A stretch of DNA of 49,704 bases from Gemmatimonadota bacterium. Its GTDB lineage: Bacteria; Latescibacterota; UBA2968. The notes beneath the pieces are model-generated. The model was not told the DNA's origin. It made no database searches and worked only from the letters and a program-made list of their open reading frames with translations. The position numbers were made by a program, and so were the translations under genes. The stretch covers positions 1 through 49,704 of the forward strand of contig JAPOXY010000073.1 in NCBI GenBank assembly GCA_026706845.1, read 5' to 3'. Shown here piece after piece: positions 1 through 49,704 of the stretch; within the stretch, counting starts at the first letter, position 1; every line of letters begins with the position of its first letter.

Positions 1-1
1 T

Positions 2-874
2 CGGGAGCGACTCGCTCAAAAATTACACAAAGCAACGCGCGGCATGTTCACGCGCCCCGGATGGTTTGGTGCTTTTGACAATTGTCTGTGGGATATTGCC
101 GGCAAGGTTGCGGGGCTGCCCGTTCACAGTCTGATTGGTCGGGCGCGGTCTCGTTGTGCGGCTTATTACAATTTTAGAAGTGGCTCAAAAGAAGAGGCTG
201 CAGCGGATGCAAAAAAGGCAGTGGAAATGGGATTTCTGGCTGTAAAAGATCATTTTGGGGGTACGGCAGATAAAAATATCGCGTGTTTTCACGCTGTGCG
301 CGATGCGGTTGGAGAGGATGTCGATATTTTGCACGATGCCGCAGGATGTGATTATACGTTGCAAGATGCGATTCGGGTGGGTAAGACTCTGGAGGCGTTG
401 CGGTTTGGGTGGTTTGAAGAGCCTTTGGCAGATCGAGATCAAAAGAACTTGCAGCGTTTATGTGCTGCGCTGGATATTCCCATTTTGGCGCCTGAGACTT
501 TGATGCACGATGTGGATTTGAGCGCGCAATGGATTATTTCCGGGGCAACGGATGCCCTGCGCGCCAATGCGCGGCTGGGTACGACTCCGACGTTGAAGTT
601 GGCACATTTGGCGGAGATGCACGGCGCAAATATTGAATTCAATGGACCGGGTGGGTTGTTTGGGCTGGTGCATGCACATCTGGTTTGTGCCATATCGAAT
701 ACGAGTTATTACGAGTTTTTTCCCGGAGGCTCCCGGGATGTGCGCGGTCGTGAGATTGGATTGCTCAATCCACCCTTGCCCGAGAATGGCCATATTACAC
801 CGCCCAGTGATCCCGGATGGGGTGCCGAATGGGATTGGGAATTTTTTGAGAAGAAGCGAATTGGAGAGTTGTGA
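2..874 (+). CDS. Enolase-superfamily (mandelate racemase/muconate lactonizing-type) enzyme, 5' partial
   Basis: The frame is open to the left edge, so the start lies outside the window; about 290 residues of the C-terminal barrel are visible. Numbering from the Met at base 44, a KDH (K68-D-H70) matches the KxH general base of the MR subgroup, and D98, E125 (FEEP) and E151 (APE) match the three Mg2+ ligands. It would abstract the alpha-proton of a carboxylate, probably an acid sugar. Oddly, the Asp and His of the second half-site (D281 and H307 in the homologue at 24717-25868) align with N175 and N200 here, so the His-Asp dyad seems lost. That suggests a dehydratase using only the Lys side, or another reaction. 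A hairpin at 890-930 follows. The family is clear; the substrate is unknown. Confidence 0.85.
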   Translation, partial: RERLAQKLHKATRGMFTRPGWFGAFDNCLWDIAGKVAGLPVHSLIGRARSRCAAYYNFRSGSKEEAAADAKKAVEMGFLAVKDHFGGTADKNIACFHAVRDAVGEDVDILHDAAGCDYTLQDAIRVGKTLEALRFGWFEEPLADRDQKNLQRLCAALDIPILAPETLMHDVDLSAQWIISGATDALRANARLGTTPTLKLAHLAEMHGANIEFNGPGGLFGLVHAHLVCAISNTSYYEFFPGGSRDVRGREIGLLNPPLPENGHITPPSDPGWGAEWDWEFFEKKRIGEL

Positions 875-889
875 AAAGCATCCGCAGAA

Positions 890-930
890 AAAAACGCGAC
901 TGGTTCAGGCCAGTTCATTTGAGCGTTTTT
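890..930 (+). terminator. Probable intrinsic terminator after the enolase-type gene
   Basis: AAAAACGC (890-897) pairs with GCGTTTTT (923-930). Inside it lies a second stem, ACTGG (899-903) with CCAGT (910-914), around a 6-nt loop. The structure ends in a T run and begins 15 bases after the stop codon. The unpaired stretch between the inner and outer stems makes it imperfect. Confidence 0.45.
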
Positions 931-980
931 CGCAGATGGACACAGATAAAAAAGAGGATATGGAGGCTGGGGCTGGTTGG

Positions 981-1008
981 GCTGACTGCTGACAACTGAT
1001 AACTAAAA
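981..1008 (+). repeat. Degenerate heptad repeat before a sulfatase start
   Basis: Four 7-base units (gctgact, gctgaca, actgata, actaaaa) run almost into the ribosome binding site AAAAGGGG of the sulfatase at 1018. The same motif, in the same orientation relative to its gene, lies before rpe (30345-30365). Confidence 0.5.
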
Positions 1009-1017
1009 GGGGATTTT

Positions 1018-2256
1018 ATGGCTTCTGATAAACCAAATATTATTCTGATTCTGTCCGATGATTTGGGATATGAATGCCTGGGTTGTTATGGGGGCGAATC
1101 GTATCGAACTCCCGTGCTGGATGGTTTGAGCAAGGAGGGGATGCGTTTTGACCATGCGTATGTCCTGCCGCTGTGTACGCCGACGCGGTTGCAGTTGATG
1201 ACGGGTAAATACAATTTTCGAAATTGGAGAGCTTTTGGGGTGATGGACCCCCATGAGCGCACTTTTGGGCATTTGATGACTGGGTACAAAACGTGTATTT
1301 CGGGTAAATGGCAAATGTATAGTTATAATCCGCCGGATTTTGAACCCGAGTGGCGCGGCAAGGGGCAATTGGCGGAAGATTCGGGTTTTGATGAGTATTG
1401 CTTGTGGCATACGGAACATACCGAGGATAAGGGGTCGCGGTATGCCGATCCGGTGATTCAGCAAAATGGAGCGTATTTGGAGGATACAGAAGGGAAGTAC
1501 GGTCCGGATATTTATACGGCTTATATTTGCGATTATATCGAGCGGCATAAGGATGAGCCGTTTTTTGTTTATTATCCCATGGCGCTGACACACGGTCCGT
1601 TTGAACCCACGCCTCATAGTGAAATATGGTCTGAAAACCGACACGATAGCGGTGTGGAATATTTTAAAGATATGGTTGAGTATATGGATGTGGTGATTGG
1701 GCGGATTGTAGATAAATTGGATGCGCTCGGTCTGAGAGAGAATACGTTGCTGCTGTTTATTGGCGATAATGGGTCGCCCCGTCAGGTGACTTCTGTTATC
1801 AATGGTCGCGAGTTTCAGGGGGGAAAAGGTCTTTCGACTGATGCGGGTACGCGGGTGCCATTTGTTGCGAGTTGGCCGGGTACGATTCCCCCGGGATCTG
1901 TGTGTGATGATTTAATCGATTGTAGCGATTTTTTGCCCACTATGATGGATATGGCTGGTATTTCTTTGCCCGAGAACGATGTGTTTGATGGGGTGTCATT
2001 TTTGCCGCAGTTAAAGGGCGAGACGGGTACGCCGCGCGAGTGGATTTTTGCCCATCACGATCCCCTGCCCGGATGGGGTAAGGAGGGTTACTATTTAAAG
2101 CGATGGGCGCAGGATAAACGCTGGAAGCTCTACGATACGGGCGATTTGTACGATGTGGTAGCAGATGAGTTGGAAGAACACCCGGTCGTCGATGGGGGCG
2201 CAGAAGCCGAGGTAGCGCGACAAAAATTGCAGCCTGTGCTGGATCGGATGAAGTAG
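1018..2256 (+). CDS. Sulfatase (arylsulfatase A-like, alkaline phosphatase superfamily)
   Basis: 412 aa. Hydrolyses a sulfate ester by way of a formylglycine. The N-terminus has the Asp-rich metal site (LSDDLG, residues 12-17), and CTPTR at 53-57 is a CxPxR sulfatase signature in which Cys53 is the residue to be oxidised. GDNGS near residue 250 supplies more metal ligands. The ATG follows AAAAGGGG. There is no signal peptide: the protein begins directly with the conserved beta strand, so it is probably cytoplasmic. It lies behind the enolase-type gene, separated by a hairpin and a heptad repeat, and may have its own promoter. The substrate cannot be read from the sequence; some family members act on phosphonates or phosphodiesters. 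Confidence 0.9.
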   Translation: MASDKPNIILILSDDLGYECLGCYGGESYRTPVLDGLSKEGMRFDHAYVLPLCTPTRLQLMTGKYNFRNWRAFGVMDPHERTFGHLMTGYKTCISGKWQMYSYNPPDFEPEWRGKGQLAEDSGFDEYCLWHTEHTEDKGSRYADPVIQQNGAYLEDTEGKYGPDIYTAYICDYIERHKDEPFFVYYPMALTHGPFEPTPHSEIWSENRHDSGVEYFKDMVEYMDVVIGRIVDKLDALGLRENTLLLFIGDNGSPRQVTSVINGREFQGGKGLSTDAGTRVPFVASWPGTIPPGSVCDDLIDCSDFLPTMMDMAGISLPENDVFDGVSFLPQLKGETGTPREWIFAHHDPLPGWGKEGYYLKRWAQDKRWKLYDTGDLYDVVADELEEHPVVDGGAEAEVARQKLQPVLDRMK

Positions 2257-2297
2257 CAGGCGTGTTGCACATTTTGTTCTGTGGAAGATGGTTTTTG

Positions 2298-2312
2298 TGA
2301 ACAGATTGTTCA
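2298..2312. promoter_or_regulatory. Palindromic activator-site candidate upstream of comM
   Basis: TGAACA (2298-2303), a 3-base spacer, and TGTTCA (2307-2312) form a perfect inverted repeat. Its centre is about 100 bases before the start expected from the sigma-54 promoter, the usual distance for an enhancer-binding-protein site. The regulator is unknown. Confidence 0.4.
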
Positions 2313-2377
2313 ATACAGATCTGCTTTGATATGGTGTAAATTTTTTTATAACAACAAGTTATTGTTTTAAGTGGTTC

Positions 2378-2393
2378 TGGCACACTCCTTGCC
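2378..2393 (+). promoter_or_regulatory. Sigma-54 (-24/-12) promoter of comM
   Basis: TGGCAC (2378-2383), five bases, then TTGC (2389-2392) reproduces the RpoN consensus TGGCAC-N5-TTGC exactly, with the -24 GG and -12 GC in register. Transcription would start near 2404, about 39 bases before the comM ATG at 2443. It lies between two same-strand genes and inside no gene. Confidence 0.65.
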
Positions 2394-2442
2394 TGATTAT
2401 AGTGCTTCTTTCAGTTGGTTCCTTTCAGACAAGGAGGTTTTG

Positions 2443-3981
2443 ATGACTGCGCGTGTGTTGAGTTGTGCAACGCTGGGTATTGATGCGTATATCGTGCATA
2501 TTGAGGCGGATATTTCGCGTCGGCTTCCCTCATTTTCAGTGGTGGGTTTGCCCGATAGTGCTGTGAAGGAGAGCCGGGATCGGGTGATGGCTGCGATTAA
2601 AAATGCCGGGCGAACATTTCCAACGAATCGGATTACGGTGAATTTGGCACCGGCAGATATCCGAAAGGAAGGCTCGGCATTTGATTTGCCGATTGCGATA
2701 GGCATTATTGCCGCGATGAGCGGTTCAATTTCACCCGAGAAGCTGTCGCAATATCTCATTTTGGGCGAGTTGGCTTTAGATGGTACGGTGCGGCCCGTGC
2801 GCGGTGCCCTGTCAATGGCTGTGGAAGCCAAAAAGGCGGGTTTAAAAGGGTTGCTCGTCCCTGTGGAGAATGCGCAAGAGGCGGCGATTACAGGAGGGTT
2901 AGATGTTTTGCCGGTGTGCGATTTGAGTGAGGCACTGGATTTTTTCGAGGGGTATTGCGATATCCTGCCCTTTGAAATCAATAGCGAGGCGATTTTTCGA
3001 CAGGCGCGGATGCATCGGGTGGATTTTAAGGATGTGCGCGGGCAAGAGCATGCCAAGCGCGCGCTGGAGGTGGCGGCGGCAGGCGCGCATAACGCGATTC
3101 TTATGGGACCACCCGGATCGGGTAAGACGATGCTCGCCAGGAGATTGCCGACGATTTTACCCGATCTGACTCTGGATGAGGCTCTGCAGACGACAAAAAT
3201 TCACTCGGTAGCGGGGTTGCTGCCACCCGATACAGCACTGGTGGCGACGAGGCCGTTTCGCTCGCCACATCACACGATTTCAGATGCGGGGTTGATCGGT
3301 GGCGGTCCCTATCCCCGGCCAGGAGAGGTATCGCTGGCACATCACGGGGTGCTATTTTTGGATGAGCTTCCCGAGTTTAAGAAACAGGTTTTGGAGTCTC
3401 TTCGCCAACCTATTGAGGACAGTTTTGTGACGATTGCCCGCGCGGCGATGTCGCTTTCGTATCCCGCGCAGTTTATGCTCGTTTGCGCTATGAATCCGTG
3501 TCCTTGCGGGTATTTGGGCGATCCACACCACGAGTGTATTTGCTCGCCCCCTGTGGTTCAGCGCTATGTCAATCGGATCTCGGGACCGCTGATGGATCGC
3601 ATTGATATTCACGTAGAAGCTCCGGCTGTGCAGTATGAAGAACTGGCCAATGAACCCGCTGGCGAGTCTTCGGCAGAGGTTCGCAAGCGCGTGCAAGGCG
3701 CGCGGCAAATACAATTGGAGCGGTTTGCGGATTATCGAGATTTGTTTAGCAATGCGCACATGGGTTCGCGAGAGATTCGGATGTTTTGTAAAATTGATGA
3801 TAGGAGCGAGGAGTTGTTGCGGATGGCGATTACGCGATTGGGGCTTTCGGCGCGGGCTTATGATCGCATCCTGAAGGCGAGCCGCACAATAGCAGACCTG
3901 GAAGGCGAAGAGGATATCCAATCGCGCCACGTTGCCGAGGCGATTCAATACCGTAGTCTGGATAGAAGATTGTGGGAGTAA
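2443..3981 (+). CDS. comM: ComM/YifB-family Mg-chelatase-like AAA+ ATPase
   Basis: 512 aa, normal for the family. ComM is a cytoplasmic hexameric helicase that promotes branch migration when transformed DNA is integrated. Residues 1-190 are the Lon-protease-like ChlI domain. The Mg-chelatase AAA+ core follows, with Walker A GPPGSGKT at about 222-229 and Walker B FLDELPEF about 85 residues later. A C-terminal domain has the paired CPCGYLGD and CICSPP cysteine motifs. The frame is open upstream, but AAGGAGGT at 2431-2438 sits just before the ATG at 2443 and the protein there begins like its homologues (MTARVLSC). The gene is monocistronic: sigma-54 promoter in front, terminator behind. Other competence genes are not in the window. 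Confidence 0.95.
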   Translation: MTARVLSCATLGIDAYIVHIEADISRRLPSFSVVGLPDSAVKESRDRVMAAIKNAGRTFPTNRITVNLAPADIRKEGSAFDLPIAIGIIAAMSGSISPEKLSQYLILGELALDGTVRPVRGALSMAVEAKKAGLKGLLVPVENAQEAAITGGLDVLPVCDLSEALDFFEGYCDILPFEINSEAIFRQARMHRVDFKDVRGQEHAKRALEVAAAGAHNAILMGPPGSGKTMLARRLPTILPDLTLDEALQTTKIHSVAGLLPPDTALVATRPFRSPHHTISDAGLIGGGPYPRPGEVSLAHHGVLFLDELPEFKKQVLESLRQPIEDSFVTIARAAMSLSYPAQFMLVCAMNPCPCGYLGDPHHECICSPPVVQRYVNRISGPLMDRIDIHVEAPAVQYEELANEPAGESSAEVRKRVQGARQIQLERFADYRDLFSNAHMGSREIRMFCKIDDRSEELLRMAITRLGLSARAYDRILKASRTIADLEGEEDIQSRHVAEAIQYRSLDRRLWE

Positions 3982-3982
3982 T

Positions 3983-4020
3983 AAAAAAAGCGGAGCATTG
4001 ACAAGTGCTTCGCTTTTTTT
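3983..4020 (+). terminator. Intrinsic terminator of comM
   Basis: A 15-bp stem, 3983-3997 against 4006-4020, with one G-U pair and an 8-base loop, ending in seven T. It begins two bases after the comM stop codon. The A run on the left arm makes it potentially bidirectional. Confidence 0.85.
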
Positions 4021-4030
4021 GGGTTACAAT

Positions 4031-6199
4031 ATGAAACGCGATGCAAAAAAAGTTGTGATACCAGGTATTAAAGGCGAGGTGTGCATTCAGCGGATGGCGC
4101 ATGGGTTTCCGCATATCTCGGCGCGGGATGAGGGGGATCGGTATTACGGTCTGGGGTATGCACATGGCCGGGATCGGCAGATGCACATGTGGTTGCTCAA
4201 GCTCATCGGGCGTGGGAATGCGTCTGCATATCTGAAAGCGGATGACGAGTTAATTGAGGTAGATCGATTTATGCGCTGGCTCGATATAGCGGGTGATGCG
4301 GATCGGGAAGCGCGACGTTTGTCACCTGGTGTGCAAGCGGTTCTGGATGCGTATTGCAAGGGGGTGAATCAGGCGGTGCGCGCAACGGGAACGCCTTTTG
4401 AATTTAAGCTGATGGGGTATCGACCAGATGATTGGACGCCGGGAGATGCACTGCTGATGGTTAAGCTGATCGGTTTTGTTGGGCTTTCGCAAATGCAGGG
4501 CGATATGGAGAAGTTGATTGTTCAGTTGATTCAGAAGGGCGTGGATACGGAGCGGTTAAAGGAACTTTTTCCAGCGATTCGGGATGATGTATCAGAAGAG
4601 TACATCGATTTGATAAAGAAGGTGCGTCTGGTGCGTCCGATGATTCCATCATCTGTGGTGTGGCGCGATTTGTTGCCCGATTTTTCCGCGAGCAATAATT
4701 GGGCTGTGCGTCCGTCAAAGACGGCATCTGGATGGGCGATGATGTGCGGAGATCCGCATCTGCAATTGCAATTGCCTTCGGTGTGGTATCTGGCGGTTCT
4801 GTCTGGGGGCGATGATTATTTGATGGGTGCGACGCTGCCGGGGTTGCCGGTTGTGGCTATGGGACGGTCACCCCACCTGTCGTGGGCAGCGACCTATGGT
4901 ACCGCCGATGTGTGTGATTATTTTGTGGAGGAGGTGAAGGATGGGAAGTATAGATGTGGGGATAGATGGGTGCCTTTGCGCGTGCGAGAAGAGGTTATTC
5001 GGCCTAAAAAGAAGGATCCGATAGGGTTGCGCGTTTGCGAGACGGAACGCGGTTTGTTGGAGGGTGAGGTCAATGAGGATGGGTTTTACCTGTGTTATGC
5101 GTGGACGGGTAAGCAGCAAAAGGGGACGGGTGCGGATTCGCTGGATTGTGTTTTGCGGATTACAAAGTCAAAAGGCGTTGAAGAGGCACGGGATTATTTT
5201 GCGGGGTTGACGTTTGCGCCGTTTAATTGGGTGTTTGCAGATCGGGCGGGGAATATTGGCTATCAACTCGGCGGGCTGGTGCCCAAACAACCCGAAGGCT
5301 CATCGGGTTTGATTCCGTATTTGGGTTGGGATGAGAAACAGAATTGGGATGGGATGGTTGATCCGATATTGTATCCCCGCACGGTCAATCCCGAATGCGA
5401 TTTTATTGTGACGGCAAACCAGGATCTCAATTTTATGGGGCAGTTCGCGCCGATGAAATTGTCGATTTCGTCTTATCGCGCGGATCGAATTTGCGAGATG
5501 TTGCGGGAGAAGGATGATTTAACCGTAGAGGATATGAAGCGGATTCACTATGATCTTCACGCGCTTCAGGCCAGGGAGTTTATGGCGGTTATACGTCCGT
5601 TATTACCCGAATCGGAAAACGGGGATATATTGCGGGAGTGGGATTTGTGTTATGATGCGGATTCTCTGGGTGCGACACTTTTTGAGCGCGTTTATCGCGA
5701 GCTCGTTTTGCTCGTTTTTGGGGATAATGGTTTGGGGCGCGAGATGGTGACGTTTTTGCTGGATGGTACGACGCTGTTCAGTGTTCTGCACGGATATTTT
5801 GATCGCATTCTTTTGAGCGGGGCATCGGTCTGGTTTGGAGATCAGCCGCGTGAGGTTTTCTATCAAATGGCGATTGAACGCGGGTTAAGGGAGAAAGCCG
5901 TGCCGCACGGCGAAGTGAGCAGGGTTTATATTGAGCATATTTTTTTCAGGGGGAAGTTGCCGAGGTTTTTGGGTTTTGATTATTCGCTTGCGAATATTGG
6001 GAGTCGGTCAACGGTTTCGCAGGCTGGCGTGTTCAAAGGCGGCGCGCTTGCACCCACTTTTCGAATGATTTGCGATTTTGGGGAGGATGTGCTATACGCA
6101 AATGTCGCGGGCGGTGCTTCAGATCGCCGTTTTTCCAAATTCTATACGTCGGGGTTAGATGCATGGGCGCAAGGCGAGTACGAGGTGTTAGGACCATAA
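4031..6199 (+). CDS. Penicillin acylase-family Ntn hydrolase
   Basis: 722 aa. Autoprocessing N-terminal nucleophile hydrolase that cleaves amide bonds of penicillins, acyl-homoserine lactones or other acylated amines. The A-chain-like part has the family pattern HGFPHISA and YGLGYAHGRDR. Ser221 in SASNNW is the predicted nucleophile and start of the beta chain, followed by GDPHLQLQLPS. The oxyanion/Asn region lies near FAPFNWVFAD and TANQDLN. Most relatives have a signal peptide; this one starts with charged residues and none is visible. The ATG at 4031 is only 10 bases after the comM terminator and lacks a clear Shine-Dalgarno, so start and promoter are uncertain. It converges with the sulfatase ending at 6211. 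The acyl substrate cannot be predicted. Confidence 0.85.
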   Translation: MKRDAKKVVIPGIKGEVCIQRMAHGFPHISARDEGDRYYGLGYAHGRDRQMHMWLLKLIGRGNASAYLKADDELIEVDRFMRWLDIAGDADREARRLSPGVQAVLDAYCKGVNQAVRATGTPFEFKLMGYRPDDWTPGDALLMVKLIGFVGLSQMQGDMEKLIVQLIQKGVDTERLKELFPAIRDDVSEEYIDLIKKVRLVRPMIPSSVVWRDLLPDFSASNNWAVRPSKTASGWAMMCGDPHLQLQLPSVWYLAVLSGGDDYLMGATLPGLPVVAMGRSPHLSWAATYGTADVCDYFVEEVKDGKYRCGDRWVPLRVREEVIRPKKKDPIGLRVCETERGLLEGEVNEDGFYLCYAWTGKQQKGTGADSLDCVLRITKSKGVEEARDYFAGLTFAPFNWVFADRAGNIGYQLGGLVPKQPEGSSGLIPYLGWDEKQNWDGMVDPILYPRTVNPECDFIVTANQDLNFMGQFAPMKLSISSYRADRICEMLREKDDLTVEDMKRIHYDLHALQAREFMAVIRPLLPESENGDILREWDLCYDADSLGATLFERVYRELVLLVFGDNGLGREMVTFLLDGTTLFSVLHGYFDRILLSGASVWFGDQPREVFYQMAIERGLREKAVPHGEVSRVYIEHIFFRGKLPRFLGFDYSLANIGSRSTVSQAGVFKGGALAPTFRMICDFGEDVLYANVAGGASDRRFSKFYTSGLDAWAQGEYEVLGP

Positions 6200-6210
6200 A
6201 GAGTTGACAG

Positions 6211-7584
6211 CTAACGGGTTGCTCTGTTAATGCCTTTGATTTTTTGATTTGCTTTGGCGCGCTGGTCGATTTCTTCGGGTATGACGATGTTGTGGAGGTC
6301 GGCGCGGAGGTCGGAGAGGATGTCGGCACAGGTGGGGTCGTCAGCGCGATTTTCGGTTTCGTCGGGGTCGTTGGCGACGTTGAATAACTGGTCTGGCAGG
6401 CCTACGTAGTGGATGTATTTCCAATCGCCTTTTTTGATCATGAAGCCGCCAGTTAGCGCACCGAGGGCGTGGTATTCGCTAAAGATGGGGCGGTCGGGAA
6501 AGGGATGTCCGAGGATGGCGGGGAGGAGGCTGCTGCCGGGCAATGGCGCGGGGTCCTGTTCGGCGAGATCGAGTAGGGTGGGTAGGATGTCGATGAGGTT
6601 AGCTCCTGCGGAGATGCGCTGGTTGCCTGCAGCGTTTGGGTGGCGAATGATCATGGGGACGCGCACGGCGTGTTCGTAGAAACATTGTTTTTGCCATATA
6701 CCGTGGTGTCCGCCCATTTCGCCGTGGTCGCTGACGTAGATGACGACGGTGTTGTCGCGCAGGGATGAGTTATCGACTATGTCGAGCAGGCGGCCGATGA
6801 GGTGGTCGGTGAAAGAGATGAGGCCGTAGTAAGCAGCGGTTGCAGTGGTGGAGATGGTGTCGGGCAGGGGTTCTTCGTTGCGCAGCCAGTAGCGGAGTTG
6901 CTGGATGGAAGGGTGCTGGGTTTCGCAAGGTTCGGTTCTCGTGTGTGGCAAGATGACGCGGTCGGGGTAGTAGCGGTCGAAGTATTCCCGTGGGCACAGG
7001 AGTGGGAAGTGGGGGTTTATGAAGCCGGTGTATAGGAGAAAGGGACGGTCGGCGTATTGCGCGCGGGATTTGAGGAAGCGTTCGGAGAGGTCGGTAGCGG
7101 TGCTGTCGTAGTCGGTTTGCCAGTTTTCGTCGGGGCCGCATTCGGTGACGTGGCTGTTGCTGCCGCGCCGGGCGTCGGGTGTGCGCGCGGGGGCACCCAT
7201 ACTCCAGTGTTTCCATTTTTCGGCGTCGTCCATGAGGCGCACGCCAAAGCCGTGCAGGCGTTCGGGACCTATGAAATGGGTGCGGCCGCAGGCTGCGGTT
7301 TCGTAGCCCGCGGCTTCGAGGTAGCTGCCCATTGTGGGGATTGTTCCCGCGAGGGGTGAGCCGTTGTCCCAGGTGCCGATCTGGTGGACGTATTGTCCGG
7401 TCATAAAGGACATGCGCGCCGGTACGCATATCGGGCAGGCAGTATAGGCATTGTCAAAGGTGGTGCCTTCGGATGCGAGGCGATCCATGTGTGGTGTTTC
7501 GATATGGGGGTGACCGTAACAGCCGGTGACTGCGGGGTCGTGTTCGTCGCTCATGATGAGCAAGATGTTGGGTCGCTGGTTCAT
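6211..7584 (-). CDS. Sulfatase (CxPxR type)
   Basis: 457 aa. Residues 5-15 (PNILLIMSDEH) give the N-terminal metal-binding Asp. CVPAR at 53-57 carries the formylglycine Cys53. SDHGEMGGHHG near residue 290 gives further metal and active-site residues. No signal peptide is seen, so a cytoplasmic site is expected. Last gene of a minus-strand set (isomerase, two sulfatases, D-glutamate-cyclase-like gene, this sulfatase). Its ribosome binding site AGGAAG lies inside a leftover copy of another sulfatase's 3' end (7588-7633). Its stop is 11 bases from that of the convergent acylase gene, with no terminator between. The motif DQ/DEH and the tail TENRADDP resemble choline-sulfatase/iduronate-sulfatase-like members, but the substrate is undecided. 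Confidence 0.9.
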   Translation of the reverse strand: MNQRPNILLIMSDEHDPAVTGCYGHPHIETPHMDRLASEGTTFDNAYTACPICVPARMSFMTGQYVHQIGTWDNGSPLAGTIPTMGSYLEAAGYETAACGRTHFIGPERLHGFGVRLMDDAEKWKHWSMGAPARTPDARRGSNSHVTECGPDENWQTDYDSTATDLSERFLKSRAQYADRPFLLYTGFINPHFPLLCPREYFDRYYPDRVILPHTRTEPCETQHPSIQQLRYWLRNEEPLPDTISTTATAAYYGLISFTDHLIGRLLDIVDNSSLRDNTVVIYVSDHGEMGGHHGIWQKQCFYEHAVRVPMIIRHPNAAGNQRISAGANLIDILPTLLDLAEQDPAPLPGSSLLPAILGHPFPDRPIFSEYHALGALTGGFMIKKGDWKYIHYVGLPDQLFNVANDPDETENRADDPTCADILSDLRADLHNIVIPEEIDQRAKANQKIKGINRATR

Positions 7585-7587
7585 GCG

Positions 7588-7633
7588 AATATCTTCCTAT
7601 GCGTTTGGGACCGGGATCGGCGGATACAACGGT
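7588..7633 (-). repeat. 46-bp direct repeat, copy A: remnant of a sulfatase 3' end
   Basis: 43 of 46 bases match 8434-8479, the last codons and stop region of the sulfatase at 8432-9862. Read on the minus strand it still encodes SADPGPKRIGRY, but the stop is lost and no gene precedes it. The two copies bracket the D-glutamate-cyclase-like gene and share the same orientation. Confidence 0.9.
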
Positions 7634-7641
7634 ATCTCAGG

Positions 7642-8409
7642 TCAGGCCTGGTACAGGCTCTCTGTCGGGATGTCGGTGATCATTGCGTGGCCAGGGGTGT
7701 AGGATATCATGAATGGGAGCCTGGCCTGTTCGGCGACAATGCGGGGTGTGATGCCGCAAGCCCAATACAAGCGGTCCGTTCCTTCGGGTACTTCAAACGG
7801 GTGACCGTTCATATCGACGTTTATCTTTTCGATGCCGAGTTTGTCCGCATTATTTTTTCCGATTGGGGCGCCGTGACACGCGGGAAAGTGGCTGGTGAAT
7901 TCCCATACATGGTCGATCACGGTCGGGTCGAATGAACGGATGGTGACGGCCATGTTGCCCGAGAAGGGCCCGACTGTTTTGCACGGGAGCGACGTGAGTT
8001 GGATGGTCGGTCCAAATGCGGCGGGGTAGCCTTTTTCGGTCAGGAGGCCATCGAAGGAGACGCTCGATCCGATCAGGAAGGTAACGGTTCGGTCGTCGAA
8101 CAGGTCCACGATGTCCTGTCGGCGTTCGGTGACTACGCCATCGCGTACGATGTCGTATGAACCCAGGTCGGTTCGGATGTCGAGGGCGCGTGCATACTCG
8201 GGGCAGTCTGTTTGGCCGGGTTCCATTTTTGCAATCAGCGGGCAGGGTTTCGGGTTGGCGCGACAGAATGCCTCGAAATCGTCGGCGTAGTCTATGTCCA
8301 GAAAGGCGACGTTGACGCACAGGTAACCGGGAAGGGCTCGGGATGCAAAACCTTTGAGTTCGTTGGCCCTGCAAGCGAGTCTGACGTCTAACGGTGTTTT
8401 GAATTTCAT
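7642..8409 (-). CDS. D-glutamate cyclase-like / putative hydro-lyase (DUF1445, YcsI family)
   Basis: 255 aa, near the usual 260-270. Recognisable by the C-terminal signature pattern YWACGITP followed by YTPGHAMITDI (about residues 217-247), close to the CxWxxGVTP and HAPGHMxVTD motifs of the family, and by an N-terminal cyclase half with FLIGSSVSFDGLL. The family was assigned to D-glutamate/5-oxo-D-proline metabolism from its mitochondrial homologue; bacterial members are mostly called hydro-lyases of unknown substrate. ATG follows GGAG by 8 bases. The gene sits between two sulfatases and is bracketed by the 46-bp direct repeats, so it looks like a cassette inserted at the end of the upstream sulfatase. 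Its link to sulfated substrates is unknown. Confidence 0.75.
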   Translation of the reverse strand: MKFKTPLDVRLACRANELKGFASRALPGYLCVNVAFLDIDYADDFEAFCRANPKPCPLIAKMEPGQTDCPEYARALDIRTDLGSYDIVRDGVVTERRQDIVDLFDDRTVTFLIGSSVSFDGLLTEKGYPAAFGPTIQLTSLPCKTVGPFSGNMAVTIRSFDPTVIDHVWEFTSHFPACHGAPIGKNNADKLGIEKINVDMNGHPFEVPEGTDRLYWACGITPRIVAEQARLPFMISYTPGHAMITDIPTESLYQA

Positions 8410-8431
8410 GTTGTGCTCTCCATTGAAACGC

Positions 8432-9862
8432 TTAATATCTTCCTATGCGTTTGGGGCCGGGATCGGCGCATATAACGGTGTGGTCGAAGTTTTGTTTTAT
8501 GAGCTGGTATTTCAGATCTGTGTGGGATGGGTCTTCCCAGAGGTTGTGAAATTCATCGGGGTCTTCTCGTAGATCGTAGAGTTCGCCATAGTCTTCGTTG
8601 TGATAGACGACGAGTTTGTAGCGGTTGTTGCGCAACATGGTCGCCCAACAGGGGTTGTGTTTTTCAGAGGCGTGTGGGGCGAATTTATCGACGACATCGT
8701 AGTATTCACAGCGCACAAATTCGTGGTGCGCGTGCCCGGAATCTTCGCCCGTGAGAATGGGGATGAGGGATTTGCCGTGTGTCCATTCGAGGGGGATGTC
8801 GGCGAGGTCGGCAAGGGTGGGCGCAATGTCTAAGAGCGCGGTGAGGCCATCTGCGCGGTGGCCCTGGAGAAAGGTGCCGGGCCACGAGATGATGAGGGGG
8901 ACCCGTACGAGGGCTTCGTAGAAGCGGCAACCTTTGCCGGTGAGGCCGTGATCGCCGAGCATTTCGCCATGGTCACTCGTGAAGATGACGACGGTGTTTT
9001 CGCGCTGTCTCGTGCGCTCAAGTGCATTGAGCATGCGACCGACGTTTTCGTCGATGAGGGCGATCATGCCGTAGTAGGACGCTTTGTTGTGCTGTTCGCG
9101 GTCGCCGGGTGGGTTGCCTTTTTGTCCTGCGAAAAAGCGTTTGAGTTGCGTTTGTGTTTGCAGGTCGCTTTCGCGAAATAGCGGCGGTGGCAGGTCGGCG
9201 GGATTGTATTTGTGTGTGTCGGGTGCGTCAAAAGGTCCGTGCGGGTCAAAGGGGTTGACGCTCATGAGCCAGGGTCCGTCATGGGGGGATTCGATAAATT
9301 CAATGGCGCGGTCCGCACACCAGGTGGTCTGGTGGTGTTGGGGGTTCATGTCGGGACGATAGGTGCCGTATGTGCCGTCTTTTTTTGTTTGAAAGACGTC
9401 GCCGAGGTCTATGCCCTGTTCGGTGAGCCAGTCGGTGTACTGGTTGCCAATTCCGATGCCTTGATTGTGTGAGTGGCTGTACCAGAATTTGCGATATCCG
9501 TCGTCAACGCGTTGTTCTTCGCCGTTCCAGGCAGAGGCGAGGTGGAGTTTTCCCGATAAGCCGCAATCGTATCCGGCATCTGCGAGGCGTTTGGTGATGA
9601 GTTGTACGCGTTCATTTGCCGGGAAATAGGCATTGCCATTGCGATTGCCGTGTACGGTGCTGGGATATAGCCCGGTGAGAAAGCTGGAACGACTGGGCGT
9701 GCATATCGCGCTCTGGCAGTGGGCATGTGTGAATGCTACGCCTTCGGCGCAGAGGCGGTCGAGGTTGGGTGTCTGGATGTGTTCATTGCCGAGGGCGTGG
9801 ATGGTATCATAGCGTTGTTGGTCGGTGCAGATCCAGAGGATGTTGGGGCGTTTTGGTGTCAA
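8432..9862 (-). CDS. Sulfatase (CxPxR type)
   Basis: 476 aa from a TTG at 9862 preceded by GAGGAG seven bases away; a TTG at 9877 is possible but would leave no room for that site. The N-terminus PNILWICTDQQR holds the metal Asp. CTPSR at about 54-58 carries the formylglycine Cys, and SDHGEMLGDHG near residue 290 matches the conserved metal site. No signal peptide. The C-terminus ends ADPGPKRIGRY; this tail is duplicated as a remnant at 7588-7633. The gene follows the sulfatase ending at 9874 by 11 bases, so the two are very likely co-transcribed. The DQQR-type N-terminus is close to choline-sulfatase and heparan-type families; the substrate is unproven. Confidence 0.9.
   Translation of the reverse strand: MTPKRPNILWICTDQQRYDTIHALGNEHIQTPNLDRLCAEGVAFTHAHCQSAICTPSRSSFLTGLYPSTVHGNRNGNAYFPANERVQLITKRLADAGYDCGLSGKLHLASAWNGEEQRVDDGYRKFWYSHSHNQGIGIGNQYTDWLTEQGIDLGDVFQTKKDGTYGTYRPDMNPQHHQTTWCADRAIEFIESPHDGPWLMSVNPFDPHGPFDAPDTHKYNPADLPPPLFRESDLQTQTQLKRFFAGQKGNPPGDREQHNKASYYGMIALIDENVGRMLNALERTRQRENTVVIFTSDHGEMLGDHGLTGKGCRFYEALVRVPLIISWPGTFLQGHRADGLTALLDIAPTLADLADIPLEWTHGKSLIPILTGEDSGHAHHEFVRCEYYDVVDKFAPHASEKHNPCWATMLRNNRYKLVVYHNEDYGELYDLREDPDEFHNLWEDPSHTDLKYQLIKQNFDHTVICADPGPKRIGRY
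8434..8479 (-). repeat. 46-bp direct repeat, copy B (end of the sulfatase gene)
   Basis: Last codons of the sulfatase at 8432-9862. Matches 7588-7633 at 43 of 46 positions; similarity ends abruptly on the far side of both copies. Confidence 0.9.
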
Positions 9863-9873
9863 TGGAGGTCTCC

Positions 9874-11295
9874 TCAATCGCGCGCGCCTCTGATAACGCG
9901 GCCGTTTTCGATCCAGTGATCGCGGTAAAAGGTAGTGGGTTCAAAGGTGTCGTTTAGTGCGTCCATGCGCGTCCGAATCTGGTCGCGGTAGTGCTGGATT
10001 GTTCTAGCATGGTCAGGGCTGTTGGCGAGGTTGTGCAATTGCAGAGGGTCTTCGCGGTGATTGTAGAGGGATTCTCGATGTTTTTCAATGGCATAGGTAT
10101 ATTGTTTGTCGCGCAAGGCACGCCATTCAAAGCCATCGTCCCAATCGACACTGGGACCCATGCCCTGTAAGAATGCGGATTCGGGTTCATCTCCATGCTG
10201 ACCAAATGCGCAATGCGAAAGGTCAAATCCATCGATACCATCGGGGATATCGACGTTCAGGAGTGAGAGCAACGTGGGCATGATATCGGGTGTGTTGAGG
10301 CAGGCATCGCTTTCGGTTTTGGGGGCGATGCGGTTGGGCCAGCGCATGAGAAAGGGGACGCGCGCGGCTTCTTCATAGTAGATGTTTTTCTGAACGCGAC
10401 CGTGTGCGCCAAACATTTCGCCGTGGTCTGATGTGAAGACGACGAGGGTGTCGTGCGCGAGGTTGAATCTGTCTAACGCGTCTAAAATTCGGCCCACGTT
10501 CCAGTCGAGGTTGGCAGTCATAGCGGCATAGATTCGCTGCCATTCAACGAGGTTGGGTTTGACGGATTTCATCCACCAATCGCGGTCGAACCATGCGTGC
10601 CAGTATTCTCCTGATCCGTCCCGGTAATTTGGCGGCAGGTCAAAGGCCATGTCTTTGAAGTGCATACCCCATTCTTCGGGGACGTTGTCCCAGTTCCAGG
10701 GCTGATGAGGTGTGCCATAAGAGACGAAGAGGGCGAAGGGTTCTGGATTTTCGCGCGCGTTTTCGAGATAGGAGATGGCGAGGTCGGTCATGGCATCGGG
10801 TTCATAGGCAGGGATGTCGATGCGTTCAAATTTGTCTTCGTAATAAAATCCCTTGTAATAGCTGTGGTTGAAGTTGTAGGCCGCCCAATAGTGGTCAAAT
10901 CCCAGTCGGTGCGGGCCTGGGGGCACGAATTGATTGGCGGGATTCTTGTGAAAATCTCCGGCCTGTTTATAAACTTTGCCTTCGGTTGCGTAAATGTGCC
11001 ATTTGCCGATGTAGGCACAATTCACGCCGTTCTGCGTCAATGTGCCGGCAAGCGTTGGCAAATCGGTGCGGGCACTCAATTCGTTCATGACGTAGCCATT
11101 GGTGGTGGGATAACAGCCCGTAAAGAGGGATGCGCGATGCGGGCTGCACACGGGATAGACCGAGGTGGCGTTGACAAAGCTGATGCCTTCAGATGATAGG
11201 TGGTCGATATTGGGGGTGTGGGCGCGGTTGTCGCCCATATAGCCACAGGATTGCGGGCGGAGTTGATCGGCGAAGATGTAGAGAAGGTTAGACAC
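9874..11295 (-). CDS. Sulfatase (CxPxR type)
   Basis: 473 aa starting with GTG three bases after the stop of the isomerase gene; no strong Shine-Dalgarno, so coupled translation is likely. Conserved N-terminal strand NLLYIFADQLR, then CSPHR at 50-54 with the formylglycine Cys50. SDHGEMFGAHG near residue 285 gives the second metal-site half. The C-terminal part has the usual sulfatase tail NHREDPLQLHNLA. No signal peptide. Second gene of the minus-strand sulfatase set. Length and motifs fit the arylsulfatase/choline-sulfatase-like branch; the true substrate is unknown. Confidence 0.9.
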   Translation of the reverse strand: MSNLLYIFADQLRPQSCGYMGDNRAHTPNIDHLSSEGISFVNATSVYPVCSPHRASLFTGCYPTTNGYVMNELSARTDLPTLAGTLTQNGVNCAYIGKWHIYATEGKVYKQAGDFHKNPANQFVPPGPHRLGFDHYWAAYNFNHSYYKGFYYEDKFERIDIPAYEPDAMTDLAISYLENARENPEPFALFVSYGTPHQPWNWDNVPEEWGMHFKDMAFDLPPNYRDGSGEYWHAWFDRDWWMKSVKPNLVEWQRIYAAMTANLDWNVGRILDALDRFNLAHDTLVVFTSDHGEMFGAHGRVQKNIYYEEAARVPFLMRWPNRIAPKTESDACLNTPDIMPTLLSLLNVDIPDGIDGFDLSHCAFGQHGDEPESAFLQGMGPSVDWDDGFEWRALRDKQYTYAIEKHRESLYNHREDPLQLHNLANSPDHARTIQHYRDQIRTRMDALNDTFEPTTFYRDHWIENGRVIRGARD

Positions 11296-11298
11296 GGA

Positions 11299-12135
11299 TT
11301 ACGCGCTTTCGTGTTCTGCTCGCATTGCGTTAAAGAAGCGCACATCAATGCGCGCCAGGTCAATTACGGTTTCTATGGGTTCACCGCTGTATTCACTGTG
11401 GAAACTCACGGGGCCTTCAAAGTTTAATCGATCCAGTGTTTTTACGACTGCGGGCCAATCGCCAAATCCCTGTCCCAGCCGCATTGTTCCACCCGTGGGC
11501 GCCCCCTGTACAGTGCGTCCCAGAGGTCGCTGGCGAATCAGGTCTTTAAATGCCAGGACTGATAGGTACTCGCGCACGATATCCAGTGCCATTTCTATGG
11601 GTTCGCCACATATCGACAGGTGTCCCGGGTCGGAGAATACGCCGATGTGTTCGGGGTTGAATCCCCTGACCACGTTCATGACGGCACACGAATTTAACCC
11701 CATCGATTTGCCCGAATGGTTGTGTACCACGGTTTTGACGCCGTGTTTTTCCGACAATTTCTCAAAGCTTTCCATCCAGCCCCGGATTTCATCCAGTTGG
11801 TCCCAGTAGTGCTTAGCATCTGACCAGTGCCAGTAGCCCAGTTTTACATGCGCTACGCCGGCTTCGCCCAGCGCGCCGTAATAACGCTCGGCGTAATCTA
11901 TGTCCGGACGGCTAAAATCGCCGGGGGCTGTTACGAGTGGAATGCACAGGCCCGCGGCTTCAAACTGTTTGGCGGCTTCGGGTAGAGCCTTATCGATATT
12001 GTCTGGATTTACAGGATATCCCTCTCGCACACACAAATCCGCGCCTTGCACGCCTACCGATTGGAGGGATTCTATGATTTCGGGTATGTCCAGGCCTTCG
12101 AGGTGTTTTGTGAACATGATGTACGTGAGCTTCAT
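11299..12135 (-). CDS. Sugar phosphate isomerase/epimerase (xylose isomerase-like TIM barrel)
   Basis: 278 aa from the ATG at 12135, chosen over an ATG 30 bases upstream because GAAAGGAA lies just before it. AP-endonuclease-2/xylose-isomerase-like barrel with metal-ligand candidates in VVHNHSG (about 150), FSDPGHL (about 185) and SFHSEYSG near the C-terminus. Such proteins interconvert keto- and aldo-sugars or inositols. First gene of the minus-strand sulfatase set: the next sulfatase starts 3 bases after its stop. It has a plausible promoter at 12179-12207 and is divergent from the RND pump. The substrate cannot be stated. Confidence 0.85.
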   Translation of the reverse strand: MKLTYIMFTKHLEGLDIPEIIESLQSVGVQGADLCVREGYPVNPDNIDKALPEAAKQFEAAGLCIPLVTAPGDFSRPDIDYAERYYGALGEAGVAHVKLGYWHWSDAKHYWDQLDEIRGWMESFEKLSEKHGVKTVVHNHSGKSMGLNSCAVMNVVRGFNPEHIGVFSDPGHLSICGEPIEMALDIVREYLSVLAFKDLIRQRPLGRTVQGAPTGGTMRLGQGFGDWPAVVKTLDRLNFEGPVSFHSEYSGEPIETVIDLARIDVRFFNAMRAEHESA

Positions 12136-12178
12136 TTTTTTTCCTTTCTCTGGTGTCGTTTGCATTTATGAGCACTTC

Positions 12179-12207
12179 AGGATACGCAATTGTGTGTTGA
12201 AAATCAA
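12179..12207 (-). promoter_or_regulatory. Probable sigma-70 promoter for the isomerase-sulfatase set
   Basis: On the minus strand TTGATT (12202-12207), 17 bases, then TATCCT (12179-12184). Each hexamer matches four of six consensus bases and the spacing is ideal. It is the only candidate I saw before the ATG at 12135. Confidence 0.4.
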
Positions 12208-12229
12208 TGGTGAGTTGTAAGCTCAAATC

Positions 12230-12257
12230 TTGACATGTTGTGAAAAATGTATATGTT
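12230..12257 (+). promoter_or_regulatory. Probable sigma-70 promoter for the RND pump
   Basis: Consensus TTGACA (12230-12235), 16 bases, then TATGTT (12252-12257). Transcription would begin near 12264, inside the palindrome at 12256-12288, about 85 bases before the ATG. Confidence 0.5.
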
Positions 12258-12281
12258 GTCGTCAAATTGTTGTGAAAAATG
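12236..12281 (+). repeat. 14-bp direct repeat in the RND promoter
   Basis: TGTTGTGAAAAATG occurs perfectly at 12236-12249 and 12268-12281, 32 bases apart (about three helical turns). The first lies between -35 and -10, the second just after the expected start site. Confidence 0.75.
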
Positions 12282-12288
12282 ACGACAA
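12256..12288. promoter_or_regulatory. Operator-like palindrome over the RND start site
   Basis: TTGTCGTCA (12256-12264) and TGACGACAA (12280-12288) are perfect inverted 9-mers around 15 bases. They overlap the end of the -10 and the predicted transcription start, a position expected of a repressor site or an mRNA leader hairpin. No regulator gene is adjacent. Confidence 0.55.
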
Positions 12289-12349
12289 GGTAGTCAAAAA
12301 ACACGGTTTCGCATATTTCAGCATCCCGATGCAGAGGTCGTAAAAGGAC

Positions 12350-15300
12350 ATGAAGCTCAGTCGTTTTGCCATTTTTAAGCCCATTAGCACGATTATGATC
12401 GCACTTAGTCTTGTGGTGATGGGTTTTATTTCCCTGGTCAAGTTGCCGCTTGAATATTTGCCCAGCGTGACGTTTCCGGTCCTTTTTGTGTCTATTCGGT
12501 ATCCTTCTTCGTCCCCAGAGGAAATTGAACGGTTTATCACGCGACCGATTGAAGAGATATTGGGTACTATGCCTGGCATTGAAAATATGGGATCCACATC
12601 CAATGAGTCTTCTTCGACCATTCGCCTGGAATTTGCAATGGATGCGGATATGGATCTCGTTGGCATTCATTTGCGCGACAGGCTCGATCAGGTTCGCGCA
12701 GATTTGCCCGAAGACGTGGATTATATTGGGATTAAAAGTTTTGATACCGAAGATATTCCGGCTCTCGAATATACTGTTTCGTGGATCGGTGAAGATCCCG
12801 AAGACTTCATCGCGGTTTATAACCAGCGCCTGTCGCCTCGATTGCAGCGGCTCGATGGCGTGGCAAGTGTTGAATTAAGGGGGTTACAGCAAAAGGATCT
12901 CCTCGTCGAGGTCGATCAACGGGCTATGACTGCGCACAAATTGGATTTTCGCACGATCAATCGCGCGCTTCGCAGAAATAATATTAATATCTCGGCGGGT
13001 TATGTCACCGATGGCGACAGGCGATTCGCTGTGCGAAGTGTGGGCGAGTTTGAGACTGTTGACCAGATTCGCAATCTGCCCATTCGCCCAAACCTGATGC
13101 TGTCCGATGTTGCAGCGGTTACGTACGATTATCCTCCCGCTCGTCGATTTGATCGACTCGATGGCATACCTTCTCTTTATCTTTCTGTGTATAAATCTTC
13201 AACGGCAAATATGGTCGATGTTTGCAAGCGCGCCCGCAAAGAACTCGACCGCATCAACGAGGAGGTTGGCAAAGATAATCTTCGAATACTTCTGGTTCGA
13301 GACCAGTCAACTGATGTTATTGCCAGCATAATCAGTCTCAGCCAATCGGCGATTATGGGCGGTCTCTTAGCCGTTATTGCCATCTTTATTTTTCTCCGCA
13401 ACTTCCGCAGTACGCTCATCATTGGCTCCGCCATTCCAATTAGCGCGCTCACGGTGTTTCTCATGATGTATTTTTTGCGGCAATCGGGCACTGATATCAC
13501 CTTGAATTTGATTTCGATGATGGGGCTGATGGTCGCTATTGGGATGCTCGTGGATCCCGCTGTTGTAGCTCTGGAGAATATTTTTCGCAAATGTTTTGAT
13601 GAAGGTCAGGGTGCAAAACAGGCAGCGCTTGAGGGCAGTGAGGAAATTGGCCTCCCGGTTCTGGCTGCTACGCTTACGACTGTGTGTGTATTTGTGCCGG
13701 TCATTTTTGTGACTGATTCGGGCACTTCGCTCTTTATGCGGCAGTTCTCCGTGACAGTTGTCGTGTCTGTGATTGCATCGTTTTGTGTCGCGCTTTCTCT
13801 GATTCCATTGGCCGCATCTCGCGCTTTCGATAAAGGTGGCCAAACTCTTGACCGCGTTCTCAAGAGCATTTTTGTGCTCGCAGCAAGTGTTGGGGTGGGC
13901 GCGTATATATATTATACGGATTTCAGTGAGGTTGATTACGGGGGTATGTGGGACGCATTTGCGCGTACCATCGCTGGTTTGCCTTTATTTGCCAAAATTG
14001 GTTTTCCCGCGGCAATTGCACTGGTGATTTTTCTGTATTTTCGTTACCGCGCCATTGGTGCCAGAGCACTGTACGCGAGGGTGGTCGCCAATACTTTGCA
14101 CTATCGCTGGGCAACGCTATCCGTTGCCTGTGTTCTTCTCTTTTTAGGCAATCACATCTACGGCAAAATAGAACAAGCCCCTTTCCGCTATCAACCCACC
14201 CGCGCGATCAGGCTGACGGTGGAGATGCCTCGTACGTACGATTTGGAGCAGGCGAGTAATACTTTCAAAATAGCCGAAAATATCCTTATTCCACTGAAAG
14301 AAGAACTGGATATAGAGGCTATTGCGACGAAGTTCAATACGGGTAATCGGCAGGGAAAGAGAAATGCACTTTTGACTATTTATCTCACGCCTGCAGAAGA
14401 AAGCAAGTTGATGACGGACGAAGTCCAGCACAGGATCATCGCGCTTCTTCCAAAGGATATTCCCGGTGTGCGTTTCAGACCTCGCGGGGGTAAGTCGGGC
14501 GGGACTGCGGGGGTGGGTGTTGAACTCAAAGGACGCAAGCAGGAAATTCTGGAGGTTCTGGCAGAGGATATTGAAATGAGTATGCAGGGGATGCCCGGCG
14601 TTCACGAGATTGAGACCAGCCTGGAGACGGGTATGGAAGAGATTCGCGTGGTTGTAAATCGCGAACGGGCACAGCGGTATGGCATTTCTCCGCGCGATAT
14701 TGCTACGAATATCGCTTCGGCACTCGGGTCGCGCGGGGCTTCACACTTCAAAACACCCAATGGCGAGATCGATATTACCGTTCAACTCCGCGAAGAAGAT
14801 CGCGCTAATCTCGAGCAGCTCAAAACAACGGAGTTTGAAAGTGATAAGGGCGGGATGGTTGCGTTCTCCAGTTTGGCCGATTTCAATCTCATACAAGGGC
14901 CTAATGCCATTTCCCGCGAAGACCGCATGCCCACGCTAACTGTGTTTGCCAGTACTGAACAAAAAGCAGTTTTCAGCGTGGGGCAGATTATGAAAGCGCG
15001 CATGGAAAACGTGCCTCTGCCCGATGGATATAAGTATCAGATGGATCGCCGCTTCAAGTCTATGGATGCAGAACGGGAACGGGATTTTGAGACGATGATT
15101 TTCGCGCTGGTTCTCATTTATATTATTATGGCTTCGCTCTTTGAATCCTATGTGCATCCGCTCACTATTATGTTCTGCATTTTCTTCGCATTCATTGGCG
15201 TCGCGCTCGGTCTCTACACTTTCAAGATCGCTATGGATAGCAATGCGAAGTACGGCCTTCTGGTGCTTTTTGGTATTGTGGTGAATAATGGCATTGTTCT

Positions 15301-15619
15301 GGTCGATCACATCAACAGATACCGAAAACAGGGGTTTGTTCGCCGCGATGCCATTATTCGCGGTGGGCAAGACCGCTTGCGTCCGATTATGATGACTGCC
15401 ACGACCACTATTATTGGCCTGATGCCGCTGGTTATTCCAATGCTTTTTGGCCATGCCGAAGGCACAGCCCGCCGCTGGGGTCCCATCGGTCTGGTTGTGG
15501 TATCGGGGTTGTCCATTTCAACCATTCTGACGCTTGTTCTCCTGCCCACGATGTATTCGCTTATGGATGACCTCTCCCAATTTGCCAGGCGCGTTGTCGC
15601 GGTGGCTCGTGTGCGGTAA
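12350..15619 (+). CDS. RND-family efflux permease (AcrB/MdtB-like)
   Basis: 1089 aa. Inner-membrane proton-driven pump, normally a trimer working with an HlyD-type adaptor and a TolC channel, neither of which is encoded nearby. The N-terminal TM1 is residues 10-30; PSxxPEEIE and the porter domain follow. TM4 has GMLVDP with Asp402 at the AcrB D407 position and Pro403 in place of D408. TM10 has VVNNGIVLVDH with Asn979-Asn980 where AcrB has a Lys. Unusually, two extra hydrophobic stretches (about 503-521 and 546-568) lie between the two halves, making it longer than AcrB. The RBS AAAGG is unusually close to the ATG. Preceded by a promoter with repeats; convergent with the nuclease gene. Substrate unknown. 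Confidence 0.92.
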   Translation: MKLSRFAIFKPISTIMIALSLVVMGFISLVKLPLEYLPSVTFPVLFVSIRYPSSSPEEIERFITRPIEEILGTMPGIENMGSTSNESSSTIRLEFAMDADMDLVGIHLRDRLDQVRADLPEDVDYIGIKSFDTEDIPALEYTVSWIGEDPEDFIAVYNQRLSPRLQRLDGVASVELRGLQQKDLLVEVDQRAMTAHKLDFRTINRALRRNNINISAGYVTDGDRRFAVRSVGEFETVDQIRNLPIRPNLMLSDVAAVTYDYPPARRFDRLDGIPSLYLSVYKSSTANMVDVCKRARKELDRINEEVGKDNLRILLVRDQSTDVIASIISLSQSAIMGGLLAVIAIFIFLRNFRSTLIIGSAIPISALTVFLMMYFLRQSGTDITLNLISMMGLMVAIGMLVDPAVVALENIFRKCFDEGQGAKQAALEGSEEIGLPVLAATLTTVCVFVPVIFVTDSGTSLFMRQFSVTVVVSVIASFCVALSLIPLAASRAFDKGGQTLDRVLKSIFVLAASVGVGAYIYYTDFSEVDYGGMWDAFARTIAGLPLFAKIGFPAAIALVIFLYFRYRAIGARALYARVVANTLHYRWATLSVACVLLFLGNHIYGKIEQAPFRYQPTRAIRLTVEMPRTYDLEQASNTFKIAENILIPLKEELDIEAIATKFNTGNRQGKRNALLTIYLTPAEESKLMTDEVQHRIIALLPKDIPGVRFRPRGGKSGGTAGVGVELKGRKQEILEVLAEDIEMSMQGMPGVHEIETSLETGMEEIRVVVNRERAQRYGISPRDIATNIASALGSRGASHFKTPNGEIDITVQLREEDRANLEQLKTTEFESDKGGMVAFSSLADFNLIQGPNAISREDRMPTLTVFASTEQKAVFSVGQIMKARMENVPLPDGYKYQMDRRFKSMDAERERDFETMIFALVLIYIIMASLFESYVHPLTIMFCIFFAFIGVALGLYTFKIAMDSNAKYGLLVLFGIVVNNGIVLVDHINRYRKQGFVRRDAIIRGGQDRLRPIMMTATTTIIGLMPLVIPMLFGHAEGTARRWGPIGLVVVSGLSISTILTLVLLPTMYSLMDDLSQFARRVVAVARVR

Positions 15620-15640
15620 CACTGTGAATCCTGGAAAGGC

Positions 15641-16750
15641 TCATATTCGATTGTTTTCCAAAAGTTCACGTTCACGCGCCAATTCCTTGCGGAGCGTTTC
15701 TTCGTCGGGCAGTTCTAATTTATAACGAGAGGCAAAGATGTGTTCAGTCTGTTCGCCCAAGACGTATTTGACAACGGCATCATTCTTATCAGAGCAAAGA
15801 ATCAACCCGATGGTGGCATTCTCATCTCCTTGGCGCACCTCTTGGTCATAATACCCGACATACATCTGCATTTGCCCGATGTCGCCATGCGTGAGTTTTC
15901 GCGTTTTGAGGTCAATAATCACGTAGCACCGGAGTCGAATGTGATAAAACACCAGATCCGGAAAAAAATGATCGCCGTCAAGAGTGATCCGCTTCTGGCG
16001 ACCTATGAAGGCAAAGCCGCTACCCAATTCGAGAAGAAATTCCTGAAGTGCTCCAATCAAGGCCGATTCCAAATCACTTTCTTGTAGGCGCGGCGATTCT
16101 GGCAAATCAAGGAATTCCAGCATGTATGGATCTTTGATTACATCTACCACCTGCGTTTGATTGACTTCAGAACTGGCTTCAATCAACATCCCCGTTTTAT
16201 CCTGGCTCTTGAGCAGGCGCTCGTAAAAGAGAGAACCCACTTGCCGTTCGAGTTGGCGTACACTCCAACCATTTTCACCAGCTTCTTTCTCGTAGAAAGC
16301 TCGAGCTTCGGGCTTCTCCACGCGCATAAGAATGCGGTAGTGCGACCAGCTTAATTTCGGATGAAATTCGAGTCCGGATTGTTTCTGCAGTTCATTTTCT
16401 TTTTTTTGGTTTATCGCCAATTTCTTACACGCTGTGTAAGAAATCTGATCCGTCTCTGAGTAGGTGAGATAAAATCGACGAAACAATTGCAGATTCAATT
16501 CCGAAAATCCTTTTCCAAATCGTTCAGTCAACTGCTCGGACAGTCTTTGAAGCACTCGTTTTCCATACACCGCACGCGCCTCTCCTTCTTGTAAATCCAG
16601 GACGATTTCCCTCCCAATCGCCCAGTAGGCTTGGACCAGTTCCTGATTGGCCGTATGAACAACCCTTGAACGAGCAGATTCGATGATCTGAGCAACGCGC
16701 CCAAAAAGTTCCTCTGCAACAGAATCAGCAGATGGTGTCGGGTCTTCCAT
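15641..16750 (-). CDS. PD-(D/E)XK nuclease-domain protein of the YhcG/DUF1016 family
   Basis: 369 aa, full length. The N-terminal DUF1016_N domain (about 1-150) contains helical YWAIGREI and LYLTYSE-like patterns. The C-terminal nuclease domain has the PD-(D/E)XK site: PDLVFYH with the Asp near residue 270, then IIDLK with the Asp-x-Lys about 16 residues later. GQMQMYVGYYD follows. Such proteins are stand-alone nucleases often found in defence islands or beside type I restriction systems, of uncertain role. ATG follows GAGGAG. Here the neighbour is a truncated TPR gene 44 bases upstream; no restriction-modification genes are seen. It ends convergent with the RND pump. Confidence 0.9.
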   Translation of the reverse strand: MEDPTPSADSVAEELFGRVAQIIESARSRVVHTANQELVQAYWAIGREIVLDLQEGEARAVYGKRVLQRLSEQLTERFGKGFSELNLQLFRRFYLTYSETDQISYTACKKLAINQKKENELQKQSGLEFHPKLSWSHYRILMRVEKPEARAFYEKEAGENGWSVRQLERQVGSLFYERLLKSQDKTGMLIEASSEVNQTQVVDVIKDPYMLEFLDLPESPRLQESDLESALIGALQEFLLELGSGFAFIGRQKRITLDGDHFFPDLVFYHIRLRCYVIIDLKTRKLTHGDIGQMQMYVGYYDQEVRQGDENATIGLILCSDKNDAVVKYVLGEQTEHIFASRYKLELPDEETLRKELARERELLENNRI

Positions 16751-16794
16751 TTTTTCTCCTCGCGTAAACCTTTTATCATTCTCGCTGGTGTCCG

Positions 16795-17193
16795 TTACTG
16801 TTGCGTCAGCATCGCCGCGATGTCTTCCGGCAACTGCACATCATATTTCTGTTCAAATTCCGCAACATTATTGTGAATTTCACAAAATACCGCGCTAATA
16901 TCTACGCCCATGTCTCTGGCGATGGTCAGGTTCAATCTGGCGTTATTCCAATTTTTCAAGTGTAACCAAGTTACCCCGCGAATGTTATAGGCTTTGGCAT
17001 TATTCGGGTTTAGTTCTATGGCCTTGTCCAAGTCCTCTGCTAAATCCGCGGTCCAGATAGTTTCCACCACCGCAATCTCTATTTCCGTCAGTCCGTAATA
17101 TAATATACCCAGATTTTGAAAGAGTAGTCTTGCCTTTTTTAAATCCCGTCTTATTTTGGATAAAACTTTAAGCGCAGGATTTTGGGCAATCTT
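16795..17193 (-). pseudogene. Truncated TPR-repeat protein, 3' portion
   Basis: About 130 codons of a tetratricopeptide protein read back from a TAA at 16795. Visible are one clear TPR (LDKAIELNPNNAKAYNIRG), a following helix pair and a C-terminal tail LPEDIAAMLTQQ that resembles ends of TPR proteins common in such genomes. There is no ATG in the homologous part; the first usable codons are GTG GTG near 17071. The frame stays open further upstream to 17451, but that part is only the antisense of the membrane protein gene. So the 5' end has been lost at a junction near 17160-17200, where the OPT-like gene begins on the other strand. A short protein from the internal GTG cannot be excluded. Confidence 0.55.
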
Positions 17194-17209
17194 ACAAAAA
17201 GGGTTGGGT

Positions 17210-19174
17210 TTGAAGATTACTGTTCTATCAAAAGTGACGCGGCGGTCGCTTGTAATCGGTCTGGCCATGGCGGCGTGGGTCAATTTTTGGCCTGTGTACG
17301 CGAGTCTGGTGCTGCATTCCACACGCGCCGACCACGCGCATTTGTCCGTGGCTCTGCTCATTCCGTATTTGTTTTTGCTGGTGGGCAATCTGTTTCTGGG
17401 ACAGCGCGGTTTGTCGCCATCTGAACTGCTGGTGGTGTGTTGCATAGGCATAGTGGCTGCGTGTATGCAGGGTGAGTGGTTGTCGAATTATTTTCTCGAA
17501 GCGCTTACTATGCCGCACTATTTTGCGTCGGCAGAGAACCGGTGGGGCGAGTTGCTGTTGCCGCATTTGCCGGGATGGGCTGTGGTCAATGATCGTGCGG
17601 CTGTGACGCATTTTTATGAGGGACTCCCGCCCGGGGAGGGATTTCCGTGGCGTTTGTGGATTGCCCCGCTGTTCTGGTGGGGCACTTTTTTGGGTGCTAT
17701 ACTGGGTGTCAATCTCTGCTTGAGTGTGATTTTGCGAAAGCAGTGGATGGCGCACGAGCGGCTGGCTTTTCCCGTGGCGCGCGCGCTTTTGGAACTGACG
17801 GGTGTGTCTGGGACACACGGTACGCTTTCATCTCTGGTGCGATCGCGTTTTTTTTTGGTGGGATTTTCGGTTACCTTTCTGCTTATTTGCTGGTTTATAC
17901 TCACCTGGTTTTATGTGGCTGTGCCGCCGCCGCCCATTTTGAGTGGAAATTTTGCGTCTAAAGTGTTGCCACTTGCGCGGGGTTTTCCGCCTTTTCAGTT
18001 GCGCTTCAGTATTTTGACACTGGTGTTTGGCTATTTCACGAATCTGGAAGTGCTGTTTTCTATCTGGTTTTTTCACGTGCTGGCTATTGTGCAGGCCGGG
18101 GTGTTTAATCGGATTGGTCTGGAAGTGGGTAGCGTGGATCCGTGGGGGTCTTTTCACGCGGCGGTGGGATGGCAGAGTTTTGGGGGGATGATCGTCTTTG
18201 TCGGCTGGGGCATGTGGATTGCGCGGTCGCATTTGCGGGATGTTTTTCGCAAAGCGTTCTGGGGCGATGATCGCGTGGATGATACCGGGGAGTTGATGTC
18301 GTATCGGACGGCTGTGTGGGTGATGCTGGGTTGTTCTGCATATCTTTTGTTGTGGTTGAAAAGTGCGGGTATGGCCTGGGGACCCATTTTGGCATTTTAT
18401 TTTGCCACACTGGTCTTGTATTTGGGATTGGCGCGAATTATGGTGGAGAGCGGGCTTATTTTTTTGCGGGGACCGATCACGGCGCAGGCTTTTACCTGGC
18501 ATTTGTTCGGCGTTTTGGGCATGGGACCGGGCAGTGCGGTGATTTTGACGCTGACCAATGCGTTTGCCTGCGATGCCAAGACGTTTGCGATGACGCCTAT
18601 GGCGCATGTGCCGAGGTTGGGGATGGCGATAAATCGCAGGTTGCGCAAAGTGCTCGCGCCGGGTTTGATGTTGGGGGCGTTGATTGGGGCTGTGACGGCT
18701 GTGGGATTTATTTTGTATTACGGTTATTATGTGATGGGGAGTTACAATTTTGGAACTGTGAGTTTCAGGGGTATTGGCGCGCTGAATCTGGCGGGGTTTA
18801 ACCAGCTCGCTGCAGGGCGCATTCAAGCCGGGACTATGGGTACGAGTTGGAATCGTATCGGTTTTTTGGGGATTGGCGCCGCATTTACGGGTTTGTTGTT
18901 TTTCTTGCGGTATCGGTTTCCGGGGTTTCCGCTTCATCCAATTGGGTTTACGATTTCAGCTTCTGCACCGCTTCGCAATACAACGCTGACGATTTTTATG
19001 GTTTGGGCTTTGAAGACGATTGTGTTGCGGCTTGGCGGGCTGGAGCGCTATCGCAAGTTGACACCGCTTTTTCTGGGGATGATGGTCGCTTATATGGCGG
19101 GTACGGCAATCGGTGTTGTTGTGGATTGGATATGGTTCCACGGGCAGGGGCACATGATCCATGTCGCGTGGTGA
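17210..19174 (+). CDS. Large polytopic membrane protein, OPT-like (DUF6784/DUF6785 type)
   Basis: 654 aa from a TTG at 17210 behind AAAAAGGG; TTG at 17156 and GTG at 17234 are alternatives and the true start is not certain. About 14 hydrophobic segments. Conserved-looking soluble and re-entrant patches include LAFPVARALLEL, VGSVDPWGSFH, ARIMVESGLIFLRGP and TNAFACDAKTFAMTPMAH. These recall the DUF6785/DUF6784 proteins distantly related to oligopeptide transporters, found in Planctomycetota and similar phyla. A transport role is inference. It stands alone: the upstream strand holds the broken TPR gene on the other strand, and it converges with the minus-strand operon at 19227. Confidence 0.7.
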   Translation: MKITVLSKVTRRSLVIGLAMAAWVNFWPVYASLVLHSTRADHAHLSVALLIPYLFLLVGNLFLGQRGLSPSELLVVCCIGIVAACMQGEWLSNYFLEALTMPHYFASAENRWGELLLPHLPGWAVVNDRAAVTHFYEGLPPGEGFPWRLWIAPLFWWGTFLGAILGVNLCLSVILRKQWMAHERLAFPVARALLELTGVSGTHGTLSSLVRSRFFLVGFSVTFLLICWFILTWFYVAVPPPPILSGNFASKVLPLARGFPPFQLRFSILTLVFGYFTNLEVLFSIWFFHVLAIVQAGVFNRIGLEVGSVDPWGSFHAAVGWQSFGGMIVFVGWGMWIARSHLRDVFRKAFWGDDRVDDTGELMSYRTAVWVMLGCSAYLLLWLKSAGMAWGPILAFYFATLVLYLGLARIMVESGLIFLRGPITAQAFTWHLFGVLGMGPGSAVILTLTNAFACDAKTFAMTPMAHVPRLGMAINRRLRKVLAPGLMLGALIGAVTAVGFILYYGYYVMGSYNFGTVSFRGIGALNLAGFNQLAAGRIQAGTMGTSWNRIGFLGIGAAFTGLLFFLRYRFPGFPLHPIGFTISASAPLRNTTLTIFMVWALKTIVLRLGGLERYRKLTPLFLGMMVAYMAGTAIGVVVDWIWFHGQGHMIHVAW

Positions 19175-19226
19175 GAGGGTGGAGAGACAGAGCGGTGTAC
19201 AACTGGCCGTATCTCAGGTTAGTCCA

Positions 19227-20189
19227 TCAACTTTCGGTTGTGATTAGCCGATATAAATTTGGAATCGTCTCCCGATGGTCGCCCTGGATATAATAGCTTT
19301 CGCCGCCGTCGCGCACGGTGCGAACGAGGATGGTTTTGAAGGGGCGATAGTAGTAGCGGGGGTCGGTTTTGGGAGCTTCGGTGTCGAGGTCGTCGCCGAG
19401 GGGGATGAGGTCGAAGACTGCCGTGGTGAATCTGGCGATGCTGCGATTTTCCTGGCGGGCGACATTGCGGGCCATGGCGAGGGCTTTGAGATAGACTTCA
19501 GGTCCCATGATGGCCGTGCCGATGTTGAGGAGGACGCCGCCTTCGAGGTGGGAGATGGATTCTGTGAAAATTAAGAAGTCGGTATAGGTGCTTGCGCCAA
19601 TTGCGGCACCGTCGCAGTTGGGGTGTTCGTGGACGATGTCATAACCGATGCTGACGTGTGTGGTGATGGGGATATTGAGTCGGACTGCAGCGGCAAAAAT
19701 GCTGATGTCTTTGTGTGGGTAATTGCTTTCGAGGATGTCGCGCCCAACGGCTTCGCCCAGTCCAATGCCTTTTTGCGCCGCTGTTTGGGCAATGAGGTTG
19801 AGGTCGCCGGTTTCGGTCCACAGTCCAAATTCTCCGGTGCGGATATATCTACCCACGCTTTCGGTGGTTGCGCCGATGCGGGCAAATTCGTAGTCGTGAA
19901 TGGCACAGGCGCCATTGCCCGCAATATGGGTGATGAGGCCGCGTTCCATCAGGTCGATGAGGTAGCGCGCAGCACCGGCGCGAATGACGTGGGCGCCGAT
20001 CATGAAGATGACCGCACAATTGTTTTGTCTGGCGCGTACAATGCGATCTGCGACAATGGGAAGGTTGGGGTTGTCAAAGGGAGGTATTGGCGCATTGAGG
20101 TCGGGTATTTGATCGACGGAGAGGTCGTGTTCCCGCTGGTTGAGGGGGCGGAGTTTGAGTTTGAAGCGGTCAAAGGTTTTGTAGGGCAT
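19227..20189 (-). CDS. Deoxyhypusine synthase-like protein (bacterial DHS-like family)
   Basis: 320 aa. Rossmann-like protein with the motifs IGAHVIRAG (64-72), GNGACAIHDYEFA (about 91-103), GLGEAVGRDI, HVSIGYDIVHEHPNCDGAA and GPEVYLKALAMARN. These match a bacterial family that looks like deoxyhypusine synthase but has no eIF5A partner and an unknown reaction; NAD binding is likely. ATG at 20189 without a clear Shine-Dalgarno, 10 bases after the sulfotransferase stop, so translation is probably coupled. Last gene of the eight-gene minus-strand operon; no terminator hairpin seen before the convergent membrane-protein gene. Family membership is from remembered motifs; function open. Confidence 0.6.
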   Translation of the reverse strand: MPYKTFDRFKLKLRPLNQREHDLSVDQIPDLNAPIPPFDNPNLPIVADRIVRARQNNCAVIFMIGAHVIRAGAARYLIDLMERGLITHIAGNGACAIHDYEFARIGATTESVGRYIRTGEFGLWTETGDLNLIAQTAAQKGIGLGEAVGRDILESNYPHKDISIFAAAVRLNIPITTHVSIGYDIVHEHPNCDGAAIGASTYTDFLIFTESISHLEGGVLLNIGTAIMGPEVYLKALAMARNVARQENRSIARFTTAVFDLIPLGDDLDTEAPKTDPRYYYRPFKTILVRTVRDGGESYYIQGDHRETIPNLYRLITTES

Positions 20190-20199
20190 GTTCGCGGTT

Positions 20200-20922
20200 C
20201 TAAATGTATTGATATGCTTTCATGGCGGGATGCAAAAATTCAAAATTATGGACGCCATCATCGGTTTTCCATCTGCCTACGGAATCGGGGCGTACGATTA
20301 CTTTGCCCAATGGAAATCCGAGGAATGCCTCTACCCGCGCAAATGTCTCATCCTGATTTAATATCGCGTCCTCAAATCGCACGGTGATACAGTGTTTGGG
20401 TACGGGTGTGGATTTCATGATTTCGTACTGATATAACCAGGAAATCGCCCGCCGTTCGCGTATGTCGTCTGTGTGCGGATATTGAATATCGAAGTCGCGC
20501 AGATCATCTGTTTTGTGCCCACTTAAGATGCAGTCGCGGGGATCGCGTACCCAGTGAATGTATTTGGCATCGGGAAACATGCGCACAATCCACGGATAGA
20601 CGAGTGTGGTTTCGGGTAATTTCCATCCGTAGTTCTCGTACCGATTTCTGGGGGGAAGCACGTCTTGCAAATAGGTTTCGACGAGGTGGATAAATTCGGG
20701 GTCGATGTCCATGGTGTGCAGGTCATCAAAATCCCACGATAACCCGCCATTCCATTTCACGTATTTTGCCATTACGCGGCATGCATCGTACAGCGCCTGG
20801 GGAGGCATTTTATCGCCCGATGCATTGATCAAGCGTCCCATGTACATACCGCTGGCATAGAGCGTGTGGGAGATCAACCGCGTGCCCGAATGCCCACGTC
20901 CGATAACTGTGACTAACGACAA
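20200..20922 (-). CDS. PAPS-dependent sulfotransferase family protein
   Basis: 240 aa. Transfers sulfate from 3'-phosphoadenylyl sulfate to a hydroxyl or amine. The N-terminal GRGHSGTRL (8-16) is the 5'-phosphosulfate loop (strand-loop-helix), and YIHWVRDPRDCILSGH (about 121-136) is the 3'-phosphate loop with the conserved Arg and Ser. The start is TTG at 20922, six bases after AGGAGGT. No signal peptide, so cytoplasmic. Co-transcribed with a TIM-barrel isomerase 12 bases upstream. A sulfate-adding enzyme near a set of sulfate-removing enzymes is notable; the acceptor is unknown. Confidence 0.8.
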   Translation of the reverse strand: MSLVTVIGRGHSGTRLISHTLYASGMYMGRLINASGDKMPPQALYDACRVMAKYVKWNGGLSWDFDDLHTMDIDPEFIHLVETYLQDVLPPRNRYENYGWKLPETTLVYPWIVRMFPDAKYIHWVRDPRDCILSGHKTDDLRDFDIQYPHTDDIRERRAISWLYQYEIMKSTPVPKHCITVRFEDAILNQDETFARVEAFLGFPLGKVIVRPDSVGRWKTDDGVHNFEFLHPAMKAYQYI

Positions 20923-20934
20923 TGTTCTACCTCC

Positions 20935-21732
20935 TTATAGCTTTTTTTCAAACTCGTTTTTTATGCGAATTTTGTCGGCTGCATTTCCAAAGCCCAGACT
21001 GAACCATCCTTCGTATCCCATGGCGTTTAAGCGTTTGAAAAGTGCGTCAAAATCGATTGTGCCTTCTCCCGGTACCAGGTGTATTTCGTAATCGCCATTG
21101 TTGTCATTGATGCGTACCTGGCCAATGTTATCTACGCCAAAGGCATCGAGAAATCCAGCCCAGCCTTCGGGTACGAGATGTCCGTGTGCTATGTTGAAAG
21201 CCCACTTGAAGTGATCGGATTGTATGGCATCAAAAAACCATTGCGTCTCTTCGACGTTGTGCGGCAAATAGTGAATTTCGGCGTGTTCGGGTTCCAGGTT
21301 GTGATTTTCAAAATAGATCGCGATGTCGGTTTTTTCCGCTCGATGTGCCAGTCGTTTCATGCGTTCTATGGCAGCATCTCGGCGCAAGGCTATATCGCCA
21401 AAGTGATAGCCCCCATGGCCGACGATCCAGCCACATCCCAACTGAACTGCCAGATCAAAATTGGCGTTTACATAGACATCGACTGCTTCGGATAAAATTG
21501 GGACATATTCGGCATTGTTAATGGCGGATGAGGGATGGATGCCGATTTGTACTGCGTGTTTTTCACACAGATCGCGAATGCGTTTTACGCGCATATTGTC
21601 AAAAGAAGCGAGATTATTAGGGGGCATATCGGCCTGAAAGTCGATATAGCGAAATCCATTTTCTGCACCCCATACAATGCCCTCTTCAAGGGGTGTGGAT
21701 TTATCCATGTTGTATCCAAATCGTCCGCTCAC
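20935..21732 (-). CDS. Sugar phosphate isomerase/epimerase (xylose isomerase-like TIM barrel)
   Basis: 265 aa from GTG at 21732, chosen because GGAGG lies five bases before it; an ATG at 21744 overlaps that site and is less likely. AP-endonuclease-2-type barrel with metal-site candidates in IGIHPSS, FENHNLE, NIAHGHL and QVRINDNNG. Acts probably on a keto-sugar, inositol or sugar acid. The gene lies 26 bases after the L,D-transpeptidase gene and 12 before the sulfotransferase, inside the long minus-strand operon. The substrate is unknown. Confidence 0.8.
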   Translation of the reverse strand: MSGRFGYNMDKSTPLEEGIVWGAENGFRYIDFQADMPPNNLASFDNMRVKRIRDLCEKHAVQIGIHPSSAINNAEYVPILSEAVDVYVNANFDLAVQLGCGWIVGHGGYHFGDIALRRDAAIERMKRLAHRAEKTDIAIYFENHNLEPEHAEIHYLPHNVEETQWFFDAIQSDHFKWAFNIAHGHLVPEGWAGFLDAFGVDNIGQVRINDNNGDYEIHLVPGEGTIDFDALFKRLNAMGYEGWFSLGFGNAADKIRIKNEFEKKL

Positions 21733-21758
21733 TATTGCCTCCATAAAGTTGATTGTGA

Positions 21759-22274
21759 CTATGGATGGATATCAATTGGCGTTCCATCTTTTACGGAAGC
21801 CCAAATTTCATCCATCGCTTCGTTTGATACGGCTATACATCCGTCCGTCCAGTCGCGTCCCAAGAACCAGTATCTATTCCATAGGGAAGCCGTTCTACCA
21901 GTTGGGTATCCGTGAACCATGATAGCTCCGCCTGGGTTTACACCAAGGGAGTCTGCGCGTTGTTTGTCAGCTTTGTTTGGATAGGAGATGTGTATAGATA
22001 GATAGTATTTGCTGTTGGGGTTGCGCCAGTCCAATATGTAGCGGCCTTCTGGCGTCCGCGAGTCGCCTTCGCGCATTTTATGGCCCTCGGGTGTTTTGCC
22101 CAGTGCAATTGGATACTGTTTGAGCACGCTATCGCCCCGACACAATTGCAATACGCGCTTTTTTTTGTACACAACCACGCGATCCACATTGGGTATTTGT
22201 TCACCCAAAACAGGTGTTAAAAGAAGGAAAATGATAAATATCTCGATCAATATGGTGAATGGTTTCCGATACAT
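21759..22274 (-). CDS. L,D-transpeptidase (YkuD domain), secreted
   Basis: 171 aa. Cross-links or anchors to peptidoglycan, or is a murein amidase relative, in the periplasm. Residues 1-24 are a signal peptide ending around LLLTPVLG. The YkuD domain follows, with His121 (MVHGYPTG) and nucleophile Cys146 in DWTDGCIAVSN. The ATG overlaps the TAA of the upstream serine hydrolase by one base (TAATG), so they are translationally coupled. This pairing with a beta-lactamase-fold hydrolase suggests a cell-wall task inside an otherwise catabolic operon. Confidence 0.9.
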   Translation of the reverse strand: MYRKPFTILIEIFIIFLLLTPVLGEQIPNVDRVVVYKKKRVLQLCRGDSVLKQYPIALGKTPEGHKMREGDSRTPEGRYILDWRNPNSKYYLSIHISYPNKADKQRADSLGVNPGGAIMVHGYPTGRTASLWNRYWFLGRDWTDGCIAVSNEAMDEIWASVKDGTPIDIHP

Positions 22275-23473
22275 TACTCAATCAATGCCTGGTACACGAG
22301 TGTTTTAAATTCAGCGCGAATGCGATAATAGTTTGCGGGCATGAATTGCGTGAGCAATAACCCGACGAGTTCTTCTTCATAATCGATCCAGAACGCTGTT
22401 GTTGCCGCACCGCCCCAGCGAAATGTCCCCACACTGCCGGGACCGCCAGCAGCAGCATCGAGTAAAATTGCGCCTCCCAATCCAAAACCTTCACCCGATA
22501 GATTTGTCAGCCCCAGAGAGATGGGCATCAGTTCGTCGGGCAAGTGGTTCATTGTCATCAGTTCGACGGTTTTGCGCCCCAGTAGCCGCACGCCTTGAAA
22601 CACGCCTCCATTGAGCATCATGTGGCAGAAGCGAATATAATCAGAGGCTGTGGAGACCAATCCACCGCCACCGGAATAGAATTTTTGCGGACTGGAAAAT
22701 TTGCTGGTTGCCGGGTCGTCAATCACGCGAATCCCACCTTCTTGTGCCGGGCCGTAATTTGTCGCAAACCGATGGCCCTGTCCTTCGCGCACCCAAAATT
22801 CCGTGTCTTCCATGCCGAGGGGATCTAAAATTCGCTCTCTGAAAAACGCATTGAGGGGCATGCCGGAGATAACTTCGACAAAATGCCCGAGTACATCGGT
22901 CGATACGCTGTAACGCCAGGCTGTACCCGGTTGATTCGCCAGGGGTAGCGTTGCCAGTGTTTGTACCATTTCTTTTGTCGAATGGTCTGGCCGATTAATT
23001 TTTGCCTGATTATACATTTGTTCGACGGGCGAATTGCCCATAAAGCCATAGGTCATCCCCGATGTGTGGGTCATCAAATGGCGAATCGTGATTTCTCGCT
23101 CCAGGTCCTCTGGGGGTATGCCTGTACCGGCGAAGACTTTCACTTTTTTTAATTCTGGAATAAAATCCGATACGGGATCATCCAGTTGAAAAAGCCCCTC
23201 TTCATAGAGCATCATGGCCGCGACAGTTGTGATCGGTTTGGTCATTGAATAAATCCGATAAATTGTATCGCGCGTTGTGGGTACTTTTGTGTCTTGTGTT
23301 CCGAAACATGAAAAATGCGCGATTTTGCCATGCCTACAGACCATCGTTATAATGCTGACGAGTTTGCCTTCGTCAATATAGCGTTGCATCACGCGATTGA
23401 TGCGATGCAGACGCGTAGCCGATAGTCCCACATCTTCTGGTGCAACGGTGGGAAGCCCTGGATCACTGTTCAA
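22274..23473 (-). CDS. Serine hydrolase of the class C beta-lactamase/esterase family
   Basis: 399 aa. Ser76 and Lys79 of SMTK form the nucleophile pair, and Tyr188 in YSVS is the second catalytic motif. GGGGLVSTASDY and FRWGGAA near the C-terminus match the family's later motifs. Many such proteins are esterases or D-amino-acid peptidases rather than lactamases. No convincing signal peptide. TTG start at 23473 behind AAAGGAG, six bases away. One-base overlap with the L,D-transpeptidase gene. No sign that it confers drug resistance. Confidence 0.88.
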   Translation of the reverse strand: MNSDPGLPTVAPEDVGLSATRLHRINRVMQRYIDEGKLVSIITMVCRHGKIAHFSCFGTQDTKVPTTRDTIYRIYSMTKPITTVAAMMLYEEGLFQLDDPVSDFIPELKKVKVFAGTGIPPEDLEREITIRHLMTHTSGMTYGFMGNSPVEQMYNQAKINRPDHSTKEMVQTLATLPLANQPGTAWRYSVSTDVLGHFVEVISGMPLNAFFRERILDPLGMEDTEFWVREGQGHRFATNYGPAQEGGIRVIDDPATSKFSSPQKFYSGGGGLVSTASDYIRFCHMMLNGGVFQGVRLLGRKTVELMTMNHLPDELMPISLGLTNLSGEGFGLGGAILLDAAAGGPGSVGTFRWGGAATTAFWIDYEEELVGLLLTQFMPANYYRIRAEFKTLVYQALIE

Positions 23474-23505
23474 GATTTACTCCTTTCGCCTAAAGTATGT
23501 TTTTC

Positions 23506-24666
23506 TCAATCCGTTGTCCCGTTCAGTCCATTTACCAGATCCGGTGGTATGGAGGCCACGTGAATCTGGGGCTGTCCGCTCAGGTCGGATGTGAACACCA
23601 TCCACTGCATATCCGGAGTGGCGTAGGCGTGCGGATGCGCTTTTTTGACGAGAATTGAGGTGCGGGCGTCGCATACGACCGCATTTTTTCCCGTCTGGAT
23701 GGATCCCAGCAGGAGCTTGCCGGATCCCTGCCAGTCATCGGCAAAAAAGTACTGGCCGCACGGAGATGTCCCCAGGTGATTAAACCGATACCCGCGCGAG
23801 ACGCTCCGTGGCGGTTCCCCGGCTTTTACGCCCAGCAGATTGCCCTTTTCGGGGGTGTAGTCGCCTTGTGCAAAATACCATTCCTCGGGGCTGTGTAGCC
23901 CCCGGGCGTTCGGGGCACGGACTGTGAGCAAGATCTCGTTCGTTCCCGCAATCCAGGCTTCGTGTCCCACGATGCTGGGCGTATAAGGTTCCCCTACCTG
24001 CAACCGCGTCACCTTTCCGCTCGGGATGTCCAGGAGAAATTCCGTGGCACCCTGTTCTCCGAAAATTACCGCCCTGGTACCGTCGGGCAGCACTTTGCAT
24101 CCCCGGTTGTGCTGTACCATAATTTGCTTGCCCCAGGTAGGCTCGAACTGGGTGTGGGGGTTGCAAATATCCGGATCGGTGTGGATGAGATCCCGCGTGC
24201 CGGTCTTCAAATCCAGCAGTTCGATCCCGAACATCTGGGGTTCCAGGCTGAGGGTGACGCCATAGGCATAGTAGCGCTCGTCGGGAGACACTGTGTCCAT
24301 CCCCCGGTGCTGAAAATCTTCGGGAAATTCGAAAATTACCTCCCATTCTCCCGTGGCGAGATCCACCCGCCGCAGTTCCAGGCATTTTCCCTCCTGTACG
24401 TGGCGGTAGTAAAAGATCCCGGTGTGGCTCATCCCCGGTGCCCGCAGTCCCTGCCCCAAAACCTCACTCTTCCAGGTCCCGAATTCGCAGATCACATATT
24501 CGTTGTAGTTAGAGCTGGATTTCGGATTTTGTCGTTCGTACACAAAAACCCGGGAGTCCGCCGAACAGTAGGGCTGTTCGCAGTAAATATTGGATTTTTC
24601 GAGTGGGTCGTCGGTGATCTGATAGACGACAGCGCCGCTTGCATCTTCCTCAAGTATCCTGGCCAT
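23506..24666 (-). CDS. Oligogalacturonate lyase-like beta-propeller protein (PL22-like)
   Basis: 386 aa, the usual length of PL22 lyases. Seven-bladed propeller suggested by repeated strand pairs such as DERYYAYGV and DMQWMVFTSD. Histidine-bearing motifs NPHTQFEP (about 169), VGHEAW (about 233), FNHLGTS (about 300) and HPHAYATPD (about 345) match the Mn2+/catalytic His cluster of oligogalacturonate lyases. It would cleave short pectic oligomers to unsaturated uronates, in the cytoplasm, since there is no signal peptide. ATG after GGAG. Between the MR-type enolase and the serine hydrolase in one operon; the pair lyase plus acid-sugar dehydratase is consistent with uronate breakdown. Other propeller functions are possible. 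Confidence 0.7.
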   Translation of the reverse strand: MARILEEDASGAVVYQITDDPLEKSNIYCEQPYCSADSRVFVYERQNPKSSSNYNEYVICEFGTWKSEVLGQGLRAPGMSHTGIFYYRHVQEGKCLELRRVDLATGEWEVIFEFPEDFQHRGMDTVSPDERYYAYGVTLSLEPQMFGIELLDLKTGTRDLIHTDPDICNPHTQFEPTWGKQIMVQHNRGCKVLPDGTRAVIFGEQGATEFLLDIPSGKVTRLQVGEPYTPSIVGHEAWIAGTNEILLTVRAPNARGLHSPEEWYFAQGDYTPEKGNLLGVKAGEPPRSVSRGYRFNHLGTSPCGQYFFADDWQGSGKLLLGSIQTGKNAVVCDARTSILVKKAHPHAYATPDMQWMVFTSDLSGQPQIHVASIPPDLVNGLNGTTD

Positions 24667-24716
24667 AGCTGGTCTCCTTTTCTATCGTCCTCCTGGTTCC
24701 GGTGGCCAACGTCCTG

Positions 24717-25868
24717 TTATGGGTCAATCAGATTGTCGTTAATATAGTCCCAGTTGAAATCAAATCCCAGACCTGGTAGCTGAGGGAGGATGACATTGCC
24801 GTCATCATCCAGGGGATCGACAATGGAATTCAAATAGGGGGGTGGGGTTTCGTAGTCGAAGTCGGGACGCAAGAGGCCGCGTTCATAGTATTCACAGGTT
24901 GCTTCTGTTGTTGCGCCCAGGATTTGCATGTTTGCCCATCCGCCATAGTGCATTTCACACTGAATGCCGAAGGCCTGGGCTATGTTGACCATTTTGTAGC
25001 ATCCCGTGATGCCGCCATAGTTTTGATCGATGCGCAGCATGTCGGATGCGCCCTGAAGCACCCATTCGGCGCGTGTGAAGACGCCACCGGGAATGTGTTC
25101 TGGCGAGAGTATGGCGATGTCCAGTTCGCGGGTCAATCGTCGGTATGCTTCTGTTCGCGTTTCGACCATGGGGTGTTCGAGCCAGTAGTAATTCAGTTTT
25201 TCCAGTTCGCGACCGACCCACAGCGATTGCTCTAAAGTGTAAACGCCAAAGGGGTCTAACATCAAGACCATGTCGTCGCCGACGGCTTCGCGCACGGCTT
25301 TGCATACTTCTATGTCTTCTTTGGGAAATCCGGGTACCTGTGGGGCAGGTTCCCAGGTGTGTGGGTTCCAGCAGATGTACGCGTGAACTTTGTATGCTTT
25401 GTATCCCTGTTTTTTGCATTCGAGCGCATGTTCGGCATAATCTTCTGGTTTGCCTATGTTGGGATAGGTGCTGGCGTATGCTTTGACTTTGTCGCGCGCA
25501 CCGCCGAGGATCTTGTGTACGGGCAGGTCAACCATTCTGCCCAGCAGGTCCCAGAGGGCGCAATCGACTGCACCCATAACATGCTCGGGCAAGCTGTGAC
25601 CGAAGGTGACGAGTTGGTCCATCCAGTTCCAGATTTTTTCACGCGCAAGAGGATCTTCGCCGATCAACATGCGCTTGATCGGACCTTCGAGATATCGCCG
25701 ATCGCCACCAACCATATATCCTTCGATCCCTTCATCAGCTACAATTTTGAAGATTGAGCTTGCCGACTCTTTTTGCTCTTCTCCCCAGATGCCGTAGCCC
25801 CACTTACTCGGTCGAGACCTGCCGCCTGGCGTGCGGAATGTAATCACTTCGATGTCTGTAATTTTCAT
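24717..25868 (-). CDS. Mandelate racemase-subgroup enolase-superfamily enzyme (acid-sugar dehydratase-like)
   Basis: 383 aa. The capping domain is about residues 1-120, then the barrel. All catalytic residues are present: K160-V-H162 (KxH base), metal ligands D205, E231 and E257, and the D281/H307 dyad (RIDQNYGG, EMHYGG). It therefore looks competent for proton abstraction and dehydration of an acid sugar, in contrast to the related gene at 2-874, where the dyad is replaced. ATG at 25868 behind GAGGACC. First gene of the minus-strand operon running to 19227; the 132 bases upstream hold a tRNA terminator and no promoter I would trust. Sugar specificity cannot be read. Confidence 0.9.
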   Translation of the reverse strand: MKITDIEVITFRTPGGRSRPSKWGYGIWGEEQKESASSIFKIVADEGIEGYMVGGDRRYLEGPIKRMLIGEDPLAREKIWNWMDQLVTFGHSLPEHVMGAVDCALWDLLGRMVDLPVHKILGGARDKVKAYASTYPNIGKPEDYAEHALECKKQGYKAYKVHAYICWNPHTWEPAPQVPGFPKEDIEVCKAVREAVGDDMVLMLDPFGVYTLEQSLWVGRELEKLNYYWLEHPMVETRTEAYRRLTRELDIAILSPEHIPGGVFTRAEWVLQGASDMLRIDQNYGGITGCYKMVNIAQAFGIQCEMHYGGWANMQILGATTEATCEYYERGLLRPDFDYETPPPYLNSIVDPLDDDGNVILPQLPGLGFDFNWDYINDNLIDP

Positions 25869-25957
25869 GGGGTCCTCAATTCAAAAGACGGAAAGGAATA
25901 CAGATTACTCGCGATGTTTCAAATTAGCTTCTTATACGGAAAAATCAAGCCTTAACA

Positions 25958-25993
25958 AAAAAAGACTTACAAGAATTCTTGCAAGCCTTTTTT
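25958..25993 (-). terminator. Intrinsic terminator of the ffh-rplS-tRNA-Val operon
   Basis: A 16-bp stem with the AATT loop at 25974-25977 and T runs on the outside. The two non-Watson-Crick positions are G-U pairs in minus-strand RNA (A-C in plus-strand RNA), which shows that it serves the minus-strand transcript ending after tRNA-Val. Confidence 0.85.
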
Positions 25994-26000
25994 AAGTTTA

Positions 26001-26077
26001 TGGTGGGCGATACTGGATTCGAACCAGTGACCTCCTGCTTGTAAGGCAGGCGCTCTAACCAACTGAGCTAACCGCCC
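26001..26077 (-). tRNA. tRNA-Val (anticodon UAC)
   Basis: 77 bases including an encoded CCA. The 7-bp acceptor stem (GGGCGGT with ATCGCCC), D arm GCTC/GAGC, 5-bp anticodon stem and TTCGAAT T-loop are intact. The anticodon TAC is complementary to bases 26041-26043 of the window and reads GUA. The gene starts 14 bases after the stop of the DUF3098-like gene, so it is processed from the ribosomal-protein operon transcript rather than from its own promoter. Confidence 0.97.
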
Positions 26078-26091
26078 GGATAGTGTTAAAT

Positions 26092-26355
26092 CTATCTCAC
26101 ATCGGTTGATGGCTCCTCTTCTTTATTGCCACTGAGCAGGACTATTGGGATCAATACGCAGTAACCGAGTACGAGCAGCAGCGGGGCAAGCGTGAGCGAC
26201 ATAAAGCCATCGACTGGCGGTAGCGAGAGAAAAACATAGCCCAGTGCAATGGTGGCAAGTGCAAGCCCAAAAAGCCACATATTCCGTTCTGAATAGGGCA
26301 ATTTTGGCCGGGGTTTGTTGGGGGTGCGGCGTTGTCGCGCTCGGCGAGGAGGCAT
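26092..26355 (-). CDS. Small two-helix membrane protein, DUF3098-like
   Basis: 87 aa from the ATG at 26355, preceded by AGGAA; the longer open frame upstream overlaps rplS and is not needed. The N-terminus is a very basic tail (residues 1-28, many Arg, Lys and Pro). Two hydrophobic helices follow (about 30-50 and 55-77), and the tail is acidic. The pattern GYVFLSLP..MSLTLAPLLLVLGY resembles DUF3098 proteins of Bacteroidota. 10 bases after rplS and 14 before tRNA-Val, in the same operon. Role unknown; the basic tail would allow nucleic-acid or ribosome contact at the membrane, which is speculation. Confidence 0.7.
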   Translation of the reverse strand: MPPRRARQRRTPNKPRPKLPYSERNMWLFGLALATIALGYVFLSLPPVDGFMSLTLAPLLLVLGYCVLIPIVLLSGNKEEEPSTDVR

Positions 26356-26365
26356 AATAGAATTC

Positions 26366-26713
26366 CTATCGACGTTCTGCAATGCGGGCAGCACGACCGC
26401 GCAGGTTGCGCAGGTAATAAATTTTTGATCGCCGCACTTTACCGCGACGCAGTACTTCAATTTTGGCTATGCGAGGTGTGTGCAGTGGAAAGATGCGCTC
26501 TACCCCAACGCCACCCGTGCTAATTTTGCGAACCGTAAATGTCGCGTGAATACCCGGTCCTCGACGCTGGATGACCACACCCTCAAAAAGCTGGATGCGT
26601 TCTTTTTCTCCTTCTACCACGCGGACGTGTACGCGCACGGTATCGCCGGCTTCAAACGCGGGTATATCATCGCGCAGGTGTGCTTCGGAAACAGATTTCA
26701 AAATGGCATCCAT
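26366..26713 (-). CDS. rplS: 50S ribosomal protein L19
   Basis: 115 aa, standard size. Lies at the 30S-50S interface. Typical L19 segments are seen: [35 protein letters not shown] and [13 protein letters not shown], then [14 protein letters not shown] after CAGGAG. Follows trmD by 44 bases, as in the conserved rpsP-rimM-trmD-rplS order. Confidence 0.98.
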
Positions 26714-26757
26714 GATTTACATACTCCTGAAAAAAATTAAAGTTCAAACAAAGTTGG

Positions 26758-27423
26758 CTATTCCAACAGATCGGGGCGTCGCTCAAGCGTGCGTTGTCGC
26801 GCGTTTTCCCGTCGCCATTGGGCGACTTTTTTGTGATCTCCACTGAGCAATGCGTCTGGCACGGTCAAGCCTTCAAATTCACGAGGGCGGGTGTACCACG
26901 CACAATCCAACAGGCCATTTTGAAACGAGTCTTCAAGTGCTGACTCGGCATTGCCAATGGTACCGGGAATTAACCGGATTAATGCATCGATCAGAATGAG
27001 GGCGGGCAGTTCGCCGCCGCTGAGCACATAATCGCCGATTGAGATTTCATCATCGACATAGTTTTCGCGGACGCGCTCATCAATGCCGCGATAATGACCG
27101 CACAATAATACCAGATGGTCCGACAAAGACAATTCATTGGCCACAGATTGCGTAAATTGCCGTCCTTCAGGCGTGAGAAAAATCACGCGGCCACCTGTGG
27201 GGAGTGCCTCTATCGCGCGTGCAATGGGTTCGGGTTTGAAGATCATCCCCGCGCCACCGCCATAAGGCGTATCGTCGATTGTTTTGTGCTTGTCGTGTGC
27301 GTGGTCTCGAAGGTCGTGCGCCAAAATGTCGATCAATCCCGCATCAATGGCGCGTCGCGGGATACTGTACTTGAGCGCATCCCGAATCAGATCGGGAAAA
27401 ATTGTGATCACGTCTATTCGCAT
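26758..27423 (-). CDS. trmD: tRNA (guanine-37-N1)-methyltransferase
   Basis: 221 aa from ATG at 27423; a GTG three bases earlier is equally possible and slightly better spaced from AGGA. TrmD methylates G37 of tRNAs with SAM and prevents +1 frameshifting. The SPOUT trefoil-knot motifs are present: LCGHYRGIDERV and SIGDYVLSGGELPA. The N-terminus IDVITIFPDL and the HDLRDHAHDKHKTIDDTPYGGGAGM segment are typical. Overall shorter than the 240-255 aa of E. coli-type TrmD but complete at both ends. In the operon between rimM and rplS. Confidence 0.98.
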   Translation of the reverse strand: MRIDVITIFPDLIRDALKYSIPRRAIDAGLIDILAHDLRDHAHDKHKTIDDTPYGGGAGMIFKPEPIARAIEALPTGGRVIFLTPEGRQFTQSVANELSLSDHLVLLCGHYRGIDERVRENYVDDEISIGDYVLSGGELPALILIDALIRLIPGTIGNAESALEDSFQNGLLDCAWYTRPREFEGLTVPDALLSGDHKKVAQWRRENARQRTLERRPDLLE

Positions 27424-27437
27424 CACAGAAGGTCGTC

Positions 27438-27944
27438 CTACAAAAGCCCTTCGATTTCCTGCACGATAATTTTGCCGGCTTTTTGGTCCACGTGGACAAT
27501 CTCGCGCACGGCCGGGATCAATACGTCTTCGCCGTTGCGATCCACCACATACACATCGTTGGCCGGATACGACAGGACTTCTACGACATGTCCCACCATG
27601 GTGCCCGATGCTGTTTCAACTGGTAGTCCCTCGAGTTCAAAAACGTAAAACGAATCGTCGGGCAAGGGATGCACGGCATCGCGGGGCACCAGAATAAAGT
27701 GTTCGCGCAATCGTCCCACATTCTCAGGGGTGTCAATGTCTTGAAATTTGATTGCCAGGCGCGAACCATAAGCGCGTACATAAGCCACGTTTAATGCAGA
27801 ATATGTGCCATCGGGGGCTTCAACGCGCACAGAATCCAGATCGTGAAATCGTTGCGGAAAATCGGTCAGCGGTAGCAGAAAAGCTTCACCCCGAATGCCC
27901 CGGGGTTTCATAATTTTGCCAATCGTGACGAAATCCGGCTCCAA
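27438..27944 (-). CDS. rimM: 16S rRNA-processing protein RimM
   Basis: 168 aa. Helps maturation of the 30S head and binds S19. N-terminal RimM barrel (IGKIMKPRGIRGEAFL) and C-terminal PRC-type barrel (VGHVVEVLSYPANDVYVV, then LIPAVREIV). The start is TTG at 27944, seven bases after GAGGA, three bases after the rpsP stop; no in-frame ATG gives the conserved N-terminus. Coupled translation is likely. Confidence 0.96.
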   Translation of the reverse strand: MEPDFVTIGKIMKPRGIRGEAFLLPLTDFPQRFHDLDSVRVEAPDGTYSALNVAYVRAYGSRLAIKFQDIDTPENVGRLREHFILVPRDAVHPLPDDSFYVFELEGLPVETASGTMVGHVVEVLSYPANDVYVVDRNGEDVLIPAVREIVHVDQKAGKIIVQEIEGLL

Positions 27945-27947
27945 GAC

Positions 27948-28250
27948 TCATTCCTCAGATGCGGCATCTGACTCAGCATCGGCAGGTTGTGCGTCCTCAT
28001 CCTGAGTTTTTGAGAGTAGGCCCTTTTGGCGAAATAAACTGAGTACTGTATCGGAGGGCTGTGCGCCCACGCCCAACCAGTACCTTATGCGGTCTTCTTT
28101 TAACTCGATAATCTGGGGATCTTTTGTCGGATTATAATGCCCCAAAACTTCGATGAACCGTCCGTCGCGAGGTGAGGAGGCATCAGCCGCTACCACGCGG
28201 AAGAACGGCGCTTTTTTTGCGCCCATACGACGTAAGCGAAGTCGAACCAA
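27948..28250 (-). CDS. rpsP: 30S ribosomal protein S16
   Basis: 100 aa with an acidic, Ala-rich tail of about 20 residues after the S16 core. The core ([23 protein letters not shown], split here by family pattern, then LGHYNP and [16 protein letters not shown]) is standard. The start codon is TTG at 28250, six bases after AAGGAG, and its position matches homologues exactly. 16 bases after ffh. No khpA (KH-domain gene) lies between rpsP and rimM, unlike in many bacteria. Confidence 0.97.
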
Positions 28251-28266
28251 ATCAAACTCCTTTGTA

Positions 28267-29592
28267 TTATCCGAACATCGGAATTGCCATTTTGCCCTGT
28301 TTTTCCATACGGGACATGCGTTTCATCATTTTTTGCATCATGTTGAATTGCTTGAGCAATTTGTTGACATCTTGAATACTGCGCCCGCTGCCATTTGCAA
28401 TGCGTTTGCGCCTGCTGCCATTAATAATATGCGGTTTGTCGCGTTCTGCTGGGGTCATTGAATAGATGATTGCCTCAATATGCGTGAAGGCCTTTTCATC
28501 CACCTGCAAGTCCGGCATGGACTTGCTTACTCCGGGAATCATTTTCATCAGTTGATCTAAGGGTCCCATCTGCCTGATTTGCGCCATTTGCTCGAGAAAA
28601 TCGTCAAATGTGAACGATGCCGAGCGAAGTTTTTGCTCGACTTTTTTCGCCTGTTCAGCGTCAATGGACGCCTGTGCTTTTTCCACCAGTGTAACCACAT
28701 CGCCCATGCCCAAAATGCGAGAGGCCATGCGGTCGGGATGAAATACTTCCAGGCCATCGACTTTTTCGCTGACGCCGATGTATTTAATCGGGACGCCGGC
28801 AACCTCGCGGATGGATAAAGCTGCGCCGCCGCGGGTGTCGCTGTCCATGCGCGTGAGTACTACGCCTGAAAAATTGAGTTTTTCGTAAAAGGCCGAGGCT
28901 GACGATACGGCATCTTGTCCGGTCATGGCGTCGCACACAAACAGAATTTCTGAGGGCGATACGGCTTCGCGGATGCGAAATACCTCATCCATTCGCTCGT
29001 CATCAACGTGTAGCCGACCCGCTGTATCGAGAATGACGACATCGCGATTTTCATTTTTCGCCCGATCCATCGCTTGCGTGCAAATATCGACCGGATCGGT
29101 GCCTTCTGGCGCCCGGTGTACGGGCACGCCCACTTGCTCGGCGAGCACGCAAAGTTGATCAATTGCTGCGGGACGATAAATATCAGCCGCCACGAGCAAG
29201 GGTTTTTTGTTTTCCGATGCCAATAGTCGGGCCAATTTTGCTGAGGCTGTCGTTTTACCCGATCCCTGGAGCCCAACCATCATTATTGCTGAGGGCGGCG
29301 ATTCCGCAAATTGCAATGCGGCATTTTGATTGCCCATCAACGCGATCAATTCGTCGTGGACAACTTTTACAACTTGTTGCCCGGGCGTGATGCTTTTGAG
29401 CACTTCCTGACCTATTGCGCGTTCTTTGATCCGCGCAATAAAAGAGCGGGCAACTTTGTAGTTGACATCTGCTTCGAGCAATGCCCGGCGCACCTCTCGC
29501 ATGGCGTCGTCGATGTTCGCCTCGCTCAATCGACCGCGGCTGCGAAGTTGCTTAAATACGCCATTGAGGCGCTCTGTCAACATTTCAAACAT
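28267..29592 (-). CDS. ffh: Signal recognition particle protein Ffh
   Basis: 441 aa. GTPase of the SRP that targets nascent membrane proteins. N domain 1-85; G domain with P-loop GLQGSGKTT (107-115), [17 protein letters not shown] and the [12 protein letters not shown] closing motif. The C-terminal M domain has the SRP-RNA-binding [15 protein letters not shown] segment and Met-rich helices ([12 protein letters not shown]). ATG after AAGGG. First gene of the ribosomal block, with a possible promoter at 29628-29656. Confidence 0.98.
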
Positions 29593-29627
29593 GAAAAACC
29601 CTTAAAAATGGCGGGGCAAGACGGAGA

Positions 29628-29656
29628 AATATAGAAGATTCGCCGATTTTATGCAA
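29628..29656 (-). promoter_or_regulatory. Possible sigma-70 promoter of the ffh operon
   Basis: On the minus strand TTGCAT (29651-29656), 17 bases, TATATT (29628-29633). The -10 matches five of six bases, the -35 only three. The expected start is about 30 bases before the ffh ATG. Confidence 0.35.
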
Positions 29657-29677
29657 GAAATAAGCGGACGAAAATCC

Positions 29678-30334
29678 CTATCCCATTGCCGCCTGGCGAA
29701 TGGCCTGTACGTTTTTTGCAATGGTCCCGTCGCGAAATACTGCCGAACCCGCTACGAGTACCTGTACGCCTGCTTCGACCACCTGATGTGCGTTTTCCAC
29801 GCCTATGCCGCCGTCAATTTCTATTTCGACGTCCAATCCCTGCCGTGCGATTTCGGCTTTTAATGCCCGCACCCGATCGAGAGACGCCGGCATAAATGAC
29901 TGGCCACCAAAGCCCGGTTCGACCGACATAATGAGTGCGAGGTCCAGGCTGGGTAACAGAGGAAATAACGCCTCGATATCCGTGCCCGGGCGCAGGGTAG
30001 CACCGGCTTTCATATTGGCTTTTCGGATGCGATCCAACAGTGGGGGTACATCTTCTTCAATCTCGACATGGACGGTCAAAATATCTGTGCCTGCATCGGC
30101 AAAATCTTGCAGATATTTACCGGGTTCAGAGATCATGAGATGCACGTCCAGTATCAGGTCTGTTGTTTTGCGGATGGCTTCGACGACCAGCGCTCCAAAG
30201 GTGATATTGGGCACAAAATGCCCGTCCATAATATCCAGATGGATATATTCGGCACCGGCCTCTTCGACCAGGCGCACCTGATTTTCGAGCGTGCGGAAAT
30301 CGGCAGAGAGAAATGATGGGGCAATTTTTACCAT
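29678..30334 (-). CDS. rpe: Ribulose-phosphate 3-epimerase
   Basis: 218 aa. Interconverts ribulose 5-phosphate and xylulose 5-phosphate in the pentose phosphate pathway. TIM barrel with the family signatures HLDIMDGHFVPN (35-46), the metal-binding Asp and His of DVHLMI, MSVEPGFGGQSF and EIDGGI near 170. ATG at 30334 after GAGG. It begins right after a heptad repeat, 85 bases downstream of the PASTA gene; likely co-transcribed or with its own promoter. Confidence 0.97.
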   Translation of the reverse strand: MVKIAPSFLSADFRTLENQVRLVEEAGAEYIHLDIMDGHFVPNITFGALVVEAIRKTTDLILDVHLMISEPGKYLQDFADAGTDILTVHVEIEEDVPPLLDRIRKANMKAGATLRPGTDIEALFPLLPSLDLALIMSVEPGFGGQSFMPASLDRVRALKAEIARQGLDVEIEIDGGIGVENAHQVVEAGVQVLVAGSAVFRDGTIAKNVQAIRQAAMG

Positions 30335-30344
30335 ATTAACCTCA

Positions 30345-30365
30345 AATTATTAGCTATCAGCTATC
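30345..30365 (-). repeat. Heptad repeat before rpe
   Basis: Three 7-base units (minus strand: actgata, gctgata, gctaata) lie just before the rpe ribosome binding site. The motif and its placement match 981-1008 before a sulfatase. The rest of 30335-30419 shows no other gene. Confidence 0.5.
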
Positions 30366-30419
30366 AGTTCCCCGCCCAGCCACCTCAAAATAGTTGTGCT
30401 TATTTTGCTGACTGCTGTA

Positions 30420-31160
30420 TTACAGCTTACTCACAATCAACAGCACAGGAGACCCGCGTTTTATTGGCGTGCCCGATTCTGGCTCCTGGCGGATTACGAT
30501 GTCGGGTTCATAAGCGGTGCTAAATTCGTATCGGATATTATTGGGTTGCAGACCGAGCGATAATAACAGACGCCGGGCTTCGTCTAATTTTAGCTCGGTA
30601 ACCCGGGGCATATTGACAAATGCGCGAGGCGGACCCGTGCTTACAATCAGTTCGACCTGCGTCCCCTGGGCGACTTTTTCGCCAGCTTTGGGTTTGTGGT
30701 CGATAATATTGCCTTCTTTTATTTCTGAAGATGATATTTCGGTGATTTTACCGACGGTCAAATCCGCCTGTGCAATCCACAATTGAGCCTGTCGCAGAGG
30801 GCGGTTGCGAAGATCGGGTACGACGTGGAGACGCTGTCCCAAACTCGGCGCGACATAGACCGTGCGATTGGGTTTTACGTGCGAGAGGGCAGACGGATTT
30901 TGCCATACAATTTGTCCTGCAGGTACAGAAGCATCCCAGCGCGGTTCTCGCTCTTTCATGCGCAGGTCCTTGTCTTGCAATTGCGCCTGCGCCTGTGAAG
31001 GGGTAAGCCCGATGAGGTCGGGAACGGCGACTTCTACGCCTTGCCGCACATAGATCGGCATTGCAATTTGATCGATTACAATCAATCCGATTATTGCCGT
31101 AAATATGGCACACGCCCCAAAAAGGGCGATTTCGCGCAAAATTTTCAAGGCCAAATTCAT
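30420..31160 (-). CDS. Membrane-anchored triple-PASTA-domain protein
   Basis: 246 aa. One transmembrane helix (about residues 8-33) followed by three extracytoplasmic PASTA domains (about 44-108, 112-176, 180-246), each ending with a variant of the GTxVxLxVS pattern. PASTA domains bind muropeptides or beta-lactams and normally form the sensor half of Ser/Thr kinases or of PBPs. Here there is no kinase or transpeptidase domain, so it is a stand-alone wall-binding protein. The ATG at 31160 has no Shine-Dalgarno and a strong promoter lies only six bases upstream, suggesting a leaderless message. Followed by rpe. Confidence 0.88.
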   Translation of the reverse strand: MNLALKILREIALFGACAIFTAIIGLIVIDQIAMPIYVRQGVEVAVPDLIGLTPSQAQAQLQDKDLRMKEREPRWDASVPAGQIVWQNPSALSHVKPNRTVYVAPSLGQRLHVVPDLRNRPLRQAQLWIAQADLTVGKITEISSSEIKEGNIIDHKPKAGEKVAQGTQVELIVSTGPPRAFVNMPRVTELKLDEARRLLLSLGLQPNNIRYEFSTAYEPDIVIRQEPESGTPIKRGSPVLLIVSKL

Positions 31161-31166
31161 GGTCCC

Positions 31167-31195
31167 AAAATAGCCGAAGGCCCAAATCCTGTCAA
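31167..31195 (-). promoter_or_regulatory. Sigma-70 promoter of the PASTA gene
   Basis: On the minus strand perfect TTGACA (31190-31195), 17 bases, TATTTT (31167-31172), then six bases to the ATG at 31160. Initiation seven bases after the -10 would fall on the A of the ATG. Confidence 0.6.
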
Positions 31196-31217
31196 GCGCG
31201 GATACCTTAAGACAGGG

Positions 31218-32057
31218 TTAATGCTCATAGATTACTGAAGCGCGGTGCGTGATTCCCAGTACTGTATGCCATACTGCGGCATAGTCAATCACAAAGCCAT
31301 TTTTTCGCAGGCCAAACCCCGCGCTCAATCGTTCTGGGCGGCTACCTGCACCTGTGCGTAGCACGAGTTGGGGGTGGATATGATACATCACCCCAATGCC
31401 CGCCCCTGTGGGGAAATTCGCTTCTTTCTGTATATCTGCTACCAGCGCGACCTGCGGCATGGCGACAATGCCCATTCCCACGGTGCCACCCTGTCCCAAA
31501 AGCGATGTGTGCCTGCTACCTGCATTCCAGATTGCTGCGCCCAGAAAGACGTTTTCGCGCATTTGCAATCTTATCCCGGCGTCAAATACCATCCAGTGTT
31601 GTGTGGGTATTCCCGCTGTGCTCAGTTGTAAGGCGCGTATGCCGAGGCCCAGGCTCAGTTGTTGAAATACGCGCAGTCCATAAGCGAGACCAAATACCTG
31701 TTCTTTGTATAGCGCAAATCCAAATCCCGTATATCTCGCGCCCAGGCCGTGAGGTCCAATCTTCAGACCAGCACTGAACGCATGGGTTGCCAGTTCGGCT
31801 ATTCCAAAGGGCCGATCATACGTGCCAAACAAGCTTATTCGCTTGCCCCAGGCCAATGCCGCGGGATTCCAAAATGCGCCTGCAGCACCGGTTGCGAGTG
31901 CCACGCCTGCATCGCCAGCACCTGAGGTATGGGCACCAATGGGTTGAAATTCGAAGGCTGCGTGAGCCGACGAAGGGAGGAGTGCGAAAAGTACAATCTG
32001 GCAATACTTTGTTCGCAAAATGCGGAATAGTGGGTTGAGAAATATTTGATCTGACAT
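31218..32057 (-). CDS. Outer-membrane beta-barrel protein (PorV/FadL-like)
   Basis: 279 aa from the ATG at 32057, which puts a signal peptide (hydrophobic FALLPSSAHA, cleavage after about residue 33) near the N-terminus; an ATG at 32120 would add 21 polar residues. The mature part begins with FEFQPIGAHTSGAGDAGVALATGAAGAFWNPAAL, the glycine/alanine-rich start shared by PorV/UPF0164-type barrels (shown here in pieces: SGAGDAG, FWNPAAL). Alternating amphipathic strands continue to the C-terminus. Function unknown; PorV-like proteins serve secretion or lipid transport. Neither start has a clear ribosome binding site. Separated from the PASTA gene by its promoter. Confidence 0.75.
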   Translation of the reverse strand: MSDQIFLNPLFRILRTKYCQIVLFALLPSSAHAAFEFQPIGAHTSGAGDAGVALATGAAGAFWNPAALAWGKRISLFGTYDRPFGIAELATHAFSAGLKIGPHGLGARYTGFGFALYKEQVFGLAYGLRVFQQLSLGLGIRALQLSTAGIPTQHWMVFDAGIRLQMRENVFLGAAIWNAGSRHTSLLGQGGTVGMGIVAMPQVALVADIQKEANFPTGAGIGVMYHIHPQLVLRTGAGSRPERLSAGFGLRKNGFVIDYAAVWHTVLGITHRASVIYEH

Positions 32058-32185
32058 GTGAGACCATGTGTGGAATGGGTTAGGGATGCGCGTTTTTCGC
32101 AGTTTATCTGCAAATGACATGCCAGAAATCTATATTTTTTTAACATGTTGATATTACACGTCAGAATCTGTTTATTCTCGGTTAG

Positions 32186-32237
32186 AACAGGCGGGTACCT
32201 GTTGGTAGCTATGCGACAGAATATTTCAATCTGTCGC
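32186..32237. promoter_or_regulatory. Two tandem inverted repeats upstream of the PhyH gene
   Basis: AACAGG (32186-32191) with CCTGTT (32198-32203), six-base gap; and GCGACAGA (32213-32220) with TCTGTCGC (32230-32237), nine-base gap. Both are perfect. They lie about 120-170 bases before the ATG at 32358, and could be operators or a structured leader. No T run follows, so a terminator is unlikely. The rest of 32058-32357 shows no gene. Confidence 0.5.
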
Positions 32238-32357
32238 TTGTTATTAGACAAAAAACTTTTTCAATTGAGGGCGTTGATCGCGGTTGATTTATGGGAAAAA
32301 AGAAACGATATTTTGTTTGTCCGATTTCTACAAATCTTTGCTGGGGGAGAGAAGATT

Positions 32358-33095
32358 ATGGCTTATTTTACCGATAAAGAAAAATTGCATTTCAAAGAAC
32401 AGGGGTATGTTGTCAAACGCGATGTGGTACCGATGCACTTGATCGATAAGGCGGTGGATGTGTTGTGGGAAGAGATTGAGGCTGATCGCGATGATCCCGA
32501 GACGTGGATCAATGCGGGTCCGAAGGGAAATTTGAAATGCAGCAGTCATCCCGATGTGCGAGCGACGTTGACGGAGACCCCGATTCAGGATATGTGCGAG
32601 GAGATGGTGGGTAAAGGGACCCTGGCAGTGTCGAATTACACATTTGCCAAGATGATTTATCCCGAGGGGCACGACAATTGGACGCCAGCCAGGCAGATGC
32701 ATCTGGATGGCTATACGTGTGAAGGCGTGGTGGATACCTTTGCGATTGCGGTGACGGTGAATATCAATCACGTCAAGCCGCGCTCGGGTGGGTTTTCGAT
32801 CTGGCCGGGTGCGCACAAGCGGGCTTATGAGTATTTTAAGACGCACAGTCTGGTGAATGGATTAGATGCATTTCGCAATGCGCAGGGGGAGTATTACGAT
32901 CTTCCCACGCCGGTTGATGTTACGGGACCGCCGGGTACGGTGACGTTCTGGCATCATTTGATGTTGCACAGCCCGGGAGTAAATTGTGGGCGGGATATTC
33001 GCATGGCATTTGTGAGTCGATTTCGGCGGAGGGATAATAACGATATGCGCTTTGAGACGCCGGATGATATGTGGGCGTATTGGGATGGACTGTAG
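32358..33095 (+). CDS. Phytanoyl-CoA dioxygenase (PhyH) family protein
   Basis: 245 aa from the ATG at 32358 behind GGGGGAGAGAAG. Fe(II)/2-oxoglutarate dioxygenase with His115-x-Asp117 (MHLDGYT) and the distal His204 (LMLHSPG) as iron ligands and Arg215 (GRDIRMA) for the 2-oxoglutarate carboxylate. WPGAHKR is a further family pattern. It hydroxylates a small molecule; PhyH paralogues are numerous in such genomes and their substrates are usually unknown. hrpA starts 32 bases downstream. Confidence 0.88.
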   Translation: MAYFTDKEKLHFKEQGYVVKRDVVPMHLIDKAVDVLWEEIEADRDDPETWINAGPKGNLKCSSHPDVRATLTETPIQDMCEEMVGKGTLAVSNYTFAKMIYPEGHDNWTPARQMHLDGYTCEGVVDTFAIAVTVNINHVKPRSGGFSIWPGAHKRAYEYFKTHSLVNGLDAFRNAQGEYYDLPTPVDVTGPPGTVTFWHHLMLHSPGVNCGRDIRMAFVSRFRRRDNNDMRFETPDDMWAYWDGL

Positions 33096-33127
33096 GCGGA
33101 TTCAGCGTTGATATACCGAAGGATAGG

Positions 33128-36100
33128 ATGGCGAGTAAAAACCAACAAATAAAAAAACGCAGATCGCGCAGAAAGCGGCCGAGTCCAATGTCGGCTGTGT
33201 GGTCGCTGCTGCCCGCGTGTATGCTCAAAGATGGCATGGAGATTGCGCGGCAGTTGCGGCAAATACAGCGGCAAAAGCGACGCGATACGGGACGGTTGAA
33301 GAATCTGAAGGTGCAGGCGGAGCGGTCGGCGGCGTTGCGGAAAGACCGGGAGGAGAATCCGCTACACCTGACGTATCCAGAGGCGTTGCCGATTACAGCG
33401 CGAAAGGATGAGATTGTCAGGGCGATTCGAGAGCATCCGGTGGTGATCGTGGCGGGTGAGACGGGGTCGGGGAAGACGACGCAGTTGCCCAAGATGTGTT
33501 TGGAGGCTGGCCGCGGTGTGGCGGCAAAAATTGCGTGTACTCAACCCCGGCGCGTGGCGGCGCTGTCGGTCTCGCGGCGCATTGCAGAGGAGTTAAATGT
33601 CGCGTGGGGTGCCGAGGTGGGGTGCAAAATTCGGTTTAAGGATGAGACGGCGCCCGAGACGCGGATCAAGATGGTGACGGATGGGATGTTGCTCGCGGAG
33701 ATTCAGGGCGATCCGTATTTGTATGAGTACGATACGGTTATTATTGATGAGGCGCACGAGCGCAGTTTGAATATCGATTTTTTACTGGGGTATTTGCGTC
33801 TGTTGCAAAAGCGCCGCCCCGAGTTGCGGATTGTGATTACATCGGCGACGATTGATACGGAGACGTTTTCAAAGGCGTTTGACAATGCGCCCATTATTGA
33901 GGTGTCCGGGCGGATGTATCCGGTGGATGTGCAATATTTGCCTATAGAAGATCTCGCCGGGGAAAGTGATGTCCTGACGTATATCGATGCGGCGGTGACC
34001 GCAGTGGATATGGTGGTTGATGCGGGACGTGGCGATATTCTGGTTTTTATGCCTACGGAGAAGGATATCCACGAGACGCGCAGGCGTTTGGAGGGGCGAC
34101 AGTTTCGCTTTACAGAGGTTTTGCCGCTGTTTGGGCGGTTGACAGCGGGCGATCAGCAGAAGGTGTTTCACAAGCAGAGGTATCGGCGCATTGTGGTGGC
34201 GACGAATATTGCGGAGACGTCGATTACGATTCCAGGTATTCGGTATGTGATCGATACGGGTCTGGCGCGAGTCAGCCGGCACAATCCGCGCAATCAGACG
34301 CATCGGCTGCCGGTGGAGGAGATTTCTCAAAGCAGTGCCAGGCAGCGAGCAGGGCGGTGTGGGCGCGTGCAAAATGGGGTGTGTATTCGCCTGTACGATG
34401 AGAAGAGTTTTCTCGGGCGGCCAGAGTACACGCAGCCCGAAATTCAGCGGTCGGATTTGGCTGAGGTCATTTTGCGGATGATTGCGCTGCGGCTGGGCGA
34501 TGTCGAGACGTTTCCATTTATTGATCCCCCCCGTTCTCAGGCGATTCAGGGGGGATTTAATGTGTTGAGGGCACTGGACGCGATTGATGATCGCAAGCGT
34601 TTGACGCCGCTGGGACGCGATATGGCGCGTTTGCCGCTTGCGCCGACGGTATCGCGGATGATTTTGCAAGCGCAAAAAGAACGCGCTTTGCGCGAGGTGC
34701 TGGTTATTGCGTCGGCAATCAGCATTCAGGACCCGCGCGTGCGGCCGCTCGAGCAAGAGAAGGCCGCAGACCAGGAGCACAAGCGGTTTGTAGATGGAGA
34801 GTCGGATTTTATCGCGTTGCTGAATATCTGGAAGGCGTATCACGATACGTTTGAGAAATTGAGAACGCAGAGCCAGATGCGAAAATTTTGTAAGCAGCAT
34901 TTTTTGTCTTTTAATCGCATGCGCGAATGGCGCGATATTTACATGCAGATTCGACACACGCTGCGCGAGATGGGCGCTTTTCGGATGAACCGGGACGATG
35001 CGGGATACGATGCGATTCACCGGTCGGTGGTGAGTGGGTTGTTGGGCAATGTGGCGCAAAAGAAGGAAGGCAATATGTATCGCGCAGCGCGCGGGCGCGA
35101 TGCGATGTTGTTTCCCGGGTCTGGGCTGTTTCAACGGCGAGAGGAAGGGGAGGATAATAAAAAGAGTACGCCCGGTTGGGTTGTGGCTGCGGAGGTGGTG
35201 GAGACGTCGCGTTTGTATGCGCGCACTGTGGCTCGCATACAGCCGTCGTGGCTGGTGGAGTTGGGCGGACATTTGTGCCGGGCATCGTATAAGGAGCCGT
35301 TTTACAGTATGCGGTCGGGGCGGGTGCTGGCGACCGAGACTTTGACGCTGCACGGTTTGCAGGTGGGGCAAAAGCGCGTGGGGTATGGACGCATAGATGC
35401 CAGTGCTGCGACGGAGATTTTTATCCGCGAGGCTCTGGTGAATGATGAGGTGGCGTTGCCCTATGAGTTTGTAGCTCAGAATCGGGATTTGCGCGCGCGC
35501 GTGGAAACATGGCAGATGCAACAGCGGTTGATGCAATTTCTGGATCTGGACGAGGCTGCATATCGGTTTTATGCCGAGCGATTGGAGAATGTGTCTTCTA
35601 CGCACGATTTGAATCGCCTGGTTAAGAGAAAGGGCGCGGATTTTTTGCTGATGTCCGAAAAGCATCTGGCGGGCGAGCAGGTGGATTTTGATCGGGATGC
35701 GTTTCCCAATTTTTTGGAGGTGGATGGCGAAGAGGTGCCGCTTTCTTATGCGTATCGGCCCGGGCAGGATCGAGATGGCGTGACGTTGCAATTGCCGTAC
35801 AAGCTGGTGCATTTTGTACAGCCTGAGGTGCTGGACTGGCTGGTGCCGGGGTTGTTGGAAGAGAAGATTACGCATTTGTTGCGCGGGCTTCCAAAAAGTA
35901 TTCGCAAGCGGTTTGTTCCCGTGCCGGACAGGGCGCGAGAGATTGCCGCGGTTTTGCAGCCAACTCACGGCGCGTTTTTGGATTCGCTGTCTGCTCATAT
36001 TCTGGGTACATACGGTATTGAGATTTCTCAAAGCGATTGGAATGTGCGCGATTTGCCCGAACATTTGCAGATGCGCGTGGAAGTTCGAGACGAGAAAGAG

Positions 36101-37033
36101 AAGGCGATTGTGGCGGCGCGGGATTTGCGCGTGTTGCGCGAGCAGTTAGATGCGCGCGAAGAAGATGTGCAGTCCGATGCGTGGATGCGGGCGCAGAAGC
36201 AGGTGGCGCGCCGAGATGTGACGGGGCAGACGCTGGGTGAATTACCCGAGCGCGTAGAGGTGATGCAAGCCGGTGGGATGCCGGTGTTTGGCTATGTGGG
36301 GTTGAAGCGCGAGGGAGGTCGCGTGGATGTGTGTTTGTTTAAGCGCGCGGATGAGGCGGAACGCGAGACCCAGGTGGGTTGGATGCGGTTGTGCGAGCGC
36401 GAAATGCGGGATGAGATGCGGGCGTTGAAGCGGTCTTTGGGCGATTTGAAGCAGTTTGAGGGCGGGCGCGAGGCTTTGCGCGAGGGTGCGTACGCAAATT
36501 TAATGGCGCATCTGTTCACGCGAGACGCGGCGTTTCCCATAACGCGCCAGCGCTTTGAATCGCGCGTTCAACAGGCGCGGTTGTATTTGCAGCATCTGGC
36601 ACCGCAATTGATTCAGGCGATGGAATCGCTGTTTGAGACGCACCGGGAAATTCGCCTGTTGCGCAGTGGATATTCCGGGATGGAGGCCGATCTCGCGCGT
36701 TTGATGCCGCCGGATTTTTTGCGACAAACGCCTTATGATCAGGTGTTGCATTTGGGTCGGTTTTTGAAGGCGATTGTGATACGGGCCGAACGCGCGATGC
36801 TCGATCCGCTGAAGGACCGACAAAAGGCCGATCAGGTTCAGCCGTTTCAAGACGCGGTGGATGAGTTGATGGATTCGGAATTGACGGGTGCGAAGCGCGA
36901 TGCAGTGCAGGCGCTGCGGTGGATGGTCGAGGAGTTTCGGGTGTCGGTTTTTGCACAGGAACTCGGTACGGCGCAAAAGGTGTCGCCAAAGCGATTGTAC
37001 GATAAATTGGAGCAGGTGAGAGGGATGGTGTAG
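33128..37033 (+). CDS. hrpA: ATP-dependent RNA helicase HrpA
   Basis: 1301 aa, equal to E. coli HrpA (1300). DEAH-box helicase that rescues collided or stalled ribosomes. Walker A GETGSGKTT (110-118), DEAH (207-210), SATI, then motif VI QRAGRCGR; C-terminal helicase-associated, OB-fold and DUF3418 parts follow to the end. The N-terminus is strongly basic (KKRRSRRKR). Start at 33128 because AAGGA lies four bases before it; the frame upstream overlaps the PhyH gene. Followed eight bases later by an ABC exporter, so one transcript is possible. A 731-codon open frame on the other strand is a shadow. Confidence 0.97.
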   Translation: MASKNQQIKKRRSRRKRPSPMSAVWSLLPACMLKDGMEIARQLRQIQRQKRRDTGRLKNLKVQAERSAALRKDREENPLHLTYPEALPITARKDEIVRAIREHPVVIVAGETGSGKTTQLPKMCLEAGRGVAAKIACTQPRRVAALSVSRRIAEELNVAWGAEVGCKIRFKDETAPETRIKMVTDGMLLAEIQGDPYLYEYDTVIIDEAHERSLNIDFLLGYLRLLQKRRPELRIVITSATIDTETFSKAFDNAPIIEVSGRMYPVDVQYLPIEDLAGESDVLTYIDAAVTAVDMVVDAGRGDILVFMPTEKDIHETRRRLEGRQFRFTEVLPLFGRLTAGDQQKVFHKQRYRRIVVATNIAETSITIPGIRYVIDTGLARVSRHNPRNQTHRLPVEEISQSSARQRAGRCGRVQNGVCIRLYDEKSFLGRPEYTQPEIQRSDLAEVILRMIALRLGDVETFPFIDPPRSQAIQGGFNVLRALDAIDDRKRLTPLGRDMARLPLAPTVSRMILQAQKERALREVLVIASAISIQDPRVRPLEQEKAADQEHKRFVDGESDFIALLNIWKAYHDTFEKLRTQSQMRKFCKQHFLSFNRMREWRDIYMQIRHTLREMGAFRMNRDDAGYDAIHRSVVSGLLGNVAQKKEGNMYRAARGRDAMLFPGSGLFQRREEGEDNKKSTPGWVVAAEVVETSRLYARTVARIQPSWLVELGGHLCRASYKEPFYSMRSGRVLATETLTLHGLQVGQKRVGYGRIDASAATEIFIREALVNDEVALPYEFVAQNRDLRARVETWQMQQRLMQFLDLDEAAYRFYAERLENVSSTHDLNRLVKRKGADFLLMSEKHLAGEQVDFDRDAFPNFLEVDGEEVPLSYAYRPGQDRDGVTLQLPYKLVHFVQPEVLDWLVPGLLEEKITHLLRGLPKSIRKRFVPVPDRAREIAAVLQPTHGAFLDSLSAHILGTYGIEISQSDWNVRDLPEHLQMRVEVRDEKEKAIVAARDLRVLREQLDAREEDVQSDAWMRAQKQVARRDVTGQTLGELPERVEVMQAGGMPVFGYVGLKREGGRVDVCLFKRADEAERETQVGWMRLCEREMRDEMRALKRSLGDLKQFEGGREALREGAYANLMAHLFTRDAAFPITRQRFESRVQQARLYLQHLAPQLIQAMESLFETHREIRLLRSGYSGMEADLARLMPPDFLRQTPYDQVLHLGRFLKAIVIRAERAMLDPLKDRQKADQVQPFQDAVDELMDSELTGAKRDAVQALRWMVEEFRVSVFAQELGTAQKVSPKRLYDKLEQVRGMV

Positions 37034-37041
37034 AGGTTTTT

Positions 37042-38820
37042 ATGACGCTTAACTTTTTTAAACCCTTTGCGGAGTATGTCTATCCCCACCGGTGGAAGAT
37101 TTTCTGGGGATTGGTGCTGTTGCTGGGTACGCAAGCGGTTCAGGCGCTCGTTCCGTTGTTGATGAAATGGGCGATTGATACGGCCAAAGCAGGACTGGAT
37201 GCCGGGGATCTTACGGGCGATGTGGTCGATACAATCACGGGCAGCCCGATGGGCGATTTGCAGATGTACGGGGCGCTCATGGTCGTGCTCGGTATCGCGC
37301 AATGGGGCATGTCCTTTGGGATGCGCTGGTTTATTGCCAGTGCGTCTCGTTTTATAGAGCGCGATATTCGCACGATTTATGTGCGACATATTGTGCGGCT
37401 ACCGCTGAGTTTTTTCCAGGCGCAGCGCGTGGGCGATTTAATGGCGCGGGCGACCAATGATGTGGAAGCGATTCAGCGGTTTTTTTATTTTGCGTATCGG
37501 CTGTCGCTACAGGCGGTTTTGAGTTTTGTGATCAGTCTTGTTTTGATGTGCATCATTGACTGGCAGTTGGCTCTTTTGGCGCTGGCTCCTATGCCTGTGA
37601 TGGCTTTTTGTGCGCGGTGGGTCGGGCAAAAGGTGCGCGTGGGCTACCGACGGGTTCAGGAACAATTTGCCGCCGTCAGTTCAAAAATTCAGGAGAATTT
37701 GACGGGTATGCGAATGGTGAAAGCCTTTGCCATGCGCCCGCTTGAGATTGTGGATTTCGGGATTCTCAATGAAGAATACGTCACGCGCAACCGCCATTTG
37801 ATTAAGATCCGCAGCCTGTATTATCCGTTCACGTTTTTGTTGAGCGGTGTTTCTATGATTGTGATTTTGTGGTTGGGTGGTCTGCGGGTGATTGAGGGGA
37901 GTTTGAGCCTGGGGGCATTTGTGGCGTTCAATGCGTATTTGCTGCGGATGAGTCGCCCGATGTCGATGCTGGGGAGAATTGTCGATGAGTATCAACGCGC
38001 GGTGGCTTCGCTGAGGCGTATTGAAGAGGTTTTGAAAGTATCGCCGCAACCCGATGTGGTGGGTGGTGCGACAGATGGTATCACGGGGGAGATCGAATTT
38101 CGCAATGCGAGTTTTTCGTACAATGGTCAACGGGTGCTCAAAGATATCAATCTTCGGATTCCAGCGGGGAGTACGCTTGCCGTGGTGGGGCGCGTGGGTT
38201 CGGGAAAATCCACGCTGGCGCGGTTGATCCCCCGGTTGATCCAGGCGGATGGAGGGCGGGTTTTGGTCGATGGCAAGCCGGTGGAAGATATACCGCTTCA
38301 GACCATTCGTGATGCGACCGGGTATGTGCCGCAGGACGCATTTTTGTTTTCGGATACGATTCGGGAAAATGTGGCTTTGGGCACGCGGGCAGAGGGCGAT
38401 GTTGTGCGCGCGACCGAGATTTCGCAATTGGCTCCGGATTTGCACCTTTTTCCCGATGAGTTAGAGACGATTGTGGGAGAGCGCGGGGTCACGCTTTCGG
38501 GGGGACAAAAACAGCGCACAGCTATTGCGCGTGCGGTGATTCGAGAGCCGCAGATTTTGATTATGGACGATGCATTGGCCAGTGTGGATACGCGGACTGA
38601 AGAAGAGATTCTCAAACATTTGCGCGATATTATGGCTTCGCGCACGACGATTTTGATTGCCCATCGCATTTCGACTGTGAAAGATGCCGACCATATTATT
38701 GTGCTGGATGAGGGGCGCATTGTAGAGCAGGGGTCACACGATGAATTGGTTGCGCACGATGGAATTTATGCGGATATGTTTCGACGCCAGCATCTGGCTC
38801 GGGAATTGGAAATATTGTAA
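37042..38820 (+). CDS. Heterodimeric ABC exporter, subunit 1 (degenerate ATP site)
   Basis: 592 aa: six-helix exporter domain (about 1-330) plus nucleotide-binding domain. Walker A 383-391 (GRVGSGKST), signature LSGGQKQR, but Walker B is followed by Asp (D509-D510, MDDALASVD) in place of the catalytic Glu. This matches the TM287-like half of a TM287/288-type pair: it contributes the good signature to the active site and a weak Walker B to the other. The gene starts 8 bases after hrpA and overlaps the next ABC gene by one base (TAATG). Substrate unknown; homologues export lipids or drugs. Confidence 0.93.
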   Translation: MTLNFFKPFAEYVYPHRWKIFWGLVLLLGTQAVQALVPLLMKWAIDTAKAGLDAGDLTGDVVDTITGSPMGDLQMYGALMVVLGIAQWGMSFGMRWFIASASRFIERDIRTIYVRHIVRLPLSFFQAQRVGDLMARATNDVEAIQRFFYFAYRLSLQAVLSFVISLVLMCIIDWQLALLALAPMPVMAFCARWVGQKVRVGYRRVQEQFAAVSSKIQENLTGMRMVKAFAMRPLEIVDFGILNEEYVTRNRHLIKIRSLYYPFTFLLSGVSMIVILWLGGLRVIEGSLSLGAFVAFNAYLLRMSRPMSMLGRIVDEYQRAVASLRRIEEVLKVSPQPDVVGGATDGITGEIEFRNASFSYNGQRVLKDINLRIPAGSTLAVVGRVGSGKSTLARLIPRLIQADGGRVLVDGKPVEDIPLQTIRDATGYVPQDAFLFSDTIRENVALGTRAEGDVVRATEISQLAPDLHLFPDELETIVGERGVTLSGGQKQRTAIARAVIREPQILIMDDALASVDTRTEEEILKHLRDIMASRTTILIAHRISTVKDADHIIVLDEGRIVEQGSHDELVAHDGIYADMFRRQHLARELEIL

Positions 38821-40574
38821 TGGAAGAAGAGGAAATTGGTCATAAGGGTTTTGATCTGCGTTTGATGGCGCGGTTGATGAACTTTCTCAGGCCCTACAAG
38901 TGGTGGGTTGTTCTCACGTTTGTGCTCATTATTGTCGCAGCGGTTGTGCGACAGGCCGGGCCTTATTTGACCAAGATTGCGGTGGATGATTATATCGTGC
39001 CGGGAGATGCGGATGGGTTGACCTATCTGGTCATGCTCTATATTGGTCTGCTTGTCGCGCAATTTGGTGTGGGGTATTGCCAGAGCTGGACGACCAATAT
39101 GATCGGGCAATGGGCTATGCACGATGTGCGGTTGCAGATTTTTATGCATTTGCAGCGGTTGCCCATGCGTTTTTTCGACCGCACGCCTGTGGGCCGTTTG
39201 ATGGCGCGCAATACAAATGATGTGGATGCCCTCAACGAGTTGTTTACCGATGGCATTGTGTCGATGATTAGCGATATTTTTACGATTATCACGATTCTCG
39301 CATACATTTTTTATATGGATGTCACGCTCGGCTTGTTGATCTGTCTCGCATTGCCGGTGGCTTTTGTCGCAACCGTGTGGCTGCAGAATAAGACCTTTTT
39401 TGCGTATCGCGTTGCGCGCACCTTATTCGCGCGATTTAGTTCATCGCTGCAGGAGACTGTGTCCGGGATGGAGGTGGTGCAGTTATTTGGTTGTGAAGAT
39501 CGCTGTGTGAAGCGGTTTGAAGATCCGAATAAGGAGTATCTGGATGCGCGGCTAAAGAGTTCGTTTTACCATGCGATTTATTTTCCGATTATGGAGTTGG
39601 GCGGTGTTTTGTTGTCCGCACTGGTGTTGTGGTATGGCGGCGCGCGGGTGCTGGATGGGGAAATTCAGTGGGGCGTGCTCGTGGCGATGTTGCAATATGT
39701 TCCGCGGTTTTTTATGCCCCTCCGCGATATTGCCGATCGTTTTACCGTGCTTCAGGTTGCGATGGCGTCTTCAGAGCGCATTTTTGAGTTGTTGGATGCG
39801 AAGCCAGAATCACTTGGCGGCACTGTGAAGGCCGATCACTTGAAGGGCGAGATCGCGTTTCAGAATGTCTGGTTTGCGTACAATGAAGGCGAATGGGTGT
39901 TGCGCGATGTGTCTTTTCGCGTTGCGCCGGGGCAGAGTTTGGCATTGGTTGGGGCGACGGGCGCGGGTAAGAGTACTGTGATTAGTCTGGTGTGTCGGTT
40001 CTACGATATTCAGCGGGGTGCGATTCTGGTGGATGGTGTCGATATTCGCGAGTGGGATGTCGAGGAGCTTCGCAGGCGCATTGGGGTCGTGCAACAGGAT
40101 GTTTTTCTTTTTGCTGGCGATATTGAGGCCAATATCAGTTTGGGACATCCGCGCATTAGCCGCCAGGAGGTCGAGCAAGCCGCGCGCGATGTCAATGCAG
40201 ACCGGTTTATCGACAAGTTGCCCGCTACTTATGAGCACGAGGTCCTGGAGCGGGGTAGTTCGCTTTCGGTTGGTCAGCGTCAGTTGATATCTTTTGCGCG
40301 CACGCTGGCTTCTGGTCCAGATATTCTCATTCTGGATGAGGCGACGGCGAATGTGGATACGGAGACCGAGATGTGGATTCAGGATGCGGTGGCAAAATTG
40401 ATGCGGTCGCGGACTTCGATTGCGATTGCACACCGCCTTTCTACCATTCGAAATGCGGATAATATTCTGGTGATGCACCGCGGGCAAATCCGCGAGGAAG
40501 GCGACCACGATACGCTGCTCAAGCAGAATGGGATTTATGCCCGGCTTTATCAGTTGCAGTATCAAGAGGAATAG
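38820..40574 (+). CDS. Heterodimeric ABC exporter, subunit 2 (catalytic site)
   Basis: 584 aa, exporter domain plus nucleotide-binding domain. Walker A GATGAGKST, Walker B Glu507 in LDEATANVD, but signature LSVGQRQL instead of LSGGQ. It complements subunit 1: catalytic Glu here, canonical signature there, as in TM288. Overlap of one base with subunit 1 makes translational coupling and equal amounts likely. No in-frame periplasmic binding protein is near, so export is the probable direction. Confidence 0.93.
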   Translation: MEEEEIGHKGFDLRLMARLMNFLRPYKWWVVLTFVLIIVAAVVRQAGPYLTKIAVDDYIVPGDADGLTYLVMLYIGLLVAQFGVGYCQSWTTNMIGQWAMHDVRLQIFMHLQRLPMRFFDRTPVGRLMARNTNDVDALNELFTDGIVSMISDIFTIITILAYIFYMDVTLGLLICLALPVAFVATVWLQNKTFFAYRVARTLFARFSSSLQETVSGMEVVQLFGCEDRCVKRFEDPNKEYLDARLKSSFYHAIYFPIMELGGVLLSALVLWYGGARVLDGEIQWGVLVAMLQYVPRFFMPLRDIADRFTVLQVAMASSERIFELLDAKPESLGGTVKADHLKGEIAFQNVWFAYNEGEWVLRDVSFRVAPGQSLALVGATGAGKSTVISLVCRFYDIQRGAILVDGVDIREWDVEELRRRIGVVQQDVFLFAGDIEANISLGHPRISRQEVEQAARDVNADRFIDKLPATYEHEVLERGSSLSVGQRQLISFARTLASGPDILILDEATANVDTETEMWIQDAVAKLMRSRTSIAIAHRLSTIRNADNILVMHRGQIREEGDHDTLLKQNGIYARLYQLQYQEE

Positions 40575-40611
40575 GGGATTCGTCTATTCGTTATTTTCAA
40601 GGAGGTGCAAT

Positions 40612-41493
40612 ATGTTGTTTGGAGAAGGCGATTATCGGTACGAGGAAGTCGAGGGGTGGGCGAAATTGCCCGAGGGGTGGGTGTTTACGCAGGTGTCGGA
40701 TGCTGCGGTGGATTCACAGGGCCGCATTTACGCCTTTACGCGCGGTGTTCATCCCGTGGTCGTGTTTGATAAGGATGGCAATTTTATTACGTCGTGGGGG
40801 TATGGCGATTTTGGTATTTCGCCGAATTTGATCAGTCAGTCACACGGCATTTTTATCGATCCGGACGATAAGGTGTTTTTGACGGATTCGTATCAGCATA
40901 TTGTCAGGCGTTATACCCGGTTGGGCGAGTTGGAGCGCGAATGGGGCACCCGCGGGGTTCCCGGTCCGACGTTTCATCGCAGGGAATACAATATGCCAAC
41001 GGGTGTTGCTTATGCGCCAGATGGCAATTCGTTTTACGTGTCGGATGGGTATGGCAGCCGGTGTGTTCACAAGTATTCGCGCGATGGCGAGCATATCGCG
41101 GTGTGGGGCGAAGGGGGGAGTGGACCGGGGCAGTTTGCATTGGTGCACAATATCGGGTGCGATAAGACCGGGCGGGTTCTGGTGTGCGACCGGGAGAATA
41201 GCCGCATTCAGATTTTTGATCCAGATGGGAAGTTTATGGAGATGTGGACCGATGTGATGATGCCGGGCGATGTGTGGATTACGGATGACAATACGATTTA
41301 TGTGGCGGAGCAAGGGGGCGGGGGGCGCATCAGCGTGTGGTCTGCGGATGGGGAGTTGATTTGCCGCTTTGAAGATAAGAGTGCTGTGCAGTCGCCGCAC
41401 GGGCTTTGCGTGGATGACGAGGGTAGTATTTATGTGGCTGAGATCGGTATGGAGGGACAGGGACAGCGGTTGCAAAAATTTGCGAGGGTTTAG
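40612..41493 (+). CDS. NHL-repeat six-bladed beta-propeller protein
   Basis: 293 aa from the ATG at 40612 behind AAGGAGGT; the longer open frame upstream is in the ABC gene. Five or six NHL-type repeats (DPDDKVFLTD, DGNSFYVSD, KTGRVLVCD, DNTIYVAE, DEGSIYVAE) like those of peptidyl-alpha-hydroxyglycine lyase. No signal peptide. It may be a lyase, lactonase or binding scaffold. Followed 34 bases later by the HpcH aldolase, likely in one transcript; that suggests a role in small-molecule catabolism, though this is inference. Confidence 0.85.
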   Translation: MLFGEGDYRYEEVEGWAKLPEGWVFTQVSDAAVDSQGRIYAFTRGVHPVVVFDKDGNFITSWGYGDFGISPNLISQSHGIFIDPDDKVFLTDSYQHIVRRYTRLGELEREWGTRGVPGPTFHRREYNMPTGVAYAPDGNSFYVSDGYGSRCVHKYSRDGEHIAVWGEGGSGPGQFALVHNIGCDKTGRVLVCDRENSRIQIFDPDGKFMEMWTDVMMPGDVWITDDNTIYVAEQGGGGRISVWSADGELICRFEDKSAVQSPHGLCVDDEGSIYVAEIGMEGQGQRLQKFARV

Positions 41494-41527
41494 GGTTTTT
41501 AAGTAATCACAACATAGGGAGGGGTTT

Positions 41528-42271
41528 ATGGCTACACCAAATCGCATTCTCGAGCGTTATCGCAATGGCGAAAAAGCCGTTGGCGTGCAGATGAGTTTTG
41601 TTTCAGAAATTGTGATCGAAGTGGCGGCTAAGATGGGGATGGATTTTATTTCGCTGGATGGGCAGCACGGCGCATTGACGCTGCCGACTATTGAGACGGT
41701 CTGTCGCCTTTGCGATGCTTATGGTATGACGCCGACTATGCGGGTTGTGGATCAGTCCGAGGCGGCTATTTTGACGGCGCTGGACCGGGGCATGCAGATG
41801 ATTACGGTGCCCAATTTGCAGACTGCCGAGGAAGCCGAGCGGATTGTCCAGTTTGGTTTTTACGGGCCTTTGGGTCGGCGGAGCGCGATGAGCCAGCGCG
41901 TGGCTTATGGTTTGAACGATACCAGTGATAGTCGAAAGATTTTTGAGTTTACAAATGACAATACCATTATTGTGCCGCAGCTCGAGAGCAAGACGGCTTT
42001 TGACAATTTGGATGAGATTCTTCAGGTTGACGGGCTTATGTTTTTTGCGGGTGGTCCTCAAGATATCGCGCAGTCCATGGGGTATCCCGGAGAGCCGAAT
42101 CATCCGGCGTGTATAGCGGCGTATGAGGCGGCGTGTGATAAGGTACGTGCGGTGGGGAAGCACATGAGTGGCGATGTGATGGTTAGTTTGGATGCTTTTG
42201 GGGCGATCTACGATGCGGGGAAGGCGTTGCTCGAAGCACACGGCCGCGAGTGTGGTATGAAGATTGGTTGA
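41528..42271 (+). CDS. HpcH/HpaI-type aldolase
   Basis: 247 aa. Class II pyruvate aldolase family that cleaves 4-hydroxy-2-oxo acids, or 2-keto-3-deoxy sugar acids. Visible: FISLDGQHG where most members have DxEH (so Gln for Glu), PTMRV, PQLESKTAFDN with the Glu expected to bind the metal, and GPQDIAQSMGYPG. ATG after AGGGAGGGG. Between the NHL propeller and the MFS carrier. It could act after the acid-sugar dehydratases elsewhere in the window, but nothing in the sequence proves that. Confidence 0.88.
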   Translation: MATPNRILERYRNGEKAVGVQMSFVSEIVIEVAAKMGMDFISLDGQHGALTLPTIETVCRLCDAYGMTPTMRVVDQSEAAILTALDRGMQMITVPNLQTAEEAERIVQFGFYGPLGRRSAMSQRVAYGLNDTSDSRKIFEFTNDNTIIVPQLESKTAFDNLDEILQVDGLMFFAGGPQDIAQSMGYPGEPNHPACIAAYEAACDKVRAVGKHMSGDVMVSLDAFGAIYDAGKALLEAHGRECGMKIG

Positions 42272-42285
42272 ATTGCGAGGTGAGT

Positions 42286-43695
42286 TTGTCTAAGGGACAG
42301 GTAGAATCCGAGGAGGCAGAACCGCTGTCTCCTCGGGCGGCCCGGCGCGTGTTGATTAGCCTGATGTTTTCGTCTATGCTGATGCCTATGGTGGCTGGCA
42401 TGTCGCGGGTTGCATTGCCGGTTATTCGGGATGATTTTGGGATTCCCGCAGATTTGACGGCGTGGGTTCTGGCAGCTTTTATGCTGCCTTTTGTCGTTTT
42501 GATGCCGATTTATGGGCGTTTGAGCGATGGCGTTGACCGGCGGCTGTTGATTCTGTTGGGGACTGTGATTTTTGGCGTTGGTTCCACGATGACGTTTCTG
42601 GCGCCGAATATGCGCTGGTTGATGGCTGGCAGGGCGATTCAGGGTATTGGCGTGGGGGGGATGACGCCGATGGGTATGGCGTTGCTTGTGTCGATTTTTA
42701 GTGAGGGAGAGCGCGGGCGCGTCCTGGGGACGTGGAGTGCGGTGGGTCCGGCGATGAGTTTTTCGTCGTCGTTTGTCGCGGGTATTCTCATTGCTCTTTG
42801 GGGATGGCGCGCCGCTTTTGTGCCGGGTCTTTTGCTCAGTGTTGTGACTTTTGTCGCGATTTACAGGGGGGTGCCTTCTCAGGTGATTGGAGAGGCGTCT
42901 AAATTTTTGCGGCAGTTCGATTGGGGTGGGGTCGGGTTGTTGTCGGGTGGGATTGTGTTTTTGATGTTTTACCTTTCCAGTCGGTCTGTGACGGGGGTTG
43001 CCCCGTTTGAGGATTGGCGGTTGCTTTTGGGCGCGGGGTTGTTTTTTGCCGGTTTCTGGTGGTGGGAAAGAGGGCGGAGAGATCCTTTTCTTCCGCTCAA
43101 TTTTTTTGGCAATCGCATGTTTTGTCGGGTGACGTTTTGCGCTTCGATGCGGATGTTTGTGCAGGGCGGTATTGGGGTGTTGATGCCGCTGTATCTGGTC
43201 GATGTTCACCGCATGGGTCCGGCACTGTTGGGCGTGTTTTTGATTATTAGTTCTGCGGCGATGACGCTGATTGTTCGGTTTGGCGGGCAGATGTCCGATC
43301 GTTTTCAGAGTCGGTGGCTGGTGATGATTGGGATGTTTGTGCAGTTGACGGTGATGCTGTCTTTTGCCCATTTGTCCGATGCGATTTCGACCTGGGTTAT
43401 TGCTGGTTTGCTGACGTACTACGGGCTTGGCGCTGGGTTGATGCTGGCTGCTTTGCACAGTACGGTTATGGGTACTGTCGATTCAGATCAGATGGGTGCT
43501 GCTGCAGGTCTTTATAGTATGTTGCGGTTTATGGGGATGGCGATCAGTACGGCACTGATCGGGGTGGTGTTGCAGTTTTTCTTCGATGCAAACCTGTCCA
43601 CGCTCGATGCGTACCAGAATGTGTTTATGGTGCTTGCGATATTTCCCGTTCTGGGGATGATTGTGGGGTTTGGATTGCGGGAGAAGAGGTTGTGA
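42286..43695 (+). CDS. MFS transporter (DHA2-like, 14-TM type)
   Basis: 469 aa from TTG at 42286 with AGG five bases before it; a GTG at 42250 would overlap the aldolase gene. About 13-14 hydrophobic segments. Motif A after TM2 is GRLSDGVDRR and motif C-like glycine-rich TM5 pieces follow. DHA2-type proton antiporters usually export drugs or metabolites. Gene is last in the plus-strand set and converges with the amidohydrolase (six bases between stops). Substrate unknown; import of a sugar acid cannot be excluded. Confidence 0.85.
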   Translation: MSKGQVESEEAEPLSPRAARRVLISLMFSSMLMPMVAGMSRVALPVIRDDFGIPADLTAWVLAAFMLPFVVLMPIYGRLSDGVDRRLLILLGTVIFGVGSTMTFLAPNMRWLMAGRAIQGIGVGGMTPMGMALLVSIFSEGERGRVLGTWSAVGPAMSFSSSFVAGILIALWGWRAAFVPGLLLSVVTFVAIYRGVPSQVIGEASKFLRQFDWGGVGLLSGGIVFLMFYLSSRSVTGVAPFEDWRLLLGAGLFFAGFWWWERGRRDPFLPLNFFGNRMFCRVTFCASMRMFVQGGIGVLMPLYLVDVHRMGPALLGVFLIISSAAMTLIVRFGGQMSDRFQSRWLVMIGMFVQLTVMLSFAHLSDAISTWVIAGLLTYYGLGAGLMLAALHSTVMGTVDSDQMGAAAGLYSMLRFMGMAISTALIGVVLQFFFDANLSTLDAYQNVFMVLAIFPVLGMIVGFGLREKRL

Positions 43696-43701
43696 AGCAC
43701 A

Positions 43702-44562
43702 TTAATCATCACCCAATAGCTTCTGTGCGTTTTGATATGTTATTTTGTCAAATGCCTCTTTTGGTAAGTTCAGGCGCTGTAGATAGTCCATCAGGCGCGT
43801 GTCGAAATAATCCCTTCCAAATAACAGGCTATCTTGAAAATCGATCAAGAACTGTCTGCCAAATGCTTCGTCTCTGCTGATTGCGGTGAGTCCCGATCCC
43901 GCGGAGAGGTCGGCGTATAGATTGTCGTATTTTTTGAGCATCTGGGGTACTTTGCCGCCCGGTTCAACCGGACCTTTGGGATAGGCTTCTTTGTCGAATT
44001 TGCCGTCGCCGGAAATGTGTGCCCAGAATCCCGGGGCGTGGCCGATGAAGTTGGTTTCGGGACATGCAATAATCGCCCGTTCAAATGCTTCGATGCTGCC
44101 GCCATACCACCAGTTTGGTCGCGGATAATCCCCGCGTCCGTGATCTATGGGGTAGTCGAGATGGATCGTGATCGGCAAGCCCATGTCACCGCAGGCGTGA
44201 TAGAGTCTGAGGGCATCCGGGTCGTCAAATACGACTCGTACCTTTAGTTCGCTGGCAACGCGAATCCCGTGAATTTCTACGGCTGCTTTCAGGCGGTCAA
44301 TTGCGTCGGGCCGCTTTGGATGTGGCATATATCCCAGTACAAATCGGTCAGGGGCTGTGCGCCCTACCTGTATCACGTCTTCGAGGGGGATGCACACGCC
44401 TGTTGGAGGCAATACGTTGTGATAGCTGGGACTGTATTCGTCTTCTGGCGCTTCCCAGGAAAAGAGCCATAACTGGTCGATGTTTTGCTCGTCCATGTTT
44501 TTTAAGATTTTTTCGGCGTTGAATCCGTGCCAGTTTGGGTGATTGTGCGCGTCGATTAACAT
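43702..44562 (-). CDS. Amidohydrolase 2-family TIM-barrel metal-dependent hydrolase
   Basis: 286 aa. Metal-binding DAHNH at 4-8 (His6 and His8), ITIHLDYP at about 141 and FIGHAPGFW at about 183 give the other His ligands; LLFGRDYF near residue 255 has the catalytic Asp. Such proteins hydrolyse lactones, decarboxylate aromatic acids or cleave amides. ATG after AAAGGAG. Last of three minus-strand genes with a TIM-barrel isomerase and an M29-like peptidase, 12 bases after the latter. Confidence 0.88.
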   Translation of the reverse strand: MLIDAHNHPNWHGFNAEKILKNMDEQNIDQLWLFSWEAPEDEYSPSYHNVLPPTGVCIPLEDVIQVGRTAPDRFVLGYMPHPKRPDAIDRLKAAVEIHGIRVASELKVRVVFDDPDALRLYHACGDMGLPITIHLDYPIDHGRGDYPRPNWWYGGSIEAFERAIIACPETNFIGHAPGFWAHISGDGKFDKEAYPKGPVEPGGKVPQMLKKYDNLYADLSAGSGLTAISRDEAFGRQFLIDFQDSLLFGRDYFDTRLMDYLQRLNLPKEAFDKITYQNAQKLLGDD

Positions 44563-44574
44563 GTGAATCTCCTT

Positions 44575-45648
44575 TTAGATCAGATACTCGCCATCCCGGA
44601 TGATTTGGCGTGTTTTCCCGTCTGCTGAAATCAACAGGAGTGACGCCACTTGTATCGGGCTGTCTTTGGCATAGACGATGTCTTCGTGAACAATATGTGC
44701 GGGGGATTTGAATTGTTCTGGCCCAATTGTGCCGCCGAGATGTTCGCTGCGTCCATAAGCCCAGTGAAAGCCCGCTTTTTCATCTTCTAAGACATTGCCC
44801 CAAACAACGGCTTTGGGGTTACATCCCAGGGCGAGTTCGGCGATGTTGCCGCGCGTCGGGTCTTCTTCGAAATAGGCTTTGAAGCTCGCGGCCTGTGTTG
44901 TTTCTCCCGCGACATCTACGATCCGATTGTTCTCGACCCGAAATACGATGACATCGCCGTTGTCACTGACGGGTATTTCACCTTCCGTGCGACTCGGGTC
45001 GCCCTTTCTTTCTCCTTCATAGGGTACCTGGAAACTCTCGCCACTCGGCAAATTGATAATGGGAAATGCCGAGTTTGCCTTTTCTCGGGGCAGTTGTCCG
45101 TCGTCTTTGTGGGCTTCTCCGTAGCGCAGGTCAACGGTCCATTTGTGGCCGGTTGAAAAAATAACCCGTGCGTATTCTGCTTCGGAGAGGGCGTCCATTA
45201 ATATCTGGCAGCGGCGCGCCACTTCGGTATAATCCGCAGAGAGCGCGGTTTCTTCCATGCGGCGGGCAACGCCTGGCAATGATGCGGCGCGAAAATCATT
45301 GCGTGAACGCGCCCACATAGATAGGGGTGCCGTGGCGGAGAATTGCGTGAGTGCATTTACTATTGTCGCTTGCGTCAGGCCGTCGCGCAAGGGGATGGGT
45401 TCGCCTTTGTCGAGGGGCAAATTGCCATTGTGCGCGCCGGTCGCGGGAAAGGTAATGAGAGGCTGGACGTCAAAGCCAATCTGTTCGCCGAGCGATACCC
45501 AGGCTGCACGCCATTCGGCGGCCATTTCTCTGCGTTCGCGCCAGGTCTCGCTATCGCGCAGTTCACCGTGCGGGACATCGGCTATGATGGCTACTGTTTC
45601 GTCGGGTTCGGGATGAAATACATCTGTGAATAATTTGTGTAAGTCCAT
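44575..45648 (-). CDS. M29-like metallo-aminopeptidase (leucyl aminopeptidase family)
   Basis: 357 aa. Conserved pieces of thermophilic M29 aminopeptidases are present: NLPSGE near 200, NIAELALGCNP near 270, the GFHWAYGRSEHLGGT patch near 300 and IVHEDIVY near 325. These supply the Glu, His, Tyr and Asp ligands of the two-metal site. No signal peptide. Starts one base after the stop of the upstream isomerase, so coupled translation. The peptide substrate is unknown. Confidence 0.82.
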   Translation of the reverse strand: MDLHKLFTDVFHPEPDETVAIIADVPHGELRDSETWRERREMAAEWRAAWVSLGEQIGFDVQPLITFPATGAHNGNLPLDKGEPIPLRDGLTQATIVNALTQFSATAPLSMWARSRNDFRAASLPGVARRMEETALSADYTEVARRCQILMDALSEAEYARVIFSTGHKWTVDLRYGEAHKDDGQLPREKANSAFPIINLPSGESFQVPYEGERKGDPSRTEGEIPVSDNGDVIVFRVENNRIVDVAGETTQAASFKAYFEEDPTRGNIAELALGCNPKAVVWGNVLEDEKAGFHWAYGRSEHLGGTIGPEQFKSPAHIVHEDIVYAKDSPIQVASLLLISADGKTRQIIRDGEYLI

Positions 45649-45649
45649 T

Positions 45650-46462
45650 TTACAGGTTGTCCAATACAGCGCGCAGTTGCCGCACGCCTTTTAGCATGAG
45701 GTCTGGGGATCCCCAGTGTTCGATGCTCACGTTGCCCGTATAACCGTCTGATAGGACCATTTTGAGCAGGTCTTCGTATTTTATATCGCTGTCGCGAATG
45801 GGGTCCAGTTCTTTGTCGGGGTTGGGTTTGACGTGCAGATGGGTGATTCGTCCTTTGATCTGTTCGTATCCATCTGGGATAGCCTGTTCGCCACACCCGA
45901 TGCCGTTGTTCACATCCCAGCAGAAGCTGAATCCCGATGTGTCGCCGAGGGCGTCGGCTACCATTCTCGCTTCCGCACAGGTGCCGGCAATGGTCGCGCC
46001 TTCGTTTTCCAGGGATAGGGTGACGCCTTCGCGTTCGGCTGTTTTGGCTATGGGTTCGAGAAATGGCACGATGACGTCGAGATAATTCTCAACGCCGGGT
46101 CGATTTGCCCGGTCTCCTTTTTTTCGATTGGGATTCCACAGGGAAAAGCCGCGGATGACGGTTGTATCAAACGCTTTTGCGAGTTCGATCATGCGGTCAA
46201 ATATGCGCTGGTGTTCGGCTTTTTCCTGGTCGCTGTCGTGGGCGCATTTGCCCACGGGCGAGCCGACAGACATAACGGTTACATTGTACTTTGCCAGTAC
46301 GTCCTGGACGCGCTGCAATTCGTCGTTGTCGATTTCCTGGACGCGTTTGCCCCAGATGCCGCCGCGCAGTTCAATTCCCGTTGCACCCGCTTCTACGCCC
46401 AGGCGCACAGATTTATCAAAGTCGGCTTTGTCAATTTCATCTGCAAAATAACACAGTTCCAT
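45650..46462 (-). CDS. Sugar phosphate isomerase/epimerase (xylose isomerase-like TIM barrel)
   Basis: 270 aa. Barrel with metal-ligand candidates in SLENEGAT (Glu near 153), WDVNNGI (Asp near 189), THLHVKP (His near 215) and SIEHWG (Glu near 248), the four-ligand pattern of the hydroxypyruvate isomerase/tagatose epimerase group. ATG after AGGAGG. First of three minus-strand genes. Third xylose-isomerase-like barrel in the window, each with its own operon. Substrate unknown. Confidence 0.87.
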   Translation of the reverse strand: MELCYFADEIDKADFDKSVRLGVEAGATGIELRGGIWGKRVQEIDNDELQRVQDVLAKYNVTVMSVGSPVGKCAHDSDQEKAEHQRIFDRMIELAKAFDTTVIRGFSLWNPNRKKGDRANRPGVENYLDVIVPFLEPIAKTAEREGVTLSLENEGATIAGTCAEARMVADALGDTSGFSFCWDVNNGIGCGEQAIPDGYEQIKGRITHLHVKPNPDKELDPIRDSDIKYEDLLKMVLSDGYTGNVSIEHWGSPDLMLKGVRQLRAVLDNL

Positions 46463-46486
46463 CCGTTCCTCCTGTAAATGGTTATA

Positions 46487-46518
46487 CGAATCAACGAATC
46501 AACGAATCAACGAATCAA
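46487..46518 (+). repeat. 8-base tandem array, four exact copies
   Basis: CGAATCAA occurs four times in a row without change. Confidence 0.95.
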
Positions 46519-46547
46519 TGAAACAGGTAATGTACCTGAAAGCCGTC

Positions 46548-46572
46548 ATTGCGGCATGGTTTTAGCCGCAAT
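46548..46572. repeat. Perfect 8-bp hairpin between the arrays
   Basis: ATTGCGGC (46548-46555), nine-base loop, GCCGCAAT (46565-46572). No T run, so not a usual terminator. It looks like a dispersed palindromic repeat. Confidence 0.7.
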
Positions 46573-46601
46573 CCAGAGATTTTGGGTAGTTGGGCGGGGT
46601 T

Positions 46602-46625
46602 CGTCTATTCGTCTATTCGTCTATT
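46602..46625 (+). repeat. 8-base tandem array, three exact copies, inverted relative to the first
   Basis: CGTCTATT occurs three times. Its complement AATAGACG differs from the phase-shifted unit of the first array (AATCAACG) at two positions, so the arrays form an imperfect inverted pair. One further copy (40581-40588) lies before the NHL gene. Confidence 0.9.
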
Positions 46626-46762
46626 CGCGCTTTATAAAAGGTAGTATATTTCTTTTATCTCGTGCTTTCCCACAATAAATATAATATCTCCCCTCACAGT
46701 CAAAGAAAAACGCGACCCACGCGAGTTTATTTTTCGTTTTTAATTTTCGATTTTTAATTATC

Positions 46763-47092
46763 ATGCGTTTTATGAATGAACAGACGCGAAAGAAAATTCT
46801 GCAATCCACACCACACCCAAAGGGGATTCGCAAGGTGGATAGAAAACGTCTGCTGGCACAATTGTCCCAGGCTGATCCGCCGCCCGATTACGACAGGTAT
46901 ATACGATCCAAATCATGGCAGATTAAACGGCAGAAGTTTCTTGCCCATTACAATTGCCAGTGCGTTTTGTGCGGGAGCAAAGAGCATTTGCACGTTCACC
47001 ATCTGCACTACAAGACGCTGGGGAATGAGGGTGTAGAGGATGTGATTATTTGCTGCAGGCGTTGTCATTTTATAGAGCACTTTAAGAAGTGA
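46763..47092 (+). CDS. Small HNH endonuclease
   Basis: 109 aa. A Zn-finger HNH fold: Cys67/Cys70 and Cys98/Cys101 for the structural zinc, and the HVHHLHY (77-83) plus CHFIEH core for the catalytic metal. The N-terminus is basic, suited to DNA contact. Similar to McrA-type or group I intron/phage HNH proteins, but it is a lone domain. Starts at ATG 46763 or 46772, neither with a good ribosome binding site. It follows the repeat-rich spacer and precedes a sulfatase by 19 bases. No methylase or terminase is near. Confidence 0.8.
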   Translation: MRFMNEQTRKKILQSTPHPKGIRKVDRKRLLAQLSQADPPPDYDRYIRSKSWQIKRQKFLAHYNCQCVLCGSKEHLHVHHLHYKTLGNEGVEDVIICCRRCHFIEHFKK

Positions 47093-47111
47093 GACGTTTC
47101 CGGAGATTTTT

Positions 47112-48392
47112 ATGCCGAATATTATCATTATCACAACGCACGATACAGGTCGGCATTTTGGGTGTTATGGTGTCGATGCGGTACATACACCCGCGATTGA
47201 TGCGATTGCCGATGATGGGTTCAAGTTTACCAATTATTTCACGACCAGCCCGGTGTGTAGCCCCAGCCGGGGGGCTATGCTTACGGGGCGCTATCCGCAG
47301 AGCAATGGGTTGATTGGGTTGACGCATTCGCCGTGGGATTGGTGTTTTAATGAGGGGGAGCGACATCTTTCGCATATTTTGCGGGATGCGGGCTATTACA
47401 CGACTCTTTTTGGGTTGCAACACGAGGCGTCTAATACCGAGGATTTGGGTTTTGAAGCGACTTTTGCACAGCGCGATGAAACAGGCCGTCGCGCAAACGC
47501 GCTTGTGGTTGCCCAGGCTCTGGCTGATTTTCTCAGGGCTGACGCGGGTTCCAAGACGCCGTTCTACGCGCAAGTCGGTTTTTTTGAGACGCATCGTCCG
47601 CACGATTTTGGCGATGTGGGACCCGATGATAGCAAGGGTATTGATGTGCCGCCTTATCTGGTTGATGACGAGACGTCGCGGCGGGAACTCGCTCTGCAAC
47701 AAGGTGCTATTCGTCGCGTTGATGAGGCGGTTCAGATTATTGCCGATGCTCTGAAAGAGAGTGGGTTAGAAGACGACACTTTGCTGGTTTTTACGGTTGA
47801 TCACGGTATTGAGTTTCCGAGGGCTAAGTGGTTTTGTTATGATGCAGGTATTGGCGTTGCATTGCTTATGCGCTGGCCCGGTGGGGGTGTTCGGGGGGGA
47901 CAGAGTTGTGGACATTTGCTCAGTAATGTCGATTTTTTGCCCACGCTTATGGATCTCATACAGCATCCCATTCCGGATAATGTGGAGGGCTTGAGTTTTG
48001 CCAGTGTGTTCAAAGATCCCGATGTGGAACCCACGCGGGATGCGGCTTTTTCGATTTTTCAGGGTAGCGATAGTCGGAGTGTTCGCACCGATCGCTATAA
48101 GTTTATTCGCAATTTTAGTCCGCGGCGTCTGATAGATGTGCCAGTTGATATGACCGATCCCCCAAGACCGCGCATCAAACAACCGGTGGCGCAACTCTAC
48201 GATCTGGAAAAGGATCCCAATGAATTTGAGGATGTCGCCCGCAAACCCGAATATCGGGATGTTTATAACGCGTTGAGCCAGCGTCTGTGGCAATGGATGG
48301 AAGATGTAAATGATCCGTCGCTCAAGAGTCCGATTCCCACGCCGTATTATTGGGAGGCGATGGCGGAATATAACACGAGAAAGGAAGGGTAA
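47112..48392 (+). CDS. Sulfatase (CxPxR type)
   Basis: 426 aa. The N-terminus PNIIIITTHDTGRHFGCYG gives the metal Asp; CSPSR at 49-53 holds the formylglycine Cys49; TVDHGIEFPRAK near residue 225 provides the later metal ligands. Shape is that of heparan N-sulfatase-like members (the THDTGRHFGCYG start is typical), a hint only. No signal peptide. ATG after GGAG. Its TAA overlaps the ATG of the Gfo/Idh gene by one base, so the two proteins are made together. Confidence 0.9.
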   Translation: MPNIIIITTHDTGRHFGCYGVDAVHTPAIDAIADDGFKFTNYFTTSPVCSPSRGAMLTGRYPQSNGLIGLTHSPWDWCFNEGERHLSHILRDAGYYTTLFGLQHEASNTEDLGFEATFAQRDETGRRANALVVAQALADFLRADAGSKTPFYAQVGFFETHRPHDFGDVGPDDSKGIDVPPYLVDDETSRRELALQQGAIRRVDEAVQIIADALKESGLEDDTLLVFTVDHGIEFPRAKWFCYDAGIGVALLMRWPGGGVRGGQSCGHLLSNVDFLPTLMDLIQHPIPDNVEGLSFASVFKDPDVEPTRDAAFSIFQGSDSRSVRTDRYKFIRNFSPRRLIDVPVDMTDPPRPRIKQPVAQLYDLEKDPNEFEDVARKPEYRDVYNALSQRLWQWMEDVNDPSLKSPIPTPYYWEAMAEYNTRKEG

Positions 48393-49612
48393 TGTCGAAA
48401 GGGAAAATCGTAAATCTCGCGCTTGTCGGCTGTGGCGGTATTGCCGGCGGGCATCTTCGGCGGTATGGAGAACTTATCGATAAGGGCGAAGACCGCTTTC
48501 GCATTGTTGCCACGGTTGATAGCGATATCAGTCGCGCACAGGCTTATGCCGATCAGATCAATGGGAAGACTGGATGGGCGGTCAATTGTTATCCCTCGGT
48601 CGAGGATCTGCTCAATTCAGAATCCAATCTCGATGGGGCCGATATATGCAGTCCCCACGGTTTGCATCATGTGCTCGCCTGTGAGTTGCTCGAAGGCGGT
48701 GTGAATATCTTGTGTGAGAAGCCCATTGGTATAACGGTTAAAGCCACGCAAAAAATTATCGATACAGCCAAACGCTGCAATAAGATCGCCGCGAATGCCG
48801 AACAGTGTCGCCGCAGTGTTGGGCAGCGCACGATTCATTGGGCGTTTAACGGTGGTCCGCTCGGCGAACCCAGGTTGTGGTACGCCATCAGGTCGGGATG
48901 GCAGGATCCCGCGAATTATCCCGACTGGCACTGGCGCGTGGATCGCAAACTCGGCGGTTGCGGGATGGTTATGGATAGCGGCGCGCACTGGGTGGATACT
49001 ATGCGTTACTGGTTTGGGGAAGTGGAGAGTGTTTATGCGCGTGTGGAACAACTTGAACAGCGTCCCCATAAGAAAGGCGAGGATCTGGTCGATGACAGCC
49101 GCGAAGATTTTTGGACCAGTATTTTCAATTTTGAAAGTGGTGTGATTGGCACGTGGTCGTGGACAGTTAGCGCGCCCGGTAAGGGATTTACGCAACTCAA
49201 TCTCACCGGAAGCAAGGGTACGATTGTCGAGCGCGATATTTTCCATCCGGCGGCGTCTCAGGCGCGCGGTGAATGCCAATTTATAGATGGCACGGCGTAT
49301 GGTGTGTCCCAGCTTCAAGATATGTTTCTCGATTCACTGGGTCAGGGCGAAAAGGATCGCCTCTTTCCCTATGGTCTGACCGATGGCATGGCGATTGAGT
49401 TGTGGGATTTTATCGATGCTCTGAGTGTTGAGCGCGATGTGGAAATCGATGCCGAAGAGGGGCTTAAGAGCAAGGCCGTGAGCGAGGCGATTTACGAGTC
49501 TGGAAAAAGCGGACAGGTCGTCAAGGTGGGCGATGTGATATCCGGCAAGGTCTGCGCGTATCAGGAGGATATTGATCAGATGTGGGGGTTGGCGTCAACC
49601 ACCCACGGCTAA
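48392..49612 (+). CDS. Gfo/Idh/MocA-family oxidoreductase
   Basis: 406 aa. NAD(P)-dependent sugar or inositol dehydrogenase. The Rossmann motif GCGGIAGGH (13-21) and the CEKPIGI motif (about 108-114) are both seen; DSGAHWVDTMRYWFG near 200 supplies the conserved His of the active site. Coupled to the sulfatase by the TAATG overlap, suggesting oxidation of the desulfated sugar. The last six residues (ASTTHG) and the stop lie within the repeat that begins at 49594, so the original C-terminus may have been replaced. Confidence 0.9.
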   Translation: MSKGKIVNLALVGCGGIAGGHLRRYGELIDKGEDRFRIVATVDSDISRAQAYADQINGKTGWAVNCYPSVEDLLNSESNLDGADICSPHGLHHVLACELLEGGVNILCEKPIGITVKATQKIIDTAKRCNKIAANAEQCRRSVGQRTIHWAFNGGPLGEPRLWYAIRSGWQDPANYPDWHWRVDRKLGGCGMVMDSGAHWVDTMRYWFGEVESVYARVEQLEQRPHKKGEDLVDDSREDFWTSIFNFESGVIGTWSWTVSAPGKGFTQLNLTGSKGTIVERDIFHPAASQARGECQFIDGTAYGVSQLQDMFLDSLGQGEKDRLFPYGLTDGMAIELWDFIDALSVERDVEIDAEEGLKSKAVSEAIYESGKSGQVVKVGDVISGKVCAYQEDIDQMWGLASTTHG

Positions 49613-49657
49613 AGCCAGTGGGCTTGTCCCTGCCACATGATTCCCCCGGTGGTTGAC
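49594..49657. repeat. Nested inverted repeat, possible IS200/IS605-type end
   Basis: GTCAACCACC (49594-49603) and GGTGGTTGAC (49648-49657) are perfect inverted 10-mers. Inside, CCCAC (49602-49606) pairs with GTGGG (49618-49622) and GGCT with AGCC, one base bulged, forming a small hairpin. The CCACGGCTAAAGCC stretch recalls hairpins at ends of IS200/IS605-family elements (from memory). The window ends 47 bases later, so no transposase or TnpB can be seen. Confidence 0.5.
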
Positions 49658-49704
49658 ACCACCATTGGGGGTATGGCGAGACTTTAGGCTTGTTGACACA
49701 AAGC

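Follow-up and report, generated by a model that had tools for sequence, protein, structure and literature searches.

Genomic islands and integrases can use the 3′ ends of genes as attachment sites. The gene end is then duplicated and regenerated and the cargo comes to lie between direct repeats, as at the locus described here; unlike in those systems, no integrase was found at this locus, there is no constant core and the anchor genes vary. A second group of related events is insertion–duplication and homology-facilitated illegitimate recombination. Integration of circularised linear DNA by a single crossover and homology-facilitated illegitimate recombination are both documented in bacteria (PMC3240628), and they resemble the present case in that homology is one-sided, the homologous stretch is copied beside the insert and the empty site is regained when the two copies recombine. 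Those systems are laboratory crosses with plasmids or marker DNA, whereas the event here would be a natural and old one. Merodiploids made by transformation in Streptococcus pneumoniae (PMC3784515) likewise lead from DNA uptake to tandem duplications with new joints through ordinary homologous recombination, but those duplications span from tens of kb to ~1 Mb and arise through pairing with repeats in the chromosome. In the literature on duplication with random loss the best matches are mitochondrial, and the bacterial form is SNAP (PMC7055797). As at our locus, SNAP leaves relics of lost copies between functional genes, changes gene order and fixes the new order. It was framed for tens to hundreds of genes, however, whereas here the relics are of ~100 bp and the gene between them is an acquired one.

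The entry and exit of single genes in operons without transposons have mostly been inferred from end states. At the locus analysed here, one genus presents the junction both empty and filled, the filled form with two copies of the target, along with graded decay and a probable reversal. Each of these processes is known in principle, and there is a small chance that a lineage-specific route exists; the unusual features are how complete the record is at this one locus and how densely scars occur in the genus.

The repeat and its neighbouring genes

The window, by which we mean the whole stretch of 49,704 nt that was analysed, belongs to genome G000 (contig C73) and contains a sulfatase cluster on the reverse strand. 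The names sulA, sulB and sulC are used as local labels only. First in the cluster is a xylose-isomerase-like TIM-barrel gene (11299..12165), followed by the third sulfatase of the cluster, sulC (9874..11295), the upstream sulfatase sulA (8432..9862) and the downstream sulfatase sulB (6211..7584). All four are open reading frames with the corresponding Pfam matches, and sulA and sulB are intact. Between sulA and sulB lies one intact open reading frame of 255 aa (7642..8409) that matches the Pfam family D-Glu_cyclase (PF07286), with GGAGAG (8416..8421) as its likely ribosome-binding site.

A preliminary description of this DNA had reported a single D-glutamate-cyclase-like gene at this position, flanked by two direct-repeat copies that match at 43 of 46 positions. 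Both statements were confirmed, the repeat copies lying at 7588-7633 and 8434-8479. This repeat is the only self-match of more than 90% identity within the window; the other two self-matches at E <= 1e-4 are paralogous sulfatases aligned with each other at ~69%. With ~1e-13 matches of 43/46 expected in the whole window under an equal-base model, a chance match was rejected. Also rejected was the possibility that the two copies are functional parts of two different genes, as the right copy has no gene upstream of it and is deleted differently in each group of relatives. Our reading agreed with the preliminary one on the content of the right-hand remnant as well: it still encodes ADPGPKRIGRY, it lacks an upstream gene and it carries AGGAAGA (7592..7598) just upstream of the sulB ATG (7582-7584), where the motif would serve as the ribosome-binding site of sulB.

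The 46-mer proved to be the best-kept part of a longer duplication of ~105 bp, the left side of which also includes the start of sulB. The left copy of the target comprises the last ~93 nt of sulA (8432-8524, an extent taken from the alignment of the right-hand relics), and within it lies the left copy of the 46-mer (8434..8479). It is followed on the reverse strand by AGCG (8429..8432), the last trace in the window of the duplicated sulB start, which reads TTAGCACGAGCCAGCG in G010; the probability of a 10/12 match to the sulB start at that exact place is 3.8e-5. The right copy (7588..7641) is a decayed sulA tail, consisting of CTGAGATACC and the 46-mer, that now forms the leader of sulB.

Filled and empty junctions in the genus

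The junction was compared in 11 genomes of one genus within “Ca. Latescibacterota”, most of them metagenome assemblies, from bacteria whose hosts we take to be sponges on our reading of the source projects. The cyclase-family gene is present in nine of the 11 genomes and absent from G005 and G008. In G005 there is no cyclase: sulA runs directly into sulB (...GAACGCATAGGAAGATATTAGCATGAACCAGCG...) and the 46-mer occurs once. Three contigs of G010 overlap identically over ~55 nt. From sulA, on contig C64, one path leads to the cyclase gene and sulB (C115), and the other goes directly to a second sulB allele (C188). The latter is an empty allele, with one copy and no cyclase, and the two states are probably strain variants. 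G008 lacks sulA and sulC as well and is uninformative on the junction. In the outgroup G013, which belongs to another genus of the family, residues 366-476 of sulA lead directly into sulB with no cyclase between them; the rest of the cluster is split over contigs, and the cyclase-family gene of this genome lies on a different contig, where it adjoins the orthologue of the TIM-barrel gene. The two alleles of G010 differ downstream too, as C188 (L104) continues with ABC-permease-like and epimerase-like genes and not with the penicillin-amidase gene.

The preliminary description had proposed that insertion predicts relatives with one 46-mer and no cyclase gene, and that duplication and loss predicts relatives where a complete sulfatase occupies the position of the remnant. 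The former were found in G005, in the empty allele of G010 and, as regards gene order, in the outgroup; the latter did not turn up in any of the 11 congeners. The contigs of G010 break at the repeat, as an assembly artefact might make them do. The inserted state is nevertheless present in nine genomes, one of which is a single-contig assembly of 6.5 Mb, and with the expectation of ~1e-13 given above we attach next to no weight to artefact or chance resemblance.

The anatomy of the scar was established by aligning filled alleles to empty ones. The left copy extends past the stop codon of sulA into the start of sulB (TTAGCATGAACCAGCG), indicating that the target was the joined sulA–sulB junction. 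Before the cyclase leader, this sulB-start relic reads GATATTAGCACGAGCCAGCG in G010, GATATTAGCACGAGTCAGCG in G009, TATTAACACGAGCCAGCG in G002 and G003 and TATTAACACAAGTCAGCG in G004; G007 keeps TTAGCATGAA, and in the window and the two genomes closest to it only AGCG is left. The sulA tail on the right side, given above for the window, is represented in G010 by a piece matching sulA 1339-1372, in G002 and G004 by a stretch from AAATATCAACTCATAAA to ACACCGTTATA, and in G007 and G009 by almost only GGGAGATATGAGC. When the alleles are combined, ~93 nt of sulA and ~12 nt of sulB can be placed on both sides of the cyclase gene. Both sides carry the same target, a sulA tail with a sulB start on the left and a sulA tail with sulB on the right.

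The right copies were deleted differently in each group, and the last ~15 nt before the sulB ATG were kept in all nine filled alleles; AGGAAGA falls within this stretch, the only part of the right copy that all nine keep. Unequal decay of the copies is expected if the left one must finish sulA and the right one need only start sulB.

The left copy of G007 (L099, G007:C1:1973000-1982000) also contains a MITE-like element of 179 bp, situated between the end of sulA and the cyclase gene. Its terminal inverted repeats are GTGATGTGTGACTT, and it is flanked by a duplicated 10-bp target, TTAGCATGAA; four near-full copies (95–100%), the one in the left copy included, occur in the 800 kb of G007 that were searched.

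Proposed routes of entry, age and probable loss

We favour insertion of the cyclase gene into a pre-existing, tight sulA–sulB junction with duplication of ~105 bp, made up of ~93 nt from the end of sulA and ~12 nt from the start of sulB. Including the route outlined here, we give this reading a probability of roughly 60%. Empty junctions, duplication on both sides and unequal decay of the right copy are directly visible in the alleles, and insertion with target duplication is supported; the recombination route is a reconstruction. Every variant considered duplicates the anchor and leaves both of its neighbours whole. A piece of DNA with a sulA tail and the cyclase gene would have entered the cell. 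It would have been circularised, or have formed an illegitimate joint at its other end, and a single crossover in the sulA tail would have joined it to the chromosome, presumably with no dedicated recombinase taking part. Both neighbouring genes would stay intact, a direct repeat would be left behind, and recombination between the copies could later excise the gene precisely, which is the best explanation of G005. In favour of a single crossover are a parallel at the dxs locus of G007 and the donor-like order of dxs and insert in G008, both described below. Among 64 genomes of the phylum, and in a pattern scan of genome contigs, no donor haplotype had the cyclase gene immediately after sulA, and a search for the source of the ~26 nt to the right of the cyclase gene gave nothing above chance.

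The sulB relic on the left requires either a donor in which sulB was cut at its start or a one-step event. In the latter case the gene would have been inserted during break repair, by fill-in of a staggered break or by a template switch to foreign DNA with replication resuming ~105 bp behind. Such an event would produce the two-sided duplication, sulB start included, all at once and needs no special donor. No source of the insert was found, however, from which microhomology at the joints could be read, nor any direct sign of such repair in these bacteria; we regard this as a distinctly improbable origin.

The main rival is duplication followed by loss of the SNAP type. A segment with the cyclase gene, sulA and sulB would have been duplicated, with sulB then lost from the first copy save its first ~12 nt and sulA lost from the second copy save its tail, leaving the cyclase gene between them. 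This published process (PMC7055797) predicts exactly the order seen, sulA – sulB start – cyclase – sulA tail – sulB, and the creatininase locus of G007 illustrates it clearly within the genus. The relics of the sulB start and the sulA tail adjoin kept genes, as it would have them, though insertion expects the same relics. In G013, moreover, the cyclase-family gene lies beside the TIM-barrel gene, which in the genus of the window belongs to the sulfatase cluster. Against this, neither the ancestral order nor a full second sulfatase was seen in any genome; the complete ancestral order, cargo included, was not found in one cluster in any of 64 genomes of the phylum, its parts in G013 being on different contigs. 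Searches for a cyclase relic or second copy ahead of the cluster, for remains of other genes to the right of the cyclase and for relics of further duplicated genes gave nothing above chance. The cyclase of the genus is, in addition, not the closest relative of that of G013. We consider duplication and loss a possible but rather unlikely origin of the arrangement.

As regards the age of the favoured insertion, the cyclase tree and the flanking-gene trees recover the same supported groups (G007 with G009; G000, G001, G006 and G010 together), and details of the left junction are common to the members of each group. Because the trees agree, the data fit one insertion before the radiation of these species, followed by vertical descent.

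G005 is nested in the cyclase-bearing group as sister to G004 (support 99/100 with sulB and the amidase gene, 82/84 with the upstream region). Derived bases in the sulA end are common to G002, G003 and G004 (ATTATATG, CAGCGCATCGGAAGGTATTAA), and G005 lacks seven of them. Its sulA end reads GTTATATGCGCCGATCCCGG...GAACGCATAGGAAGATATTAG, close to the right copies, and just upstream of that end it has the AACTCACAAAACAAAATTTCGACC of the G002–G004 group. This looks like a later, precise loss of the cyclase gene through recombination between the left and right copies, leaving a chimaera. The seven diagnostic bases are also compatible with retention of the ancestral empty state in G005 and spread of the cyclase allele among the others, a less economical history.

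Similar scars and the cyclase-family gene

A scan for low-copy direct-repeat pairs (36–400 bp, 0.3–10 kb apart) was made in a non-random sample of regions. It gave 55 pairs in 800 kb of the sister genome G007, where one of the two regions scanned holds most of them, 15 pairs in 400 kb of G037, seven in G008 and one in 400 kb of Escherichia coli K-12. Pairs in which one member is the end or start of an intact gene and the other a fragment numbered 10 in G007 and one in G037; there were none in G008 or E. coli. Three scar loci, at the dxs, PhyH and creatininase genes, were compared across the genus.

At the dxs locus of G007 (L159 8700-10900), dxs is followed by a gene of 289 aa, a fragment of a DUF433/DUF5615-type pair, a 57-bp dxs tail and gene Y, and the right-hand joint lies at a GAAGC microhomology. 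The site is empty in six genomes (G002, G003, G004, G005, G006 and G009), where dxs adjoins Y with exactly one copy of the 57-bp stretch. In G008, dxs is followed by a relative of the 289-aa gene, which is the order expected of a donor. In the 289-aa gene itself (L159 9303-10172) a short coding repeat (...LTEAQARTEKRMEE...) recurs several times in tandem; the gene has no Pfam match.

The end of the PhyH gene is an insertion hotspot with stacked cargos (L161 3354-5700 in G007, L215 in G002, L217 in G009, L216 in G010 and L218 in G001). The cargo differs by species, being a DUF433/DUF5615 pair, another of ~3 kb in G009 and one of ~8 kb in G002, and the cargos are separated by PhyH tails of 41–220 bp, of which G002 has two.

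The third locus has the order X–Y–WD40 gene–W in G003 (L233) and G006 (L232), where X is the creatininase gene. In G007 (L139 7246-12660) the order is X–WD40 gene–two fragments of X–Y–W, a clear case of duplication with reciprocal loss. It matches SNAP and is bioinformatic evidence of the sort that, according to the authors of that proposal, was still needed (PMC7055797).

These loci bear on the suggestion in the preliminary description that a one-gene cassette had been inserted at a gene end with that end regenerated. The comparison supports insertion with a duplicated target but gives no such backing to a dedicated cassette, since no recombinase was found among the flanking genes, the duplication is ~105 bp long and spans both genes where a short constant core would be expected, and comparable scars have other cargos and anchors, at least one of them (creatininase, G007) having arisen by duplication with reciprocal loss. 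A site-specific cassette or integrative element with the sulA end as its attachment site would account for the regenerated gene end, the cargo between direct repeats, the seemingly possible precise loss and the stacking of several cargos between tail copies at the PhyH locus. Pfam testing of the flanking genes, however, revealed no recombinase in the element or next to it, although one acting in trans is conceivable. The anchors vary (sulfatase, dxs, PhyH, creatininase), as do the lengths (41 to 220 bp) and sequences of the tail copies between loci, with no common core seen, and no gene-tail repeats surround the cyclase gene at 11 loci of genomes from other genera. Such an element is a very improbable source of the scar.

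A broader proposal would be that gene addition at gene ends is frequent in the genus without any mobile element, leaving anchor-tail copies of 40–220 bp, allowing stacking and precise loss, and acting as a main source of operon turnover in the lineage. The contrast in repeat pairs between G007 and E. coli K-12 prompts this proposal, which we hold to be improbable. The genus offers a natural series in which the rates, joints and repeat lengths of such events could be measured.

The inserted protein is by profile score a member of the D-Glu_cyclase family (PF07286; 97.9 bits against a cut-off of 25). Its score with the NCBIfam model NF003969, a putative hydro-lyase equivalog, was 213.3 bits, below the cut-off of 324, and its solved relatives 3db9 and 2pif are both named UPF0317. 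Among nine species the dN/dS of the gene is 0.10, indicating that it is maintained.

The cyclase of the genus shares 83% identity with its counterpart in G012 and 81% with those of two genomes from another family, but only 77% and 72% with those of G013 and G014. The dxs protein has the opposite order, with 77% and 80% identity to G013 and G014 and 69% to G012. The cyclase tree places the genus together with G011, G012 and those two genomes from another family (support 99/98). The contrast between the two proteins and the grouping in the tree make horizontal transfer likely, and the gene was probably acquired in this way in an ancestor of these species. Neither the 64 genomes of the phylum nor the pattern scan of genome contigs yielded a donor closer than 83%.

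In G012, inverted repeats of ~35 nt of the CCTCTGCGTCCTCTGCG type bracket the cyclase gene (L011 1455-1489 and 2274-2308), a kind of repeat different from the gene-tail repeats. The same genome has a truncated C-terminal part of a sulfatase related to sulA (L117 9696-10523), ~4 kb downstream of its cyclase gene, and this part overlaps a dehydrogenase-like open reading frame in the opposite direction.
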